DNA from: Devosia litorisediminis
GTDB lineage: Bacteria; Pseudomonadota; Alphaproteobacteria; Rhizobiales; Devosiaceae
Length of the DNA stretch: 64,000 nucleotides
Assembly (NCBI RefSeq): GCF_018334155.1
Contig: NZ_JAGXTP010000001.1
Coordinates: 620,001 to 684,000, forward strand
Reading direction: 5' to 3'
The notes under the pieces are model-generated. The model was given only the letters and a program-made list of their open reading frames with translations. It did not search any database and was not told the DNA's origin. Position 1 is the first letter of the stretch. The number at the start of each line of letters is the position of its first letter. The translations under genes were made by a program, and so were the position numbers. Below, piece after piece: positions 1 to 64,000 of the stretch.

Positions 1-541
1 TGCCCTCTAGACGTTCAAGGGCGATGCCGAGCAGGATGAAATTGATATCTGAATATCCCGCAGCACCAGCAGGCCAATCACGCTGCAGGACGAAATGTCG
101 AAGCAGCTGCGGTTCCAGACCATAGGTGTAGAGCGGAAACACACCGGGAAAGGCCGTCTGGTGCCCGAGACACTGGCGGAACGTGATCTGTCGTTGCCAC
201 GCATCGGGCACCTGTTGGTGCAGATCCGGAATGACAGATGTGAGGGGGGCATCAAGATCGATCCGGCCCGCGTGATGCAGGGCCAGAATGCGCGGTGTGG
301 TAAAGAGTACCTTGGTCAGCGAGGCAAGGTCGAACCAGGTATCAAGCTGCATCTCCCGCTTGTCGGGCTTTAGTGCCGCCATGCCGGTTGCGCGCGCGGT
401 GCAACCGAGTTTGAGATCGGTCACGCCTAGCACACCGCCGGGGATCCGGCCGTTATCGACGGCGCTCTCGAGCAGGGTGAAGGCGCTGTCGAACTGCTGT
501 TGCAGTTCGCCGTCGCAGTGTTGAGGCTGTTTGGTGGCCAT
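1..541 (-). CDS. Serine hydrolase of the beta-lactamase (class C/PBP) fold, AmiE-like; C-terminus outside the window
   Basis: The first 180 residues are visible; the rest lies beyond the left edge. The reading shows the catalytic SxxK box (SLTK, in DLASLTK), a HQT box followed by FPG, and YSDIN in place of the YxN motif, all typical of class C beta-lactamase-like hydrolases. No signal peptide is visible at the N-terminus (MATKQPQHCDGE), so a cytoplasmic location is likely. It begins 14 bases after murQ and shares its transcript. In Bacillus subtilis the murQ cluster encodes a serine hydrolase of this fold (AmiE) that removes peptides from MurNAc, so a muropeptide amidase role is inferred here. 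A generic esterase or peptidase is the alternative. Confidence 0.8.
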   Translation of the reverse strand, partial: MATKQPQHCDGELQQQFDSAFTLLESAVDNGRIPGGVLGVTDLKLGCTARATGMAALKPDKREMQLDTWFDLASLTKVLFTTPRILALHHAGRIDLDAPLTSVIPDLHQQVPDAWQRQITFRQCLGHQTAFPGVFPLYTYGLEPQLLRHFVLQRDWPAGAAGYSDINFILLGIALERLEG

Positions 542-555
542 GGCGTGTTGACTGG

Positions 556-1491
556 TCAGCCAGCCAATTTGGGATGGGTTTCCCCGGCCGCGCGGCGTAG
601 AAATCCGTCTGCTTCGAGCAGTGCGGATTCGGCCGCGGGGCGCTCCATGCCAGTCAACGCCATCAGGATCGCCAATTTTACATTGTACTCACTGAGCTCC
701 AGGTAGTGCTCTGCCTGGTCGGGCGTGCAGCCAGTGGCCTCGACGAGAATTCGGGTAGCACGCGCGGCCAGCTTCTGATTGCTGACCGAAAGATCCACCA
801 TCAGGTTTTGGTAGGTCTTGCCCATGCGGATCATGCTTGCTGTCGTCAGCATGTTGAGGATGAGCTTTTGTGCCGTTCCGGATTTGAGACGCGTCGAGCC
901 GGTGACGGCCTCGGGGCCGACGACCGGGGAAATGGCAATGTCAGCAAGCCGGGCAATGGCGGAGTCGGGGTTGCAGGACAGCGCCACCGTAGTGGCCCCT
1001 ACCTGACTGGCATAGTTCAGCCCGCCGATGACGTATGGCGTGCGGCCGCTGACGGCGATGCCGACAACGACGTCCTTGTCGGTAAGATTGACGCGCTGCA
1101 AATCCTGGCGGCCTTCATCAGGGCTGTCTTCGGCGCCTTCAATAGGGAAGCGCAGGGCGCGGTCGCCACCTGCGATCAAGCCTACCACCATGCCCTGCGG
1201 CACGCCAAAAGTGGGCGGGCACTCCGATGCATCGAGTACACCCAACCGTCCGCTGGTGCCGGCCCCCATATAGATCAGACGACCGCCGGCCTTGAACGCC
1301 TCGACTATACGATCAACGGCTATGGCCGTTTCGGGCAGGACTTTTTCGACCGCGGCGGGTACGCCCCGATCCTGTGCGTTCATGGCATCGAGAATCTGCC
1401 GGCTCGACATCAGATCGATCTGCATGGTGTCGGAATTGCGCGATTCCGAGACAAGGTGTCCCAGTTCCGCAATGAGGGCGCTTTTTGCCAT
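556..1491 (-). CDS. murQ: N-acetylmuramic acid 6-phosphate etherase
   Basis: MurQ cleaves the D-lactyl ether of MurNAc-6-phosphate to give GlcNAc-6-phosphate and D-lactate in the cytoplasm, a step of cell-wall sugar recycling. The 311-residue length is normal. The SIS domain carries the family signature [20 protein letters not shown] (about residues 76-95). Glu90 in that block and Glu121 in EGAED align with the two catalytic glutamates of E. coli MurQ. A second SIS block (AVSGRTPYV, near residue 150) and a C-terminal helical region complete the fold. It is transcribed leftward from a promoter at 1517-1545 and is followed by the serine hydrolase gene. Confidence 0.95.
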
Positions 1492-1516
1492 TTGTCATCA
1501 CTCACTATTCGCGCAG

Positions 1517-1545
1517 ATGCTAGAAGTGAGTATTCCATATGTCAA
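1517..1545 (-). promoter_or_regulatory. Sigma70-type promoter of murQ
   Basis: On the minus strand a perfect TTGACA (1545-1540) and TAGCAT (1522-1517) are separated by 17 bases. The -10 box lies 26 bases upstream of the murQ ATG. The repeated ATTCC/GGAAT half-sites overlap and precede it. Confidence 0.7.
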
Positions 1546-1568
1546 CGAAACATGGAATAATATATTCC
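1531..1568. promoter_or_regulatory. Probable RpiR operator cluster at the murQ promoter
   Basis: Three half-sites are visible: TATTCCA (1531-1537), TGGAATA (1553-1559) and ATTCC (1564-1568). The last two form GGAAT-N5-ATTCC at 1554-1568. The first two form a 7-base inverted repeat with a 15-base spacer that brackets the murQ -35 box. The compact GGAAT-N5-ATTCC form recurs at 2648-2662, on the importer promoter, which argues for one regulator acting on both. Confidence 0.7.
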
Positions 1569-1717
1569 GAAATTATTCTGGTTGTTAGATGGGCGCTACG
1601 CCCATTGGGCCTGTCGGGCGGCAAATGAAGATGTTGCTGATGGATGGACGCAGCCAGGTGCGCTAAGTCGGGATTGAGCGTTGTGTTTGTGCCTGCTGTG
1701 AAGTCGTGGAGCCAGAA

Positions 1718-2566
1718 ATGTCGATTCTGAAAATCCTTGCTGCCCAGCTCGAGGCCATGACACAGGCGGATCGGCAGATCGGGCAGTTCATCATTGATAA
1801 TCCCGAGCGCATGCTGGGACTTTCTTCAGCAGAGTTGGCCAAGGCGACTGGGCGTAGCCAGTCCAGCGTCGTCAAGTTCAGCCAGAAGCTGGGTTATGGC
1901 GGTTATCAGCAGCTCAAGCTGGCGGTCAGCAAGGCCAAGGCGCAGGAGTGGCAGGCGCCCGCTGGTATCATTCACGGCACGATTGACGCCAGCGACAGCT
2001 ATATGACGATCATGCAAAAGTTGATTGGCAGCAAGCTGCTGTCGATGCGCGAGACCTCGGCAGCCAACTGGGAGCAAACCATCGACCAGGCCCTTGATAT
2101 TCTGGTTCAGGCCCGGCGTATCCAGCTTGCAGGTGTCGGCGCGTCCTCTCTGGTGGCGCGCGATTTCTCGTACAAATTGCTCAAGTTGGGACGGACGGTG
2201 CTGCTGGACAGCGACAATCATATCCAGATCGCCAATGTCTCGACGCTCAACACTTCGGATCTGCTGGTGGCGTTGTCCTATTCGGGCACCAGCATGGAAA
2301 TCGTGAAGATCGCAGAATTGGCAAAGGCGCGGGGCGCGACCGTCATCTCCATTACCGGACTGCAGCCCAACCCCTTGCTCGATATTGCAGATATCAATCT
2401 CTATACCGTGGCTGATGAGGAGCGGGTTCGCTCGTCGGCGATCACATCGCGTGATGCCCAATTGATGCTGATTGATCTGCTGTTCATCCTGTTGCTGCGA
2501 CGCCAGGAAGACTCACACGACTACATCCATCGCAGTGAAGCCGCCGTGACGGTCCTCAAGGCCTGA
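1718..2566 (+). CDS. RpiR/MurR-family transcriptional regulator
   Basis: This 282-residue protein has an N-terminal helix-turn-helix of the RpiR family (about residues 1-75, with LSSAELAKATGRSQSSVVKF) and a C-terminal SIS domain that binds phosphosugars (about 125-250, with GVGASS and ALSYSGTSMEI). Such proteins usually repress amino-sugar genes until a sugar phosphate, for example MurNAc-6-P or GlcNAc-6-P, releases them. I chose ATG 1718 because GGAG lies 6 bases upstream; GTG 1706 in the same frame would add four residues. It sits between murQ and the importer genes and probably binds the GGAAT-N5-ATTCC sites at both flanking promoters. Confidence 0.9.
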   Translation: MSILKILAAQLEAMTQADRQIGQFIIDNPERMLGLSSAELAKATGRSQSSVVKFSQKLGYGGYQQLKLAVSKAKAQEWQAPAGIIHGTIDASDSYMTIMQKLIGSKLLSMRETSAANWEQTIDQALDILVQARRIQLAGVGASSLVARDFSYKLLKLGRTVLLDSDNHIQIANVSTLNTSDLLVALSYSGTSMEIVKIAELAKARGATVISITGLQPNPLLDIADINLYTVADEERVRSSAITSRDAQLMLIDLLFILLLRRQEDSHDYIHRSEAAVTVLKA

Positions 2567-2629
2567 CCCGACGGTTTAGGTGGGCTGTTTGCGCTTATGG
2601 CGTTGACGTTCGATTGTGATCATATATTC

Positions 2630-2659
2630 TTGACATGGCAAATTATTGGAATTTAGTAT
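2630..2659 (+). promoter_or_regulatory. Sigma70-type promoter of the sugar-importer operon
   Basis: TTGACA at 2630-2635 and TAGTAT at 2654-2659 have an 18-base spacer. The -10 box lies inside the inverted repeat at 2646-2664, so a bound repressor would block polymerase. The downstream operon runs from 2738 to 8563. Confidence 0.65.
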
Positions 2660-2664
2660 TCCAA
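2646..2664. promoter_or_regulatory. Probable RpiR operator at the importer promoter
   Basis: This is a perfect 7-base inverted repeat, TTGGAAT-TTAGT-ATTCCAA. Its core GGAAT-N5-ATTCC is identical in layout to 1554-1568 at murQ. It covers the -10 box of the importer promoter. Confidence 0.75.
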
Positions 2665-2737
2665 AATTGGCGGCTCGCATTTGGGCGGTCAGTGTGGTGG
2701 CGTGCTGCGCGTCCCCCAATAATTCGGAGAAGGCATC

Positions 2738-3808
2738 TTGGCTCAACTATCGCTCCGCGGCATCAAGAAGCGCTTCAATGACACGGATGTGTTGCACGGC
2801 ATTGATCTCGAGATCGGCGATCGCGAGTTCGTCGTGTTTGTGGGGCCCTCGGGGTGTGGCAAGTCGACCCTGTTGCGTCTGATTGCCGGGCTCGACCCGA
2901 TTTCTGACGGCGAGTTCGTGCTCAATGGCCGGCAGATGAACGATGTGCATCCGTCCCAGCGGGGCATTGCCATGGTGTTCCAGTCCTATGCGCTTTATCC
3001 GCATATGGACGTGTATGAGAATATGGCCTTCGGCGCGCGCCTGATGGGACTGACCAAGGACGAGGTCGAGGCGCGGATTGCCGAGGCTGCGCGAATGTTG
3101 CGGCTCAACGAACTGCTCAAGCGTAAACCGCGCGAGCTTTCCGGCGGGCAACGACAGCGCGTTGCTATCGGCCGCGCCCTGGTGCGCAAGCCGGAAGTGT
3201 TTTTGCTTGATGAACCACTGAGCAATCTTGACGCCGCGCTGCGGTCTGAAGTGCGTCTGGAAATTGCCCGGCTGCACCGCCAGATTGGCGGCACGATGAT
3301 CTATGTGACCCATGATCAGGTCGAGGCCATGACGCTGGCCGACCGGATCGTGGTGATGAATCTTGGCCGCATCGAACAGGTCGGCACGCCACGCGAGCTC
3401 TATGAGACGCCGGCAAATGTGTTTGTCGCCAGCTTTATTGGTTCTCCAAAGATGTCGCTGGTCGATGTGCAGCGCACAGGCAATCAGTTGGTGATTGATG
3501 GCGGCGAGAGCCTGAGCGTCGACGAACTGCCCGCAGGCGGCGATGGTCCGCTCAAAATCGGGGTGCGACCCGACGCCTGGCAATTGAGCCGTGATCTGAG
3601 CAGCCCGGGCGTGTCGGCCAGCGTGGTCTATACCGAATATCTGGGTGAGAACGCTTTTGTTTACGTGCGGCTGCCCGAGGGCACGCTGGTCGGTGTGCGC
3701 ACTGCCCCCAACGATATTTATGAGCCCGATGTTGCCGTTCGTCTGAACTGCGAGGGCGCCGCGATACATTACTTTTCCGCCGAGGATGGCCGACGGTTAC
3801 CCGTCTAA
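2738..3808 (+). CDS. ABC sugar importer ATPase (MalK/UgpC/MsmX type)
   Basis: This 356-residue ATPase energises the importer encoded just downstream. It shows Walker A (GPSGCGKST, about residues 36-44), the signature LSGGQRQR, Walker B followed by the D-loop (VFLLDEPLSNLD), the switch His in VTHDQ, and a C-terminal regulatory extension of about 120 residues, as in MalK-type subunits. The start is TTG 2738 with a strong GGAGAAGG site at 2726-2733; no better start is seen. It is the first gene of the operon, unlike the usual order in which the binding protein comes first. Confidence 0.93.
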   Translation: MAQLSLRGIKKRFNDTDVLHGIDLEIGDREFVVFVGPSGCGKSTLLRLIAGLDPISDGEFVLNGRQMNDVHPSQRGIAMVFQSYALYPHMDVYENMAFGARLMGLTKDEVEARIAEAARMLRLNELLKRKPRELSGGQRQRVAIGRALVRKPEVFLLDEPLSNLDAALRSEVRLEIARLHRQIGGTMIYVTHDQVEAMTLADRIVVMNLGRIEQVGTPRELYETPANVFVASFIGSPKMSLVDVQRTGNQLVIDGGESLSVDELPAGGDGPLKIGVRPDAWQLSRDLSSPGVSASVVYTEYLGENAFVYVRLPEGTLVGVRTAPNDIYEPDVAVRLNCEGAAIHYFSAEDGRRLPV

Positions 3809-3862
3809 GACGCGGGCATGATCATCCGAACAACCAATACGAAACAGGAGAGGACTAGCACA

Positions 3863-5101
3863 ATGCGAGCAAATACCATGCGCATCGGCCTGGCTCTGGC
3901 AGCTGCGGTTATCGCCAGCCCAAGTCTGGCCCAGGATCTGACGTTCTGGAGCTGGCGGCAGGAGGACAAGGCTCAGTACGAGAGCTTTATCGATACTTTC
4001 GAAGCGGCCAACCCAGGTATCACGGTCAATTTCGAGACCTTCGAAGCTACCAATTACAACACCATTCTGGCGACAGCTCTGGCTGGTGGTACTGGCCCCG
4101 ACCTGATGATGGTTCGCGCCTATGGCGGTTTGGAAAACGTTGCAACGTCGGGCTACCTTGAGGCACTGACCACCGACGCCATTCCAGCGCTGGCCGATTT
4201 CCCTGAAGCAGCGCTGGCCGCGGAATCGGTGCGTGCCGATGGCAAGCTTTACGCTGTGCCATTTGCGTCCCAGACCATGCTGGTTGTGTACAACAAGCAG
4301 ATCTTCGCTGATCTTGGCTTGTCTGAACCTCAGACCTGGGACGAGATGATGGCCGCCGCTGAGGCCGTCAAAGACGCCGGCATGTTCGCCTTTGCCAATG
4401 GCACAGCAACCGCCTGGCAGAATGAAACCATCGTTTCGGCGCTGACGTCTTCAATCATCGGCAAGGATTTCTATGAGGACCTGGCTGCCGGCAATGCCGA
4501 CTTCACCGATGCACGCTATGTCGAAGCACTGACCAAGCTCAAGGAAGTCAGCGCGTACTTCCCGGACGGTTTTGTCGGTCTGGATTATGCATCAAGCCAG
4601 CAGCTGTTCAGCTCGGGCATGGCGGCGATGTTTGCCGGTGGGTCGTTCGAGCTTGCCAACTTCATGGGTCAGAACCCCGATCTGGATCTTGGCGTGTTCG
4701 CAGCGCCCGGTCTGTCGGCTGACGATGAAAAGCTGGTTGGCGTCTTCTATGATGGTGGCTACGCTGCCAATGCTGCTGGCGAAAACAAGGAAGCTTCGAT
4801 GAAGTTCCTGAACTTCCTCGCGAGCCAGGAATTCGGGCAGGCTTTCGCCAATTCGCTCAACAACATTTCGCCTATCCCCAATGTCAGCTTCGACAATGCC
4901 CTGCTGCAGGAAGTTGCCGACCTCAACAAGTCGTCGATCCCCTACATCATGCTGGTGCATTTCCGCTTCGGTGAGCCTTCCGGTTCCGTGCTGCTGCAGT
5001 CGGAAGTGCAGAAGCTGATGGCTGATCAGGTCACGCCTGAAGAGATCGGCGTTGCACTGACCGAAGGTCTGGCGACCTGGTACGAACCGTTCCAGAAGTA
5101 A
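3863..5101 (+). CDS. ABC sugar importer, periplasmic substrate-binding protein (family 1)
   Basis: The 412-residue protein has a classic signal peptide ending near SPSLA-Q, then a family-1 carbohydrate-binding fold (TFWSWRQEDKAQYESFIDTFEAANPGI and GTGPDLMMV are typical blocks). It captures the sugar for the MalF/MalG-like permeases. ATG 3863 is preferred over the upstream in-frame ATG 3818 because AGGAGAGG lies about 10 bases before it and the signal peptide then starts correctly. Context (murQ, NanE, sugar kinase) points to MurNAc, ManNAc or another N-acetylated amino sugar; the exact ligand cannot be read from sequence. Confidence 0.92.
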   Translation: MRANTMRIGLALAAAVIASPSLAQDLTFWSWRQEDKAQYESFIDTFEAANPGITVNFETFEATNYNTILATALAGGTGPDLMMVRAYGGLENVATSGYLEALTTDAIPALADFPEAALAAESVRADGKLYAVPFASQTMLVVYNKQIFADLGLSEPQTWDEMMAAAEAVKDAGMFAFANGTATAWQNETIVSALTSSIIGKDFYEDLAAGNADFTDARYVEALTKLKEVSAYFPDGFVGLDYASSQQLFSSGMAAMFAGGSFELANFMGQNPDLDLGVFAAPGLSADDEKLVGVFYDGGYAANAAGENKEASMKFLNFLASQEFGQAFANSLNNISPIPNVSFDNALLQEVADLNKSSIPYIMLVHFRFGEPSGSVLLQSEVQKLMADQVTPEEIGVALTEGLATWYEPFQK

Positions 5102-5120
5102 GTCTGGTTTTTCACAACTC

Positions 5121-5145
5121 GCCCTCTCCCCGCGTGGGGGAGGGC
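5121..5145. repeat. GC-rich stem-loop between binding protein and permease genes
   Basis: GCCCTCTCCCC faces GGGGGAGGGC with a short loop, and no T-run follows. Stems here often stabilise the upstream binding-protein mRNA and lower permease expression. A similar CCTCCCCCC/GGGGGGAGG stem recurs at 62690-62709, so this may also be a small dispersed repeat. Confidence 0.6.
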
Positions 5146-5173
5146 ATATGCCCTCACTGGAGCTGCAGCGAAT

Positions 5174-6094
5174 ATGCCCAAACTGCGCATGACCGGACGT
5201 GGACTGTGGATCACGGCGTTGATCGTCCCGCCAATGGCGTTCGTCGCGCTGTTCGTTGTTTATCCAATTGTGTCGGCCTTCACCTTTGCCTTTTTTGACT
5301 GGCAGGGCCTGTTGCGCGGCGAGTTTGTCGGGCTGGCCAATTTCCACCAGGTCCTGTTCGTCGAGCCTTATGCCAGCTGGACCCGCAACGCATTCGCGCA
5401 CAATATTCAGGTGTTTATTGCCCTGATGGTGCTGCAGAACGGGCTGGGATTCTTTCTCGCCTATGCGCTGTGGCGCGAGCTGCCCGGCGCCCGTTTTCAC
5501 CGCGTCGCAGTTTTCCTGCCGGTAGTGCTGTCGACCATCATCGTCGGCTATCTGTTCAAGCTGTTCATGCACCCGCTTTTCGGGGTGTTCAACATTACGC
5601 TGCGCGGGGTCGGGCTGCCGGAACTGGCGCAGCCCTGGCTGGGTCAGGAATCCACGGCGCTATGGGGACTGATCATTGCCAATGCCTGGCACATGCTCGG
5701 CTTTCCCACGCTGGTATTCCTGGCTGGCATGCAGCGCATTCCCACCGAAATGCTCGATGCCGTGCGCATGGAGACGCGCAGCGAATGGGTCAAGATCACC
5801 AAGATCGTCTGGCCGCTGGTGGCGCCGAGTGCCACGGTGGTGTTCGTGCTGCTGTTTGTGGGCGCTTTCAACTGGTTCGAGCTCCCCTACATCATGGCCG
5901 GGCTGGATGGTTCGCCCTATGGCTCGACTGACGTGCTGGGGCTGTATTTCTACCGCACGGCGTTCGGCAATGTGTCGTCCGGCCAACAGGACTTCGGCCT
6001 GGGTAGTGCGCTTGCCGTGCTGATCTTCATCTTCATCGCCGCTGTTGCCAGTGTGGTCACCGTCCGACTGCGTGCCCGGGAGATCCAGCTATGA
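5174..6094 (+). CDS. ABC sugar importer permease (MalF/UgpA type)
   Basis: The 306-residue inner-membrane protein has six hydrophobic segments, the first at about residues 13-38. The cytoplasmic EAA loop reads EMLDAVRMETRSEWVKITKIVWPLV, where it docks to the ATPase. It ends four bases into the next permease gene (ATGA overlap at 6091), so the two are translationally coupled. The Shine-Dalgarno site is weak (GGAG at 5159, about 11 bases from ATG). Confidence 0.92.
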   Translation: MPKLRMTGRGLWITALIVPPMAFVALFVVYPIVSAFTFAFFDWQGLLRGEFVGLANFHQVLFVEPYASWTRNAFAHNIQVFIALMVLQNGLGFFLAYALWRELPGARFHRVAVFLPVVLSTIIVGYLFKLFMHPLFGVFNITLRGVGLPELAQPWLGQESTALWGLIIANAWHMLGFPTLVFLAGMQRIPTEMLDAVRMETRSEWVKITKIVWPLVAPSATVVFVLLFVGAFNWFELPYIMAGLDGSPYGSTDVLGLYFYRTAFGNVSSGQQDFGLGSALAVLIFIFIAAVASVVTVRLRAREIQL

Positions 6095-6954
6095 GCGTGG
6101 CAGCCACCAATTATCAGGACCGCAAGGGCATTCTGGGGATGTTGGGCCGCGACGGCCTGATCCAGATCATTCTTGTGGCCAACACGTTCATCATGCTGGT
6201 GCCGATCCTGATCATGGTGTTCTCGGCCTTCAAATCGACGCCGGAGATATTCAAGTCACCATTCAGCGTGCCGGATTTCGGCAATCTGGTGAATTTCATC
6301 AAGATTTGGACGCAGACCAATTTCCTGCGCTATCTGTTCAACTCATTCGTGGTGACTGGTGCCTCGATGGCGTTGATCCTGACGCTGGGCACAATGGCCG
6401 CCTATGCGCTGGCTCGCTACCGGTTCTGGGGCGCTGGCTTCATACTGATGTTCTTTATTGCCGGGCTGACATTACCACTCAAACTGGCCATCATCCCGCT
6501 GTTCATGTTGATGCGCGATCTGGGTATTCTGAACAACCAGTTGTCGCTGATCTTCGTCTATACGGCGATGGGTCTGCCATCGACCGTGTTCATCATGACC
6601 GGCTTTATCCGCACGCTGCCCAATGAACTTGAAGATGCGGCGCGAATGGATGGGGCGAGCGAAGCGCGTATCATGTGGTCGATCATGCTGCCGCTGGTTC
6701 GGCCCGCGATGGTGATTGCCGGCATCCAGAATGTGGTGCCGATCTGGAACGACTTTTTCTTCCCGCTGGTGTTTATCCAGAACGATGCGCTCAAGACGTT
6801 GCCACAGGGTCTGACGACGTTCATGGGCGAGTACACCACCGACTGGGGTGTGTTGTTTGCTGGGCTGACGCTCTCAGCAGCACCGATCATCCTGATCTAT
6901 ATTGTGCTTTCCAAGCAGTTCATTTCTGGCATGACTTCCGGCGCCATCAAATGA
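6091..6954 (+). CDS. ABC sugar importer permease (MalG/UgpE type)
   Basis: This 287-residue partner permease has six predicted membrane segments and a well-formed EAA loop (ELEDAARMDGASEARIMWSIMLPLV). It overlaps both neighbours by 4 bases, giving a tightly coupled permease-permease-epimerase-kinase string. With the upstream ATPase and binding protein it completes a CUT1-type importer. Confidence 0.93.
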   Translation: MSVAATNYQDRKGILGMLGRDGLIQIILVANTFIMLVPILIMVFSAFKSTPEIFKSPFSVPDFGNLVNFIKIWTQTNFLRYLFNSFVVTGASMALILTLGTMAAYALARYRFWGAGFILMFFIAGLTLPLKLAIIPLFMLMRDLGILNNQLSLIFVYTAMGLPSTVFIMTGFIRTLPNELEDAARMDGASEARIMWSIMLPLVRPAMVIAGIQNVVPIWNDFFFPLVFIQNDALKTLPQGLTTFMGEYTTDWGVLFAGLTLSAAPIILIYIVLSKQFISGMTSGAIK

Positions 6955-7622
6955 CAATCAGCCTGCCTCGCGGGTTGATCGTCTCCTGCCAGGCGCGGGC
7001 CGACAACCCCCTGCATGGTCCTGCCTTCATGGGGGCGATGGCTCTGGCTGCGCGCGATGGCGGCGCCGTGGCTATCCGCGCGAACGGACCGGACGACATC
7101 GCCGCGGTCAAGGCGGCGGGCCTGCCCGTAATCGGCATTCACAAAATCTTCTCGGATGAATACCCGGTTTACATCACGCCCAGCTTTGCTGCTGCCGAGG
7201 CCGTGGTGGCTGCTGGCGCAGATATTGTCGGGCTCGATTGCACCACACGGCCGCGCGATGGTGTGCCGGCACTGGCACTGATCCGCCGCATCCGACAAGA
7301 ACTGGCGGTTCCAGTGTTCGCTGACGTGTCCAATCTGGAAGAGGCGCGAGCGGCTACCGATTGCGGCGCTACCTATATTGCGACCACGCTGTCGGGCTAT
7401 ACTGCGGCAACCCAATCAGCAAATCAGGAGCCTGATCTGGCCCTCGTTGAAGCCCTTGCGACCCGCTTGCCGATACCGGTTATTGCCGAGGGGCGCTACA
7501 ACACGCCAGCGCTGGTGCGGCACGCATTTGAAGCAGGAGCCCACGCCGTAGTGGTAGGGACCATGATCACCAATCCGCGTGAAATAACCCGCCAGTTCGT
7601 CGCCGCCGGTGTGCCGGCGTGA
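6951..7622 (+). CDS. nanE: N-acetylmannosamine-6-phosphate 2-epimerase
   Basis: NanE interconverts ManNAc-6-P and GlcNAc-6-P in the cytoplasm. The 223-residue TIM-barrel protein carries the family blocks IRANGPDDI, IGIHK, GLDCTTRPR (catalytic Asp region) and AEGRYNTP (catalytic Glu region), then the phosphate-binding VVVGTMITNP. It overlaps the upstream permease by 4 bases. Its presence implies that ManNAc-6-P arises in this pathway, so the importer may accept ManNAc or a compound that yields it, besides or instead of MurNAc. Confidence 0.93.
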   Translation: MTISLPRGLIVSCQARADNPLHGPAFMGAMALAARDGGAVAIRANGPDDIAAVKAAGLPVIGIHKIFSDEYPVYITPSFAAAEAVVAAGADIVGLDCTTRPRDGVPALALIRRIRQELAVPVFADVSNLEEARAATDCGATYIATTLSGYTAATQSANQEPDLALVEALATRLPIPVIAEGRYNTPALVRHAFEAGAHAVVVGTMITNPREITRQFVAAGVPA

Positions 7623-8563
7623 GCCGATTGGTGCATCTGGGTATTGACGTTGGCGGTACTGCCAGCCGCTGGGTGGCCTGTGACCAGGACGGCGCGATCA
7701 TTGCGCGGGGGCAGGCAAATGGTGCTACCGGGCACTTGTTCAGTCCGACGGAGCGGGAGCGACTTACTCGTGCCTTTTCCACGATTGCCGGGGCGCTCGT
7801 TGCGCAGGGGCTCGCGGCTGAATTCGTAACTGTTGGCCTGACGGGGTACGGGGCGGCAGTGTTTGGGCAGATGACCCAATTGGTGACTGACAGCTTTGGC
7901 GTTAGTAGCCAGCATAGCCTCATCGCCGATGACATGACGTTGACCTATGCCGGGATATTCGCGCCCGGTGAGGGGCATTTGGTATCCGCAGGGACCGGCT
8001 CGATTGGCCTTCATATCGGTGCTGATGGGCGTTACGTGCGCGTGGGCGGACGCGGCATACTGATTGATGATGCGGGGTCGGGCAGCTGGATTGCGCTCCG
8101 CGCCCTGGACCAGCTCTATCGGTGTCTTGATCACACTGGCTCGTTTGCCGATATGTCGGTACTGGCCAATGCGGTCTTTGCCATTATCGGTTCAGACGAC
8201 TGGCATGCGGTGCGCCAGTTTGTTTATGGCAATGATCGGGGGGTGATCGGCACGCTGGCGGTGGCCGTTGGCAAAGCGGCCGAGCAGGGCGATGACGCGG
8301 CGCTGAGTATTTTGAGTGACGCCGGGTCAGAGCTAGCGCAGTTGGCACATGCGCTGATTGCTCGCGCGCAGAAGTGCCCGATCGCACTGGTCGGGGGCGT
8401 ACTCACGCTGCATCCCAGCATCGGCGAACAGGTGGCGCGCGCGCTAGTCGGGTTTGAGGTCCGACAGGTCAGTGCGGATGCGGCTCTTTCGGCTGCAAGA
8501 CTGCCTCTTGAAGAGCAGGGGATGTGGGCGCAGGTGCTGGCGGCTAAATCGGCCTTGGGATGA
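7619..8563 (+). CDS. Amino-sugar kinase of the BadF/BcrAD (ASKHA) family
   Basis: This 314-residue protein has the actin-like ATPase motifs GIDVGGTASRW (phosphate 1, near residue 8) and SAGTGSIGLHI (phosphate 2, near residue 122). N-acetylglucosamine kinases and the MurNAc/GlcNAc kinase MurK belong to this family. The start GTG overlaps the nanE stop. It most likely phosphorylates the imported sugar at the 6-hydroxyl to make the substrate of MurQ or NanE, replacing the PTS phosphorylation used in E. coli. Whether it prefers MurNAc, ManNAc or GlcNAc is not visible. Confidence 0.85.
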   Translation: MSRLVHLGIDVGGTASRWVACDQDGAIIARGQANGATGHLFSPTERERLTRAFSTIAGALVAQGLAAEFVTVGLTGYGAAVFGQMTQLVTDSFGVSSQHSLIADDMTLTYAGIFAPGEGHLVSAGTGSIGLHIGADGRYVRVGGRGILIDDAGSGSWIALRALDQLYRCLDHTGSFADMSVLANAVFAIIGSDDWHAVRQFVYGNDRGVIGTLAVAVGKAAEQGDDAALSILSDAGSELAQLAHALIARAQKCPIALVGGVLTLHPSIGEQVARALVGFEVRQVSADAALSAARLPLEEQGMWAQVLAAKSALG

Positions 8564-8608
8564 CGGCGTGATCTGAACTTCGGTCTGTACTGCGGATCTC
8601 AAAGCCTG

Positions 8609-8633
8609 CGGCCCGCACGCCGGGCGCGGGCCG
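8609..8633. terminator. Hairpin between convergent genes
   Basis: A perfect 8-base stem CGGCCCGC / GCGGGCCG with a 9-base loop lies 46 bases after the kinase stop, facing the convergent permease gene. There is no T-run, so it is at best a weak or Rho-assisted terminator. Confidence 0.4.
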
Positions 8634-8684
8634 TCGAGCGAATTCAAGGAACCTGATGGCAGACTATTGCCACCCCCCTTGTTG

Positions 8685-9725
8685 TCAGCTCAGCCAGAGT
8701 TGGAACAGCAAACCCGACAGCAATGAGCCGGACAGGGCAAAGGCCACGTAGAGCGCAAATACCGGACGACGGGCGAGGGCCCAGACCGCTATGGCTGCGG
8801 GAAGCGAGGTAATGCCGCCAGCGACGAGAAAGGCCAAGCCGGCGCCGGGCGCCATGCCCTGCTCAATCAAGCCCGACACCAGCGGCAAGGCTGCATACCC
8901 ATTCAGGTAGGCCGGCACTCCGACCAAGGTCGCGATAGCAATCGATCCAATGCCATTGCTGCCAACGGTAGTGATGATCCACTCAGCGGGGACGAAGGCG
9001 ACCATCAGGCTCTCAAGGACGAAGGCCAGTGCGAGCCACTTGAACAGGAACAGGGCAGTCTTAAGTGCTTCACGCCCAAATTTCTGGCGACGCGCCGGGT
9101 CGCGCCAGAACGCCCAAGCCACAGGTTTAGGGGTGCGCACGGAAGATGCGCCGCAACCACCGTTGCCCACTCCCTCGCGCAAAGGGTTGGCGAGAGCACC
9201 GCTGTGCGTGAGCGTCAGCGTTGCGTAGCCACCGAGCAGGCCGATGCCAATTGCCGAGAGGGTCTTGGCAATCGCGAACTCCCAGCCGAGCACGCCCGCG
9301 GTCAAAGCGAACATTGCGGGATCTATCACAGGTGAGGCGAGCCAGAACGCCATAACCGCGGAGAGCGGCACGCCCATGGCCAGCAGGGCTGCAATCAGGG
9401 GAATGACCCCACAGGAGCAGAATGGTGACAGGCCACCAAAGGCTGCTGCCACTGCGATCATCAAAATAGGTGAGCCGGTGAAAGCTCGTGCGATGAGATT
9501 ATCGGCACCGCTGGCGCCCGCATACGCCGCCAAGGCAATGGAGGCGATCAAGTACGGTGCTGTTTGGACAAGCGCGTCGACCGTGAACTGCAGGCTCTCC
9601 AGCCCCTGAGTCGGGTCAAGCACCGCTGTCATTGCAAGGATGAGTGCCGTGGCGAGCCACACGCGCTGCTGAGACCAGAGATTGGCGAGCATGCTACTGC
9701 CTGAGCCAAGAGGGATATCAGTCAT
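8685..9725 (-). CDS. ArsP/YraQ-type permease (DUF318)
   Basis: The 346-residue membrane protein has about eight to ten hydrophobic segments and the family hallmark FCSCGVIPL followed by FWLASPVIDP. Known members export trivalent organoarsenicals (ArsP) or are linked to metals; the CSC pair supports a thiol-reactive substrate. A basic cytoplasmic loop lies near residues 185-215. It follows an ArsR repressor gene by 55 bases and should be co-transcribed with it. The substrate is inferred only. Confidence 0.85.
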   Translation of the reverse strand: MTDIPLGSGSSMLANLWSQQRVWLATALILAMTAVLDPTQGLESLQFTVDALVQTAPYLIASIALAAYAGASGADNLIARAFTGSPILMIAVAAAFGGLSPFCSCGVIPLIAALLAMGVPLSAVMAFWLASPVIDPAMFALTAGVLGWEFAIAKTLSAIGIGLLGGYATLTLTHSGALANPLREGVGNGGCGASSVRTPKPVAWAFWRDPARRQKFGREALKTALFLFKWLALAFVLESLMVAFVPAEWIITTVGSNGIGSIAIATLVGVPAYLNGYAALPLVSGLIEQGMAPGAGLAFLVAGGITSLPAAIAVWALARRPVFALYVAFALSGSLLSGLLFQLWLS

Positions 9726-9780
9726 GATTATGTACCTAGTTTAATGGTTATATTTAGACAAAAAAAGCGGTTGGGGACCG

Positions 9781-10107
9781 TCAGGCGACGTCGACTTTGC
9801 GGATCGCCACGCCATGGCAGCACTCATCGGTCAGAAACCCGAGCGTGCGGGTCATCGCGTCGAAATTGACAGTATTGATGATCTCGCGACCGCGGCGCTC
9901 CTGATTAACCAGGCCGGCGGTGACCAAGGCACGCAGATGGTGCGCAAGGGTAGAGAGTGGCAGGCTGGTGTGAAGGGCAATGTCGCCGACGATCAAACCG
10001 TCATTGCCTGCCCGGACCAAGAGGCGGAAGACGTCCAGTCGGGCAGGGTGGCCAAGCGCGGCCAAAGCGCGAGCGGTGTTTTCTGTGCGTGGATCAGCTT
10101 TCAACAT
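9781..10107 (-). CDS. ArsR/SmtB-family metalloregulator
   Basis: This 108-residue winged-helix repressor contains ALAALGHPARLDVFRLLVRAG and LPLSTLAHHLRALVTAGLV, the recognition region of ArsR proteins. The CxC metal box of classical ArsR is absent; instead a C-terminal DECCHG provides a vicinal cysteine pair. I placed the start at ATG 10107 because the likely promoter (10115-10142) lies inside the longer frame that would begin at GTG 10161. It probably represses itself and the permease until arsenical or another thiophilic ligand binds. Confidence 0.85.
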   Translation of the reverse strand: MLKADPRTENTARALAALGHPARLDVFRLLVRAGNDGLIVGDIALHTSLPLSTLAHHLRALVTAGLVNQERRGREIINTVNFDAMTRTLGFLTDECCHGVAIRKVDVA

Positions 10108-10114
10108 GAGAGAA

Positions 10115-10142
10115 AACATAACCGTATTTCTGGTTATGTCAA
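10115..10142 (-). promoter_or_regulatory. arsR promoter with overlapping operator
   Basis: On the minus strand TTGACA (10142-10137) and TATGTT (10120-10115) are 16 bases apart. A perfect inverted repeat ACATAACC-N8-GGTTATGT (10116-10139) covers the spacer and both boxes. Transcription would start about at ATG 10107, so the mRNA may have almost no leader. Confidence 0.65.
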
Positions 10143-10170
10143 TTTGTTTCGCTAATGACACCGCGTCTGC

Positions 10171-12681
10171 CTAACGTGTCTGGGCAATGCCTTGAAGCTG
10201 ACCGGCGAATTCGCGGTCGATCAGTTGTTCGAGAGGCTCGGGCCGGTGCATCAAAAAGCCCTGTCCAAAGCGAACGCCCATTTCGCTGAGAATGTTCAGG
10301 TCCTGGGGGCTCTCGATCTTCTCGGCGACGACATCGTAGCCCATGTTGTGGGCAATCGTGCTGATGGCCGCAACGATCTCGCGGTCAAATTGCTGGGTTG
10401 TCAGATTCTGGATGAACGAACCATCGATCTTGATGGTATCGACTGGAAAGCGGCGCAGATATTCGAAAGAACTCAGGCCCGTGCCGAAGTCGTCGAGACT
10501 GACGCGGCAGCCACTGGCACGAGCGGCGCGAACAAAGCGCTCTGCAGCTTCAAAATTGGTGAAAGCCGCCGTTTCGGTAATTTCGAAGACGACATTGCCG
10601 CGATAGACGCCGTGGTCCGAAATCACCTGATCAATGGTTTCCCACAACGCAGGGTCGCTCAGGGTTTGAGCCGACAGATTGAAGGCCAGCGACAGTCCGC
10701 CTCGGAATTGCATGGTGTGACCGTGGCGCTGGAGCGCGGTCTGGATAATCCAGCGATCCAGTGGTGCAGCCATGCCGAAGCGCTCGGCGGCCGGAATGAA
10801 TTCAGCGGGACTGATCATCTGACCAGATCTGGTGCGCATGCGGGCGAGGACTTCAACATGCCCTGAGCAGACCCATGGGTCGCGAATGAAACGGAGTTCC
10901 TGGCCGTAGAGCTGAAGACGACCTTCAGCGCGGGCGTCGGCGATGTCGGCGACGATGCGTGCAGCGGTAAGGCCGGAGGTCGCCGTCTCCCCCAAGCGAG
11001 AGAAGAAGGCGTATTGATTGCGCCCTGACGATTTGGCCCGATAGCAGGCGTCATCAGCAAATGCCAAGGCGTCGGCGGGTGCGGTTTGGCTATCGTGGAT
11101 GAGTGCGACGCCAATGCTGGCGCCCAGATTACGATGGGCGGTTGATATGCCCAAATCGGCGTTCTGGATCGTGCGAAGCAGGTTAGCAGCGATCGCGTCA
11201 GCGGCGTCGAAATCACCGGTGTCGAGAATGATAGCGAACTCGTCACCGCCGAGGCGTGCGACAATTGTGTCTTGGGGCAAGCCGTCGCGCAGTGCTGCGC
11301 CGATGGTCTGGAGTGCCATGTCGCCGGCGGCGTGTCCGGCGAAGTCATTGAGCCCCTTGAAGTAGTCCAGATCGATATAGATCACGGTGATGGGCTGGAC
11401 ATCTGCCTGCGCGATGTGTTCGCGCAGCTTTGCGTCGAAGGCGGAGCGATTGAGCAGCCCGGTCAGGGCGTCATGATTGGCTGCAAAGGACAGCGCTTTC
11501 TGCTGTTTTTGCTGCTCGGTGACGTCCTGAAAGGTATAGACACTACCCAGATGTGTGCCATCGGCGGCGCGGATGGCGCTTGCCGTCCAGCGCACCGAGA
11601 AATCGTCGAGATCCGCTCTGACGACATCGGCCGTCTGCGTGCCGGTCTGGGTGCCAAAGACAGCGGAGAGCGGCACCTGGGTCTGGGTAATACGTACCTG
11701 CGACAGGCTCAGGCCGATCAACTGGCTCTGTGGGCGGCCAATAAGCCTGGCGGCAGCCGGGTTGACGAAGGTAATGACGCCGCCGGTGTCAGTGCTAAGG
11801 ACTGCGTCGCTGATCGAACTCAGGGTGACCCTCAGCTTTTCCTTTTCCATATTGAGCGCGTCGGCGGCCCATACTTCTTCGGATACGTCACGAATTGTGC
11901 CTAGGATCGAGCCTGGGGTACCGGGATCTGGCACAAAGATGGTGCGCGTTTCCATGTGCCGGATCGAGCCGTCCTTGAGAACGATGCGGTAGCGGATGGC
12001 AGATGGGGTATCACCCTCAGGCTTGAGCGCATGTGCTGCTTCGGCGTTTTCCTTGTCCTCAGGGTGCAAAAATGAGTGCCAGATTTTGGCCTCAAGTGGT
12101 GCTGGCAATGCAGGCATGCCGAACATCTGGCGTGTGCGGTCGTCCCAATGGCTGACGCCCGATGCCAAGTCATAAGACCACATGCCAGTGACACTGGCTT
12201 CGAGCACCAGATCATAGCTGCGATTGACCTGCTCAAGGGCGCGTTCGACATTTTTGAGAGAAGAGATATCGGTCTGAACACCGACCATGCGGGTCGGTTC
12301 ACCGGCGGCGTTGCGCTCAATGATACCGCCACGGTCGAGGACCCAGACCCAATGACCCCGCTTGTGCCTCAGGCGCAGTTCGGTCTCGATGGCGTCGGTT
12401 TCGCCGGCCAGATGACGGTTGCCGCTTTCCAGAGCCCGGTCGCGGTCATCGGGATGCGTAATGCGCAGCCACAACTCGCTGTCCTGTTCGAGGTCACCCC
12501 GTGCGTAGCCGAGCATTTCGAACCAGGTGTCGGAATAGGTGCACTCGCCTGTCACCAAATTCCAGTCCCACACACCCAGCCGCGCGCGGTGGAGGGCGTG
12601 CTCCCAAATGTGTTGTCCGGCGGTAAGCGTGGATTCAGAGGCGGGCATAGGGGGTAGTCCGACGTCGGTAGTTCGGATCAC
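10171..12681 (-). CDS. PAS-GGDEF-EAL cyclic-di-GMP enzyme
   Basis: The 836-residue protein lacks obvious membrane segments. Three PAS-type domains fill roughly residues 30-400, then a GGDEF domain with an intact GGDEF motif at 478-482 (diguanylate cyclase). Next comes an EAL domain in which the signature reads EVLAR, with the metal Glu at 610, while FNLSA, EITE and DDFGTG are conserved. It may make or degrade cyclic di-GMP. I chose GTG 12681 because GGAAG lies about 6 bases upstream; ATG 12648 has no ribosome site, and a TTG 30 codons further out is less likely. It is divergent from the sensor kinase. Confidence 0.88.
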   Translation of the reverse strand: MIRTTDVGLPPMPASESTLTAGQHIWEHALHRARLGVWDWNLVTGECTYSDTWFEMLGYARGDLEQDSELWLRITHPDDRDRALESGNRHLAGETDAIETELRLRHKRGHWVWVLDRGGIIERNAAGEPTRMVGVQTDISSLKNVERALEQVNRSYDLVLEASVTGMWSYDLASGVSHWDDRTRQMFGMPALPAPLEAKIWHSFLHPEDKENAEAAHALKPEGDTPSAIRYRIVLKDGSIRHMETRTIFVPDPGTPGSILGTIRDVSEEVWAADALNMEKEKLRVTLSSISDAVLSTDTGGVITFVNPAAARLIGRPQSQLIGLSLSQVRITQTQVPLSAVFGTQTGTQTADVVRADLDDFSVRWTASAIRAADGTHLGSVYTFQDVTEQQKQQKALSFAANHDALTGLLNRSAFDAKLREHIAQADVQPITVIYIDLDYFKGLNDFAGHAAGDMALQTIGAALRDGLPQDTIVARLGGDEFAIILDTGDFDAADAIAANLLRTIQNADLGISTAHRNLGASIGVALIHDSQTAPADALAFADDACYRAKSSGRNQYAFFSRLGETATSGLTAARIVADIADARAEGRLQLYGQELRFIRDPWVCSGHVEVLARMRTRSGQMISPAEFIPAAERFGMAAPLDRWIIQTALQRHGHTMQFRGGLSLAFNLSAQTLSDPALWETIDQVISDHGVYRGNVVFEITETAAFTNFEAAERFVRAARASGCRVSLDDFGTGLSSFEYLRRFPVDTIKIDGSFIQNLTTQQFDREIVAAISTIAHNMGYDVVAEKIESPQDLNILSEMGVRFGQGFLMHRPEPLEQLIDREFAGQLQGIAQTR

Positions 12682-12946
12682 TGTAACTTCCGGGGCAGAA
12701 GAGATTGTTAACGGATGGAACCCAATCCGCCTTTGCTGCGTTTCGAAATTAGAGGTTGTGGGGCAATCCAAAAAGCAATGGTCGGTGCTGACGTGATGAT
12801 GGTGACGTCAGGGAACCGGCTGTTGGCCCGGTAAGCTGGCGTCAACGGCGGGTATCGAGCTCAGGTCCTCGTGCTGCGAAAGCGGGGCGGATCGCTTCAA
12901 GGACGATTGTGGCTCTGACCCGAAATGTGGTTAGGTCGCCGCCAGT

Positions 12947-15637
12947 GTGAGGGACGAGTTGATTACTGCATTGGATCGTAGTGGTTCCAGGCTTGGATTG
13001 CATCGCGCTGCAACAGCCATGGTTGTGGCGTTGGTTGCATTCATTGCAATCGGCTCAGGGTATCTTTTCTGGAAAACCTATAGCGACGCGGAAGCCCGTA
13101 TTCGCAGCCAGACGGAGTCTGGGGCGCAGGTGGTGGCTGCCAATATCGGTTGGGCTCTGGAGACGGCCCATCAATTGCTGCGCCGCGTCGACGACTCGCT
13201 GGGAGACGACATTCGCGTTCCGCTGCCGGAGGCCGCGAGCAAGCTTACGGAAGCCACCGTCGCATTGCCGGGTGAGGTGAAGGTCTATGTGGTTGACGTC
13301 GATGGCGCCACGCCACTGACAACCGATCCCGATTTCAAGCCGATCGATGTGCGGGATCGCGAGTATTTCTCGGCAGTAGCAAACGGGGCGCCTTGGCACA
13401 CCTCCTCGCTGATGGTCAGCCGCCTCAATGGACAACAGATATTTACGGTCAGCAAACGCATCGAGCGCAACGGCGTGTTCGCGGGCGCGGCCATTTTATC
13501 GTTCAGCTCAGACCTGATGCAGGCAGTGTGGGACTCGCTCGATATTGATGATCGTTCAACGGTGGCATTGTTCCGCGATGACGGTCAGTTGGTATCGCGT
13601 TATCCGCTGGCTGATGGGCCGCTTGATCTGCGCGCCCATGTCCTTTTCACGGAGTATCTCGAAGAAGCGCCATCGGGCACTTACGAAAACATTTCGGCCA
13701 TAGACGGCCAGCACCGCGTGGTTGGCTATCGCCGCATTGGCAGCACCAATCTGGTAGCGCTGGCATCGATCAGCCGCGACGCGGCATTCTCAGCGCTGAA
13801 CAGGGCGACGTTTTCACTTTTGGCGCTCGCTATTCCCGCTGGGCTAGGGCTGCTGTTCGCCGGCTTCTGGGTGTATCGACTACTGCAGCGTGACCGCCAG
13901 CAGTTGGAAATCGAAGCGGAGTTCCAAAGCGTTGCTGAGGCAATGCCGAACCATGTCTGGACGGCCAAGCCAAATGGTGAGCTCGACTGGTTCAATTCGG
14001 GAATCTACAGCTTTAGCGGTTTAAAATATGACGATCTGGTGGGTAGTGGCTGGGTGCAAATCGTGCACCCTGACGATCTGCCCAGCGTCGCCCGGAACTG
14101 GCAGAAGGCGCTGGACGCTGGTGTACTCTATGAGTCCGAGTTCCGTATTCGGGAGGCTAGTGGCCGATACCTCTGGTATCTCGTCCGCGCCGTCCCGCTC
14201 CGCAACAGCAAGGGGCAGGTGGAGCGCTGGATTGGCACCAATACAGATATCAATGCTCAAAAGACCTCGACACAAGCTCTGGCCGAAAGCGAGACACGGC
14301 TGCGACTGGCGATTGACGCTGGACAGATGGCGGTTTGGGACCTTGATACGGAATCCGGCGTCATCACACCTTCAGCTGCATTGAACCAGCTCTATGGCTT
14401 TGCCGAAGACGCAATGCCGAGCACCGAGGAATACCTGTCGCGCTATGCGCCGGGTGAGCGCGAGCGCGTGGCTCAGGCGGCGGCAGACGCCAAGGACAAT
14501 GGCGAAAACGAGCTGGAAGTGGAGGTGCGACACCTCTGGCCTGACGGTACGGAAAAATGGCTGTTGATCCGCGCTCAACTGAGCCTGCCCGATGACGACA
14601 AGCGGATTGTTGGGGTGGTCATCGACATTACCGAACGTCGCTCGGTTGAGGAGGCGCTGATGCGCAGCGAGCGGCGCTTCCGCCTCTCGCAGCAGGCGGC
14701 AGGGATTGCCTCTTTGGAGTTGGACATACCCACCGGGATGGTTCTGGGCTCGGATCGCTTCTGGGAGATCTGGGGGCTCGAACGTCGTGAAAGCATCCAT
14801 ATCAGTGCGCTTGAAGCTATCGTGGTTCCCGAGCACAGCGATGTTCGATCGACGGAAGATACGCGTCAGTCCGGCACTGCCCAACCCAATGTCGAGTACC
14901 GTATAAAACGCCCCGATACAGGCGAGATTCGTTGGTTGTCGCGCCATATCGAGTTTGTCCACGACGGCATGGGCAAGCCGATCAAGATGTACGGCATCAT
15001 GCAGGACATCACCGATGAAAAGGAGGCTCAGGCTCGCCAGCAGATGCTGACGCACGAGCTTGAGCACCGTATCAAGAATATTCTCGCAATGGTGTCTGCC
15101 ATTGCATCACGCACACTGCGCAATACAGACCTGGAGACGGCGCGTGTGTCATTTACCGAGCGGCTGCAGGCGCTGGCCACTGCACACGACATTCTGACAA
15201 GCACCAAGTGGACGACGGCGTCGATTGGTGACGTCGTGAATGCCACCATCGTTCCTCTGCCGGGCGAGCAAATCCAAGCGAGCGGCCCGTCGGTCATGTT
15301 GCAGCCCAAGGCGGCTCTCTCGTTGGCGCTCGCCATTAACGAACTCGGTACAAATGCATTGAAATATGGGGCGCTTTCGGTGCCTCATGGACAGGTGAAT
15401 ATCCAGTGGAGCGTTCAGAACCTCAATGGCCAAAAAATGCTGACATGGCGTTGGGCCGAGAGCGGTGGACCAGCTGTGGAAGAACCAACGCGGAACGGAT
15501 TCGGATCTTTCCTCGTTACACGCGTATTGGGTGGTGACTTTGGTGGTACGGCCACCTTGGGTTACCTGCCCGCAGGGGTAGTTTGCGAACTGACAGCGCC
15601 CCTGGATAACGGCCAAGTGGCAGGAATGCACCAATGA
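12947..15637 (+). CDS. Membrane HWE-family histidine kinase with three PAS domains
   Basis: The 896-residue protein has a membrane segment at about 22-43, a periplasmic Cache-like sensor (about 45-280), a second membrane segment (about 286-308), three PAS domains (about 325-690) and a kinase core. The phospho-acceptor box is EHRIKN with His707, and the C-terminal WRWAESGGP block supplies the W-x-E signature of HWE kinases. The start is uncertain: GTG 12947 is used, but TTG 12959 after GAGGG is possible. It overlaps a single-domain receiver gene by 4 bases, which is its probable phosphorylation partner. Confidence 0.88.
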   Translation: MRDELITALDRSGSRLGLHRAATAMVVALVAFIAIGSGYLFWKTYSDAEARIRSQTESGAQVVAANIGWALETAHQLLRRVDDSLGDDIRVPLPEAASKLTEATVALPGEVKVYVVDVDGATPLTTDPDFKPIDVRDREYFSAVANGAPWHTSSLMVSRLNGQQIFTVSKRIERNGVFAGAAILSFSSDLMQAVWDSLDIDDRSTVALFRDDGQLVSRYPLADGPLDLRAHVLFTEYLEEAPSGTYENISAIDGQHRVVGYRRIGSTNLVALASISRDAAFSALNRATFSLLALAIPAGLGLLFAGFWVYRLLQRDRQQLEIEAEFQSVAEAMPNHVWTAKPNGELDWFNSGIYSFSGLKYDDLVGSGWVQIVHPDDLPSVARNWQKALDAGVLYESEFRIREASGRYLWYLVRAVPLRNSKGQVERWIGTNTDINAQKTSTQALAESETRLRLAIDAGQMAVWDLDTESGVITPSAALNQLYGFAEDAMPSTEEYLSRYAPGERERVAQAAADAKDNGENELEVEVRHLWPDGTEKWLLIRAQLSLPDDDKRIVGVVIDITERRSVEEALMRSERRFRLSQQAAGIASLELDIPTGMVLGSDRFWEIWGLERRESIHISALEAIVVPEHSDVRSTEDTRQSGTAQPNVEYRIKRPDTGEIRWLSRHIEFVHDGMGKPIKMYGIMQDITDEKEAQARQQMLTHELEHRIKNILAMVSAIASRTLRNTDLETARVSFTERLQALATAHDILTSTKWTTASIGDVVNATIVPLPGEQIQASGPSVMLQPKAALSLALAINELGTNALKYGALSVPHGQVNIQWSVQNLNGQKMLTWRWAESGGPAVEEPTRNGFGSFLVTRVLGGDFGGTATLGYLPAGVVCELTAPLDNGQVAGMHQ

Positions 15638-15990
15638 CAAAAATGTCCGGCGGCGTTGTGCTCGTTGTAGAAGACGAAGCCCTTCTCTTGTTCTCGATTG
15701 CCGATGAGTTACGGGATCTGGGTTTTGATGTCCTTGAGGCACGTAATGCAGATGAGGCTCTGTCGCGCCTGGAAGCGCACGACGAGATTGCCGCGGTTTT
15801 CACTGACATTGATATGCCAGGTTCAATGGACGGCCTTCAACTGACCGCCCTGATCGATACGCGCTGGCCATTGATGAAGGTTGTCGTCACTTCGGGCAAG
15901 AAGCTGCCAGACAGCTCTGCGATGCCGGAGCGCGCGCAGTTCTTGTCCAAGCCTTATGCTATTGAGGACGTGGCACGGGCCATCGCCTGA
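15634..15990 (+). CDS. Single-domain response regulator (receiver)
   Basis: This 118-residue protein is a lone REC domain. VVEDEA supplies the acidic pair, FTDID carries the phospho-acceptor (Asp58), TSG the switch Thr, and LSKPYA the conserved Lys. There is no output domain. Translationally coupled to the HWE kinase (ATGA overlap), it likely relays or buffers phosphate, as seen for receivers paired with HWE kinases in alphaproteobacteria. Confidence 0.9.
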   Translation: MTKMSGGVVLVVEDEALLLFSIADELRDLGFDVLEARNADEALSRLEAHDEIAAVFTDIDMPGSMDGLQLTALIDTRWPLMKVVVTSGKKLPDSSAMPERAQFLSKPYAIEDVARAIA

Positions 15991-16003
15991 AGTTCACCAG
16001 CAG

Positions 16004-16615
16004 CTAGTGCTGGAAGACGACCAGTCCTGCTGCGGTAGCCATCATCGCGCCGGCCGTCTTGTTGAGACGGCCCAAGGCACGCTCACTGCGGAACATCTCA
16101 CGCGCTGCCGAAGCGAGCCAGGCGTACCCACAGCCGATCAACAGCAGCACAATCACGACAATGGCGGTCAGTTCCCCGAACGCAACAGGGTTCATCTGGT
16201 CAAGCGGTATCACTGTGGGCAGGATTGCCAAGTAGAACACAATGGTCTTGGGGTTACCCATTGTCAGCGAAAAGCCGGCCAGAAAGGTCTTGAGCCAAGC
16301 CTCGTTCTTGGGCTTCATCTGCTCGGCGCCGGGGCGAGCAGTCCAGAATTTATAGGCAATATAGAGCAGGTATGCCGCACCGGCCCAGCGGATCAGCACG
16401 AAGACCGGGCCAAACAGCGTGGCGATGGTTGCCAAACCGAAGACAGCAAAGACGAAATAGACCAGGTCACCTGCCAGGATGCCCAACACCATTGGGAATG
16501 CGCCCTTGAACCCGCCACCGAGTGCGCGGGCCACCACAGCGGCGACGCCCGGGCCTGGAACCAGCACCGCGATGGCATAGGCGATTGTGAAGGTCAGAAG
16601 GGTGAAGGGTTCCAT
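16004..16615 (-). CDS. LysE/RhtB-family amino-acid exporter
   Basis: This 203-residue inner-membrane protein has about six hydrophobic segments and the family block VLVPGPGVAAVVARALGGG near the N-terminus. Members export amino acids such as lysine, homoserine or threonine. ATG 16615 gives the normal length; an open frame extends 18 codons further but is basic and lacks the usual first helix. It is convergent with the receiver gene, 13 bases apart. Confidence 0.87.
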   Translation of the reverse strand: MEPFTLLTFTIAYAIAVLVPGPGVAAVVARALGGGFKGAFPMVLGILAGDLVYFVFAVFGLATIATLFGPVFVLIRWAGAAYLLYIAYKFWTARPGAEQMKPKNEAWLKTFLAGFSLTMGNPKTIVFYLAILPTVIPLDQMNPVAFGELTAIVVIVLLLIGCGYAWLASAAREMFRSERALGRLNKTAGAMMATAAGLVVFQH

Positions 16616-16675
16616 GGTGTCCGCCGTGAATTTGTGGCGCACACTAGCGGTTCGCCTAGAGCCGGGCAATCTGCC

Positions 16676-17617
16676 TCAAGGCAGCCGTGCAAGCCGGTCG
16701 AACAGAAGCGCATAAAAGCCATCGGCGTCGCCGTTGCGGATAAAGTTCACATTCCTGTCACGGTGGGTGACATGCCAATAGTCGACAACGGTCATACCCA
16801 TGGTCAGTTCGCTGGCGACCTCGATCTCGACATTGCATTGGCGGCCGGAAAACAGTTCCGGGCAAAGCAGCCAGGCAATGACCGTAGGGTCATGCAAGGG
16901 CGCGCCCGTCCAGCCATATTTGGCCAGATCGAAAGTCTCCGAGAAAGTGAGCATAGCGTGGGCCGCCTTGGCGCTGTCGTTTCCGATGGCGAGCATAGCG
17001 GCCAGCCGATCTGGCGTTGACTGGATCTGGTGAGTGACGTCGAGGGGCAGCATGGTAATGGGCGCGCCGCAACGCAGCACAATGTCCGCGGCTTCCGGGT
17101 CGACATAGATGTTGAATTCGGCGGCTGGGGTGATGTTGCCAACCTCGAAGTAGGCGCCACCCATCATGACGATCTCGGCGATGCGCTCGGCAATCGCGGG
17201 CTGCTTTATCAGGGCCATTGCAATATTGGTGAGTGGCCCAAGCGTGCACAGGGTAATGGTTCCCGGTTCAGCAGCCATCAGGGTGTCGATTATGTAGTCC
17301 ACCCCGTGCTGCTCCTGCAGCGGCACGGTGGGTTCGGGCAAGTCGGGGCCGTCGAGGCCAGTAACTCCATGGACATGCTCTGCGGTCACGAGTGCGCGCC
17401 GAATTGGGCGGGAGCAGCCAGCGTAGACCGGAATATCGGTGCGACCGGCGAGCGCAACAATCTTGCGCGCGTTGTTGGCATTGTGGTGCAGCCCCACATT
17501 GCCCGCGACGGCGACAATACCGAGAACGTCCAGTTCCTCTGGAGATGCCAGCGTCAGGAGGATGGCGACGGCATCGTCCTGGCCGGGATCGGTGTCGATG
17601 ATGATTTTACGTGACAT
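16676..17617 (-). CDS. Inosine-uridine-preferring nucleoside hydrolase
   Basis: This 313-residue enzyme hydrolyses the N-glycosidic bond of nucleosides to free base and ribose. The N-terminal calcium-binding signature IIIDTDPGQDDAVAI is intact, and GNVGLHHNANNARK, the LGPLTNIA block and a C-terminal LHDP motif are present. ATG 17617 places the DTDPGQDD motif near residue 8, as usual. An upstream extension of 21 codons is unlikely. It provides nucleobases, which is of interest given the NCS1-type sensor elsewhere in the window, though the two loci are 30 kb apart. Confidence 0.92.
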   Translation of the reverse strand: MSRKIIIDTDPGQDDAVAILLTLASPEELDVLGIVAVAGNVGLHHNANNARKIVALAGRTDIPVYAGCSRPIRRALVTAEHVHGVTGLDGPDLPEPTVPLQEQHGVDYIIDTLMAAEPGTITLCTLGPLTNIAMALIKQPAIAERIAEIVMMGGAYFEVGNITPAAEFNIYVDPEAADIVLRCGAPITMLPLDVTHQIQSTPDRLAAMLAIGNDSAKAAHAMLTFSETFDLAKYGWTGAPLHDPTVIAWLLCPELFSGRQCNVEIEVASELTMGMTVVDYWHVTHRDRNVNFIRNGDADGFYALLFDRLARLP

Positions 17618-17786
17618 GGAGAACCTAAAGCAGTGCGGGATCGGTCGATCGCGTGCGAGTCGATTGAATTTGGGGGACACTAACGACTTGGCTCAGTGCG
17701 GTCGACAGCGCTGATGTTGGCGGCAACGGAACATTTGTCGCAGCGTGGCGTTGAAGAGCGTTGAGGCTTTGAACCACGGACATAAA

Positions 17787-19049
17787 ATGGCACGCAGTGC
17801 GCGGCGACCGGCGTCGGACGAGATGAGCGAAAGCCAGTTTGAGCGGATTATGGGCAATGCGGCCCGAGTCTCGCTGGTCCTCATTGGCTTTCTGGCGCTG
17901 CTATTTGCGCTCAAGGCGGGACAAGTTTTTCTTGCTCCCATCACCCTCGCCATTGTAGTTGGCTTGATGTTCGGTCCAGTGGCTGACCGGGTCGAGCAAT
18001 TCGGCGTCCCTCCCGCCATTTCTGCCGCCATCGTCGTACTCATGCTGCTCAGCGTGATCGCCGCCGGCACTTTCCTGTTTGCCGTTCCGTTGTCGGAATG
18101 GGTCGCGCGGGCGCCGATGATCTGGAACAAGCTGCAATTGCAGCTCGACAATCTGCAGGGGCCTCTTGAAACGCTGGGCAATATCCAGGAGCAGATTTCC
18201 TCGGTCTTCGCCAGTGACAAGGCCATGGCTGTGACTGTTGAAGATGGTGGTGAGATGATCGGGATGGCGCTGATTGCGCCAGCCATTCTGGCTCAGGTGC
18301 TGATCTTTCTAGCCAGCCTCTACTTTTTTGTAGCAACCCGCGACCATGTGCGCATTTCGGTACTTTCATTGTGCGTGAGCCGGCGGATGCGCTGGCGGAC
18401 TGCTCATGTGTTCCGTGATGTGGAAGCCAAGGTTAGCCGCTTCCTGTTGTCGATCACCTTCATCAACTTCTGCGTCGGTTGTGCCGTATCGCTGGCCATG
18501 TGGGCCATTGGCATGCCCTCACCCATTCTCTGGGGGGCGATGGCGGCAGTGCTCAACTACATACCCTATGTCGGGCAGGGCGTGATGGTGTTGGTCCTGC
18601 TCTCCGTGGGATTGGGTACCCAGACGAGCCTTGAAGGCATTTTGCTGCCCGTCGGCTGTTATGTTGCCATCAACTTTGTTGAAGGACAGATTGTTACACC
18701 GCACTTTATTGGTCGGACGATGACACTGAACCCGTTCATCATTTTCCTTTCTATTACTTTCTGGTTGTGGGCATGGGGACCGGTAGGCGGGCTGGTCGCT
18801 GTCCCTACGCTGTTGATCGCGACCTCCATGCTCCATCACTTGCTGCCCAGCAAACCCATGGTACCGAGCAAACCAATCGGGCGTTCCGCCAATATGTCGG
18901 AACGGCAGCGTTTGTTGGCCAATACGGCACAAGCCATTCGCGAACAGGCAGACGAGGCAAAGGCAGAAGAGAAAAACGAAAAGCGCAAGAACGAACGCTT
19001 CGAGCCACCCGAAGGGACAGCGCCCAGTGGCTTAGAGACGCCAGCGTAA
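17787..19049 (+). CDS. AI-2E family (PerM-type) membrane transporter
   Basis: The 420-residue protein has paired N-terminal membrane helices, a cytoplasmic helical stretch (about 115-165), and a C-terminal membrane block with the family features NYIPYVGQ and GPVGGLVAVP. The last 60 residues are charged and rich in Lys and Glu. Members include the AI-2 exporter TqsA and sodium/proton antiporters; the substrate here is unknown. The start is uncertain: GTG 17745, ATG 17787 and ATG 17823 are all in frame and none has a strong ribosome site. Confidence 0.83.
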   Translation: MARSARRPASDEMSESQFERIMGNAARVSLVLIGFLALLFALKAGQVFLAPITLAIVVGLMFGPVADRVEQFGVPPAISAAIVVLMLLSVIAAGTFLFAVPLSEWVARAPMIWNKLQLQLDNLQGPLETLGNIQEQISSVFASDKAMAVTVEDGGEMIGMALIAPAILAQVLIFLASLYFFVATRDHVRISVLSLCVSRRMRWRTAHVFRDVEAKVSRFLLSITFINFCVGCAVSLAMWAIGMPSPILWGAMAAVLNYIPYVGQGVMVLVLLSVGLGTQTSLEGILLPVGCYVAINFVEGQIVTPHFIGRTMTLNPFIIFLSITFWLWAWGPVGGLVAVPTLLIATSMLHHLLPSKPMVPSKPIGRSANMSERQRLLANTAQAIREQADEAKAEEKNEKRKNERFEPPEGTAPSGLETPA

Positions 19050-19131
19050 GTCTGCCCTGCACCCTCCATGCTTGACGTGACCGCTGCGCTGTGGCGGAAC
19101 AGTCCGCAGTGGACGGGCGGGAGAGATTATC

Positions 19132-20991
19132 GTGGCGGCTGAAGAGATTGGACACGCAGCGGCAGCTCATGGCGTCGATCTGATCCCCGTGGTTGCGCTA
19201 TTGGGCGCGGCGGTGATTGCCGTGCCGCTGTTCAAGCGGCTGGGTCTGGGCTCGGTGCTGGGCTATTTGGCAGCGGGTCTGATGCTGGGCCCCTCTGGCT
19301 TCGGGCTGATCAGCGATCCGGAATCAGTGCTCACCATCGCCGAACTGGGCGTGGTCATGTTCCTGTTCATTATCGGTCTGGAAATGGAGCCCGCCAAGCT
19401 CTGGGCCCTGCGAAAACAGATCTTTGGTCTCGGCGTCTTGCAGGTTGCAATCAGTGGCGCTTTGCTCACGGGGGCCGGGGTATTGCTCGGCTTCGCGCCG
19501 ATGGTGGCCTTCGTATTCGGCATGGGTTTTGTCCTCACATCAACGGCCATTGTGATGCAGGTATTGGGCGAGCGTGGAGAACTGGCCAGCCCCGGTGGGC
19601 AGCGCATGGTCTCGATTCTGCTGCTTGAAGACCTTGCCATCGTCCCGCTGCTCGCACTGGTTGCCTTGCTTGCCCCTACCTCGGGGGAAGAGGTGGGTGT
19701 GATCAGCCGCTTACTCACTGTCGCTGCACCCATTGGTGCTGTGCTGCTGCTCATTTTTGTCGGCCGTCGGATCATGAACCCGTTCTTTGGGGTCATGGCA
19801 TCGAGCAAATTGCGCGAAGTGATGACGGCTGCGGCCCTGCTGGTGGTTCTGGGCGCCGCCCTGCTTTTCCAGGCGGTCGGCCTGTCGATGGCAATGGGAG
19901 CATTTCTGGCGGGTGTTCTGTTGTCAACATCGAGTTTTCGGCATCAGCTGGAGGCTGACGTCGAGCCGTTCCGAGGCATTTTACTGGGCTTGTTCTTTCT
20001 GGCGGTGGGCATGTCGCTGGATGTGGCCGTGGTGATGAGCAGCTGGCAGATCATCGCCCTGAGTGTTGTGGCCTACATGGTGATCAAGGGGGCGGCAATC
20101 TACGCGATTGCACGCCTATTGAAGTCCAGTCATGCCGAAGCGCTGGAGCGTGCCGTGTTGATGGGGCAGGGCGGTGAATTTGCTTTCGTGCTCTATACCA
20201 CCGCCGCGGCTGCCGGCCTGATTGATGGGCCGACCAATGCGATTTTTACAGCGACGGTTATCATTTCCATGGTGCTGACCCCCTGTCTGATGATCGGGCT
20301 ACGCTACGCGCTACCCAAGCCGGAGCAATCGATGGAGGGGGTTGAGACCGTCAATGGTCTGGCGGAACGTATTCTGGTGATCGGCTTCGGTCGATTTGGC
20401 CAGATTGCCAGTCAGACCCTGCTTGGGCAGGGGCACAATCTGTCGATCATCGATAACGACACAGACATGATCCGGGTCGCAGCCCAGTTCGGCTTCAAAG
20501 TCTATTATGGCGATGGCACGCGCCTTGATATCCTGCGTGCCTCCGGGGCGGCTAATGTCGACCTCGTGCTGATCTGTGTCGACGACAAATCGGCCGCCAA
20601 CCAGATTGCCGCAATGTTCCGAGACGAGTTCCCCTTGGTCAAGGTGATGGCACGTGCCTATGACCGCGGTCATGCCATCGAGCTGGTGAAGCTCGGTGTC
20701 GACTATCAGCTGCGCGAATTGTTCGAATCTGCAGTTGTGTTTGGCGCGCAGGCCATCCGTGCGCTGGGTGCGAGCGAGGCCGATATCGAAACCGTGGTGC
20801 AGGGCGTGCGTGAGCGCGACGCGTTGCGGTTCAAGGCGCAATTGTTCGACAATGTCAGTGCCGTCGATGCAGCCCATGACCTGTTGTTGCGCAACGCCGC
20901 AGAACAGGCGCGTGAAGGTGGGATCGAGGTCGACGCCAATGCGGTGGAAGACACCGTCAACAAGATCACCCATCCTGCGCCTCCAGCATAG
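19132..20991 (+). CDS. Kef-type cation/proton antiporter with TrkA-N (RCK) domain
   Basis: This 619-residue protein has an N-terminal CPA2 antiporter domain of about 12 membrane segments (about residues 15-390). An RCK/TrkA-N domain follows, with the Rossmann motif GFGRFGQ (about residue 418). Kef systems extrude potassium in exchange for protons under electrophile stress, gated by ligand binding to the RCK domain. Start is GTG 19132 with GGAG a few bases upstream. It follows the AI-2E gene by 82 bases and may share its transcript. Confidence 0.9.
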   Translation: MAAEEIGHAAAAHGVDLIPVVALLGAAVIAVPLFKRLGLGSVLGYLAAGLMLGPSGFGLISDPESVLTIAELGVVMFLFIIGLEMEPAKLWALRKQIFGLGVLQVAISGALLTGAGVLLGFAPMVAFVFGMGFVLTSTAIVMQVLGERGELASPGGQRMVSILLLEDLAIVPLLALVALLAPTSGEEVGVISRLLTVAAPIGAVLLLIFVGRRIMNPFFGVMASSKLREVMTAAALLVVLGAALLFQAVGLSMAMGAFLAGVLLSTSSFRHQLEADVEPFRGILLGLFFLAVGMSLDVAVVMSSWQIIALSVVAYMVIKGAAIYAIARLLKSSHAEALERAVLMGQGGEFAFVLYTTAAAAGLIDGPTNAIFTATVIISMVLTPCLMIGLRYALPKPEQSMEGVETVNGLAERILVIGFGRFGQIASQTLLGQGHNLSIIDNDTDMIRVAAQFGFKVYYGDGTRLDILRASGAANVDLVLICVDDKSAANQIAAMFRDEFPLVKVMARAYDRGHAIELVKLGVDYQLRELFESAVVFGAQAIRALGASEADIETVVQGVRERDALRFKAQLFDNVSAVDAAHDLLLRNAAEQAREGGIEVDANAVEDTVNKITHPAPPA

Positions 20992-21087
20992 ATGCCCCGC
21001 AGCGCGAAGGGGGTTTCGCCTGCTCAATTTAAGTGCAAGACTAAGTTGTCTGAGGGGATATCATCGTTATGAAATCTGGATTGCGAC

Positions 21088-23565
21088 ATGCCGCAACAGC
21101 CGATCGTTTACGACGCCCCTACGCCGGAACCACGTGCAACTTCCGTTGAAGCGATTCAATCGGAAATCCTTGAAAGACTGATCTATTCAGTCGGCAAGGA
21201 TCCTATCGTTGCCCGGCCACATGACTGGCTTGCCGCAACGATTCTAACGGTGCGTGACCGCGTGATGGATCGCTGGATGGAGTCCTCTCGCGAGACGTGG
21301 CGGACCTCACACAAGCGCGTCTACTATCTCAGTCTCGAGTTTCTGATCGGCCGCCTGATGCGGGACGCGATGAGCAATGTCGGGTTGATGGAGCCTGTGC
21401 GCGACGCGCTCAGGAACCTCAACGTCGATCTGGGCGATCTGATTGATCTGGAGCCTGACGCAGCGCTGGGCAATGGCGGCCTTGGTCGGCTGGCGGCGTG
21501 TTTTCTGGAGTCGATGTCGACGGTCAAAATCCCGGCCTACGGTTATGGCATTCGCTATGTGCACGGGCTGTTCCGGCAGGAGATGAGCGAAGGCTGGCAG
21601 GTCGAGCTGCCCGAGGAATGGCTGGCGCACGGCAATCCGTGGGAATTCGAGCGACGCGAAAGTGCTTATGAAGTTGGGTTCGGCGGCTATGTGGAGCCCG
21701 TGACCGATCCTGACGGCACAGTGCGCCAGGAATGGCGGCCCAATGATCACTTGCTGGCAGTGGCGTTCGACACTCCGATTGTGGGCTGGCGCGGCGCCCG
21801 GGTGAATACGCTGCGGCTGTGGAGCGCGCAGCCTATCGATCCGATCCTGCTCGACAAGTTCAATTCTGGCGACCATATCGGCGCGCTTGAAGAAAGCGCC
21901 AAGGCTGAAGCCATTACCCGTGTGCTCTATCCGGCAGATTCGACAGCAGCTGGTCAGGAATTGCGACTGCGTCAGGAGTTCTTCTTCTCCTCGGCATCCC
22001 TGCAGGACATCGTGCGGCGGCACTTGCAGCAATATGGCGATCTGGGCTCGCTGGCCGACAAGGTCGCCATTCAGCTCAATGACACCCATCCGGCAATTTC
22101 CATTGCCGAACTGATGCGCATTCTGGTCGATGATAACGGCATGGAATGGGCCCCGGCATGGAAGTTGTGCCGCGGTACCTTCGGCTACACCAATCACACG
22201 CTTTTGCCTGAAGCGCTCGAAAGCTGGCCGGTAGCGTTGCTGGAGCGTCTGCTGCCGCGTCACATGCAGATTGTGTATCAGATCAATGCGGATGTGCTGG
22301 CGGATGCGCGCGGCCGGGCCAAATTCACCGATGCCCAGGTCGCCAATGTGTCGCTGATCGACGAGGCCGGCGGCCGACGGGTGCGGATGGGGCAGTTGGC
22401 GTTTGTCGGCTCGCACTCGATTAACGGTGTGTCGGCGTTGCACACCGAGTTGATGAAGCAGACCGTGTTCTCGGACCTGCACAAGCTTTACCCGGACCGG
22501 ATCAACAACAAGACCAACGGTATTACGCCCCGGCGCTGGCTTATGCAGTGCAATCCCGGGCTGACGCAATTGGTCAGCGATACGATCGGACCAGCGTTTC
22601 TGGACGATATCGATCTGCTCAAAGATCTCGATGCCTACGCCGAAGACGCAACTTTCCAGGCGCAGTTTGCCGCTGTGAAGCTGGAAAACAAGGAACGCCT
22701 GGCCAAGCTGATCAAGGATCGTCTGGGCATCAAAGTGTCGCCAGACGCCATGTTCGATGTGCAGATCAAGCGCATCCACGAGTATAAGCGTCAGCTGCTC
22801 AACATTATTCAAGCTGTTGCGCTATATGACGAAATTCGCGCACATCCGGAACGGGACTGGGTGCCACGCGTTAAGATCTTCGCTGGCAAGGCGGCGCCGG
22901 GTTACTGGAACGCCAAGCTCATCATCAAGCTGATCAACGACGTTGCCAAGGTGATTAACAACGATCCTGCGGTGCGTGGATTGCTCAAGGTAGTGTTCCT
23001 GCCCAATTACAATGTGAGCCTTGCGGAGGTCATCGTGCCGGCGGCCGATCTGAGCGAACAGATTTCGACAGCTGGCATGGAAGCCTCTGGCACAGGCAAC
23101 ATGAAATTCATGGCCAATGGTGCCATTACCATCGGCACGATGGACGGGGCCAATGTGGAAATGCACAAGGAAGTCGGCGCCGACAACATCGTTATTTTTG
23201 GTCTAACCACTGAAGAGGTTGAGGTGAAGCGGGGCGAGGGCGAAGTGCCGCGCGACTCGATTGATGCGTCGCCGCGCTTGCAGGAAGCGCTGGAATCGAT
23301 CGCCACCGGGGTCTTCTCCCCGGATGATCCGAACCGCTATCGCGATCTGATCGGCGGACTTTACGATCATGACTGGTTCATGGTGGCGCGGGATTTCGAC
23401 GCCTATGCTACGGCGCAAGCGGAAGTAGACGCCATCTGGGCGGACAAGGCGCGCTGGAATGCTATGGCGATCCGAAATACGGCGCGGGTGGGTTTTTTCT
23501 CTTCGGATCGGACGATCCGGCAGTACGCCCATGATATCTGGGATGTGGCGGTGCCTGAAGAATGA
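21088..23565 (+). CDS. glgP: Glycogen/starch phosphorylase
   Basis: GlgP releases glucose-1-phosphate from glycogen by phosphorolysis. The 825-residue length is typical. The pyridoxal-phosphate site GTGNMKFMANGA is intact, with Lys673. LSLEFLIGR and GNGGLGRLAACFLES near the N-terminus are family blocks. It is the first gene of a six-gene glycogen operon that is otherwise separated by short gaps or overlaps. Confidence 0.97.
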   Translation: MPQQPIVYDAPTPEPRATSVEAIQSEILERLIYSVGKDPIVARPHDWLAATILTVRDRVMDRWMESSRETWRTSHKRVYYLSLEFLIGRLMRDAMSNVGLMEPVRDALRNLNVDLGDLIDLEPDAALGNGGLGRLAACFLESMSTVKIPAYGYGIRYVHGLFRQEMSEGWQVELPEEWLAHGNPWEFERRESAYEVGFGGYVEPVTDPDGTVRQEWRPNDHLLAVAFDTPIVGWRGARVNTLRLWSAQPIDPILLDKFNSGDHIGALEESAKAEAITRVLYPADSTAAGQELRLRQEFFFSSASLQDIVRRHLQQYGDLGSLADKVAIQLNDTHPAISIAELMRILVDDNGMEWAPAWKLCRGTFGYTNHTLLPEALESWPVALLERLLPRHMQIVYQINADVLADARGRAKFTDAQVANVSLIDEAGGRRVRMGQLAFVGSHSINGVSALHTELMKQTVFSDLHKLYPDRINNKTNGITPRRWLMQCNPGLTQLVSDTIGPAFLDDIDLLKDLDAYAEDATFQAQFAAVKLENKERLAKLIKDRLGIKVSPDAMFDVQIKRIHEYKRQLLNIIQAVALYDEIRAHPERDWVPRVKIFAGKAAPGYWNAKLIIKLINDVAKVINNDPAVRGLLKVVFLPNYNVSLAEVIVPAADLSEQISTAGMEASGTGNMKFMANGAITIGTMDGANVEMHKEVGADNIVIFGLTTEEVEVKRGEGEVPRDSIDASPRLQEALESIATGVFSPDDPNRYRDLIGGLYDHDWFMVARDFDAYATAQAEVDAIWADKARWNAMAIRNTARVGFFSSDRTIRQYAHDIWDVAVPEE

Positions 23566-23671
23566 CGATTTGCAGCGGGCGAAAACTGACACGCAAGATC
23601 AGGCCTGCTGAGTGTTTTGGTTTTGGCGGAGCAGCCGAATTTCCGGGTGCCGCCGTCGGGGGAGCGTGCGT

Positions 23672-25867
23672 GTGACCAAAGAAGACTGGCAAGCCGATGT
23701 ACGGGAAGTGGAGGCTGTCGTCAGTGGGCGGCATCCCAACCCGTTTGGGTTTTTGGGCCTGCATGAAGTCAACGGCCAATGGGTGCTCCGGGCATTCGTT
23801 CCGCACGCGGAGATGCTGAGTGCATTCACGCTGGATGACACGGCGCTGGGTCACATGATCCCGCGGCACCCCGGTGGATTTTTCGAAGCGAAGGTTTCGA
23901 TCAGTAAACGCCAACCGATCCGCTACCATGCCAAAAATGCTGGCGGTGAGTGGGACGTGTATGACGCCTATTCGTTCGGGCCGGTGCTGGGCCCCATGGA
24001 CGACTACTATATGGGCGAAGGCAACCATTTGCGGCTGTTCGACAAGCTCGGCGCCCATGAGATGGAATTTGAGGGCATTCACGGCACGCATTTCGCAGTT
24101 TGGGCGCCCAACGCGCAGCGCGTCAGTGTGGTTGGACCTTTCAACGAATGGGACGGCCGGCGCAATCCAATGCGCAACCGCTTCGAAAACGGCATCTGGG
24201 AAGTCTTCATTCCCGTTCTGGGAACCGGCACGCTCTACAAGTACGAGATTGTCGGACCTGACGGGGTAACGCAGCCACTGAAGGCCGATCCTTTCGCGCG
24301 CCAGTCTGAAATGCGGCCCAAAACAGCCTCAATAGTGCCTGATCCGACACCCTTTACCTGGACAGATGAGAAGTATCTCGAAGAGCGTGCCACCCGCGAT
24401 TGGCGGCGGACGCCAATGTCGATCTATGAGGTTCATCTGGGCAGTTGGCGCCGTCGACCTGATGGCGGCTTTCTGAGCTACGACCAGCTGGCTGAGCAGT
24501 TGGTGCCTTATGCTGCAGACATGGGATACACCCATATCGAGCTGCTGCCGATCAGCGAGCACCCCTATGATCCGAGCTGGGGCTACCAGCCGACCGGGCT
24601 CTATGCGCCGACCGCGCGGTTTGGCGATCCGGCGGGTTTTGCACGTTTCGTTGACGCTGCCCATGAAGCCGGGCTGGGGGTGATCCTGGACTGGGTGCCC
24701 GCGCACTTCCCGACCGACGCACACGGCCTGTCGAACTTCGACGGTACCGCTCTTTATGAGCACGCCGACCCTCGACAGGGGTTCCACCCGGACTGGAATA
24801 CGGCGATTTACAATTTCGGCCGCAAGGAGGTTGTCAGCTTCCTGCTCAACAATGCGTTGTATTGGCTGGAGAAGTTCCACATCGACGGGCTGCGCGTGGA
24901 TGCGGTGGCATCGATGCTTTACCTCGACTATTCGCGCCAACAGGGCGAATGGGTGCCGAATAAATTTGGCGGCAATGAAAATCTGGAGGCCGTCGAATTC
25001 CTGCGTCGGGTCAATACTGAAGCGTATCGCCTGCATCCAGGTACCTTCATGATTGCCGAGGAATCCACATCGTGGCCAGGGGTCAGCAAGCCGGTCGATG
25101 CCGGTGGGCTGGGCTTCGGCTTCAAGTGGAATATGGGCTTCATGAACGACACCCTGCGCTTCATGAGCCGCGAGACGATCCATCGAAAATATCATCACAG
25201 CGACATGACCTTCGGAACGGTCTACGCGTTCTCGGAGAACTTTGTGCTGCCGCTGAGCCATGACGAAGTGGTGCATGGCAAGGGGTCGCTGCTCGAAAAA
25301 ATGCCAGGCGATGACTGGCAAAAATTTGCCAATCTGCGCGCCTATTTTGCCTTCATGTGGGGGCATCCCGGCAAGAAGCTGCTGTTCATGGGCCAGGAGT
25401 TTGCGCAGCGCGATGAGTGGGCGGAAGCCAAGTCACTTGACTGGTATCTGCTTGATGCGGGGATGCATGAAGGCATTCGGCGGCTAATCTCGGACCTTAA
25501 TCTTGCCTATCGCGAATTGCCGGCGTTGCATGAGCGCGACTGCGAGCCAGAAGGTTTTGAGTGGGTGATCGGGAACGATCACGGCAATTCGGTATTGGCA
25601 TGGTTGCGCAAGGCACCGGGCAGTGACCCGATCATGGTGGTCTCCAATTTCACGCCAGTGCCACGCTCGGGATATAAGATTCCGATGCCGATGGCGGGTA
25701 AGTGGGTTGAGCGGATCAACACGGATGCGGGTTGGTATGCTGGCTCCAACACCGGGAACCAGGGTGCTGTCGTAGCCAAGGCGGTCGAAGGGCAGCACTG
25801 GCCGGCTGAGGCCGAACTCTATCTGCCGCCGCTTTCGACGCTGTTCTTGAAGTTTGAGTCGGTCTAG
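23672..25867 (+). CDS. glgB: 1,4-alpha-glucan branching enzyme
   Basis: GlgB introduces alpha-1,6 branches. The 731-residue protein has N-terminal carbohydrate-binding modules (about 1-225) and a GH13 barrel. It shows DWVPAHFPTD, the nucleophile region GLRVDAVASML, the acid/base EESTSWP, and LPLSHDEVVHGKGS. GTG 23672 is preceded by GGGGGAG at 23659-23665 and starts at the expected position; a longer frame from 23612 has no family support. Confidence 0.96.
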   Translation: MTKEDWQADVREVEAVVSGRHPNPFGFLGLHEVNGQWVLRAFVPHAEMLSAFTLDDTALGHMIPRHPGGFFEAKVSISKRQPIRYHAKNAGGEWDVYDAYSFGPVLGPMDDYYMGEGNHLRLFDKLGAHEMEFEGIHGTHFAVWAPNAQRVSVVGPFNEWDGRRNPMRNRFENGIWEVFIPVLGTGTLYKYEIVGPDGVTQPLKADPFARQSEMRPKTASIVPDPTPFTWTDEKYLEERATRDWRRTPMSIYEVHLGSWRRRPDGGFLSYDQLAEQLVPYAADMGYTHIELLPISEHPYDPSWGYQPTGLYAPTARFGDPAGFARFVDAAHEAGLGVILDWVPAHFPTDAHGLSNFDGTALYEHADPRQGFHPDWNTAIYNFGRKEVVSFLLNNALYWLEKFHIDGLRVDAVASMLYLDYSRQQGEWVPNKFGGNENLEAVEFLRRVNTEAYRLHPGTFMIAEESTSWPGVSKPVDAGGLGFGFKWNMGFMNDTLRFMSRETIHRKYHHSDMTFGTVYAFSENFVLPLSHDEVVHGKGSLLEKMPGDDWQKFANLRAYFAFMWGHPGKKLLFMGQEFAQRDEWAEAKSLDWYLLDAGMHEGIRRLISDLNLAYRELPALHERDCEPEGFEWVIGNDHGNSVLAWLRKAPGSDPIMVVSNFTPVPRSGYKIPMPMAGKWVERINTDAGWYAGSNTGNQGAVVAKAVEGQHWPAEAELYLPPLSTLFLKFESV

Positions 25868-25921
25868 GTCGGCCAAGTCTAAATACGTCCCGGAAAACGG
25901 GCATTTGTGGAGGGTTAGAAA

Positions 25922-27189
25922 ATGGCAGACTACAGGGCACCATCGCCGCTGGCCCGCGAGGCCATGGCCTATGTACTGGCTGGTGGACGCGGTACGCGGT
26001 TGATGGAACTGACCGATCGGCGCGCCAAGCCGGCGGTGTATTTCGGGGGCAAGTCCCGCATCATCGACTTCGCACTAAGTAATGCCATCAATTCGGGTAT
26101 TCGACGTATCTCCGTTGCCACGCAATACCAGGCGCATAGCCTGATCCGCCACATGTCGCGCGGCTGGAACTTCCTGCGACCCGAGCGCAACGAGAGCTTT
26201 GACGTGCTGCCAGCCAGCCAGCGGGTACGCGAAGACATGTGGTATGCCGGCACTGCAGACGCCGTGTACCAGAACATGGATATCATCGAAGATTCGGGCG
26301 CGCGGTATATCGTCATTCTGGCGGGCGACCACATCTACAAGATGGACTACGAAATCATGCTGCGGCAGCACGTCGATACTGGCGCTGACGTGACCATTGG
26401 TTGTCTGGAAGTGCCACGGATGGAAGCCGTCGGCTTCGGTGTGATGCATGTCGACGGGCGAGATCGCGTCGTTGATTTCGTCGAGAAACCTAAAGACCCA
26501 CCGGGCATTCCGGACAAGCCGGACATGGCGCTGGCATCGATGGGTATCTATGTGTTCGAAACCCGGTTCCTGATGGAGCAGTTGCGGCGCGATGCGGCTA
26601 CCGAAGGCTCCAACCGCGACTTTGGCAAGGATATCATTCCCTATATCGTCAAGAACGGTACCGCCTGGGCACATCGGTTCCCGCGCTCCTGCGTGCGGTC
26701 AAGCAATGAAGAAGTCAGCTACTGGCGCGACGTCGGCACGATTGATGCCTATTGGAAAGCGTCGATCGATCTGACCGACATCAAGCCGCAGCTCGATCTT
26801 TATGACCGCGACTGGCCGATCTGGACCTATGCGGAGATCACGCCGCCAGCCAAGTTCGTGCATGATTTTGATGGCCGAAGGGGGTCGGCGGTGAACTCGC
26901 TTGTCTCGGGCGACTGTATCGTGTCGGGCGGCCACCTGAACCGAACGCTGCTTTCGACCGGATCACGCGTGCACTCCTACTCAGTGCTCGAAGAGGCGGT
27001 GGTGTTGCCGCATGTGGATATTGGCCGCAATGTCCGGCTGCGCAAGGTGGTCGTTGATCGCGGCGTCAATATTCCCGAAGGGCTGGTTGTCGGTGAAGAT
27101 CCCGAATTCGACGCCAAGTGGTTCCGCCGCAGCGATGAGGGTGTGACACTGATTACCCAGGCTATGGTCAACAAATATCTGGCTGGACG

Positions 27190-27193
<4 letters not shown>
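25922..27193 (+). CDS. glgC: Glucose-1-phosphate adenylyltransferase (ADP-glucose pyrophosphorylase)
   Basis: GlgC makes ADP-glucose, the committed step of glycogen synthesis. The 423-residue protein has the N-terminal loop [10 protein letters not shown] and the substrate-binding FVEKP block. The activator-site region is [15 protein letters not shown], followed by a C-terminal left-handed beta-helix. Start ATG 25922 follows GGAGGGTTAGAAA. It overlaps glgA by 4 bases, coupling the two synthetic enzymes. Confidence 0.97.
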
Positions 27194-30268
<3,075 letters not shown>

Positions 30269-30281
30269 TATCGGAAATCCA

Positions 30282-32291
30282 ATGAAACCCATGCTTGTCC
30301 CCAATGGGGGCAGTATCGCCCATCTCGGTGCCACCATCACTGAACAGGGCATCAATTTTGCCGTCTATTCGGAAACTGCCACCAATATCTGGGTGTCGAT
30401 CTACGACGAACAAGATCAGGAGACAGATCGCTTCGAACTGGACGTCCATCAGGACAATATCCGCGCCGGACTGGTTTCAGGACTGACAGCGGGCACCCGC
30501 TACGGGCTACGCGCCGATGGCGAATACAATCCTGATCAAGGTCTATTTTTTGATCCGATGAAGCTATTGGTCGATCCCTATGCCAAGCGGCTGGATCGGA
30601 CTTTCGTTCGGTCGCCGCGGTTGCGGCTGGACCGAGCGGAGGCGGTAGATACCGGGCCGCTGATCCCCAAGGCAATCGTGGTGGGTGATACTGGGGAAGC
30701 CATCATGCCGCGCAAGAAGGCGCCTGGCATGTTCTATGAGATGAATGTGCGTGGCTTTACCATGCGCCACCCCAGTGTTCAGGGCCCGTTGCGTGGCACG
30801 ATTGCTGGCCTGACGACACAACGCGTTATCGACCACCTAAAGTATATTGGCGTCGACACGCTGCAATTGATGCCCACGGCCGCGTGGATCGACGAAGGAC
30901 ATCTGCCCGAGCTCGGCCTGACCAATGCCTGGGGATACAACCCCGTTGCGTACTCGGCAATTGATCCGCGGTTGGCGCCACGCGGGCCGCATGAATTGCG
31001 GCACATGACCGATCTCTATCGCAAGAACGGCATCTCGGTGATCCTTGATGTAGTCTACAATCACACAGGCGAAAGCGACGCCAACGGACCGATGCTCAGC
31101 CTGATGGGGCTGGACGCCAAGACCTATTATCGTTTCGTGGAAGTCGACGGGAAGCAGCACCTGGTCAATGATACCGGTACCGGCAATACGCTGCGGTGCG
31201 ATCATCCCGCCACCCAGCGTCTTATTATCGACAGCCTGCGCTACTGGGTAGAAGAGATGGGCGTTTCCGGTTTCCGCTTTGATTTGGCGACCGTTCTGGC
31301 GCGCGATCCGGGCTTCAATCCCAATGCGGAAATGCTCGAGAAGATCAAGGCTGACCCCGTGCTTAGCCAGTGCATTCTGGTCGCAGAACCGTGGGACCCA
31401 GGTCCGGGTGGCTATGCGTTGGGTCAGTTCGGGAAGGAATTCAAGGAGCACAACGACACCTATCGTGACGAGGTGCGCGAATTCTGGCGCGGTGAAGACG
31501 GCAAGATCGGTGCGCTGGCTGGCAAGGTTGCCGGTTCCGCAGAGATATTTGACTCTGCCGGTCGCAAGCCCAGCCATGGTGTGAATATGCTGGCGGTTCA
31601 CGACGGGTTCACACTGCGCGATCTGGTGAGCTACACCGACAAGCATAATGAAGCCAATGGCGAGGAAAACCGCGACGGCCACAGCCATAACGCCTCGTGG
31701 AATTGTGGCGTTGAAGGCGAGACTGAAGACGAGGCGATCAACATCGCGCGCAAGCGTGATGTGCGAGCCCTGCTCGCAACGCTGTTTCTGTCACGTGGCG
31801 TCCCATTGCTGCAGCAGGGCGATGAGATGTATCGCACGCAACAGGGCAATAATAACGCCTATGCGCAGGACAATGAAATCACGTGGCTGGACTGGGAAAA
31901 TGGCGACGGCGAACTGGTCGACTTCGTCGCAGCGATGAACAAGTTCCGCAAGGAACATCCCGCGCTCACTCACGATCACTTCCTGACAGGTCAGGAAAAG
32001 AGCGGTGTGCGAGATGTGGTCTGGTTGCACCCGGATGGCCGCGAAATGAGCGAAGAAGACTGGCAAGCTTCTGGTGGCTCGGTGCTGGGGATGCAATTGC
32101 GCAACAAAGAGGACGAAGTCCTTGTGTGGTTCAATCGTCGCTCGGAGCCCGTGGTGGCCCGATTGCCCGAAGGCGAATGGGCTGTCGGCATTGAGTCCGA
32201 CAATACCGCGCAGTCTGCTCTTGCCGATGGCACGGTAACGCTGACGCCGCGGTCGGTTCTGGCCTTGGTACGCCCCGCAGCAGAAACATGA
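30282..32291 (+). CDS. glgX: Glycogen debranching enzyme
   Basis: GlgX removes short alpha-1,6 branches left after phosphorylase action. The 669-residue GH13 protein has an N-terminal beta domain and the barrel motifs LDVVYNHTGE, GFRFDLATVLARDP (nucleophile Asp) and VAEPWD (acid/base Glu), then a VHDGFTLRDLVSY block. ATG 30282 matches the start of the conserved region; an upstream in-frame stretch overlaps pgm in another frame and is spurious. The stop overlaps the next ATG (ATGA). Confidence 0.95.
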   Translation: MKPMLVPNGGSIAHLGATITEQGINFAVYSETATNIWVSIYDEQDQETDRFELDVHQDNIRAGLVSGLTAGTRYGLRADGEYNPDQGLFFDPMKLLVDPYAKRLDRTFVRSPRLRLDRAEAVDTGPLIPKAIVVGDTGEAIMPRKKAPGMFYEMNVRGFTMRHPSVQGPLRGTIAGLTTQRVIDHLKYIGVDTLQLMPTAAWIDEGHLPELGLTNAWGYNPVAYSAIDPRLAPRGPHELRHMTDLYRKNGISVILDVVYNHTGESDANGPMLSLMGLDAKTYYRFVEVDGKQHLVNDTGTGNTLRCDHPATQRLIIDSLRYWVEEMGVSGFRFDLATVLARDPGFNPNAEMLEKIKADPVLSQCILVAEPWDPGPGGYALGQFGKEFKEHNDTYRDEVREFWRGEDGKIGALAGKVAGSAEIFDSAGRKPSHGVNMLAVHDGFTLRDLVSYTDKHNEANGEENRDGHSHNASWNCGVEGETEDEAINIARKRDVRALLATLFLSRGVPLLQQGDEMYRTQQGNNNAYAQDNEITWLDWENGDGELVDFVAAMNKFRKEHPALTHDHFLTGQEKSGVRDVVWLHPDGREMSEEDWQASGGSVLGMQLRNKEDEVLVWFNRRSEPVVARLPEGEWAVGIESDNTAQSALADGTVTLTPRSVLALVRPAAET

Positions 32292-33019
32292 TTGTTGCCC
32301 AGCTCAGCGATATTCACGCTGATGGCTCAAGCGCAGCGCTCGATCGTCTTGACCGGGTGCTGGCCTGGCTAAAAACCATAGCGCCTGATGCGATCATTGT
32401 TAGCGGTGATCTGGCCGAATATGACCATGATGCCAGCTATCACGCCATCCACACACGGTTGGCTGCGACCGGGTCCCCCTATTTCGTGGTGCCGGGCAAT
32501 GTTGATGATCATCATGCGCTTTATCAGACGTTTGGTCAGCAAATGGGCTGGGGCGGCGCGCGGCCGTTCAACAGTGTCGGTTTGGTGGGTAACGGGCTCC
32601 GGGTTATCGGCCTGGATGTGACGGTTGCTGGCGCGCACCATGGGGACGCTGCGCCGGTGCTCGACTGGCTTGAGGAGGAACTCAATAGCGGTGGTCCACC
32701 GGCGCTGATTTTTCAGCATCAACACCCTTTCTTGTGCGGCATTGACGGCAAAGATCACAATATCTGCAGGAACGGGGACAGGTTGGCTGGTGTTATCAAC
32801 CAAGCCAAAGACCAAGTGCTTGGGCTGACCTGCGGGCATGTCCACCGGCCGATGTTCACACGCTTTGCAGGGTTGCCTGCAACGATGTCTCCCTCAGTGG
32901 CGCGGGCCAATCGGCTCAAGCTGGATGGCAGGGAACCTGCGGTCAGCGATCCGCCCGGAATGATGCTGCACCACTGGCACGCAGACGCTCTGGTCAGCCA
33001 CGTCGTGATGGTGAGCTAA
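32288..33019 (+). CDS. Calcineurin-like metallophosphoesterase (CpdA type)
   Basis: The 243-residue protein has the two-metal motifs LSDIHADG, VSGDLAEYDHD, GNVDDHH (GNVD where GNHD/E is usual), FQHQHPF and CGHVHR. Family members include the cAMP phosphodiesterase CpdA and phosphosugar or nucleotide phosphatases. It overlaps glgX by 4 bases, so it is the last gene of the glycogen operon. A role in turning over cAMP or a sugar nucleotide in step with glycogen use is a reasonable guess only. Confidence 0.87.
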   Translation: MIVAQLSDIHADGSSAALDRLDRVLAWLKTIAPDAIIVSGDLAEYDHDASYHAIHTRLAATGSPYFVVPGNVDDHHALYQTFGQQMGWGGARPFNSVGLVGNGLRVIGLDVTVAGAHHGDAAPVLDWLEEELNSGGPPALIFQHQHPFLCGIDGKDHNICRNGDRLAGVINQAKDQVLGLTCGHVHRPMFTRFAGLPATMSPSVARANRLKLDGREPAVSDPPGMMLHHWHADALVSHVVMVS

Positions 33020-33025
33020 TCAATT

Positions 33026-33484
33026 CTATACCACCGTCATGCCCATGCGGCGGTAAAGGGCAATCGCATGCGTATTCTCGGCCATCACCTTGAGGTCGCA
33101 GCTATAGACGCCGCGTTGCCAGAAGCTCCAGAAAGTCTGCTGCAATAGCGTCTCGCCAATCCCCCTGCCTCGCCACGCTGGGACGACAGCGAGATCCTTG
33201 ATGAAGCCGCTGGTCCAACACTGAGCAATGCCGATAGGCTGACCCCCATCGTCGGCTGCGATAAATACCAGTTCCGGATCGAACTCGCTGTCGCCATTGA
33301 GCTGGGGCCACCACGTTCCAAATGAGGCGATTTCGCCCATGCCAGCAGAATAGGCTTCAGTCAGGATCGCGTGCAGGACCTCCGGATCGGTCTGCGCCAG
33401 TGACATTTGACGGGTTGGCGCTGCCCACACAGCTGGTTGCTGAGCCCGAGCGAGATCTTTTCTCAGGCGTAACACGCTGTCCAT
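33026..33484 (-). CDS. GNAT-family N-acetyltransferase
   Basis: The 152-residue protein shows the acetyl-CoA-binding block FIKDLAVVPAWRGRGIGETLLQQ, with the R-x-x-G-x-G/A pyrophosphate loop, and a terminal ALYRRMGM motif. ATG 33484 has GGGAGG 5 bases upstream. The substrate is unknown. It is convergent with the phosphoesterase gene (6-base gap) and lies downstream of ureG on the same strand. Confidence 0.85.
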   Translation of the reverse strand: MDSVLRLRKDLARAQQPAVWAAPTRQMSLAQTDPEVLHAILTEAYSAGMGEIASFGTWWPQLNGDSEFDPELVFIAADDGGQPIGIAQCWTSGFIKDLAVVPAWRGRGIGETLLQQTFWSFWQRGVYSCDLKVMAENTHAIALYRRMGMTVV

Positions 33485-33515
33485 GCAGCCTCCCATCAGT
33501 TGACGCAGCTATGTA

Positions 33516-34148
33516 CTACTCGGCGGCTTGCACGTCGGTCAGTCCGCCTGCCTTTTCGATGAAGGCGATAATCTGGTCGAGGCTTTCATGACGCAGTAAA
33601 TCGGTGAAGACATAAGGACGTCCTTCGCGCACCTTTTGGGTATCTGCTTCCATAACTCCAAGGCTGGCGCCGACATAAGGCGCCAGATCGGTGTGCGTGA
33701 TGATCAGCAGGTCAGAGCGCGAAATTGCGGGGCCACCTTTGCGCGGGATTTTTTCGCCCTGAGCGACCGAAATGACATAGAGGGTAATGTCGGCCAGGTC
33801 TGGTGAAAATGTTGCGGCGAGGTTATCGCCACCGCTTTCGATCAGGATGATGTCGAGATCGGGGAACTTGCTGTTCAGATCGTCGATAGCCGCCAGATTG
33901 AGCGAAGCATCCTCGCGGATGGCGGTATGCGGACAGCCACCAGTTTCCACGCCGACAATGCGATCTTCCGAGATGGCCTGTGCACGTGACAGGATCAGGG
34001 CGTCTTCACGGGTGTAGATATCGTTGGTGACCACCGCCATGGAGTAGCGGTCCCGCATGGCTTTGAGCAGGTTCTCACACAGGGTGGTCTTACCCGAACC
34101 GACGGGGCCGCCAATACCAATGCGCAGGGGACCGTTCAGGGATTTCAT
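33516..34148 (-). CDS. ureG: Urease accessory GTPase
   Basis: UreG hydrolyses GTP to drive nickel delivery into apo-urease with UreD, UreE and UreF. The 210-residue protein has the P-loop [11 protein letters not shown] (about residues 12-22), the nickel-binding [13 protein letters not shown] block with the CPH motif, ESGGDNL, and [10 protein letters not shown]. It is the last urease gene in this leftward operon and overlaps the preceding small membrane-protein gene by 4 bases. Confidence 0.97.
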
Positions 34149-34576
34149 AGCAGCCTCATGATGACGAGTGTCAGAAAGCCTGCGCCGAGCATCAGGCAGA
34201 GCGGGGAGTAAACGCGACGGTCATTGAACCGGAAGCTGGGTTCAGGGGTCTTGTCTGCCCACCAGGCCGTATAACCAAGGGCGCCGCGGACGAGGAATAC
34301 TGCTGCCAATGGCAATCCGAGCAGTGTTAGGGGGAATCCGCCGCTGTCGTGGTCGGCCAGGGCCAGCGCAAGTATGCCGGCGAGCAGTGTGGCAATGGCC
34401 ACGGCTAGGGATGCCATTTTGGGCGGCATGCGCTCAATGTCACGAAAGCCGGCTACGGTCTGGGCCAACAATTTCTCATTGCGGATAGGCCAGGTTTGGC
34501 CAACGGACCAGATGAAATGGGCGACCGAGACGGCCAGCAGGGCGATGAACATCAGGGCAGCGATCAGCATGCTCAT
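34145..34576 (-). CDS. Small membrane protein (DUF3995-like) in the urease operon
   Basis: The 143-residue protein has four hydrophobic segments (about 4-24, 54-75, 80-100 and 125-143) and resembles DUF3995 proteins. Its start overlaps the ureF stop and its stop overlaps the ureG start, 4 bases each, so it is made in step with nickel-insertion proteins. No function is established. Roles in nickel, urea or ammonia movement across the membrane are possible from context but unproven. Confidence 0.8.
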
Positions 34577-35235
34577 GAACGAAAAATCCTCGTTGTCTGC
34601 GTTTCGTGGGCCATTTGAGCAATATCAGCGGCGTATGCCACTGCGCCAATATCATCGCGTGCGGCATGCTGGCACAGCGTGGCCATGCTGGCGATAATCG
34701 GCTCGAGGGTGGCCATGATGGAGAGGCCATCGGTCTGTCCAATGGGCACCAGCCGGACGGCGACTGAGATCTGGCTGTGCACGGTGGCCGTGAGATAGCC
34801 AAGCAGCGTGGCCTCGAGATTTATGGCGTGGCCTGCAGCGATAGCGCCCACCGCTATAGGGTATGGACAGGGGTGTGGCAGGTTGTCGAGCACTGGAGTA
34901 GGCCATGCCTTTGCGGCGGCAGCGAAAGCGGCGCCGGTAGTGGTGGTTTCCTCGTGCCTTTCACGTGCCGGGGTTAAAGCCAGGCAGAGGTCTGCCAATT
35001 CCTGCAACTCGGCAGCATCGGACGCCGCGCGATGGGCATGGGCCAGCAGAATGGCGTCGGTGCGCAAACCGCCATGGGCGAGAACGCCCTCTACCCATTG
35101 CTCGGTGGTGCCACGGTCGTGCACAACGCCGTTGGCTATTGCGGTTTCCAAACCCGCAGACCAGGCGAAGGCCCCCACGGGAAAGGCCGGTGAAAGCCAG
35201 GTTAGCAGTTTTTGCAGGTCGGAATGGGCTGTCAT
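34573..35235 (-). CDS. ureF: Urease accessory protein UreF
   Basis: UreF bridges UreD and UreG in the urease activation complex. The 220-residue all-helical protein shows [21 protein letters not shown] at the N-terminus and [15 protein letters not shown] near the C-terminus, both conserved in the family. It overlaps ureE upstream by 4 bases and the DUF3995-like gene downstream by 4 bases. Confidence 0.96.
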
Positions 35236-35696
35236 CGGGCGAGGAGCGCGTGGCCGGTATCGGCATGGCTGTGATAGGCGCCGTGTTCGGCGAAAAACGG
35301 TTCGGTGACATCAGTGATGTCGGCGCCAAGTCCCTCCAGCATGGTCTTGAGCACATGATCGCGCTTGATCAGGATGCGGGCCTCTTCGAGCTGGGCCGAG
35401 GTATGGCGATTGCCGATATGCCAGGCCAGACGGACCAGATGGGCTGGTGAGCTGGCGCGGATTTGGTAAAGCAGCTCTGGCGCGGCCAAAATGGCGATGA
35501 TGCGACCATCTTCCAGTTCAAGCGCCCCATTATGTTCAAGGGTGACTGTGGCAGGGAAATCGACCATCACCTCGGTGCCTTCTGCACAGGTCAGCAATTT
35601 GCGGCGCAGACGTCGCTCGTCATGGGCGAGAGTTATGCTGTCGATTGGTGCGCCGCGGTCGTGACTGGCGGGCAGGTGCGAAACGGCACGGAGCAT
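35232..35696 (-). CDS. ureE: Urease accessory nickel chaperone UreE
   Basis: The 154-residue protein has the N-terminal peptide-binding domain ([21 protein letters not shown]) and the metal-binding domain with [13 protein letters not shown], containing the conserved nickel His. The short tail [12 protein letters not shown] adds further histidines, though it is not a long His tail. ATG 35696 is preceded by GAGGAAT. It supplies nickel to UreG. It is separated from ureC by four unrelated genes on the same strand. Confidence 0.94.
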
Positions 35697-35761
35697 AGGG
35701 TATTCCTCGGGACGGACCCGGTTTTCAAAGGCTTCCCAACCTTGGCTGGCACCCTAGCGGG

Positions 35762-36349
35762 TCACGCGTTGATATAGAAGAGCCTGGTGATCCAAGAGAG
35801 CTGATAAGCGAGGTGCAGTAGCACGATACCGAGATGAATTTTGCGATCGGCTGTCCAGACGGCGACGCCGCACAGGACTAAACCAACAGGCACCTGAACG
35901 TAATAATGGAGCCCGAAAAGCTCCCAATTAGTGGGTCCCTTGAGCAAGGAGTCGATGATGTCAAAAACGAAAGTGGCAGCGAACAGGCCAAAGAACCAGC
36001 CGCGTCGCTTCATGAAGAAATCTTCGTAGCCATCATACTCGTAGATCGGGTCTGGAAACAGCAAGGTGGCGAGCAGGAACAGCACGATGGTGTAGACGAT
36101 CAGAAAAAAGAAGATGCCGAAATGCCAATCGGTGAGCTGAAACAGCGCAAATTGCCACCACCAGAAGTGGATCAGTTCGAGCAGGATCGAGCCAACCCAG
36201 AGCAGGTGAATGCTCGACAAGCTGGCGCGATTGGGATGCTGTACCAGCCCGGCTACCCCCATCAGCAGTCGGGTTATCGCAAGGCCGATGACCATGCCCA
36301 TAACGATTCGGATATGGGGGAATAGTTCGGGGGTGAACGGGGCTTCCAT
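35762..36349 (-). CDS. Hypothetical integral membrane protein
   Basis: I do not recognise this 195-residue protein. It has about six hydrophobic segments: near 15-35, 47-67, 76-100, 118-138, 150-165 and 172-192. A charged DPIYEYDGYEDFFMKRRG loop follows the third segment. It begins 3 bases after the stop of the MliC-like gene and ends 65 bases before ureE, so it is co-transcribed with them. No function is proposed. Confidence 0.7.
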   Translation of the reverse strand: MEAPFTPELFPHIRIVMGMVIGLAITRLLMGVAGLVQHPNRASLSSIHLLWVGSILLELIHFWWWQFALFQLTDWHFGIFFFLIVYTIVLFLLATLLFPDPIYEYDGYEDFFMKRRGWFFGLFAATFVFDIIDSLLKGPTNWELFGLHYYVQVPVGLVLCGVAVWTADRKIHLGIVLLHLAYQLSWITRLFYINA

Positions 36350-36352
36350 GGA

Positions 36353-36739
36353 TTAGGGGATATCGTTGACTTCGGTGCAGGTGAGAACGGGTTCGGCGTC
36401 CTCCGGCATGGTGGCGTCGTAGAGCGCAGCTTCGGCGCCCTTGGTCCACCACACCCATTTGCCGGCCGCATATCGCGCGCCAGAGCCCGAGATCACCGCT
36501 GCCATGACCATCGGCTCGGGTTCATCGGCCAGTGGCACAATGGCCAAAAAGTTCGGTGCAGCATTGAGATAGACAACCCTGGTGAACGCTTCGGTAGCGC
36601 AGTCATAGCGCACCACGCGCTGTTCAAATTCGCCGGACTGCGTGGTGATGGTCAGTTCGAGACTGGTCTGGGTTGCCAGAGCGGCGCCAGGCAGTAGCAG
36701 GGACGCGGTGACGGCGGCGGTAATGAATCGAGCTGACAT
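36353..36739 (-). CDS. Secreted MliC-family lysozyme inhibitor-like protein
   Basis: The 128-residue protein has a signal peptide (cleavage near GAALA) and then one small domain. YDCATEAF, VVYLN and SGSGARYAAGKWVWWTKGAEAALYD match the layout of MliC/PliC-type lysozyme inhibitors, whose SGxxY and WWTKG-like loops block the lysozyme active site. Two cysteines could form the usual disulfide. There is no lipobox, so it should be periplasmic and soluble. Assignment is by pattern only. Confidence 0.75.
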   Translation of the reverse strand: MSARFITAAVTASLLLPGAALATQTSLELTITTQSGEFEQRVVRYDCATEAFTRVVYLNAAPNFLAIVPLADEPEPMVMAAVISGSGARYAAGKWVWWTKGAEAALYDATMPEDAEPVLTCTEVNDIP

Positions 36740-36782
36740 GACGTGTTCTCCATTTCGGGCGCAGGCGTATCGGCAGCGAGGT

Positions 36783-37079
36783 TCAGATGGTGTCGACGTG
36801 GTCGGGATGGATGATCTCTACACGTGTGGAGAGAACATAGGGTTTGATCGCTTCGCTGAAGGTGGCGATATGGGGCGCTGCCAGATGGCGGTCAAATGTT
36901 TCGCGGCTGTCCCATTGTTCAAGACAAACCAGCCGATCTGGGTCTGTGACGCTGGCGTGCAGATCGTAGAGCAGGCAGCCAGGTTCACGCCGCGCTGTAT
37001 CAATAGCGATATAGGCCGCAGCAACAAAGGCTTCGATGGTTCCCGGCCGAATGCGGAACGTTGCGGCGACGTATATCAA
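36783..37079 (-). CDS. Antibiotic biosynthesis monooxygenase (ABM)-domain protein
   Basis: This 98-residue protein fits a single ABM ferredoxin-like domain: IYVAATFRIRPG at the start, EPGCLLYDLHASVTDPDRLVCLEQWDS in the middle and HLAAPHIATFSEAIKPY at the end. Start TTG 37079 is chosen because GGAGAT lies 5 bases upstream and the domain begins at once; a 31-residue upstream extension is not domain-like. Relatives act as quinol monooxygenases or (4S)-4-hydroxy-pentanedione modifiers (YgiN/LsrG type). The substrate is unknown. Confidence 0.82.
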   Translation of the reverse strand: MIYVAATFRIRPGTIEAFVAAAYIAIDTARREPGCLLYDLHASVTDPDRLVCLEQWDSRETFDRHLAAPHIATFSEAIKPYVLSTRVEIIHPDHVDTI

Positions 37080-37184
37080 GCCTGATCTCCAATGCGATCC
37101 TGAGGCGTTAGTCTGACACTGCCGGCGGCGCCAGACTAGGTAGGGGGATAACAAAAGCGGCGTGCCTGCCAAAATGGTTTGACA

Positions 37185-38072
37185 CTATCCGGCACGCGTC
37201 ATGAGATAGAGCATGCCGGGGATGGGTCTGTCCCGCTCCTGGCGAATAGGATGTGAGAGCCGCTCGCGAATGGCGAAGCCATGATTGTCCGCCTGTCGTT
37301 CAACGTAACGCTGGGGATGCGCAAAGCGACCGCTTGAGCGCAAGACGATTTCCTCGCCCGGTTCGTCCTCTACCGAAAAAACGAAGAGGCCTTTGGCCCC
37401 AAGAATCTTCGCAACACTGGCGAATGTGGCTTCCAGTGGCCCGACATAGACGAAGACATCGGCTGCCGTGACCAAATCATAGGGGCCGGCCAGTGCATTG
37501 TCGGTAGCCAGAATGTCGCGCGTGTCGCCGGTGCGCAAATGGCGATAGATGCCTCTTTCATGCGCCTTGCGGGTCATTTTGGGGGCGATGTCGATACCGT
37601 CCATAGTCGTTACGACGTTCGCGAGCGTCGCGCCGACCAAACCCGTGCCGCACCCTAGATCAAGCATGGTTTTGAAGGGCCCGCGGTCGGCCAGCAAGTC
37701 TGCGATGACCTGAGGAATGCGATAGCCCAGCGTATCGGTGAGATGGCCGTCAAACTGATCGGCATAGGTGTCGAACAGGTCCGCCACGTAGCCTGCCGCG
37801 CGCCTGTCGGCCTGCCCGGAGAGGGCTGCGAGCATATGGGCGGCGTAGCGATCATAAGGGACGATGGCGAGGGCCGTGGCGAAGCTTTGTCTGGCCAGGT
37901 CAGTCTCGCCCAGATCCAGCTGTGCCTTGCCAAGGCCGCGCCAGGCCGCACTTTCCTTGGGTCGCAGCCCCAGCGCCTGCTCAAACAACGCCTTGGCGTC
38001 GGCAGGCTGATTGTCGCTCAGACACGCTTCGCCGCGCCTGAGCAGGCTTTCGGCCGATTGTTCTGTCGACAT
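37185..38072 (-). CDS. TPR-containing SAM-dependent methyltransferase
   Basis: The 295-residue protein begins with tetratricopeptide repeats (about 1-75, with ALFEQALGLRPKESAAWRGLGKAQLDLGE). A class I methyltransferase domain follows, with the SAM motif LDLGCGTGLVG near residue 140. The C-terminal block SGRFAHPQRYVE resembles predicted TPR methyltransferases of alphaproteobacteria. ATG 38072 has GGAG 8 bases upstream. It lies 54 bases after ureC on the same strand. The substrate is unknown. Confidence 0.83.
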   Translation of the reverse strand: MSTEQSAESLLRRGEACLSDNQPADAKALFEQALGLRPKESAAWRGLGKAQLDLGETDLARQSFATALAIVPYDRYAAHMLAALSGQADRRAAGYVADLFDTYADQFDGHLTDTLGYRIPQVIADLLADRGPFKTMLDLGCGTGLVGATLANVVTTMDGIDIAPKMTRKAHERGIYRHLRTGDTRDILATDNALAGPYDLVTAADVFVYVGPLEATFASVAKILGAKGLFVFSVEDEPGEEIVLRSSGRFAHPQRYVERQADNHGFAIRERLSHPIRQERDRPIPGMLYLMTRAG

Positions 38073-38126
38073 TGTCAGGTCTCCGCAGCGGCCCGTGCTC
38101 GGTTGGTCGCTCGCTTGCAACGCTGA

Positions 38127-39836
38127 CTAGAACAGAAAATAGCGCTGCGCCATGGGCAACTCGGTGGCAGGTTCGCAGGTGAGCAATTCACCATCAGCGC
38201 GCACCTCATAGGTTTCGGGGTCGACGGCTATCTCGGGCGTCGCCGAATTGTGGACCATGGCAGCTTTGCCGATACCGCTTCGCGTGTTGCTCACAGGCAG
38301 CAGCTGCTTGTCGATCCCCAGCTTGTCGCGCAGGCCATCATCATAGGCGGCCTGGGAGACAAACGTGACAGAGGAGCGCGTCAGAAGCTTGCCGAACGAC
38401 GCGAACATAGGGCGATAGTGCATGGGCTGGGGCGTGGGGATCGACGCATTCGGATCACCCATGGGCGCTGCAGCAATCGAGCCGCCCAGCAGGATCATCT
38501 CGGGCTTCACCCCGAAAAAGGCCGGGTGCCACAATACAAGGTCGGCGCGTTTGCCAACGGCGATGGAGCCGATATGCTGGCTCATGCCGTGCGCGATGGC
38601 TGGATTGATGGTGTATTTGGCAATGTAGCGTTTGACGCGGAAATTGTCGTTCTCGCCGCTTTCCTCAGACAGGCGTCCGCGCTGGCGCTTCATCTTGTCG
38701 GCCGTCTGCCAGGTACGGATCAGCACTTCGCCCACCCGCCCCATGGCTTGGCTATCCGAAGAAATCACCGACAGTGCCCCCATATCGTGAAGGATGTCCT
38801 CGGCGGCGATGGTCTCCTTGCGAATGCGGCTTTCAGCAAAAGCCACATCCTCAGGGATCGACTGGTCAAGGTGGTGGCAGACCATGAGCATGTCGAGATG
38901 CTCGGCAATGGTATTGACCGTGTAGGGGCGCGTCGGATTGGTCGAGGAGGGGATAACGTTGGGAAGCCCTGCAACGCGCAAAATATCGGGCGCATGGCCG
39001 CCACCGGCGCCTTCGGTGTGGAAGGCGTGGATGGTTCGGCCCTTGAAGGCGGCGATGGTGTCTTCGACAAAACCGCTCTCATTGAGCGTGTCGGTGTGGA
39101 TCATCACCTGCACGTCGTAGTCATCGGCTACGCTAAGGCAATTGTCGATCGCGGCGGGCGTGGTGCCCCAGTCCTCGTGCAATTTGAGGCAGGAAGCACC
39201 AGCCAGTACCATTTCAGCAAGCGGCGCGGGCATGGATGCATTGCCCTTGCCGGCCAAAGCCAGGTTCATCGGAAAGCCGTCAAAACTCTCGATCATGCGC
39301 TGGATGTGCCAAGCGCCGGTACAAGTGGTCGCCAGTGTCCCGTGAGCGGGGCCGCTGCCGCCGCCCAACATGGTAGTGACGCCGCTCATCAGCGCTTCTT
39401 CGATCTGCTGGGGGGCGATGAAATGAATATGGGCGTCCATGCCCCCGGCGGTCAGGATGCGTCCTTCCCCGGCGATAGCCTCGGTGGAGGGGCCGATGAT
39501 GATGTTGACGCCGGGCTGGGTATCGGGATTGCCTGCCTTGCCGATGGCCGCGATCTTGCCGTCCTTGAGTCCGACGTCTGCCTTGTAGATGCCGGTCGCG
39601 TCGACAATCAGGGCATTGGTGATCACCGTATCAACGGCACCTTCTGCACGGGTGCGCTGACTCTGGCCCATGCCGTCGCGTATGACCTTGCCGCCACCAA
39701 ATTTCACCTCTTCGCCATAGGTGGTGAAGTCGTTCTCCACCTCAATGAACAGCTCGGTATCGGCCAGGCGAACCTTGTCGCCGGTGGTTGGGCCATACAT
39801 GTCGGCATAGGTGGCGCGCGAGATACGAGCGGGCAT
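38127..39836 (-). CDS. ureC: Urease alpha subunit
   Basis: UreC holds the di-nickel centre that hydrolyses urea to ammonia and carbamate. The 569-residue protein has the nickel ligand block [12 protein letters not shown], the carbamylated lysine in [10 protein letters not shown] (Lys218), [12 protein letters not shown], the [13 protein letters not shown] block and the flap His in MVCHHLD. All key residues look intact. Order on the minus strand is ureD-ureA-ureB-orf-ureC. Confidence 0.98.
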
Positions 39837-39859
39837 GGTGTCCTCGTTCAGATGCAGCC

Positions 39860-40252
39860 CTAGCTGGGCTTGGCTTGAGTTCGATAATTCTTGAGTGCGG
39901 CTTCGATTACCTGATCGAGCAGGGCCGCGCCGGCCTTGGTGGTGTCCTGCTGGGCATTGGTGGAAGCCAGCGACAGGGCAAGAGCCTGCAGCGCATATGC
40001 GTGACGCCCCTTTTCTGCGTGGACTGAGCTATTGCCTTCGGCGTCAATCTGCTGGAGGAGGGCAATGATGTCGGCATCGGTCAGGGTCGATTTAAAACCG
40101 GCCCAGCTCTGGGTATCTCGAATGGTGCATAGACGATCGGCACCAGAGCCGAGCAGGAACATGGCTTCGCCGTCATCCATGCCAGCGGAGTGCAGGTCGG
40201 AAACGACGGCGGTCAGTTCGGCGAGTAGTTCGGTTTCAGCTTCGGTGGTCAT
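39860..40252 (-). CDS. Hypothetical urease-operon protein between ureB and ureC
   Basis: I do not recognise a domain in this acidic, Ala- and Leu-rich, probably helical 130-residue protein. It has no signal peptide or membrane segment. ATG 40252 has GGAG 6 bases upstream. It lies 60 bases after ureB and 23 before ureC, inside the structural operon. Small ORFs of unknown function are known between ure genes in rhizobia, so an accessory or assembly role is plausible but unproven. Confidence 0.75.
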
Positions 40253-40312
40253 GATTGGCTCCATGGGTCTGTTGCGCGCCCTTTTATGGGCATTTGCGGC
40301 ATCCGCACAGAG

Positions 40313-40621
40313 TTAGTCGAGCTTCCCCATAATTTGCTGTCGAAAGCCGAAAACGGCGCGATCTCCGCTCAGGGGGATCAGGCGAACTTCACGGGCCTGA
40401 CCAGGCTCGAAACGCACAGCGGTTCCTGCAGCGATGTCGAGCCGCATGCCGCGGGCCTTTTCACGATCAAAAGACAGCCCCGCATTGGCTTCAAAGAAGT
40501 GGTAGTGCGAGCCGATCTGTACTGGGCGGTCTCCGGTGTTGGAAACCTCCAAGGTGATCTGGGCTGCACCAACATTAAGTTCGATATCGCCCGGCTGGGT
40601 GATGATTTCGCCTGGGATCAT
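40313..40621 (-). CDS. ureB: Urease beta subunit
   Basis: The 102-residue UreB starts with [16 protein letters not shown] and contains [22 protein letters not shown], the family hallmark, then [18 protein letters not shown]. It packs against UreA and UreC in the trimeric urease. The separate ureA and ureB arrangement is the usual bacterial one. It lies 6 bases after ureA. Confidence 0.97.
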
Positions 40622-40627
40622 GATGGC

Positions 40628-40930
40628 CTACCGGATGGGTTCGTGAACGGTGACGAGCTTGGTGCCGTCTGGGAAGGTCGCTTCGACCTGAATGTCGTGG
40701 ATCATCTCGGCTATGCCGTCCATGACCTGTGCCCGCGTGATGATGTGAGCGCCTGCTTCCATCAATTCCGCGACGGGACGGCCATCGCGGGCGCCCTCGA
40801 CAACGAAATCTGTGATTAGCGCAATTGCTTCTGGATGGTTGAGCTTGACGCCACGCTCGAGGCGTTTGCGGGCCACTATGGCAGCCATGGCGATCAGCAG
40901 TTTGTCTTTTTCACGCGGTGTCAGGTTCAT
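40628..40930 (-). CDS. ureA: Urease gamma subunit
   Basis: The 100-residue UreA begins [20 protein letters not shown] and continues with [14 protein letters not shown] and the C-terminal [18 protein letters not shown], all characteristic. It is a structural subunit without catalytic residues. It follows ureD by 8 bases. Confidence 0.97.
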
Positions 40931-40938
40931 GGCGGGTC

Positions 40939-41796
40939 CTATAGATGCCAGAGGCGAGGCAATGTGCCGGCGCCAGAGAGCTCAGCCAGAATTGGAACGA
41001 TCAGGCGCCGTAGCGCAAGACCTGTTTGAGCCAAAGCGCGCACAACTAGGCGTTCCCCATTCGCGCTGGCGGCAATACGACCATCCGTAGGGAGGACTTC
41101 GCGCAGGCGCGCCAAGGCGATCGCACCGGCGTCGGCATTGGGCGCGACATGCAGCACAGTGGCAAAAGCCCGCTTACCGGCCAGTAGCGACAGTCCAGCG
41201 CGTTCCGCAACAGTGCCGTCCAAGCGGGTGGCTTCAGCGTGGAGCAGTCTGCCACTGCGTCGGACGCGCCAATTGTCGCGCAGCTGGGCATCAAGTGCTA
41301 GTTCACCCATTGCGTCGCGACCCAGAAGGATAGCTTCCACGGCAGTCAGGCTGGCGCCAGCGGCCAGATCGATATTGATGCGCCGGTCGAGCTGGCTGCT
41401 AGCGAACAAGATCGTTTCCTGTGGCAGCCAGTCGAGATGGGCATTCTTGCCGACATTGAGAGTAGTGCGGACGGTAGCGGGGCCGCCCAGCGATCGGTAG
41501 ATGCGTTCGCACGCCTGCGTGGTCAACACCGCTTTGCCATTGTCAGCGATATCCGCGGTCCAGTCCATCTGATCGCCGCCGGTCAGGCCTCCAGCGGTGT
41601 TGATCAACACTGCTTCGAGTGCATTGCTATGGGTGTGAGGCAGGCGGATCTTGGCGCAGCCATCCTGATAGAGACGATTGATACGGGTGACGTTGTCACC
41701 CTGTTTTGTGCTGAGGCGACCGGCGCCACGAGCACGTTGCATCGTATGATGAAAAACGTGATCAGGTGAAATGGATTGTGCAGCAACCAAACTCAT
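40939..41796 (-). CDS. ureD: Urease accessory protein UreD
   Basis: UreD (UreH) docks apo-urease and channels nickel in the UreDFG complex. The 285-residue protein has [12 protein letters not shown], the family hallmark, and [11 protein letters not shown], then [12 protein letters not shown] chose ATG 41796 with GGGGAA about 10 bases upstream; ATG 41814 would add six residues and lacks a clear site. It is the first gene of the leftward urease operon, divergent from a small secreted protein gene. Confidence 0.93.
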
Positions 41797-41858
41797 ATCC
41801 GCGCATTTCCCCATCGAGCCAACGCTCTACGACCATAATAAATTAAAGGCTGATAGAT

Positions 41859-42176
41859 ATGCGTTTCACCAATATTATTTCCGCTGCTACTCTTGCTGTT
41901 GCTCTTGGCGTATCTGGCGCTGCTACGGCGGCTACACTTGTCGGCAACGTGACTGTTACTGACATTGATCTTCCTCGCGTTCAGGCAATGTGTGACCAGA
42001 TGGTCAGCGCTACTGCCGATGCTGTGGGCGAAGATCTCAGCGAGAACACTGCCAACGATGTCGCGTCCACCGACAGCGACGCCAAGGGCATCGATGATAT
42101 CACGCTTCAGGACTGCATCGACGCTGGCCTGCTGCCAGAAGACACCGAAGTTCCAGAAATTGAAGTGACGAACTAG
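41859..42176 (+). CDS. Small acidic secreted protein, unknown function
   Basis: This 105-residue protein has a clear signal peptide (MRFTNIISAATLAVALGVSG, cleavage near ATAA). The short mature part is very acidic, with many Asp and Glu and few basic residues, and has two cysteines. I do not recognise a family. It is divergent from ureD and convergent with urtE, with its own terminator at 42201-42220. An acid or metal-ion related periplasmic role is conceivable; nothing in the sequence proves it. Confidence 0.7.
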   Translation: MRFTNIISAATLAVALGVSGAATAATLVGNVTVTDIDLPRVQAMCDQMVSATADAVGEDLSENTANDVASTDSDAKGIDDITLQDCIDAGLLPEDTEVPEIEVTN

Positions 42177-42200
42177 TAGCGATACCATTGGTATTGTATG

Positions 42201-42220
42201 CGCCCGGCTTCGGCCGGGCG
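42201..42220 (+). terminator. Rho-independent terminator after the small secreted protein gene
   Basis: CGCCCGGC-TTCG-GCCGGGCG is a perfect 8-base stem with a UUCG tetraloop, followed by TTTCCTGTTT. It lies 24 bases after the stop codon. Confidence 0.8.
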
Positions 42221-42230
42221 TTTCCTGTTT

Positions 42231-42935
42231 CTAGACCATCAAATGGCGGCGGACATCGGGCAGATCGAGATCGCTGGCGGGGCCGGCGTGCTGGATTTCA
42301 CCGCGATCCATAACATAGATATCGTCGGCGATTTCCCGGCAGAAGTCGAGGAACTGCTCGACCAACAGAATGGTCATGCCTTTCTCGTCCCGCAGGAATT
42401 GAAGGGCCCGACCGATGTCCTTGATGATGGACGGCTGAATGCCTTCAGTCGGCTCGTCGAGCACCAGAACCTTGGGGCGGGTGACGAGTGCGCGGCCAAT
42501 GGCCAACTGCTGCTGTTGTCCTCCAGAGAGGTCGCCACCGCGCCGGCCCAGCATGGATTTGAGCACCGGAAATAGTTCGAAGATGTATTCAGGGATGTTA
42601 CGGTCAGAGCGTTTTAGACCCGCAAACCCAGTTTCAAGGTTCTCGCGTACCGTGAGCAGGGGAAATATCTCGCGTCCCTGAGGAACATAACCAATGCCCA
42701 TACGCGCCCGTTTGTAGGGCGGGGATTTGCGCAGGACGGCATCGCCGAAGCGGATGTCTCCAGCGGAGATATTGTGCACGCCGGTGACGGCGCGCAGTGT
42801 CGATGACTTGCCCACGCCATTGCGGCCCAGGACAGCGGTGATACGTCCCGGCTTGCACTCAATGGAAACAGATTTAAGCGCCTGCGCCGCGCCGTAGTGC
42901 AGGTCGATCGTGTCGATGGAAAGCGCGGTGCTCAT
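42231..42935 (-). CDS. urtE: Urea ABC importer ATPase UrtE
   Basis: The 234-residue LivF-type ATPase has Walker A (GRNGVGKSS), signature LSGGQQQQLAIGRAL and Walker B VLVLDEPTEGIQP. The GRNGVGK and EGIQPSII wording is typical of UrtE. With UrtD it drives urea uptake by UrtBC. It overlaps urtD by 4 bases and is the last gene of the urt operon. Confidence 0.95.
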   Translation of the reverse strand: MSTALSIDTIDLHYGAAQALKSVSIECKPGRITAVLGRNGVGKSSTLRAVTGVHNISAGDIRFGDAVLRKSPPYKRARMGIGYVPQGREIFPLLTVRENLETGFAGLKRSDRNIPEYIFELFPVLKSMLGRRGGDLSGGQQQQLAIGRALVTRPKVLVLDEPTEGIQPSIIKDIGRALQFLRDEKGMTILLVEQFLDFCREIADDIYVMDRGEIQHAGPASDLDLPDVRRHLMV

Positions 42936-43690
42936 CGTCCCAGATACCTCTCGATGACAACCGGATTGGCGCTGACCTGATCAAGTGTGCCCTCCGCCAG
43001 AACCGAGCCCTCGGCGAGGCATGTGACACGCGAGCCAAGCTCACGCACAAAGCTCATATCGTGTTCGACCACTACTACCGAGCGGGTTTTGGCAATTTCG
43101 CGCAGCAGTTTAGCCGTTTCGACGGTCTCGGCGTCCGTCATGCCCGCCACCGGTTCGTCGACCAGAAGCAGCTTGGGGTCCTGAGCCAACAGCATGCCAA
43201 TTTCGAGCCACTGTTTCTGGCCATGGCTAAGGTCGGCAGCCAGTTCATCCTTACGTGGGAGCAGGCGGACCGTTTCGAGAATTTCCGTGATGCGCGCAAT
43301 ATCGGGATCGTCAGCGCTGTAGAACAGTGTAGCAAAGACACCGCGGGGCTTTTTCAAGGCCATCTCGATATTGTCCCAGACTGTCTGGCTTTCGAATACC
43401 GTCGGTTTCTGAAACTTGCGACCAATGCCCAGATTGGCAATGGCGGCCTCGTCGAGCTTGGTCAGATCGGTGCGGCCGTCAAACAGTACCTGGCCATCAT
43501 CGGGGCGGGTCTTGCCGGTGATGATGTCCATCATAGTGGTCTTGCCCGCGCCATTAGGGCCGATTATCGCCAGCATTTCAGCGGGGTGGACGATGATGGA
43601 CAGATTGTTGATGGCCTTGAAGCCATCAAAGGCCACTGAGACGCCGTCGAGATAGAGCATGGTGTCAGAATTTTCGGCAGTTCCAGCCAT
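42932..43690 (-). CDS. urtD: Urea ABC importer ATPase UrtD
   Basis: The 252-residue LivG-type ATPase has Walker A GPNGAGKTT, signature LSHGQKQWLEIGMLL, where LSHGQ replaces LSGGQ as is usual in UrtD, and Walker B LLLVDEPVAGM. The start is ATG 43690 with GGAG upstream. It lies 3 bases after urtC. Confidence 0.95.
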   Translation of the reverse strand: MAGTAENSDTMLYLDGVSVAFDGFKAINNLSIIVHPAEMLAIIGPNGAGKTTMMDIITGKTRPDDGQVLFDGRTDLTKLDEAAIANLGIGRKFQKPTVFESQTVWDNIEMALKKPRGVFATLFYSADDPDIARITEILETVRLLPRKDELAADLSHGQKQWLEIGMLLAQDPKLLLVDEPVAGMTDAETVETAKLLREIAKTRSVVVVEHDMSFVRELGSRVTCLAEGSVLAEGTLDQVSANPVVIERYLGR

Positions 43691-43693
43691 GAC

Positions 43694-44869
43694 TTACTCC
43701 GCCGGCTTGGGTTCGGGGTCGACGCCAGCTTCGACCTGCATGGGGGTGGGTGCATCGCGGTCGTGCTGTTCGCGCTTGGTCGTGGCCGCGCGATATTGGC
43801 CGATCAGGCCGACAATACCCTTTGGTAGAAACAGCGTGGTGACGACAAACAGTGCGCCCAGGGCAAACAGCCAGTACTCGGGAAATGCACCGGTGAAATA
43901 GGATTTGCCGACATTGACCAGAATGCCGCCCAGGATGGGGCCGACAATGGTCCCGCGACCGCCCACGGCAGTCCAGATGACCACTTCAATGGAATTGGCA
44001 GGCTCGAATTCGGAAGGGTTGATGATGCCGACCTGGGGTACGTAAAGTGCCCCGGCAATGCCGGCGATGATCGCCGAAACGACAAAGGCGAAGAGTTTGA
44101 CGTATTCGACGCGATAGCCAAGGAAGCGGGTGCGGCTTTCTGCGTCACGCACGGCGACCATGACCTTGCCGAGCTTGGAATTGACGATCATTGAACAGAC
44201 CAGGACGGCAAGGGCCAGCGCAATTGCGGACGCCGCAAACAGCGCTGAGCGGGTGCCGGTATCCTGCACGGAGGCGCCCAGAATGTCCTTGAAATCGGTC
44301 AGGCCGTTATTGCCGCCGAAGCCCATATCGTTGCGGAAAAAGGCCAGCAGCAGGGCATAGGTCATGGCCTGGGTGATGATGGAAAGATAGACGCCGGTTA
44401 CGCGGCTGCGGAAGGCCAGAAAACCGAAGACAAAGGCGAGCAGGCCGGGGACCACGATAACCATCAGCATGGCGAACCAGAAATTGTCCATGCCGTACCA
44501 ATACCAGGGCAGCTCCTTCCAGTTCAGGAAGACCATGAAGTCAGGCAGGATCGGATTGGCATAGACGCCGCGGGTGCCGATCTGGCGCATCAGATACATG
44601 CCCATGGCGTAGCCGCCGATGGCAAAGAAGGCGCCGTGGCCCAGCGAGAGAATGCCGCAATAGCCCCAGACCAGATCCAGCGCGAGGGCCAGCATGGCAA
44701 AAGTCAGGTACTTGCCGAGCAGGGGAATGGCATAATTGGGCAGATGCAGCGGATGCCCGTCAGGTAGCACCAGATTTGACAGGGGCACCAGAATTGCTAC
44801 CAGCAGAAGAATGGCAACCAGCCAAATGGCCTTCTTGTCCAGAGCGCGGAACAGAGCCTGGGTAATCAT
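43694..44869 (-). CDS. urtC: Urea ABC importer permease UrtC
   Basis: The 391-residue LivM-type permease has about nine membrane segments and the typical GYCGILSLGHGAFFAIGGYAMG stretch near residue 75. The cytoplasmic end is charged. It overlaps urtB by 4 bases. Length and neighbours match UrtC rather than a branched-chain amino-acid permease. Confidence 0.94.
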   Translation of the reverse strand: MITQALFRALDKKAIWLVAILLLVAILVPLSNLVLPDGHPLHLPNYAIPLLGKYLTFAMLALALDLVWGYCGILSLGHGAFFAIGGYAMGMYLMRQIGTRGVYANPILPDFMVFLNWKELPWYWYGMDNFWFAMLMVIVVPGLLAFVFGFLAFRSRVTGVYLSIITQAMTYALLLAFFRNDMGFGGNNGLTDFKDILGASVQDTGTRSALFAASAIALALAVLVCSMIVNSKLGKVMVAVRDAESRTRFLGYRVEYVKLFAFVVSAIIAGIAGALYVPQVGIINPSEFEPANSIEVVIWTAVGGRGTIVGPILGGILVNVGKSYFTGAFPEYWLFALGALFVVTTLFLPKGIVGLIGQYRAATTKREQHDRDAPTPMQVEAGVDPEPKPAE

Positions 44870-46497
44870 GCTTCGACAGACCTTCCCTTGAGCGCGAAGA
44901 GCCCGCGGGGACGGCGCTGAATGAACAGGATGATGAGAACAAGAATGATGATCTTGCCCAGCACTGCGCCCGCATAGGGCTCAATGAACTTGTTGGCGAT
45001 ACCCAGCGTCAGCGCGCCGACAAAGGTGCCCCACAGATTGCCCACCCCGCCAAAGACCACAACCATGAAGCTGTCGATGATGTAGCCCTGACCCAGATTG
45101 GGCGAGACATTGCCGATCTGGCTGAGGGCTACGCCGGCCAGACCCGCTACGCCCGAGCCCAAACCAAAGGTCAGTGCATCGACCAGCGGCGTGCGGATGC
45201 CCATGGCCGAAGCCATGCGCCGGTTCTGGGTGACGGCCCGCATATGGAGGCCGATGGCTGTGTATTTGAGCACCAGCAAGAGGGCGGCGAAGACCATGGC
45301 GGCGAAAATCACGATGTAGAAGCGGTTCCAGGTGATGGCGAGGCCGCCCAGATCGAAGGAGCCTGACATCCAGGTCGGGTTGCCGACTTCGCGGATATTG
45401 GCGCTGAAAATGGTCTGCACGCCCTGCTGGATGATCAGCGACAGGCCCCAGGTGGCCAACAGAGTTTCAAGTGGACGGCCATAGAGAAAGCGAATGACAC
45501 CGCGTTCAATGATGATGCCGATCAGACCGGTGACGAGAAAGGCCAGGGGAAGGGCAATGGCCAGTGACCAGTCAAAAAGGCCAGGATAATTCTGGCGAAT
45601 TATCTCCTGCACCACAAATGTGGTGTAGGCGCCGAGCATGACCATTTCGCCATGGGCCATGTTGATAACGCCCATCACACCGAAGGTGATGGCCAGTCCA
45701 ATAGCCGCGAGCAGCAGTACCGAGCCCAGCGAGACACCAAACCAGACGTTTTGGGCAACATCCCACGCAGCCTGATCGCGGGCCAACCCTTCAAGGGCGG
45801 CGGCAATGGCGGGCTGCACTTCGGCTGGTGCGCCTGCTTGCGCGGTGGTCAGCATGTTGAGTGCGTCACGCCCGCCAATGGCGCGCACTGTCGGCACCGC
45901 GGCTTGCCAGTCCTCCAGCGTTGCGTTGGGCGATTTAAGAATGATGGCAGCCCGGGCCTGTCGCATGACACGCTCGATGTCTGTGCTGGTTTCGGCGGCG
46001 ATCGCGCTATCGAGCAGTTCGAGATTGTCGGGATCCGCATCGCGCAGGATGGACTGCGCAGCAGCGAGGCGGACATCATTTTTCTGGCTGAGCAGGGTCA
46101 TCTGACCGATGGCGGTGCGCAATGTGCGGCGCAGGCTGTTGTTGACCTTTACCTTGTCGAGCTTGACGTCCGCCAGGGTTGGCAGTTCTTCGCCGGTGAC
46201 CGGATCGGAGCGAACACCTTTGCCACCAGACTGCGCAGTGAAGACGGTCTTGCCGGTGGCTTCATCAACATAAAGTTCGCCTTCAAGCAGAACCCGAAGG
46301 ACCGGGACGGCTCGGGGATCACCACTGGCAACAAGCGCATCGATTGCGGTGGCGCGGTCTTTGAAGCTGCCCGGTGCCAAGGCATCGATCAGCGGTGTCA
46401 GCTCGGCGTCAGCGATCTGCGCCTGTGCACCTGATGAAATTCCAAGGGAAAGAACAAGGAAGAGCGCGATCGTCCGGAGTAATCTGATTGCGTTCAT
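44866..46497 (-). CDS. urtB: Urea ABC importer permease UrtB with N-terminal extension
   Basis: The 543-residue protein has a signal peptide (about 1-27), a soluble helical region of about 230 residues, and then a LivH-type membrane domain with GVMGVINMAHGEMVMLGAYT and RRMASAMGIRT. The soluble part contains VASGDPRAVPVLRVLLEGEL, which resembles HEAT-like repeats. UrtB proteins of this length are common in Proteobacteria, so the extension is a family trait, not a local fusion. ATG 46497 has GAGG upstream. Confidence 0.93.
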   Translation of the reverse strand: MNAIRLLRTIALFLVLSLGISSGAQAQIADAELTPLIDALAPGSFKDRATAIDALVASGDPRAVPVLRVLLEGELYVDEATGKTVFTAQSGGKGVRSDPVTGEELPTLADVKLDKVKVNNSLRRTLRTAIGQMTLLSQKNDVRLAAAQSILRDADPDNLELLDSAIAAETSTDIERVMRQARAAIILKSPNATLEDWQAAVPTVRAIGGRDALNMLTTAQAGAPAEVQPAIAAALEGLARDQAAWDVAQNVWFGVSLGSVLLLAAIGLAITFGVMGVINMAHGEMVMLGAYTTFVVQEIIRQNYPGLFDWSLAIALPLAFLVTGLIGIIIERGVIRFLYGRPLETLLATWGLSLIIQQGVQTIFSANIREVGNPTWMSGSFDLGGLAITWNRFYIVIFAAMVFAALLLVLKYTAIGLHMRAVTQNRRMASAMGIRTPLVDALTFGLGSGVAGLAGVALSQIGNVSPNLGQGYIIDSFMVVVFGGVGNLWGTFVGALTLGIANKFIEPYAGAVLGKIIILVLIILFIQRRPRGLFALKGRSVEA

Positions 46498-46529
46498 CGT
46501 TGGCCTCTGGCGTCTCGTTCGGGGGTGGA

Positions 46530-46552
46530 CGAGGGCGGTCAAGCCGCCCTCG
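46530..46552 (-). repeat. Stem-loop between urtA and urtB
   Basis: CGAGGGCGG / CCGCCCTCG forms a 9-base stem with a 5-base loop in the 76-base urtA-urtB gap. No T-run follows. It probably protects the urtA message so that binding protein is made in excess over the membrane parts. Confidence 0.6.
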
Positions 46553-46573
46553 CCAATGGTGTGGGACTGGCGG

Positions 46574-47872
46574 TTACATCGCCGTGGCGCCACACATCTC
46601 GGTTTCGGTGTTGTAGTTGCCGCACGAGATTGGTGCAGTCCAATCGGCTTCGATCATCTTGGATTCGGGTAGGAAGTCGGACCAGGCATCGCCGGGGACA
46701 AGTTCGCTTTCCGAGACGACTTCGAACTGGCCGTCAGCCTGAATTTCACCGATCAGAACAGGCTTGGTCAGGTGATGATTGGGCAGCATGGTAGCGATGC
46801 CACCGGTCAGGTTCGGGGTTTCCAGGCCAATGATGGAGTCCAGAACGGCATCGGTATCGGTGGTTCCGGCCTTTTCGACAGCCTGAACCCAGAGGTTAAA
46901 GCCGATGACGGTAGCTTCCATTGGGTCGTTGGTGACCTTGTCGGCATCGTTCATGAAGGTCTGCCAGGCAGAGATGAACTCTTCATTTTCAGGGGTGTCG
47001 ACGGACTGGAAGTAGTTCCAAGCTGCCAGATGGCCCACCAGTGGGGTGGTGTCGAATCCAGCGAGTTCTTCTTCGCCAACGGAGAAGGCCACGACCGGAA
47101 TGTCCTCGGCCTTGATGCCCTGATTGGCGAGTTCCTTGTAGAATGGCACGTTGGCGTCACCATTGATGGTGGAGACAACGGCAGTCTTCTTGCCGGTCGA
47201 GCCGAAGGTCTTGATGTCGGACACGATGGTCTGCCAATCGGAGTGACCGAATGGCGTGTAGTTGATCATAATATCTTCTTTGGCCACGCCCTTGTCCATG
47301 AGGTACTGCTCAAGGATCTTGTTGGTGGTCTGCGGATAGACGTAGTCAGTACCGGCCAGCACCCAGCGCTCCACGCCTTCGCTTTCCATCAGGTAGTCGA
47401 CAGCAGGGATTGCCTGCTGGTTGGGAGCGGCGCCGGTGTAGAATACGTTGCGCTGGCTCTCTTCGCCTTCGTACTGCACGGGGTAGAACAAGATCGAGTT
47501 CAGCTCTTCAAAGACGGGCAGAACCGATTTGCGCGATGATGACGTCCAGCAGCCGAACACGGCTGCAACGCCGTTCACTTCGATCAGTTCACGCGCCTTT
47601 TCGGCAAACAGCGGCCAGTCTGAGGCAGGATCAACGACGACGGCTTCAAGCTGCTTGCCCAGGAGGCCGCCCTTCTTGTTCTGCTCGTCGATCAAGAACA
47701 GCATGGTGTCCTTGAGCGTGGTCTCGGAGATCGCCATCGTGCCCGAAAGCGAATGCAGGACGCCGACCTTGATGGTCTCGTCCTGTGCGAATGCGGGAAC
47801 CGTGGCCGTCATGGAAAGGCTGCCGGCCATGGCCGCAGCAAGCAGAGCGCTCTTGGCGCCGAAGTTCTTCAT
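46574..47872 (-). CDS. urtA: Urea-binding periplasmic protein UrtA
   Basis: The 432-residue protein has a signal peptide ending near PAFAQ and then a LivJ-type binding fold beginning IKVGVLHSLSGTMAISE, which is the UrtA hallmark, and FGCWTSSSRKSVLPVFE. It binds urea, or short amides, for UrtBCDE. It is first in the leftward urt operon and divergent from the NCS1-fused sensor kinase. The 239-base gap between them holds an inverted repeat at 47963-47978. Confidence 0.96.
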   Translation of the reverse strand: MKNFGAKSALLAAAMAGSLSMTATVPAFAQDETIKVGVLHSLSGTMAISETTLKDTMLFLIDEQNKKGGLLGKQLEAVVVDPASDWPLFAEKARELIEVNGVAAVFGCWTSSSRKSVLPVFEELNSILFYPVQYEGEESQRNVFYTGAAPNQQAIPAVDYLMESEGVERWVLAGTDYVYPQTTNKILEQYLMDKGVAKEDIMINYTPFGHSDWQTIVSDIKTFGSTGKKTAVVSTINGDANVPFYKELANQGIKAEDIPVVAFSVGEEELAGFDTTPLVGHLAAWNYFQSVDTPENEEFISAWQTFMNDADKVTNDPMEATVIGFNLWVQAVEKAGTTDTDAVLDSIIGLETPNLTGGIATMLPNHHLTKPVLIGEIQADGQFEVVSESELVPGDAWSDFLPESKMIEADWTAPISCGNYNTETEMCGATAM

Positions 47873-47962
47873 GTGATCGTCCCTCTATGCAAATTGAGCC
47901 CCAAGCCACCAAGGGAGGCGCTTGTTGGGGGGACTGTGGGACAGTTTGTTAACGGGGCCCTA

Positions 47963-47978
47963 TACGTCGATTGACGTA
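47963..47978. promoter_or_regulatory. Inverted repeat in the urtA / sensor-kinase divergent region
   Basis: TACGTC-GATT-GACGTA is a perfect 6-base inverted repeat with a 4-base spacer, 91 bases from the urtA start and 134 from the kinase start. Its size suits a dimeric regulator such as the receiver-LuxR protein encoded downstream. No binding evidence is available from sequence. Confidence 0.45.
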
Positions 47979-48111
47979 GCTGCGGCTCTGGTGTCTGCGC
48001 ATTGGTCTCGCAAAAGGCTCAAAAACCTAGTGTTTCCAAGCAATACCGTGCTAACAAGCATGTGCCGATTTATTGTGCGGTCGACGAAACTGATTAACAA
48101 CTAGACGGTTC

Positions 48112-51100
48112 ATGGCGCGTCAACGCATCATTCCCATCCGCCGCGAGTATAACCGTTGGGTCGCAAACCAGACCCTCGAGGACTATGCGCTGCGCTTCAC
48201 CGCCAAGTCGGCGCGCCGATTTTCCAACGATCGGATCTCGCAGACGGCCATTGGTGCCATCTCGTTCCTGGCACTGGAGGCAATTGGTGGCGCCATTACG
48301 CTGAGCTACGGGACCACCAACGCCATCATCGCCATTGTGGTGGCGTCACTTGCCATCCTGCTGATTGGCTTGCCAATCGCGCGCTATGCGACAAGGCACG
48401 GTGTTGATGTCGACCTGCTGACGCGCGGCGCCAGTTTTGGCTACATCGGTTCGACGATCACCTCCCTGATCTATGCCAGCTTTACTTTCATCCTGTTCGC
48501 CATTGAAGCCTCGATCATGTCGAGCGCGCTGCAACTGGCGTTCGGAATCCCGCTGTGGCTGGGATACATAATCAGCGCCGTGGTCGTCATACCCTTGGTG
48601 ACGCACGGTGTTCAGATGATCAGTCGGTTTCAACTGATAACCCAGCCAGTCTGGGTCGTGCTCAACATCCTGCCGTTCTTCTTCATAGCCTTTCTTGACT
48701 GGGACAAGTTCGATCTGTGGCGCAGCTTTGCGGGTCTGGGTGCGCCGGAGGGCGTCGCTGGCAGCATCGCGCCGTTCGACCTGGCCAAGTTTGGGGCGGC
48801 TTCAGCCGTCATCCTGGCGCTGATGACGCAGATTGGCGAACAGGTCGACTTCCTGCGTTTTCTGCCCGCAGAAGGCGTCAGCAAGTGGCGACACAAGGTG
48901 GCAATCTTTCTTGCAGGCGCTGGTTGGGTAGTTGTCGGCGCGCCGAAACTGCTGGCTGGCTCGTTCCTCGCGTACCTAGCCCTTTCGAGCGGGGTATCAC
49001 CCGAGCATGCGTCCGAGCCCGGTCACATGTATGCGGTGGCTTTCGGCTACATGGTACCCAACGAGTTCATGGCGCTGATGCTGATGGCCGTTTTCGTGGT
49101 GATTAGCCAGCTCAAGATCAACGTGATGAATGCCTATGCCGGCTCGCTGGCTTGGTCGAACTTCTTTTCACGTTTGACCCACAGCCATCCGGGGCGGGTT
49201 GTCTGGCTGCTGTTCAATGTCGCAATTGCGCTTCTGTTGATGGAATTGGGCATTTATCGGCTGCTCGAGGAAACCCTGGGTATCTTTTCCATCATCGCGA
49301 TGGCCTGGCTGTGCTCTATCTCGGCAGATCTGTTCGTGAACAAACCGCTTGGCCTTGCCCCGCCCGGCATCGAGTTTAAAAGGGCGCATCTCTACGACAT
49401 CAACCCGGTCGGTGTTGGCTCAATGCTGCTGGCCACGACTATTGCGTTGATGGCCCATTTTGGACTGTTTGGAGAGACTGCTGCAGCCCTTTCATCCTAT
49501 GTGGCGCTGGTTGTGGCCTTTGTCGCCTCGCCGACGATCGCATGGGCAACCAAGGGCAAATACTATCTGGCACGGAAGCCCCGCAAGCAGTGGCAGACGC
49601 TGGATTCGGTCACCTGTTCGATTTGCCAGCATCCTTTTGAGCCCGAGGACATGGCTTGGTGTCCTGCCTATGCGGCGCCGATCTGCTCGCTTTGCTGCTC
49701 TCTGGACGCGCGCTGCCACGATATGTGCAAACCGCACGCGCATTTTCGGGCCCAGACCCACGCCGTGGCAGCCAGCATTCTGCCTGAGTGGGCCATCGCC
49801 AAACTGCAAACCCGACTTGGGCGCTACAGCATTTCCATGGCCATTGCGGTCGCAATGCTGGGTGGTGCGCTCTGGCTTATCTATTATTTCGCGGCTGGCG
49901 CTGCGCCACATACCGCCGATGTTGTGGGAGGCACGCTGGCGGTGGTGTTCTTTGTGTTCGCCGTTACCGCAGGCATTATCACCTGGTTTCTTGTGCTGGC
50001 CCATGACAGTCGCCTCGTGGCCGAAGAAGAAAGCTCACGCCAGAATACGCTGCTTCTCAAGGAGATCGACGCGCATTCACGCACCGATGCTGCCTTGCAG
50101 CGTGCCAAAGAAAAGGCAGAAGCCGCCAATCAGGCCAAGAGCCGCTATGTTGTGGGCTTGAGCCATGAACTGCGGACGCCGCTCAACGCGGTGATGGGTT
50201 ATGCGCAGGTGCTTGAGAGGGATGCGGGCCTGCCGGAAAATCGGCGTGGCTCGGTACAGATCATTCGGCGCAGCGCCGAACACCTATCGGGCTTGATCGA
50301 TGGGTTGCTCGACATTTCCAAAATCGAGGCAGGACGCCTGCAGGTTTACTCCAACGAGATCAACATCCAGGACTTTCTCGATCAGATCGTTGACATGTTC
50401 AGTCTGCAAGCCAAGGCCAAAGGCTTGGAATTCCGCCACGAGCGCGCGCGCGCCTTGCCCACACATGTGCGCACCGACGAAAAACGTCTGCGGCAGATCC
50501 TGGTGAACCTTCTCTCGAACGCCATCAAATTCACCAATGAGGGTCATGTCAGCTTCAAAGTGGAGTACCGCAACCAGGTGGCCAATTTCGTCGTCGAAGA
50601 TAGCGGTACGGGCATTGCAGCTGGCGATATCGAGCACGTCTTTGAGCCCTTCGTACGCGGTGAGGCCGAGCGAAACCGGTTCGTGCCGGGTCTCGGGCTG
50701 GGTTTGACCATTACTAAGCTGCTTACCGAGACGCTGGGGGGTGAAATATCACTGACCAGCACCATTGACGTTGGAACGCGGTTTCAGGCGCGGTTGATGC
50801 TGAGCAAGGTGGAGCGACCACAGGCGGCACATGCCGATATTCGGCGCGTTGTTGGCTACAAGGGGCCTTCTCGAACGGTCATGGTGGTGGACGACAATGC
50901 AGACCATCGAGATCTTGTCCGAGAAATGCTCTCGCCTCTCGGCTTCGTGGTCCTGTCAGTCAAGGATGGGTCCGGTTGCCTGCAGGGCATTGAGGCGCAC
51001 AGACCGGATGTCTATTTTCTCGATATCCGCATGCCCGGCATGAATGGATGGGAGCTCGCGCAAGCCTTGCGGGATCGTGCTGTCGTTGCGCCGATCATAA

Positions 51101-51486
51101 TGCTATCGGCGAATATCGGCGATGGTGCTGGGCCCACCAACTCAGATGCAGGCCACACAGATACTCTGGCCAAGCCGTTTGAGCTCAATCAGTTGCTGGA
51201 AAAACTGGCGGCGCATCTGGCGCTGGAGTGGGATTACGCCGAGCAGGCTGTTGCAGCGTCCGAGAATGGTGCTTCGAAACTGCTGTCGCCGGGCGCTGAA
51301 CACTTGCGCGAACTGGTCAGTCTGGGGCAAATCGGGCATGTGCGTGGAATCGAGGCCAAGCTAAGTGAGCTGGCGCGCGATGCGGCCAACAGGCCGCTGG
51401 TGGATGCATTGTCGGCGCACCTGGCCGCCTTCGATTTCGAAAGTTATGCCGAACTCATTGAGCGGGTGAGCCATGAGCCGGATTGA
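48112..51486 (+). CDS. NCS1 permease-like sensor fused to histidine kinase and receiver
   Basis: This 1124-residue protein starts with a nucleobase-cation-symport-1-like domain of about 12 membrane segments (about 40-480; GVDVDLLTRGASFGYIGS is a typical block). A cysteine-rich segment follows (Cys502, 505, 517, 525, 528, 529, 535, 539), then two more membrane helices (about 573-635) and a coiled coil. The kinase core has the H box SHELRTPLN (His685), the N box and GTGIA/GLGLGLT ATP lid. The receiver carries Asp971 in FLDIRMPG, and a short helical tail ends the protein. It resembles transporter-fused kinases such as CbrA, but with an NCS1 module. It overlaps the next regulator gene by 14 bases. 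The ligand is unknown; purine, pyrimidine, hydantoin or allantoin types are guesses. Confidence 0.9.
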   Translation: MARQRIIPIRREYNRWVANQTLEDYALRFTAKSARRFSNDRISQTAIGAISFLALEAIGGAITLSYGTTNAIIAIVVASLAILLIGLPIARYATRHGVDVDLLTRGASFGYIGSTITSLIYASFTFILFAIEASIMSSALQLAFGIPLWLGYIISAVVVIPLVTHGVQMISRFQLITQPVWVVLNILPFFFIAFLDWDKFDLWRSFAGLGAPEGVAGSIAPFDLAKFGAASAVILALMTQIGEQVDFLRFLPAEGVSKWRHKVAIFLAGAGWVVVGAPKLLAGSFLAYLALSSGVSPEHASEPGHMYAVAFGYMVPNEFMALMLMAVFVVISQLKINVMNAYAGSLAWSNFFSRLTHSHPGRVVWLLFNVAIALLLMELGIYRLLEETLGIFSIIAMAWLCSISADLFVNKPLGLAPPGIEFKRAHLYDINPVGVGSMLLATTIALMAHFGLFGETAAALSSYVALVVAFVASPTIAWATKGKYYLARKPRKQWQTLDSVTCSICQHPFEPEDMAWCPAYAAPICSLCCSLDARCHDMCKPHAHFRAQTHAVAASILPEWAIAKLQTRLGRYSISMAIAVAMLGGALWLIYYFAAGAAPHTADVVGGTLAVVFFVFAVTAGIITWFLVLAHDSRLVAEEESSRQNTLLLKEIDAHSRTDAALQRAKEKAEAANQAKSRYVVGLSHELRTPLNAVMGYAQVLERDAGLPENRRGSVQIIRRSAEHLSGLIDGLLDISKIEAGRLQVYSNEINIQDFLDQIVDMFSLQAKAKGLEFRHERARALPTHVRTDEKRLRQILVNLLSNAIKFTNEGHVSFKVEYRNQVANFVVEDSGTGIAAGDIEHVFEPFVRGEAERNRFVPGLGLGLTITKLLTETLGGEISLTSTIDVGTRFQARLMLSKVERPQAAHADIRRVVGYKGPSRTVMVVDDNADHRDLVREMLSPLGFVVLSVKDGSGCLQGIEAHRPDVYFLDIRMPGMNGWELAQALRDRAVVAPIIMLSANIGDGAGPTNSDAGHTDTLAKPFELNQLLEKLAAHLALEWDYAEQAVAASENGASKLLSPGAEHLRELVSLGQIGHVRGIEAKLSELARDAANRPLVDALSAHLAAFDFESYAELIERVSHEPD

Positions 51487-52402
51487 AAAGGATCAGGACA
51501 TCGTCCTGCTGGTCGACGACTCCCCGGAGTCGCTCGGTTTCCTGACTGAGGCGCTCGAGCAATCCGGGGTCACTGTACTGGTGGCCCGCAGTGGCGAAAC
51601 AGCGTTGAACATTGCCGTGCGCGTCGCGCCCGATGTGGTATTGATGGATGCTGTGATGCCGGGCCTGGATGGGTTTGAAACCTGTCGGCGGCTCAAGGCC
51701 ATGGCAACGCTTACCCATGTGCCGGTGATTTTCATGACCGGGCTGACCGAGACCGAGCATATCGTACATGCGCTCGAAAGCGGCGGCGTTGATTACCTCT
51801 CCAAGCCGATCAATGTTGACGAATTGCGTGCTCGCATAAGGGTGCATCTGGCCAATGCTCGGCGGGCGCAAAGTGCGCGGATTGCGCTTGACGCCGCGGG
51901 GCGGCATCTGGTGGCGTTCGGTCGTGATGGAGTCGTATTGTGGTCGACGCCACAAAGCACGCGATTGCTGGAGCAATCGGGGGTGGACGTGCGGGGGTCT
52001 GATGAAATGTCGGCCCGTTTTCTGGCATGGCTTCTGCAGCGCGGCGATGATCTGGCTCCCGGTAGCGGATTTGAACTCGCTTTGGCAGGTGCGCCAGAGC
52101 TTCAGTACGCGTTTCTCGGGGTTGTTGGTGGCGACGAATACCTGTTCCGTCTGGCCCGTGCGCAGGCTGAAGGTCAGGAGGACGTCCTGCGGCAGCAGTT
52201 TGGTTTGACCCTGCGCGAGAGTGATGTCTTGCTGTGGATCTCACGCGGTAAATCGAACCGGGATATCGGCGATATCCTTGGGCTCAGCCCCCGCACAGTG
52301 AACAAGCACCTCGAGCAGGTTTATACCAAGCTGGGCGTAGAGAACCGGGCCTCGGCGGCGATCAAGGCAATTCAGGCCTTGCAGGCCCTGTTTGAACTCT
52401 AG
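51473..52402 (+). CDS. Response regulator: receiver plus LuxR-type DNA-binding domain
   Basis: The 309-residue protein has an N-terminal receiver (about 8-125; acidic pair in LVDDSPES, phospho-acceptor Asp59 in LMDAVMPG, Lys in LSKPINV). A middle segment of about 100 residues is not recognised, possibly PAS-like. The C-terminal LuxR helix-turn-helix (LTLRESDVLLWISRGKSNRDIG with SPRTVNKHLEQVYTKLGV) closes it. It overlaps the hybrid kinase gene by 14 bases, so the two form a pair. Likely targets are the flanking importer operons (urt and the NMT1-type ABC), each of which has inverted repeats upstream. Confidence 0.92.
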   Translation: MSRIEKDQDIVLLVDDSPESLGFLTEALEQSGVTVLVARSGETALNIAVRVAPDVVLMDAVMPGLDGFETCRRLKAMATLTHVPVIFMTGLTETEHIVHALESGGVDYLSKPINVDELRARIRVHLANARRAQSARIALDAAGRHLVAFGRDGVVLWSTPQSTRLLEQSGVDVRGSDEMSARFLAWLLQRGDDLAPGSGFELALAGAPELQYAFLGVVGGDEYLFRLARAQAEGQEDVLRQQFGLTLRESDVLLWISRGKSNRDIGDILGLSPRTVNKHLEQVYTKLGVENRASAAIKAIQALQALFEL

Positions 52403-52528
52403 ACTGCGCCGCGATCGCGTTTCCGGTCTCGCCAAAAACATCGATCACATATTTTTCTAGCCGGAACGCTTCTGCCCAACACCCGTTGTTCGAACAACCC
52501 TCGCGGCCACTATCTGCTGCGGGAGACG

Positions 52529-52641
52529 ATCTTGGTGTCGGCACAAATAGGCACCAGATGGTCCGTAGGTCGCTGTGGAGGCTGACGCTCCTTTGCAGCG
52601 ACCTCGGTGGGGCGCGAAACTTCGGTTTCGTGCCCTTTTTT
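52529..52641 (+). ncRNA. Candidate small RNA or structured 3' leader: two hairpins plus terminator
   Basis: Hairpin 1 pairs ATCT-GGTGTC with GGCACC-AGAT (one bulged base, 10-base loop). Hairpin 2 pairs AGGTCGCTG with CAGCGACCT and has an inner GGAG/CTCC stem. Five bases later comes an 11-base terminator stem with a TTCG loop and six T's. The series is too ordered to be a bare terminator. It could be a free small RNA starting near 52520, or the regulated leader of the importer mRNA. No known riboswitch motif was recognised. Confidence 0.5.
52610..52641 (+). terminator. Strong Rho-independent terminator
   Basis: GGGCGCGAAAC (52610-52620) pairs with GTTTCGTGCCC (52625-52635), 11 pairs with one G-U, around a TTCG tetraloop, followed by TTTTTT. 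It ends transcripts entering from the response-regulator gene or from the candidate small RNA. Confidence 0.85.
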
Positions 52642-52754
52642 GCGTTGTACAAATGGGCCTCGGGTGGAGCGTCCCTGACAATGGCGGACTAAGTGCATGC
52701 GGCTGATCAGCGCCCCAGCTCAAGCGTAGCGCCTGCCCAAAATCCCAGCGCATT

Positions 52755-52797
52755 GCACATAAAATACTCACAATATCTTTTAGGCTAATTTATGTGC
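52755..52797. promoter_or_regulatory. Long inverted repeat upstream of the NMT1-type binding-protein gene
   Basis: GCACATAAA (52755-52763) and TTTATGTGC (52789-52797) are perfect 9-base arms with a 25-base spacer; centres are 34 bases apart, about three helical turns. A TTGCAC (52753-52758) resembling a -35 box overlaps the left arm. The binding-protein ATG is 66 bases downstream. It is a plausible operator for the LuxR-type regulator or the MarR protein. Confidence 0.5.
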
Positions 52798-52863
52798 GAT
52801 TTTTCTTGCGCGCATGCACACACTGCGCTTGTGTTCGGGCATCATCACCCAGGGGACGTACAC

Positions 52864-53886
52864 ATGCTCAATCGCAGACTTCTCATTTCCACATTCGCCG
52901 TTGCCTTTGCCGGATTGTCGGCGCTGCCGGCGGTGGCGCAGACAGCGATCAAGTTTACACTCGACTGGAAGTATGAGGGGCCAGCCGCCGGCTTCCTGCT
53001 GGCGCTGGACAAGGGGTACTTCAAGGATGAAGGCCTCGACGTCACCATTGATAGCGGGAATGGCTCTGTCGATGCCATTCCGCGCGTCGCTACGGGTGCC
53101 TATCAGATGGGTTTCGGCGACATCAATTCAGTCATCAAGTTTCTCGATGAGGACCCTGCGCAGCCGGTCAAGGCCGTGATGATGGTCTATGAAAAGCCGG
53201 TCTTTGCCGTGGTCGGGCGCAAGTCGCTTGGTGTTACCGAGGATCCGAAGTCTCTTGAAGGCAAGAAGCTGGGTGCGCCGCCACCGGACGGTGCGTTCGC
53301 CCAGTGGCCGGCCTTTGTCGAAGCTGCCGGAATCGATACGGCGACGATCGCCATAGAGTCCATCGGCTTCCCCGTCCGCGAACCCATGCTGGCGTCGGGT
53401 GATGTGGATGCGGTGTTCGGTTTCGCCTTCTCGGTGATCCTCAACCTGAAAGCCAATGGTGTTCCAGACGAGGATATTGCGACCATCCTGTTCGCCGACA
53501 ATGGGCTGAACCTTTATGGCAATGCCGTGCTGGTCAACGAAGATTTCGCCGCAGAAAACCCAGAGGCTGTGAAGGGTTTCCTACGCGCTCTGATCAAGGG
53601 CTTTTCCGACGCGGTTGCAGACCCTGCCGCCGGCGTGGAGGCTGTGCTGGCACGCAATGAGATTCTCAACAGCGACATCGAACTGGAGCGGCTTGAAATG
53701 GCCAATTCGATGAATATCAAGACGCCCTATGTGATCGAAAACGGCTTTGGCGATGTCGACATGGCGCGTCTTGCAGCATCTATCGACACGCTGAAAATCT
53801 CGATGGGGCTGACTGGGGCAGTCGCGGCAGACGATGTGTTTGACGCTCAGTACCTGCCACCTGCTGCAGAGCGCATGCTGCCCTAA
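52864..53886 (+). CDS. ABC importer substrate-binding protein, NMT1/SsuA/ThiY type
   Basis: The 340-residue protein has a signal peptide (cleavage near PAVAQ). An NMT1-like fold follows: FTLDWKYEGPAAGFLLALDKGYFKDEGLDV, GFGDINSVIKF and the GKKLGAPPPDGAF block. Relatives bind thiamine pyrimidine precursors, riboflavin, taurine, alkanesulfonates or other small molecules; the exact ligand is not readable. ATG 52864 has AGGGG about 9 bases upstream; the frame is open to 52792 but that part lies on the inverted repeat. Context with an NCS1-type sensor suggests a nitrogen-rich heterocycle. Confidence 0.88.
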   Translation: MLNRRLLISTFAVAFAGLSALPAVAQTAIKFTLDWKYEGPAAGFLLALDKGYFKDEGLDVTIDSGNGSVDAIPRVATGAYQMGFGDINSVIKFLDEDPAQPVKAVMMVYEKPVFAVVGRKSLGVTEDPKSLEGKKLGAPPPDGAFAQWPAFVEAAGIDTATIAIESIGFPVREPMLASGDVDAVFGFAFSVILNLKANGVPDEDIATILFADNGLNLYGNAVLVNEDFAAENPEAVKGFLRALIKGFSDAVADPAAGVEAVLARNEILNSDIELERLEMANSMNIKTPYVIENGFGDVDMARLAASIDTLKISMGLTGAVAADDVFDAQYLPPAAERMLP

Positions 53887-53905
53887 GCCCTAATTCAAGC
53901 AACGG

Positions 53906-53935
53906 CCCGGGCGGTGACGTCCGGGTTAATTTTTT
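53906..53935 (+). terminator. Intrinsic attenuator between binding protein and ATPase genes
   Basis: CCCGGGCG-GTGA-CGTCCGGG is an 8-base stem (one G-U pair) with a GNRA-type loop, followed by TTAATTTTTT. It lies 19 bases after the stop of the binding-protein gene and should stop part of the transcripts, giving more binding protein than ATPase and permease. Confidence 0.7.
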
Positions 53936-53949
53936 CGGGGAGGCCGAGG

Positions 53950-54735
53950 ATGGCTCTGGTCAGTATCGACAATGTGGACATGCGCTATGGCGGCCCAGGC
54001 GGGACGCTGGCGGTCAGTGGGTTGACCATGCGGATTGAACGTGGCGATTTCGTCGCGGTGGTCGGGCCTTCTGGTTGCGGCAAGTCCACGTTGATGAAAT
54101 TGGTAACCGGGCTGCATGTCCCCCAGGAGGGGACGGTAATTGTTGCGGGCCACCAGGTGACCAGGCCGGTCTCCATTGTCGGTATGGCTTTCCAGAACCC
54201 CACCATGCTGCCCTGGCGGACAACGCTGGAAAACGTGCTTCTGCCACTCGAGATCGTCGAGAAGCACAGGCACCGCTTGCGCGCCCACAAAAAGGAATAC
54301 GTCGAAAAGGCAGAACACCTGCTTGAAACTGTGGGACTCAAAGGGTTTGGCGAGAAATTTCCCTGGCAGTTGTCTGGCGGAATGCAGCAAAGGGCCAATC
54401 TATGTCGGGCGCTGATCCATGAGCCGGAATTGCTAATGCTGGACGAGCCGTTCGGCGCGCTCGATGCCTTTACACGCGAAGAGTTGTGGTGCGTCATTCG
54501 CGACCTGCACGCTGCCCAGGATGTGACGATTGTGCTCGTTACCCACGATCTGCGGGAATCAGTATTCCTGGCCGACAAGGTACTGGTCATGAGCGCGCGT
54601 CCGGGGCGCGTGGTTGCAGAACACGAAGTGCCGTTCACGCGGCCGCGTCAGCTCGATATTCTTTATGACAAGGCGTTCAACGACATGGTGCAAGCGCTGC
54701 ACGGTGAGATTGCCACGGCGAGGGCCGCAGCATGA
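53950..54735 (+). CDS. ABC importer ATPase (SsuB/TauB type)
   Basis: The 261-residue ATPase has Walker A GPSGCGKST, a Q-loop in AFQNPTMLPWRTTLENV, signature LSGGMQQRANLCRAL, Walker B LLMLDEPFGALDAFTRE and the switch THD. ATG 53950 has GGGAGG just upstream. It overlaps the permease gene by 4 bases. It powers the NMT1-type importer. Confidence 0.94.
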   Translation: MALVSIDNVDMRYGGPGGTLAVSGLTMRIERGDFVAVVGPSGCGKSTLMKLVTGLHVPQEGTVIVAGHQVTRPVSIVGMAFQNPTMLPWRTTLENVLLPLEIVEKHRHRLRAHKKEYVEKAEHLLETVGLKGFGEKFPWQLSGGMQQRANLCRALIHEPELLMLDEPFGALDAFTREELWCVIRDLHAAQDVTIVLVTHDLRESVFLADKVLVMSARPGRVVAEHEVPFTRPRQLDILYDKAFNDMVQALHGEIATARAAA

Positions 54736-55550
54736 CCAATATCGAGAGCGCCACTGCCAACGCCACCCTGCCGCCACCCAAGAGCTTTAACATCAACTGG
54801 CTGGTGCTGGCGCCGTGGCTCTACACTATTGCCCTGTTTGTGGTCTGGGAGATTGTGGTCAGATCGATGGGTATCTCCCAAACAATCCTGCCAGCGCCGA
54901 GCCGAATTGCCGAAGCGATCGTGCAGTATTGGTCCCCGATCTGGAAGAACTCACTGCAGACTCTCTACACGACCGTGCTTGGTTTTCTGATTGCTGTAAT
55001 TGCCGGCCTGGGGCTTGGGTTGTTCATTGGCTGGTCCAAGGCGATCTATGCCGGGCTCTACCCGATCATGATCGGCTTCAATGCTATTCCCAAGGTGGCA
55101 TTGGTGCCCATTCTGGTAATCTGGTTCGGTATCGGGACGGTGCCGGCGGTGCTGACCGCCTTCCTGATTTCGTTCTTTCCCATCGTGGTCAATGTGGCCA
55201 CAGGTCTGGCGACAATCGAACCGGAGACAGAAGACGTGCTGCGCGCGCTTGGCGCCAAGAAACTCGACATCATGCTCAAGGTCGGCATTCCGCGCTCGAT
55301 GCCATATTTCTTCGGCTCGCTGAAGATCGCCATCACACTGGCGTTTGTCGGTTCGGTGGTGTCGGAAACCGTCGCCTCCAATTCGGGCCTGGGCAATATG
55401 ATGAGTTCGGCGCAGAGCCAGTTCAATGTGCCGCTGGTGTTCGCGGGACTCATGATGCTCGCCGTCGAGGGCATCGCAATGTATGCTCTCATGGCCTGGA
55501 TCGAAAGGCGCATGACCGGCTGGGCCCATCGCTCGACGATGTCTAACTAA
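54732..55550 (+). CDS. ABC importer permease (SsuC/TauC type)
   Basis: The 272-residue inner-membrane protein has about six segments and an EAA loop (EPETEDVLRALGAKKLDIMLKVGIPRSMPY). IGFNAIPKVALVPILVIWFGIG is a block common in the SsuC/TauC group. Its 3' end overlaps the convergent MarR gene by 8 bases. Confidence 0.94.
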   Translation: MTNIESATANATLPPPKSFNINWLVLAPWLYTIALFVVWEIVVRSMGISQTILPAPSRIAEAIVQYWSPIWKNSLQTLYTTVLGFLIAVIAGLGLGLFIGWSKAIYAGLYPIMIGFNAIPKVALVPILVIWFGIGTVPAVLTAFLISFFPIVVNVATGLATIEPETEDVLRALGAKKLDIMLKVGIPRSMPYFFGSLKIAITLAFVGSVVSETVASNSGLGNMMSSAQSQFNVPLVFAGLMMLAVEGIAMYALMAWIERRMTGWAHRSTMSN

Positions 55551-56064
55551 GAGGGGCCGTCAGGTTGAGGCGTTCGAGCGTGCCGCGGTCCGCCGGGTCC
55601 ACCATGCTGACCAGGAAATCCGTCACGGTCTTGCGTGCTTCTTCTGGCAGGCTGGCAATGGCGTCGTTGATCCGGCTGGCCTGTGTTGCGGACAGGGTTG
55701 AGAACAGCTCACGCCCCTTTTCGGTGGCGTAAAGCAGGCGCTGGCGGCGGTCCGATCGGCCGGTTTTCTGTTCTACGTAGCCATTGTCGATCAACTGGCG
55801 CAGCACGCGGGCCAGGCTCTGCTTGGTGATCTTGAGTATATCAAGCAGGTCAGCCACGGGCATGCCCGGCCGAAGGCATACAAAATACAGCACGCGGTGG
55901 TGTGCGCGACCGAAGCCCTGATTGCCCAACATGGCGTCTGCATCGCCGGTAAAGTCGCGATAGGCAAAGAAGAACAGCCCCATGATGTCGAGCGGGAGGG
56001 GCTCCCCATCCGGACCTGCGTAATTTATGTCAGTCATGTTGACATTTTTTTGGTACGCTGCCAT
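55543..56064 (-). CDS. MarR-family transcriptional regulator
   Basis: The 173-residue protein has a winged-helix core: GFGRAHHRVLYFV, PVADLLDILKITKQSLARVLRQLIDNGYVEQ, the wing DRRQRLLYATEKG and a C-terminal dimer helix. ATG 56064 is chosen because GGGAAG precedes it; ATG 56037 is possible. It is divergent from the aminotransferase gene, with which it shares a 134-base control region, and convergent with the importer permease. Which neighbour it controls is unknown. Confidence 0.87.
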   Translation of the reverse strand: MAAYQKNVNMTDINYAGPDGEPLPLDIMGLFFFAYRDFTGDADAMLGNQGFGRAHHRVLYFVCLRPGMPVADLLDILKITKQSLARVLRQLIDNGYVEQKTGRSDRRQRLLYATEKGRELFSTLSATQASRINDAIASLPEEARKTVTDFLVSMVDPADRGTLERLNLTAPLS

Positions 56065-56198
56065 TGTCTTCCCATCAGGACGCCGTTCTGTCTTATCCCT
56101 CAGCCTTTGTGGTTTGCCAAGGCCTTGGAGCTCGGGCATGATTGGCGCCAATCAGGCAGCTGAAGCGGCGCCTGCACAGTAATTTTCGGGAGACAACG

Positions 56199-57089
56199 AT
56201 GGCCGGCGTGCCGATGGACCAGCGTGAAGGCTGGATCTGGTTTGATGGCGAGTTCAAACCGTGGAAAGACGCGAAGATTCACGTGCTGACACATGGGCTG
56301 CATTATGCCAGCTCGGTGTTCGAGGGCGAGCGGGCCTATGGCGGCGAAATCTTCAAGTCGCGGGAGCATTCGGAGCGGTTGATCCGGTCAGCTGCGACGC
56401 TGGACATGAACATGCCCTGGAGCGTCGATCAGATCGAGGAGGCCAAACGGGCCGTTCTGGAAAAGAACGGTCTGGTTGATGCCTATGTGCGCCCCGTGGT
56501 GTGGCGCGGCTCGGAAGAGCTCAGCGTACCGGCGCGTAACAACACCATCCATTTTGCGATCGCAGCATGGGTCTGGCCGAGCTACTTCTCGGTCGAGGAG
56601 AAGCTCAAAGGCATCCGCCTGGAGTGGAGCAAGTGGAAGCGTCCGTCACCAGAGACGATTCCGTCGTCGGCCAAGGCCGCAGGCCTGTACATGATCTGTA
56701 CGTTGAGCAAGGACGCGGCCATGGCCAATGGTTATGCCGACGCGCTGATGCTGGACTATCGCGGCTATGTTGCCGAGGCGACCGGCGCCAATGTGTTCTT
56801 CATCAAGGGCAAGGATATCACGACGCCCACGCCTGACTGTTTCCTGGACGGCATTACCCGCCGCACATTGATCGAGCTGGCCAAACAGCACGGCTACTCT
56901 ATCACCGAGCGTCACATCAAGCCTGAGGAACTCGATCAGTTTGACGAGTGCTTCCTGACCGGTACCGCTGCAGAGGTGACACCGGTCAGCGAGATCGGGC
57001 AGTTCCGCTTCAAGCCTGCTGAAGGCTGCCGTACGCTGATTGATGCCTATGCAAAGGCCGTGCAGCCCAAGCGCGCTGCCGCCGAATAG
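56199..57089 (+). CDS. ilvE: Branched-chain amino-acid aminotransferase
   Basis: This 296-residue fold-type IV PLP enzyme transfers amino groups between glutamate and branched-chain keto acids. It shows THGLHYASSVFEGERAY, then PSSAKAAGLYMICTLSKDAAMANGYADALMLD with the PLP lysine, ATGANVFFIK, and TGTAAEVTPV. ATG 56199 follows GGGAGA. A D-amino-acid transaminase or 4-amino-4-deoxychorismate lyase is less likely given the length and motifs. Confidence 0.92.
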   Translation: MAGVPMDQREGWIWFDGEFKPWKDAKIHVLTHGLHYASSVFEGERAYGGEIFKSREHSERLIRSAATLDMNMPWSVDQIEEAKRAVLEKNGLVDAYVRPVVWRGSEELSVPARNNTIHFAIAAWVWPSYFSVEEKLKGIRLEWSKWKRPSPETIPSSAKAAGLYMICTLSKDAAMANGYADALMLDYRGYVAEATGANVFFIKGKDITTPTPDCFLDGITRRTLIELAKQHGYSITERHIKPEELDQFDECFLTGTAAEVTPVSEIGQFRFKPAEGCRTLIDAYAKAVQPKRAAAE

Positions 57090-57108
57090 GTTTTTGATAC
57101 CTGTATGG

Positions 57109-57138
57109 AAAAAGCCGGGCCATTGTGCCCGGCTTTTT
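57109..57138. terminator. Bidirectional Rho-independent terminator
   Basis: AAAAAGCCGGGC and GCCCGGCTTTTT are perfect complements around a 6-base loop, between the convergent aminotransferase and lipoprotein genes. T-runs occur on both strands. Confidence 0.9.
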
Positions 57139-57157
57139 GTTGTTGGTGCGGTTCGGC

Positions 57158-57748
57158 CTATGCGGTTTGGGCGGTCCACTGCAGGATCTCGGCCATAACC
57201 TGCTTGAGCGCCCCGTCCAGGCCGCCAATGGCAGCAGCAGCAGGGTCAATGGCAGCGGCCTGAGTGGCCGAGAAGCTCTTGCTGGCGAAGATCATGCCGC
57301 GACGTTCATCCACCAGTTTGGCGTTGATCCGGACGGTAGCCAGATTGCCATTGGCGGCGTCGATTTCGAAGGCCTGCAGTTCGGTGGCCAGTGTGACGTC
57401 GACCCGCAACTGATCGTCTGGGCGACCAATATTGGGGAAGTTCGATGCTTCAAAGGTCTGCAGCAGACGCGTCTGCACAAGCCGGGGCAGGGTATCGGAC
57501 AATTGCGCATCAGGCAGATAGCTGAGCACATTGCCGACATCGCGCACGACCACGCGCTGCGAGTCATAGGTCTGAACCGTCTTGGGCAGGGTGATGACCA
57601 CCACTCGCGACGAGCGCCTGCGCATGGGGACCAGGCTCGCGCTGCTCAGATCAAAAGTCACCGGCGGCGCTCCTGCGAGACAGCCGGTCAGCGTGAGCGC
57701 CATGGCGGACGCGCCTAGGGCCATAAATGTGCGTCGTGTGGTGGACAT
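57158..57748 (-). CDS. ABC-type transport auxiliary lipoprotein (PqiC/DUF330-like)
   Basis: The 196-residue protein has a lipoprotein signal ending in the lipobox LTGC. An ABC-transport-auxiliary fold follows (FDLSSASLVP, VVITLPKTVQTYDSQRVVVRD, LPDAQLSDTLPRLVQTRLLQTFE). Such proteins sit at the outer membrane and work with MCE proteins. It is the last gene of a four-gene MlaEFD-like operon and lies 5 bases after the MCE gene. Confidence 0.88.
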   Translation of the reverse strand: MSTTRRTFMALGASAMALTLTGCLAGAPPVTFDLSSASLVPMRRRSSRVVVITLPKTVQTYDSQRVVVRDVGNVLSYLPDAQLSDTLPRLVQTRLLQTFEASNFPNIGRPDDQLRVDVTLATELQAFEIDAANGNLATVRINAKLVDERRGMIFASKSFSATQAAAIDPAAAAIGGLDGALKQVMAEILQWTAQTA

Positions 57749-57753
57749 CGGCC

Positions 57754-59349
57754 CTACCTCTTGTTGTAGTCGCGGACGGTTTCCCCGCCAAAAATAAGAC
57801 CCTGTGGGTTGCTTTCAAGGTTGCGCACCACGCGGTCAAGCCGCGCCAGTGTCGCCCGAGCCTCTTCGGCAAGGGCAGCATAACCGGGTAACCCGCTGGA
57901 GGTGAAATTGTTCAACCCGACTGCAATGCTGGCGGTGCTGGTATTGAGCTGATCGGCCAGTTGACGGATCGAGACCGCGGCATCGCCGATCTGAGCAAAC
58001 AGGCCTTCGCCTTCGGCATTGTTGACCGAGCCGTCGACCTTTTCGAGGATCTCATCAACCTTGGTGGCCGAACCCACGAGCGAATTGGAAATCTCGGTCA
58101 GGTTGGCGACGATAGAGTCGACATTGGTCGCGTTGTCGCCAAGCTTGGTGGCGAAATCATCGACATTGCCCAGAACACGGCTGACCATTGCCGGGTCAAT
58201 CTCGGCGGCGACCTGATTGATCTTGACCACAGCGGGATCGAGATTGGCCACCATTGTCGTGATCCCTTCCGCCAGCGTGCCGGTCGCAGCGAACAGGCTG
58301 TCGATCTGCTCGGAATTGCGGGCGAGGCTGTCGGTAAATGTGGTGATGTCATCCACGACAGTGGCGACCTTTTCAGGTGGCAGCGCAGCCAGAATGTCCT
58401 TGAGTTCAGCGGTCACAGTGCTGATCTCGCTGGAGAAGGTATTGGCATTGGCAACAATGCGGGTGACCGCTTCGGGATCAATGGCAGCAGTTACGGCGTC
58501 GATGCGATCAACACTGGTCGACAGCGTAGCACTCATTTTCGTGATGTCGTCAGACAGGGTCGATGCTGCGGCGAAGAACTCATCCACCTTGCCGGAATTG
58601 CGCGAGAGCGTCTCGCTGAACTCGGCGACATTGTCGACAACCTGCGTAACCTTTTCGGGCGGAATAGCGGCGGTCAGCTCACCGAGCTTGCTGGAGAGCG
58701 CACCGATCTGTTCAGCCATCGGACCCACTTGCTTGCCCGCCTCGGCTATGGTCGCAAGCGCGTCTTTGACGCCATCGGCATTGGCCGCCAGCGCATCGCT
58801 GAAAGTGGCGACATTGCTGATGGTTTCGTTGAGCTTCTCGTCATTGGTGTCGAGGAAGCCATTCAGGCGGTCCACGGCGGTGGCCGTGCCATTGATCGTT
58901 GTTGAGAGGCCGTCGAGGATGGACTGGAAGTCGGAAACCTTGGCGTACAGCGTGGGGACATTGCGGCCGGGCTCGGTCGGTGGGTCGCCTGCACTGGCCG
59001 TGCCACCCGACAATTGCAGCGAGCCCACGCCGGTCAGGCCCTGAAAGCCCATCAAGGCCTTGGTATCAGCCTTGATCGGGATCGCCGCATCGATTTCCAT
59101 GCGGGCAATGACGCGATTGATGTCATCAGGGTCTAGCGTAACGGTTTTGACCTGACCCACCTTGATGCCGTTGAACTGAACCTCGGTGCCCGCACTCAGA
59201 CCCGAGACAGTGCCCGTGAAGATCACCTCATAGGTCGCAGTCTGGGTATTGCTGGAGGGGCCGGCAAACCAGTACACAAAGCCAAACAAGGCAACCAGAA
59301 CGGCGGTGGCTATGACCCCGACTACGGCATAATTTGCTTTGTTTTCCAT
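57754..59349 (-). CDS. MCE/MlaD-domain protein with long internally duplicated helical tail
   Basis: The 531-residue protein has a single N-terminal membrane helix (about 6-28) and an MCE domain (about 37-125, with YEVIFTGTVSGLSAGTEVQFNGIKVGQV). A 400-residue Ala/Thr/Val-rich helical tail follows, holding two copies of a 94-residue repeat that begin at the PPEKV motifs. The tail should extend into the periplasm towards the outer membrane, carrying phospholipid or another lipid. ATG 59349 gives the usual N-terminus. Confidence 0.9.
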   Translation of the reverse strand: MENKANYAVVGVIATAVLVALFGFVYWFAGPSSNTQTATYEVIFTGTVSGLSAGTEVQFNGIKVGQVKTVTLDPDDINRVIARMEIDAAIPIKADTKALMGFQGLTGVGSLQLSGGTASAGDPPTEPGRNVPTLYAKVSDFQSILDGLSTTINGTATAVDRLNGFLDTNDEKLNETISNVATFSDALAANADGVKDALATIAEAGKQVGPMAEQIGALSSKLGELTAAIPPEKVTQVVDNVAEFSETLSRNSGKVDEFFAAASTLSDDITKMSATLSTSVDRIDAVTAAIDPEAVTRIVANANTFSSEISTVTAELKDILAALPPEKVATVVDDITTFTDSLARNSEQIDSLFAATGTLAEGITTMVANLDPAVVKINQVAAEIDPAMVSRVLGNVDDFATKLGDNATNVDSIVANLTEISNSLVGSATKVDEILEKVDGSVNNAEGEGLFAQIGDAAVSIRQLADQLNTSTASIAVGLNNFTSSGLPGYAALAEEARATLARLDRVVRNLESNPQGLIFGGETVRDYNKR

Positions 59350-59351
59350 GG

Positions 59352-60131
59352 TTAGCCTTCGAGGTTGTGGGCGCGGGGGCCGTGGAAATAATCCCTGAGC
59401 CAAGGCTCGGAGGCAGCACGCATTTCGCTCAGTGTCCCAGCCTTGAGCAGCTTGCCGTTTGCGAGCGCGACAATGCGGTCACAGGCGACTTCCAGGCTGT
59501 CCAGATCGTGGGTCACCATAAGCACTGACAGACCCAGCGTATTGCTCAATGTGACAATCAACTCGTCAAATTTTCCGGCGCCGATCGGATCGAGGCCGGC
59601 GGTTGGCTCGTCGAGAAACAGAATTTTGGGATCAAGCGCCAGAGAGCGCGCCAATGCGGCGCGCTTGATCATGCCACCCGATAACTGGGTTGGATAGGTG
59701 TAGGCGGCGCTGGCAGGCAGCCCGACCAGATCGATCTTCATTCGCGCGACCTCGCGGCGGAGCTTGGGCGACAGATCAAGGTGCTCGCGCATGGGGAATT
59801 CGATGTTTTCCAGCACGTTGAGCGAGGAGAACAATGCGCCCTGCTGGAACAGAACACCCCAGTCCCGGCGGATGGTCTCTCGTTCGCGCACGGACAGTTC
59901 AGAGAACGGACGGCCGAAGACTGTGATGTCACCGCGGCGGTGGGGGATGAGCCCAGCCATCGCGCGCATGGTGACGGTCTTGCCCGAACCGGACGGTCCG
60001 ATCAGGCCGAGGATTTCGCCACTGCGCAGCTCAAAGTTCAGACCATTGATGATGATTGTGCTGCCAAAGCCCACAACGAGATCGTTGACCTGCATGGCGG
60101 CGGGGACGGGGAGGGTGGAGGTGTTTTCCAT
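59352..60131 (-). CDS. MlaF-like ABC ATPase
   Basis: The 259-residue ATPase has Walker A GPSGSGKTV, where V replaces the common S/T, as in MlaF proteins. LSGGMIKRAALARSL is a signature form typical of MlaF, and Walker B is ILFLDEPTAGLDP. The stretch RRDWGVLFQQGALFSSLNV is also family-specific. It powers the lipid transporter with the upstream permease and the downstream MCE protein. Confidence 0.93.
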   Translation of the reverse strand: MENTSTLPVPAAMQVNDLVVGFGSTIIINGLNFELRSGEILGLIGPSGSGKTVTMRAMAGLIPHRRGDITVFGRPFSELSVRERETIRRDWGVLFQQGALFSSLNVLENIEFPMREHLDLSPKLRREVARMKIDLVGLPASAAYTYPTQLSGGMIKRAALARSLALDPKILFLDEPTAGLDPIGAGKFDELIVTLSNTLGLSVLMVTHDLDSLEVACDRIVALANGKLLKAGTLSEMRAASEPWLRDYFHGPRAHNLEG

Positions 60132-60133
60132 CG

Positions 60134-61261
60134 CTAGAACCCGATCGCAGCAAAGAAGATGGCGAACAAGCCGTCGGCCACGATCACCACAAAGATGGAT
60201 TTGACCACCGAAGAGGTGGTGCGGCGCCCCAACGACTCCGACGAGCCCTGTACTTTCATGCCCTCGACTGAGGCGATCAGGCCGATCAGCAGGCCCATGA
60301 AGGGGGATTTGAGCAGTCCAACGGCAACGCTGGTGATGGTCATGGCGTCTTGAAGGCGAATGACGAAGACCTCGATCGGGATTCCGCCGTAGGCCTTGGC
60401 AACCAGAATGGCGCCTGCCAGACCGGCCATTGACCCGACAAAGGCCAGAAGGGGTAAGCCCACGATCAGAGCAAGCGCGCGCGGCAGCAGCAAGGCCTGA
60501 TAGGGATCAACGCCCATGACCCGCAGCGCATCAAATTCCTCGCGGATACGCATCGAACCGATTTCGGCTGTGATGGCAGAGCCTGAACGGCCAGCGACCA
60601 TGATAGCGGCAAGCAGCACGCCGATCTCGCGGAACATCAGAATGGCGGCGAGATCGACCACCAGAATGGCGGCACCGAAATTGCGCAATTGCAGAATGGT
60701 CTGCTGTGTGATGATGGCGCCCACCACCAGCGAGATCAGCGCCACGATTGGAATGGCGCGCAGAATGATCTGTTCAAACTGTTCAACAAAACTGGCGAGG
60801 CGCAGCGGGGACTGAAAGGTTGCGGTGCGCCAGAAAGCCCCGATCAGATGACCCTGGGTGGCATTGACACTGACAACGTCCTTGCTGGCGTCGATAACGG
60901 TTCGGCCCAGGGCGATGAAGGGAGCGATCAGAAAATTGTCGGTATGCTGGGGTGGCAAATCGGCAGGTTCATATTCATCGATTCGCGCCAGCAGCGTCTG
61001 GTGCTTCGAGGACGCGCCAACAAAGCTGCCAGCGCCAGCAGCACCATGACGACGTAACTGCGTGAGCAACCAGGCGCCCGTTGTGTCGAGCATGCCGATA
61101 CGTGCTATGTCTATATCAACACTGGTGTTTCCGGGGATCGATGGCGTGAGGCCAGCAACTTCGAGCTCCAGGGCACGTGCATTTGCTGACGTCCAATCAC
61201 CCGAACAACGGATTGTCGGATCCGCCCCGCGCGTTTCGTCTAACTCGATATACCGACCCAT
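60134..61261 (-). CDS. MlaE-like permease with N-terminal STAS domain
   Basis: The 375-residue protein has an N-terminal STAS domain (about 1-100; DIDIARIGMLDTTGAWLLTQL), then five or so membrane helices of the MlaE fold. The loop is VAGRSGSAITAEIGSMRIREEFDALRVMGVDP. In E. coli the STAS domain is a separate protein (MlaB); here it is fused to the permease, which is a known variation. It is the first gene of the operon, 2 bases before the ATPase. Confidence 0.92.
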   Translation of the reverse strand: MGRYIELDETRGADPTIRCSGDWTSANARALELEVAGLTPSIPGNTSVDIDIARIGMLDTTGAWLLTQLRRHGAAGAGSFVGASSKHQTLLARIDEYEPADLPPQHTDNFLIAPFIALGRTVIDASKDVVSVNATQGHLIGAFWRTATFQSPLRLASFVEQFEQIILRAIPIVALISLVVGAIITQQTILQLRNFGAAILVVDLAAILMFREIGVLLAAIMVAGRSGSAITAEIGSMRIREEFDALRVMGVDPYQALLLPRALALIVGLPLLAFVGSMAGLAGAILVAKAYGGIPIEVFVIRLQDAMTITSVAVGLLKSPFMGLLIGLIASVEGMKVQGSSESLGRRTTSSVVKSIFVVIVADGLFAIFFAAIGF

Positions 61262-61357
61262 CGGACCTGCAGTGCCACAACTTATGAGCGGACTATTAAC
61301 ACGTTCCGCCTGGATTTGGCATGCCCTGTTGCAGTGGGTGCGCCGAGTATAGTGGCG

Positions 61358-61807
61358 CTAGTCCCAGCGGGCCCGGGCCGTGTCGTCGTCGGCCCTGGGG
61401 GCAACCCACTGCGTACCACCGGGGCCGGTTTCCTGTTTCCAGAACGGGGCATCGGTTTTCAGATAATCCATGAGAAACTGGGCGCTCTCAAAGGCCGCTG
61501 TGCGGTGGGGCGACAGTGTCATGACCTGCACGATGGGGTCGCCTGGTTGCAGCGTGCCATAGCGGTGAATGATGCTGGCGGCGCACAATTCGAACCGCTG
61601 CATTGCTTCACCGAGAATGGCACTGAGCTGATTGATGGCCAGTTCGGGATAGCATTCAAGTGTCAGGCTTGTGATGGGCGCGTCGGGTGTCGAACGAACC
61701 AGGCCTGTAAAGCTGACAGCGGCCCCGGCACCATCGCCAGCGGCCAGGAACGTGTTGGTTTCGGCGCCGGGATCGAACGCTTGGGTGGTGACGCGCACGC
61801 TCATCAT
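61358..61807 (-). CDS. moaE: Molybdopterin synthase large subunit
   Basis: MoaE with MoaD converts precursor Z (cPMP) to molybdopterin. The 149-residue protein shows AAVSFTGLVR, then LTLECYPELA, IIHRYGTLQPGDPIVQV and the C-terminal TDAPFWKQE with the catalytic lysine, followed by GPGGTQWV. It starts one base into the moaD stop, so the pair is translationally coupled. Confidence 0.95.
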   Translation of the reverse strand: MMSVRVTTQAFDPGAETNTFLAAGDGAGAAVSFTGLVRSTPDAPITSLTLECYPELAINQLSAILGEAMQRFELCAASIIHRYGTLQPGDPIVQVMTLSPHRTAAFESAQFLMDYLKTDAPFWKQETGPGGTQWVAPRADDDTARARWD

Positions 61808-62058
61808 CAGCCGCCGGTCATGGGCGGGAAAAACGCGACGGTACTGGCGCCAGCCAATGGCGTTTCGTGCGGTACCAGTTTGGCATCAACAGCAGATTTG
61901 ATCAGGCTGCGTTTGGCAACGGCGTGGGCAAAGGCTTCGTCGCGTTCAGCCAGCCAGTCGATCAGATCGCCTACCGTGGCGACGCTATCGGGCGGGCTGA
62001 CCTCTTCGCTGCCCCTATTGAGGCGCTCGCGGAGCCAGGCGAAGTAGAGGATCTTCAT
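61807..62058 (-). CDS. moaD: Molybdopterin synthase sulfur carrier subunit
   Basis: The 83-residue ubiquitin-like protein ends in the required Gly-Gly (FPPMTGG), the site of thiocarboxylation. FAWLRERL at the start and VAFFPPM near the end are typical. It overlaps pgsA by 4 bases and moaE by one. Confidence 0.93.
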   Translation of the reverse strand: MKILYFAWLRERLNRGSEEVSPPDSVATVGDLIDWLAERDEAFAHAVAKRSLIKSAVDAKLVPHETPLAGASTVAFFPPMTGG

Positions 62059-62684
62059 CTCGCATCACCTGACAGGTGTGGCCAGCTGGCGCGAAGATAG
62101 TCCCAACCCGTCCAGAGCGTCAGGGCGCCGGCGAGCCAGAGCAGCACATCGCTGAGCAGGCCAAACCCGGGAACAATGCGTTCAAACAGCACAATGGAGA
62201 GTGCTATCAACTGAACGGTGGTCTTCCATTTGGCCAGTTGGCTGACAGGCAGCACGATCTTGGTATTACCAAGGAATTCACGCAGGCCGGAGATGAAAAA
62301 TTCCCGGAACAGAATGGCGCAGACCGGGATCATATCCCAGCCCGACAGGCTGCCATCCCAAGCCAGTACGGCGATCATGATACCCACCAGCAGTTTGTCT
62401 GCGATGGGGTCAAGCATACGGCCCAAGGGCGAATACTGGTCCCAGGCGCGGGCGAGGTAGCCATCGAGCCAGTCGCTGGCTGCCGCCAGCACGAAAAGGA
62501 TCAGCGCAATCAGGCGCAGGATCAGATCACCATCCATCACCAGAATGGCAATGGGGATAATCGCCAGGATGCGCGCAATGGTGATCAGGTTAGGGACGAG
62601 GAGCAGCGGGTTTTTGGCCATGGATTGACAGAACAGTTTTGCTGGTAAGGGGTCAAGAGTGAGTTCGTCAGTAGCGATGGCCAT
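62055..62684 (-). CDS. pgsA: CDP-diacylglycerol-glycerol-3-phosphate 3-phosphatidyltransferase
   Basis: PgsA makes phosphatidylglycerophosphate at the inner membrane. The CDP-alcohol phosphotransferase motif DWLDGYLARAWDQYSPLGRM-LDPIADK is intact and four to six membrane segments are visible. Start ATG 62684 (209 residues) has a perfect GGGGGGAGG site, but that site is the 3' arm of a hairpin (62690-62709). ATG 62621 would give 188 residues, closer to the usual length, yet lacks a ribosome site. Confidence 0.93.
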   Translation of the reverse strand: MAIATDELTLDPLPAKLFCQSMAKNPLLLVPNLITIARILAIIPIAILVMDGDLILRLIALILFVLAAASDWLDGYLARAWDQYSPLGRMLDPIADKLLVGIMIAVLAWDGSLSGWDMIPVCAILFREFFISGLREFLGNTKIVLPVSQLAKWKTTVQLIALSIVLFERIVPGFGLLSDVLLWLAGALTLWTGWDYLRASWPHLSGDAR

Positions 62685-62689
62685 TTTAA

Positions 62690-62709
62690 CCTCCCCCCGT
62701 GGGGGGAGG
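62690..62709 (-). repeat. C/G-run hairpin overlapping the pgsA ribosome-binding site
   Basis: CCTCCCCCC-GT-GGGGGGAGG folds on itself. On the minus strand its 3' arm is the pgsA Shine-Dalgarno sequence, 5 bases before ATG 62684. It resembles the stem at 5121-5145 and may be a dispersed repeat that happens to lie here, or a fold that limits translation. Confidence 0.55.
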
Positions 62710-62741
62710 ATTAGTGCGGCTAGGCGATTGGCGATATTGCC

Positions 62742-63815
62742 TTATGCGACACGCTGCTTGGTGGCGGCGCGCCGGGCCGCTACCGCCTCGGCGAGGGTTT
62801 CCAGCGCTGTTACGGTAGTGTCCCAATCGATGCAGCCATCGGTGATAGACTGACCGTAGACGAGTTCACGGCCGTCAACGAGATCCTGACGGCCGGCCAC
62901 GAGGTTGGATTCAACCATGACCCCAATAATGCGGCGATCACCGGCGGCCATCTGGGTGCCGATATCGGCCAGAACGGCTGGTTGGTTTTCGGGCTTCTTG
63001 GATGAATTGGCGTGGCTGGCATCAATCATGATGGTAGCGGGCAGCCCGGCCTTGTTGGCTGCCTGGGCTGCGGCCTCGACACTGTCCGCATCGAAGTTGG
63101 TGGTCTTGCCGCCGCGCAGGATGATGTGGCAATCGGCATTGCCGGTGGTGGCGGCAATGGCGGAGCGCCCCGATTTGGTGACGGCCAGGAAATGGTGGGG
63201 CTGACTGGCCGAGGCTACAGCGTCCAGGGCAATCTTGACATTGCCATCGGTACCATTCTTGAAGCCGACCGGGCAGGACAGGCCCGAGGCCAGTTCGCGG
63301 TGGATCTGGCTTTCGGTGGTGCGGGCACCAATGGCGGCCCAACTGACCAGATCGGCGATGTATTGCGGGGTGGTCATGTCGAGGAATTCGCAGGCCGCGG
63401 GCAGGCCCAGATTGGCGATATCGAGGAGCAGAGCGCGGGCTGTGTGCAGGCCGTTATCGATGTCGAAGCTGCCATCGAGATTGGGGTCGTTGATCAAGCC
63501 CTTCCAGCCCACAGTGGTGCGGGGCTTTTCGAAATAGACACGCATGATGATCTCAAGCCGGTCGCCCAGGGTGTCACGCAGCGCGCTGAGGCGCTTGGCG
63601 TAATCCAGCGCCGCGGCGGGATCGTGGATGGAGCAGGGCCCGACCACGACCGCAAGGCGATCATCGGCGCCAGTGAGAATGTTGTGGAAGGCGTGACGAG
63701 CGCTGATGACGGTGCGCGTGGCTGCATCGGTGCGCGGATGCTGGCGCATCACCTCGATGGGGGTGGTGAGTTCCTTGATGGCGCTGATACGCAGGTCATC
63801 GGTGGTCTTGAGCAT
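62742..63815 (-). CDS. aroG: 3-deoxy-7-phosphoheptulonate (DAHP) synthase, class I alpha
   Basis: AroG joins phosphoenolpyruvate and erythrose-4-phosphate, the first step of aromatic amino-acid synthesis. The 357-residue protein has VVGPCSIHDPAAALDYA, RVYFEKPRTTVGWKG, GFKNGTDG and MIDASHANSSK, all typical of the AroF/G/H family. ATG 63815 is preceded by GAGGAG. A leader with an aromatic-rich peptide and a terminator precedes it. Which amino acid inhibits the enzyme cannot be told here. Confidence 0.95.
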   Translation of the reverse strand: MLKTTDDLRISAIKELTTPIEVMRQHPRTDAATRTVISARHAFHNILTGADDRLAVVVGPCSIHDPAAALDYAKRLSALRDTLGDRLEIIMRVYFEKPRTTVGWKGLINDPNLDGSFDIDNGLHTARALLLDIANLGLPAACEFLDMTTPQYIADLVSWAAIGARTTESQIHRELASGLSCPVGFKNGTDGNVKIALDAVASASQPHHFLAVTKSGRSAIAATTGNADCHIILRGGKTTNFDADSVEAAAQAANKAGLPATIMIDASHANSSKKPENQPAVLADIGTQMAAGDRRIIGVMVESNLVAGRQDLVDGRELVYGQSITDGCIDWDTTVTALETLAEAVAARRAATKQRVA

Positions 63816-63853
63816 TGGTGGTCTCCTCGGGAATTTCGGGTGAGGCGGCCAAC

Positions 63854-63881
63854 AAAAAAGCCGCCTCGTATGGGGGCGGCT
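63854..63881 (-). terminator. Attenuator terminator upstream of aroG
   Basis: On the minus strand AGCCGCC (63881-63875) pairs with GGCGGCT (63865-63859) across a 9-base loop, followed by a T-run of five or six. It lies between the leader peptide and aroG. The element AGCCAGCCGCC (63885-63875) can instead pair with GGCGGAGGCT (63939-63930) inside the leader ORF, which would be the antiterminator. Confidence 0.8.
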
Positions 63882-63911
63882 GGCTTCGGGTTCGGTCGTA
63901 TCCTGGAAGGA

Positions 63912-63989
63912 TCAGATCAAGCGCGCGGTAGCCTCCGCCGAGAGCGGATAGCTAAACCAAAACGAAAAAGTGGCTGCGGTGCGGATCAT
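63912..63989 (-). CDS. Putative aromatic-rich leader peptide of aroG
   Basis: This 25-codon ORF starts at ATG 63989-63987 and ends at TGA 63914-63912. Residues 8-14 read F-S-F-W-F-S-Y, five aromatics in seven codons. Placement just before a terminator/antiterminator pair and a DAHP synthase gene fits classic ribosome-mediated attenuation. No good Shine-Dalgarno is seen in the 11 bases available before the window ends, so the start is not proven. Confidence 0.65.
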   Translation of the reverse strand: MIRTAATFSFWFSYPLSAEATARLI

Positions 63990-64000
63990 GAGGGAAGTTG

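Follow-up and report, generated by a model that had tools for sequence, protein, structure and literature searches.

A hybrid kinase with an NCS1-derived membrane domain as candidate receptor for urea and small amides in Devosia litorisediminis and other Pseudomonadota

What does a sensor kinase perceive when its input domain resembles a membrane permease, and which genes does it serve? Both questions are raised by a locus of Devosia litorisediminis lying within the 64,000-nucleotide stretch of contig NZ_JAGXTP010000001.1 that was analysed here (the window), the features of which are, in window coordinates:

38127..41814, minus strand: urease genes, downstream of urtE and on the same strand (Pfam, NCBIfam)
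38127..39836, minus strand: ureC (TIGR01792, over cut-off)
40939..41814, minus strand: ureD (PF01774)
42231..47872, minus strand: urtABCDE, proposed target, encoding an ABC importer for urea and divergent from the kinase (NCBIfam)
47963..47978, no strand: inverted repeat TACGTCGATTGACGTA, 16 bp, proposed operator (dyad search, conservation)
48112..51486, plus strand: hybrid sensor kinase, ATG start, 1124 residues
48178..49575, plus strand: NCS1-type (LeuT-fold) membrane domain, residues about 23–488 (structure model, fold search, kinship via the free-standing permease L175)
49615..49728, plus strand: 8-Cys module, residues 502–539 (invariant in 71 of 71 homologues)
49813..50088, plus strand: two helices, residues 568–597 and 599–659 (structure model)
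50137..50802, plus strand: HisKA (His685) and HATPase_c (Pfam)
50878..51207, plus strand: C-terminal receiver domain (Asp971; Pfam)
51473..52402, plus strand: partner response regulator with receiver (Asp59), middle segment and LuxR/GerE domain (Pfam)
52792..55550, plus strand: NMT1-type ABC importer, downstream of the regulator, a lineage-specific (Devosia) neighbour (Pfam, NCBIfam)

The original prediction described a single reading frame joining a membrane domain, a Cys-rich segment, helices, a kinase and a receiver, overlapping a receiver-LuxR gene, and this description holds throughout: the frame runs in the order NCS1-type membrane domain, 8-Cys module, two helices, HisKA, HATPase_c and receiver, and shares 14 nt with the regulator gene. 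Pfam places HisKA at residues 676–741, HATPase_c at 788–897 and Response_reg at 923–1032 of the kinase, and Response_reg at 11–123 and GerE at 245–298 of the regulator. The pair is thus a hybrid HisKA sensor kinase with a LuxR/NarL-type regulator in which all expected domains are present, as are the phospho-acceptor residues (His685 and Asp971 in the kinase, Asp59 in the partner). Pfam names neither a PAS nor a HAMP domain between the kinase membrane domain and HisKA. The roughly 120 residues linking receiver and LuxR domain in the regulator (about 124–244) likewise carry no Pfam name; at a guess, they could be a degenerate PAS-like domain. Conservation of the kinase gene in 80 other genomes at an identity of at least 67%, together with at least 8000 clusters in the homologue search, shows that this is no chance reading frame.

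The membrane domain owes its name to structure. A model of kinase residues 1–660 (mean pLDDT 83.7) gave the NCS1 permeases CodB and Mhp1 as top fold-search matches, so the predicted NCS1-like fold, for whose absence a structure prediction had been proposed as a check, was found, and the domain is not SLC5-type. The same conclusion does not come from Pfam: PF02133 has no match in the whole kinase protein at E ≤ 0.1, no family matches residues 1–495 at E ≤ 1, and searches of the sensor half against Pfam and NCBIfam gave nothing useful. Sequence kinship to the NCS1 family instead runs through an intermediate, the free-standing protein L175, which is the best-matching free relative among 398 sampled Pseudomonadota genomes (32% identity to the sensor domain, E 1.8e-33) and itself matches PF02133 at 36.4 bits (cut-off 23.5); the distant sequence kin of the domain are cytosine/allantoin-type permeases. 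The sensor domain has therefore diverged past the reach of the PF02133 model, and it is named here NCS1-derived rather than an NCS1 transporter. It has in common with CodB and Mhp1 a fold of about 400 residues, and differs from them in being fused to a kinase, in lacking its own PF02133 match and in its sensor-specific polar residues. At L175 (7944–12368) the permease gene lies beside genes for a carbon-nitrogen hydrolase and for a binding protein that resembles UrtA but scores below the UrtA cut-off; this cluster possibly serves small-amide or nitrile uptake.

Sequence-profile searches of the PDB gave no NCS1 structure (query A2 had no match, and query A1 returned only kinase or receiver chains among the 60 of 418 matches listed), so that the putative binding pocket is discussed here from alignment and in the kinase's own numbering rather than that of Mhp1. 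At positions 56 and 125, where all 16 free permeases carry Phe or Tyr, all 73 aligned sensor domains carry Glu and Thr, an exchange which argues for a small, non-aromatic ligand. Glu56, Lys279 (in most) and Asn369 are polar residues in predicted helices and are unlike those of any of the 16 free permeases in the set, whereas Asp246, Arg249, Gln333, Asn337 and Asn340 are common to sensor domain and free permeases. Gln240, Glu243 and Gln244 are not counted as evidence, since the TM6 alignment with the free permeases is gapped.

Between membrane domain and kinase lie eight cysteines (C502, C505, C517, C525, C528, C529, C535 and C539), every one of them invariant in the 71 aligned homologues. A profile of this module, scoring up to 14 candidates per genome, matched 53 of the 398 genomes, of which 52 are the kinase genomes, all with the match inside long open frames; the one remaining match is weak and falls in a 28-residue frame. 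The module is a hallmark of the NCS1-kinase family and occupies the place where SLC5 kinases carry STAC. It probably binds zinc. We assign it no fold: the best PDB match by sequence is weak, to a zinc-finger protein (E 0.0058), the best Foldseek match has E 0.61, with RING-like rows at E 1.2–1.9 (a weak RING/PHD-like resemblance), and a second structural comparison of this region covered mainly the helices. The second of these (599–659) is predicted as a single long helix extending toward the kinase dimerisation domain.

The genes that accompany this architecture were examined in two sets, the 80 closest loci among at least 506 confirmed relatives and 56 other, more distant kinase copies from the 398-genome sample. 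In that sample 61 genomes hold a sensor-half match of any kind and 52 hold the kinase fusion (rows with E < 1e-100), at 57 places including the window, which the 8-Cys search recovers identically; D. litorisediminis itself has a single copy. A regulator homologue is present at all 80 closest loci and lies downstream of the kinase at 54 of the 56 distant copies. The two exceptions, L167 and L169, have shorter kinases of the same family (open frames of 899 and 894 residues), downstream of which no LuxR regulator was found. Their neighbours are fmdA and a separate protein with receiver, HisKA and HATPase domains; the sensor is the same but the wiring differs.

All five importer genes of the window score over their NCBIfam cut-offs (UrtA TIGR03407, UrtB TIGR03409, UrtC TIGR03408, UrtD TIGR03411, UrtE TIGR03410). 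In UrtB (44866–46593) the permease domain is preceded by an N-terminal extension of roughly 280 residues that gives weak HEAT-repeat matches. A divergent urtA stands upstream of the kinase at 79 of the 80 closest loci, the exception (L057) being contig-cut. Within the stretches fetched for the 56 distant copies a urtA-type gene was found at 45, fmdA at 35 and ureC at 9, with at least one of the three at 54; the other two (L131 and L174) are again cut by contig ends. The partners of these copies are urtABCDE, urease, or a urt-like importer that in most cases is accompanied by formamidase, and at one representative locus (L124) formamidase, aliphatic amidase, UrtA and UrtC all exceed their NCBIfam cut-offs. 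The common denominator of the kinase's neighbours is urea or small amides. The tie to urea genes drawn by the original prediction is supported, and no homologue with intact flanks was found to lack urea or amide genes. Its two flanking operons are both in place, urtABCDE divergently upstream and the NMT1-type importer downstream. The latter is no part of the system, as just 5 of the 80 closest loci have it, every one from Devosia; Rhizobium-type loci (L012 and L049, also L119–L122) have in its place, downstream of the regulator and on the opposite strand, a branched-chain amino acid (liv) operon. The further neighbours annotated encode CysQ, an acyltransferase, a PAP2 protein and an acetoacetate decarboxylase, besides the liv importer.

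On a tree of 67 kinase rows (fmd 37, urt 20, ure 7, none 3) the operon-type label changes 9 times in all, compared with 26.3 in shuffles, where 3 of the 9 changes belong to contig-cut "none" rows and the "urt" labels of L162 and L172 inside the urease clade are a product of the labelling rule. Because of such rows we claim only that urea-type kinases occupy at least three separate places among the fmd-type ones. UrtA exceeds its cut-off in 135 of the 398 genomes and the kinase is found in 52, so most urt operons lack this kinase.

How might the regulator reach these genes? An unprimed dyad search upstream of the kinase found TACGT-N6-ACGTA in 44 of 136 regions, where any dyad of the shuffles reached at most 3, and 58 of the 136 regions, against 27 of 2720 shuffled ones, match ATACGTC-N4-GACGTAT at 11 or more of its 14 positions. 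A first motif scan, over the 400 nt before the kinase, had found 67 of 136 (L174, with no upstream DNA, was dropped); at most urease-linked loci the motif was not found in those 400 nt. Scanning whole loci for a site outside the marker genes (the loose form, or at least 12 of 14 matches) recovers it at 80 of 81 close loci, the window included, and at 42 of 56 distant ones. The idea that many Rhizobium loci wholly lack the motif was discarded, as urtA is there set apart from the kinase by other DNA and keeps the motif beside it; the urtA-kinase gap exceeds 1 kb in 46 of 124 divergent loci. The loose form is present in 113 of the 124 loci with a divergent urtA-kinase pair and absent from 11 (L123, L137, L139, L141, L143, L144, L145, L147, L149, L152 and L153), several of which contain near-matches. 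In the 113, its distance to urtA is 68–148 nt (quartiles 83–95) and to the kinase 85–7092 nt, and a near-constant spacing on the one side with a variable one on the other assigns the site to the urtA promoter. In the window, the start codons of urtA and the kinase are 91 and 134 nt away, respectively, from the repeat at 47963–47978.

The motif is specific both in sequence and in company. Among 120 palindromes built from permuted half-sites, TACGT is found at 80 loci, TACGC at 13 and every other at no more than 3. None of 40 urtA upstream stretches from kinase-free genomes, hand-picked from the UrtA search rows (mostly top ones, some skipped), contains it. In a sample of 20 other urtA genes from kinase genomes, likewise hand-picked from the more that were available, the site precedes urtA wherever the genome has a urease-linked kinase (6 of 6) and never where it has only fmd-type kinases (0 of 14). 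Four of these 6 urtA genes lie about 40–245 kb from the urease-linked kinase; in G142 and G158 urtA is about 11–12 kb upstream of it, with urt and urease genes between. An fmd-type kinase is also present in G158, G225 and G379. Several fmd loci have the site before fmdA as well (L137, L139, L146, L148, L150 and L151). Four of these loci (L146, L148, L150 and L151) have two operator-like sites 22 nt apart before the urt-like operon and one before fmdA. The 3.74 Mb genome of D. litorisediminis contains the exact 16-mer a single time, at the urtA promoter; the two other loose sites there each lie inside an ORF, presumably DNA-ligase-like and sugar-transferase-like, and we claim no further target in that genome. 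The TAC...GTA layout, 7-2-7, resembles that of NarL sites. A scan of 47850–48130 found no consensus sigma-70 promoter in the urtA-kinase gap, and a crude string search found no full sigma-54 consensus. Kinase and regulator are thus linked to each other and to urea and amide genes with which they share a promoter element, and judged from sequence the repeat is most likely the operator of the partner regulator.

Taken together, these observations are probably best explained by a two-component system devoted to urea and small amides, in which an NCS1-derived receptor activates uptake and catabolic genes. The membrane domain, either a transporter turned receptor or a transporter that also signals, would bind urea, and in relatives formamide or short amides; binding would shift the LeuT-type fold, and the movement would pass through the 8-Cys module and the two helices to the HisKA dimer, with no Pfam-named PAS or HAMP domain between. 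Phosphate would then move from His685 to Asp971, to Asp59 of the partner, or to both, and the phosphorylated LuxR-type regulator would bind TACGTC-N4-GACGTA, some 85–95 nt upstream of urtA, to activate urea import and perhaps also the urease genes behind urt, which possibly belong to the regulon. In relatives the same pair would control an amide importer with formamidase, or urt and urease. Gene linkage, the putative operator, the substrate-transporter fold and the aromatic exchange favour a urea or small-amide ligand, and the lack of any formamidase match (PF03069) in the D. litorisediminis genome makes urea the likeliest cue there.

Linkage and motif tie the regulator to urea and amide genes; the membrane domain could read another cue. 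Under the same operator and the same control of urt and fmd, the signal might be ammonia or nitrogen status, membrane energy or ion state, or a metal or redox cue taken up by the eight cysteines, which, being invariant and family-restricted in the 398 genomes (one weak match apart), are a possible second sensing site and could add a second input. Urea importers are, moreover, often under nitrogen control. We nevertheless regard a non-urea signal as unlikely, as each of the three operon types is marked by genes acting on urea or small amides, and as a substrate-transporter fold would be superfluous for a general cue such as nitrogen or metal. Far less credible is the part of the original prediction that had the NCS1 domain sense a nucleobase-, hydantoin- or allantoin-like compound and couple heterocycle use to that of urea. 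Its fold and its distant kinship do point to cytosine/allantoin-type permeases, and such compounds can release urea on breakdown. Against this, the neighbours identified as conserved are urt, formamidase/amidase and urease, no gene acting on heterocycles is among the part of the neighbours that was annotated, the aromatics of the free relatives at 56 and 125 are replaced by Glu and Thr, and the best free relative itself sits beside a hydrolase and a UrtA-like protein. No free NCS1 permease (PF02133) was found in the D. litorisediminis genome either. The fusion of NCS1 fold and kinase and the tie to urea genes stand; the heterocycle signal and control of heterocycle use are not supported.

A different question, compatible with the urea and amide system proposed here, is whether the domain also transports. 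It might be a working urea or amide symporter that signals as well, a transceptor in the manner of CbrA, which according to the available text of PMC13022988 moves histidine through its SLC5 domain; the retained free-permease residues (Asp246, Arg249, Gln333, Asn337, Asn340) would suit such a role. We hold this to be the lesser possibility, given the linkage to a dedicated ABC urea importer, the polar residues Glu56, Lys279 and Asn369, and the precedent of Ks-Amt5, a transporter-derived sensor that, in the text available, lost transport (PMC5764959).

Transporter-type sensor kinases are known from CbrA, CrbS and RpuS and from Ks-Amt5 (available portions of PMC13022988, PMC9100948, PMC5715377 and PMC5764959). 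The SLC5/STAC kinases likewise join a LeuT-fold transporter domain to a HisKA-type kinase on the same working idea, and CrbS is described as paired with LuxR-family CrbR, which depends on an inverted repeat ahead of the genes it controls (PMC5715377, in part). They differ in having an SLC5 transporter and in serving histidine, acetate or pyruvate genes, whereas the kinase here is NCS1-type, has its 8-Cys module between transporter and kinase, serves urea and amide genes and contains no Pfam-named PAS; nor does Pfam, whose library may hold no STAC model, name a STAC domain in it. Ks-Amt5, as far as the accessible text describes it, similarly links a kinase, with no PAS, HAMP or STAC, to a nitrogen-compound transporter that has become a receptor, and differs in its Amt fold, its ammonium ligand and its anammox host from the NCS1 fold found here in 52 of 398 Pseudomonadota genomes (PMC5764959). 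The ammonia sensor kinase GrtK is, per its authors, not of the ammonia transporter family (PMC12918730, in part). The S-component fold is another transporter type re-used as kinase sensor, in a paper on transporter-receptor links whose main text does not contain "NCS1" (PMC11109136). On the target side, fmdCABDEF of Methylophilus methylotrophus (urea and short-amide import, formamidase) is the same kind of gene set, induced by formamide and urea, with its regulator named, in the portion available, only as a "putative positive regulator" (PMC10781810). In Ectopseudomonas guguanensis G3 a second urtABCDE is accompanied by a hybrid kinase and a LuxR-family regulator, fmdA has the adjoining locus number, and the available text annotates the pair without sensor domain, operator or function (PMC13296017); by analogy this pair very likely belongs to the NCS1-kinase family. 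We recognised no functional study of an NCS1-fused kinase among the papers listed by searches of open-licence PubMed Central text, one of which listed 20 of 530.

On balance we favour the view that these proteins are a widespread, uncharacterised class of urea and short-amide receptors, in which the NCS1 fold serves as the sensing head of a kinase with its own 8-Cys coupling module and operator, and which has switched several times among operons for urea import, urease and formamidase. If so, NCS1 would join SLC5 and Amt among the transporter types re-used as kinase sensors, and the receptor would be a candidate urea or formamide biosensor. Urea is a major nitrogen source in soil and sea, and the proposed system would explain how bacteria with the NCS1-type kinase notice it; with a likely receptor, a regulator and a DNA site now named together, urea sensing in such bacteria becomes directly testable.
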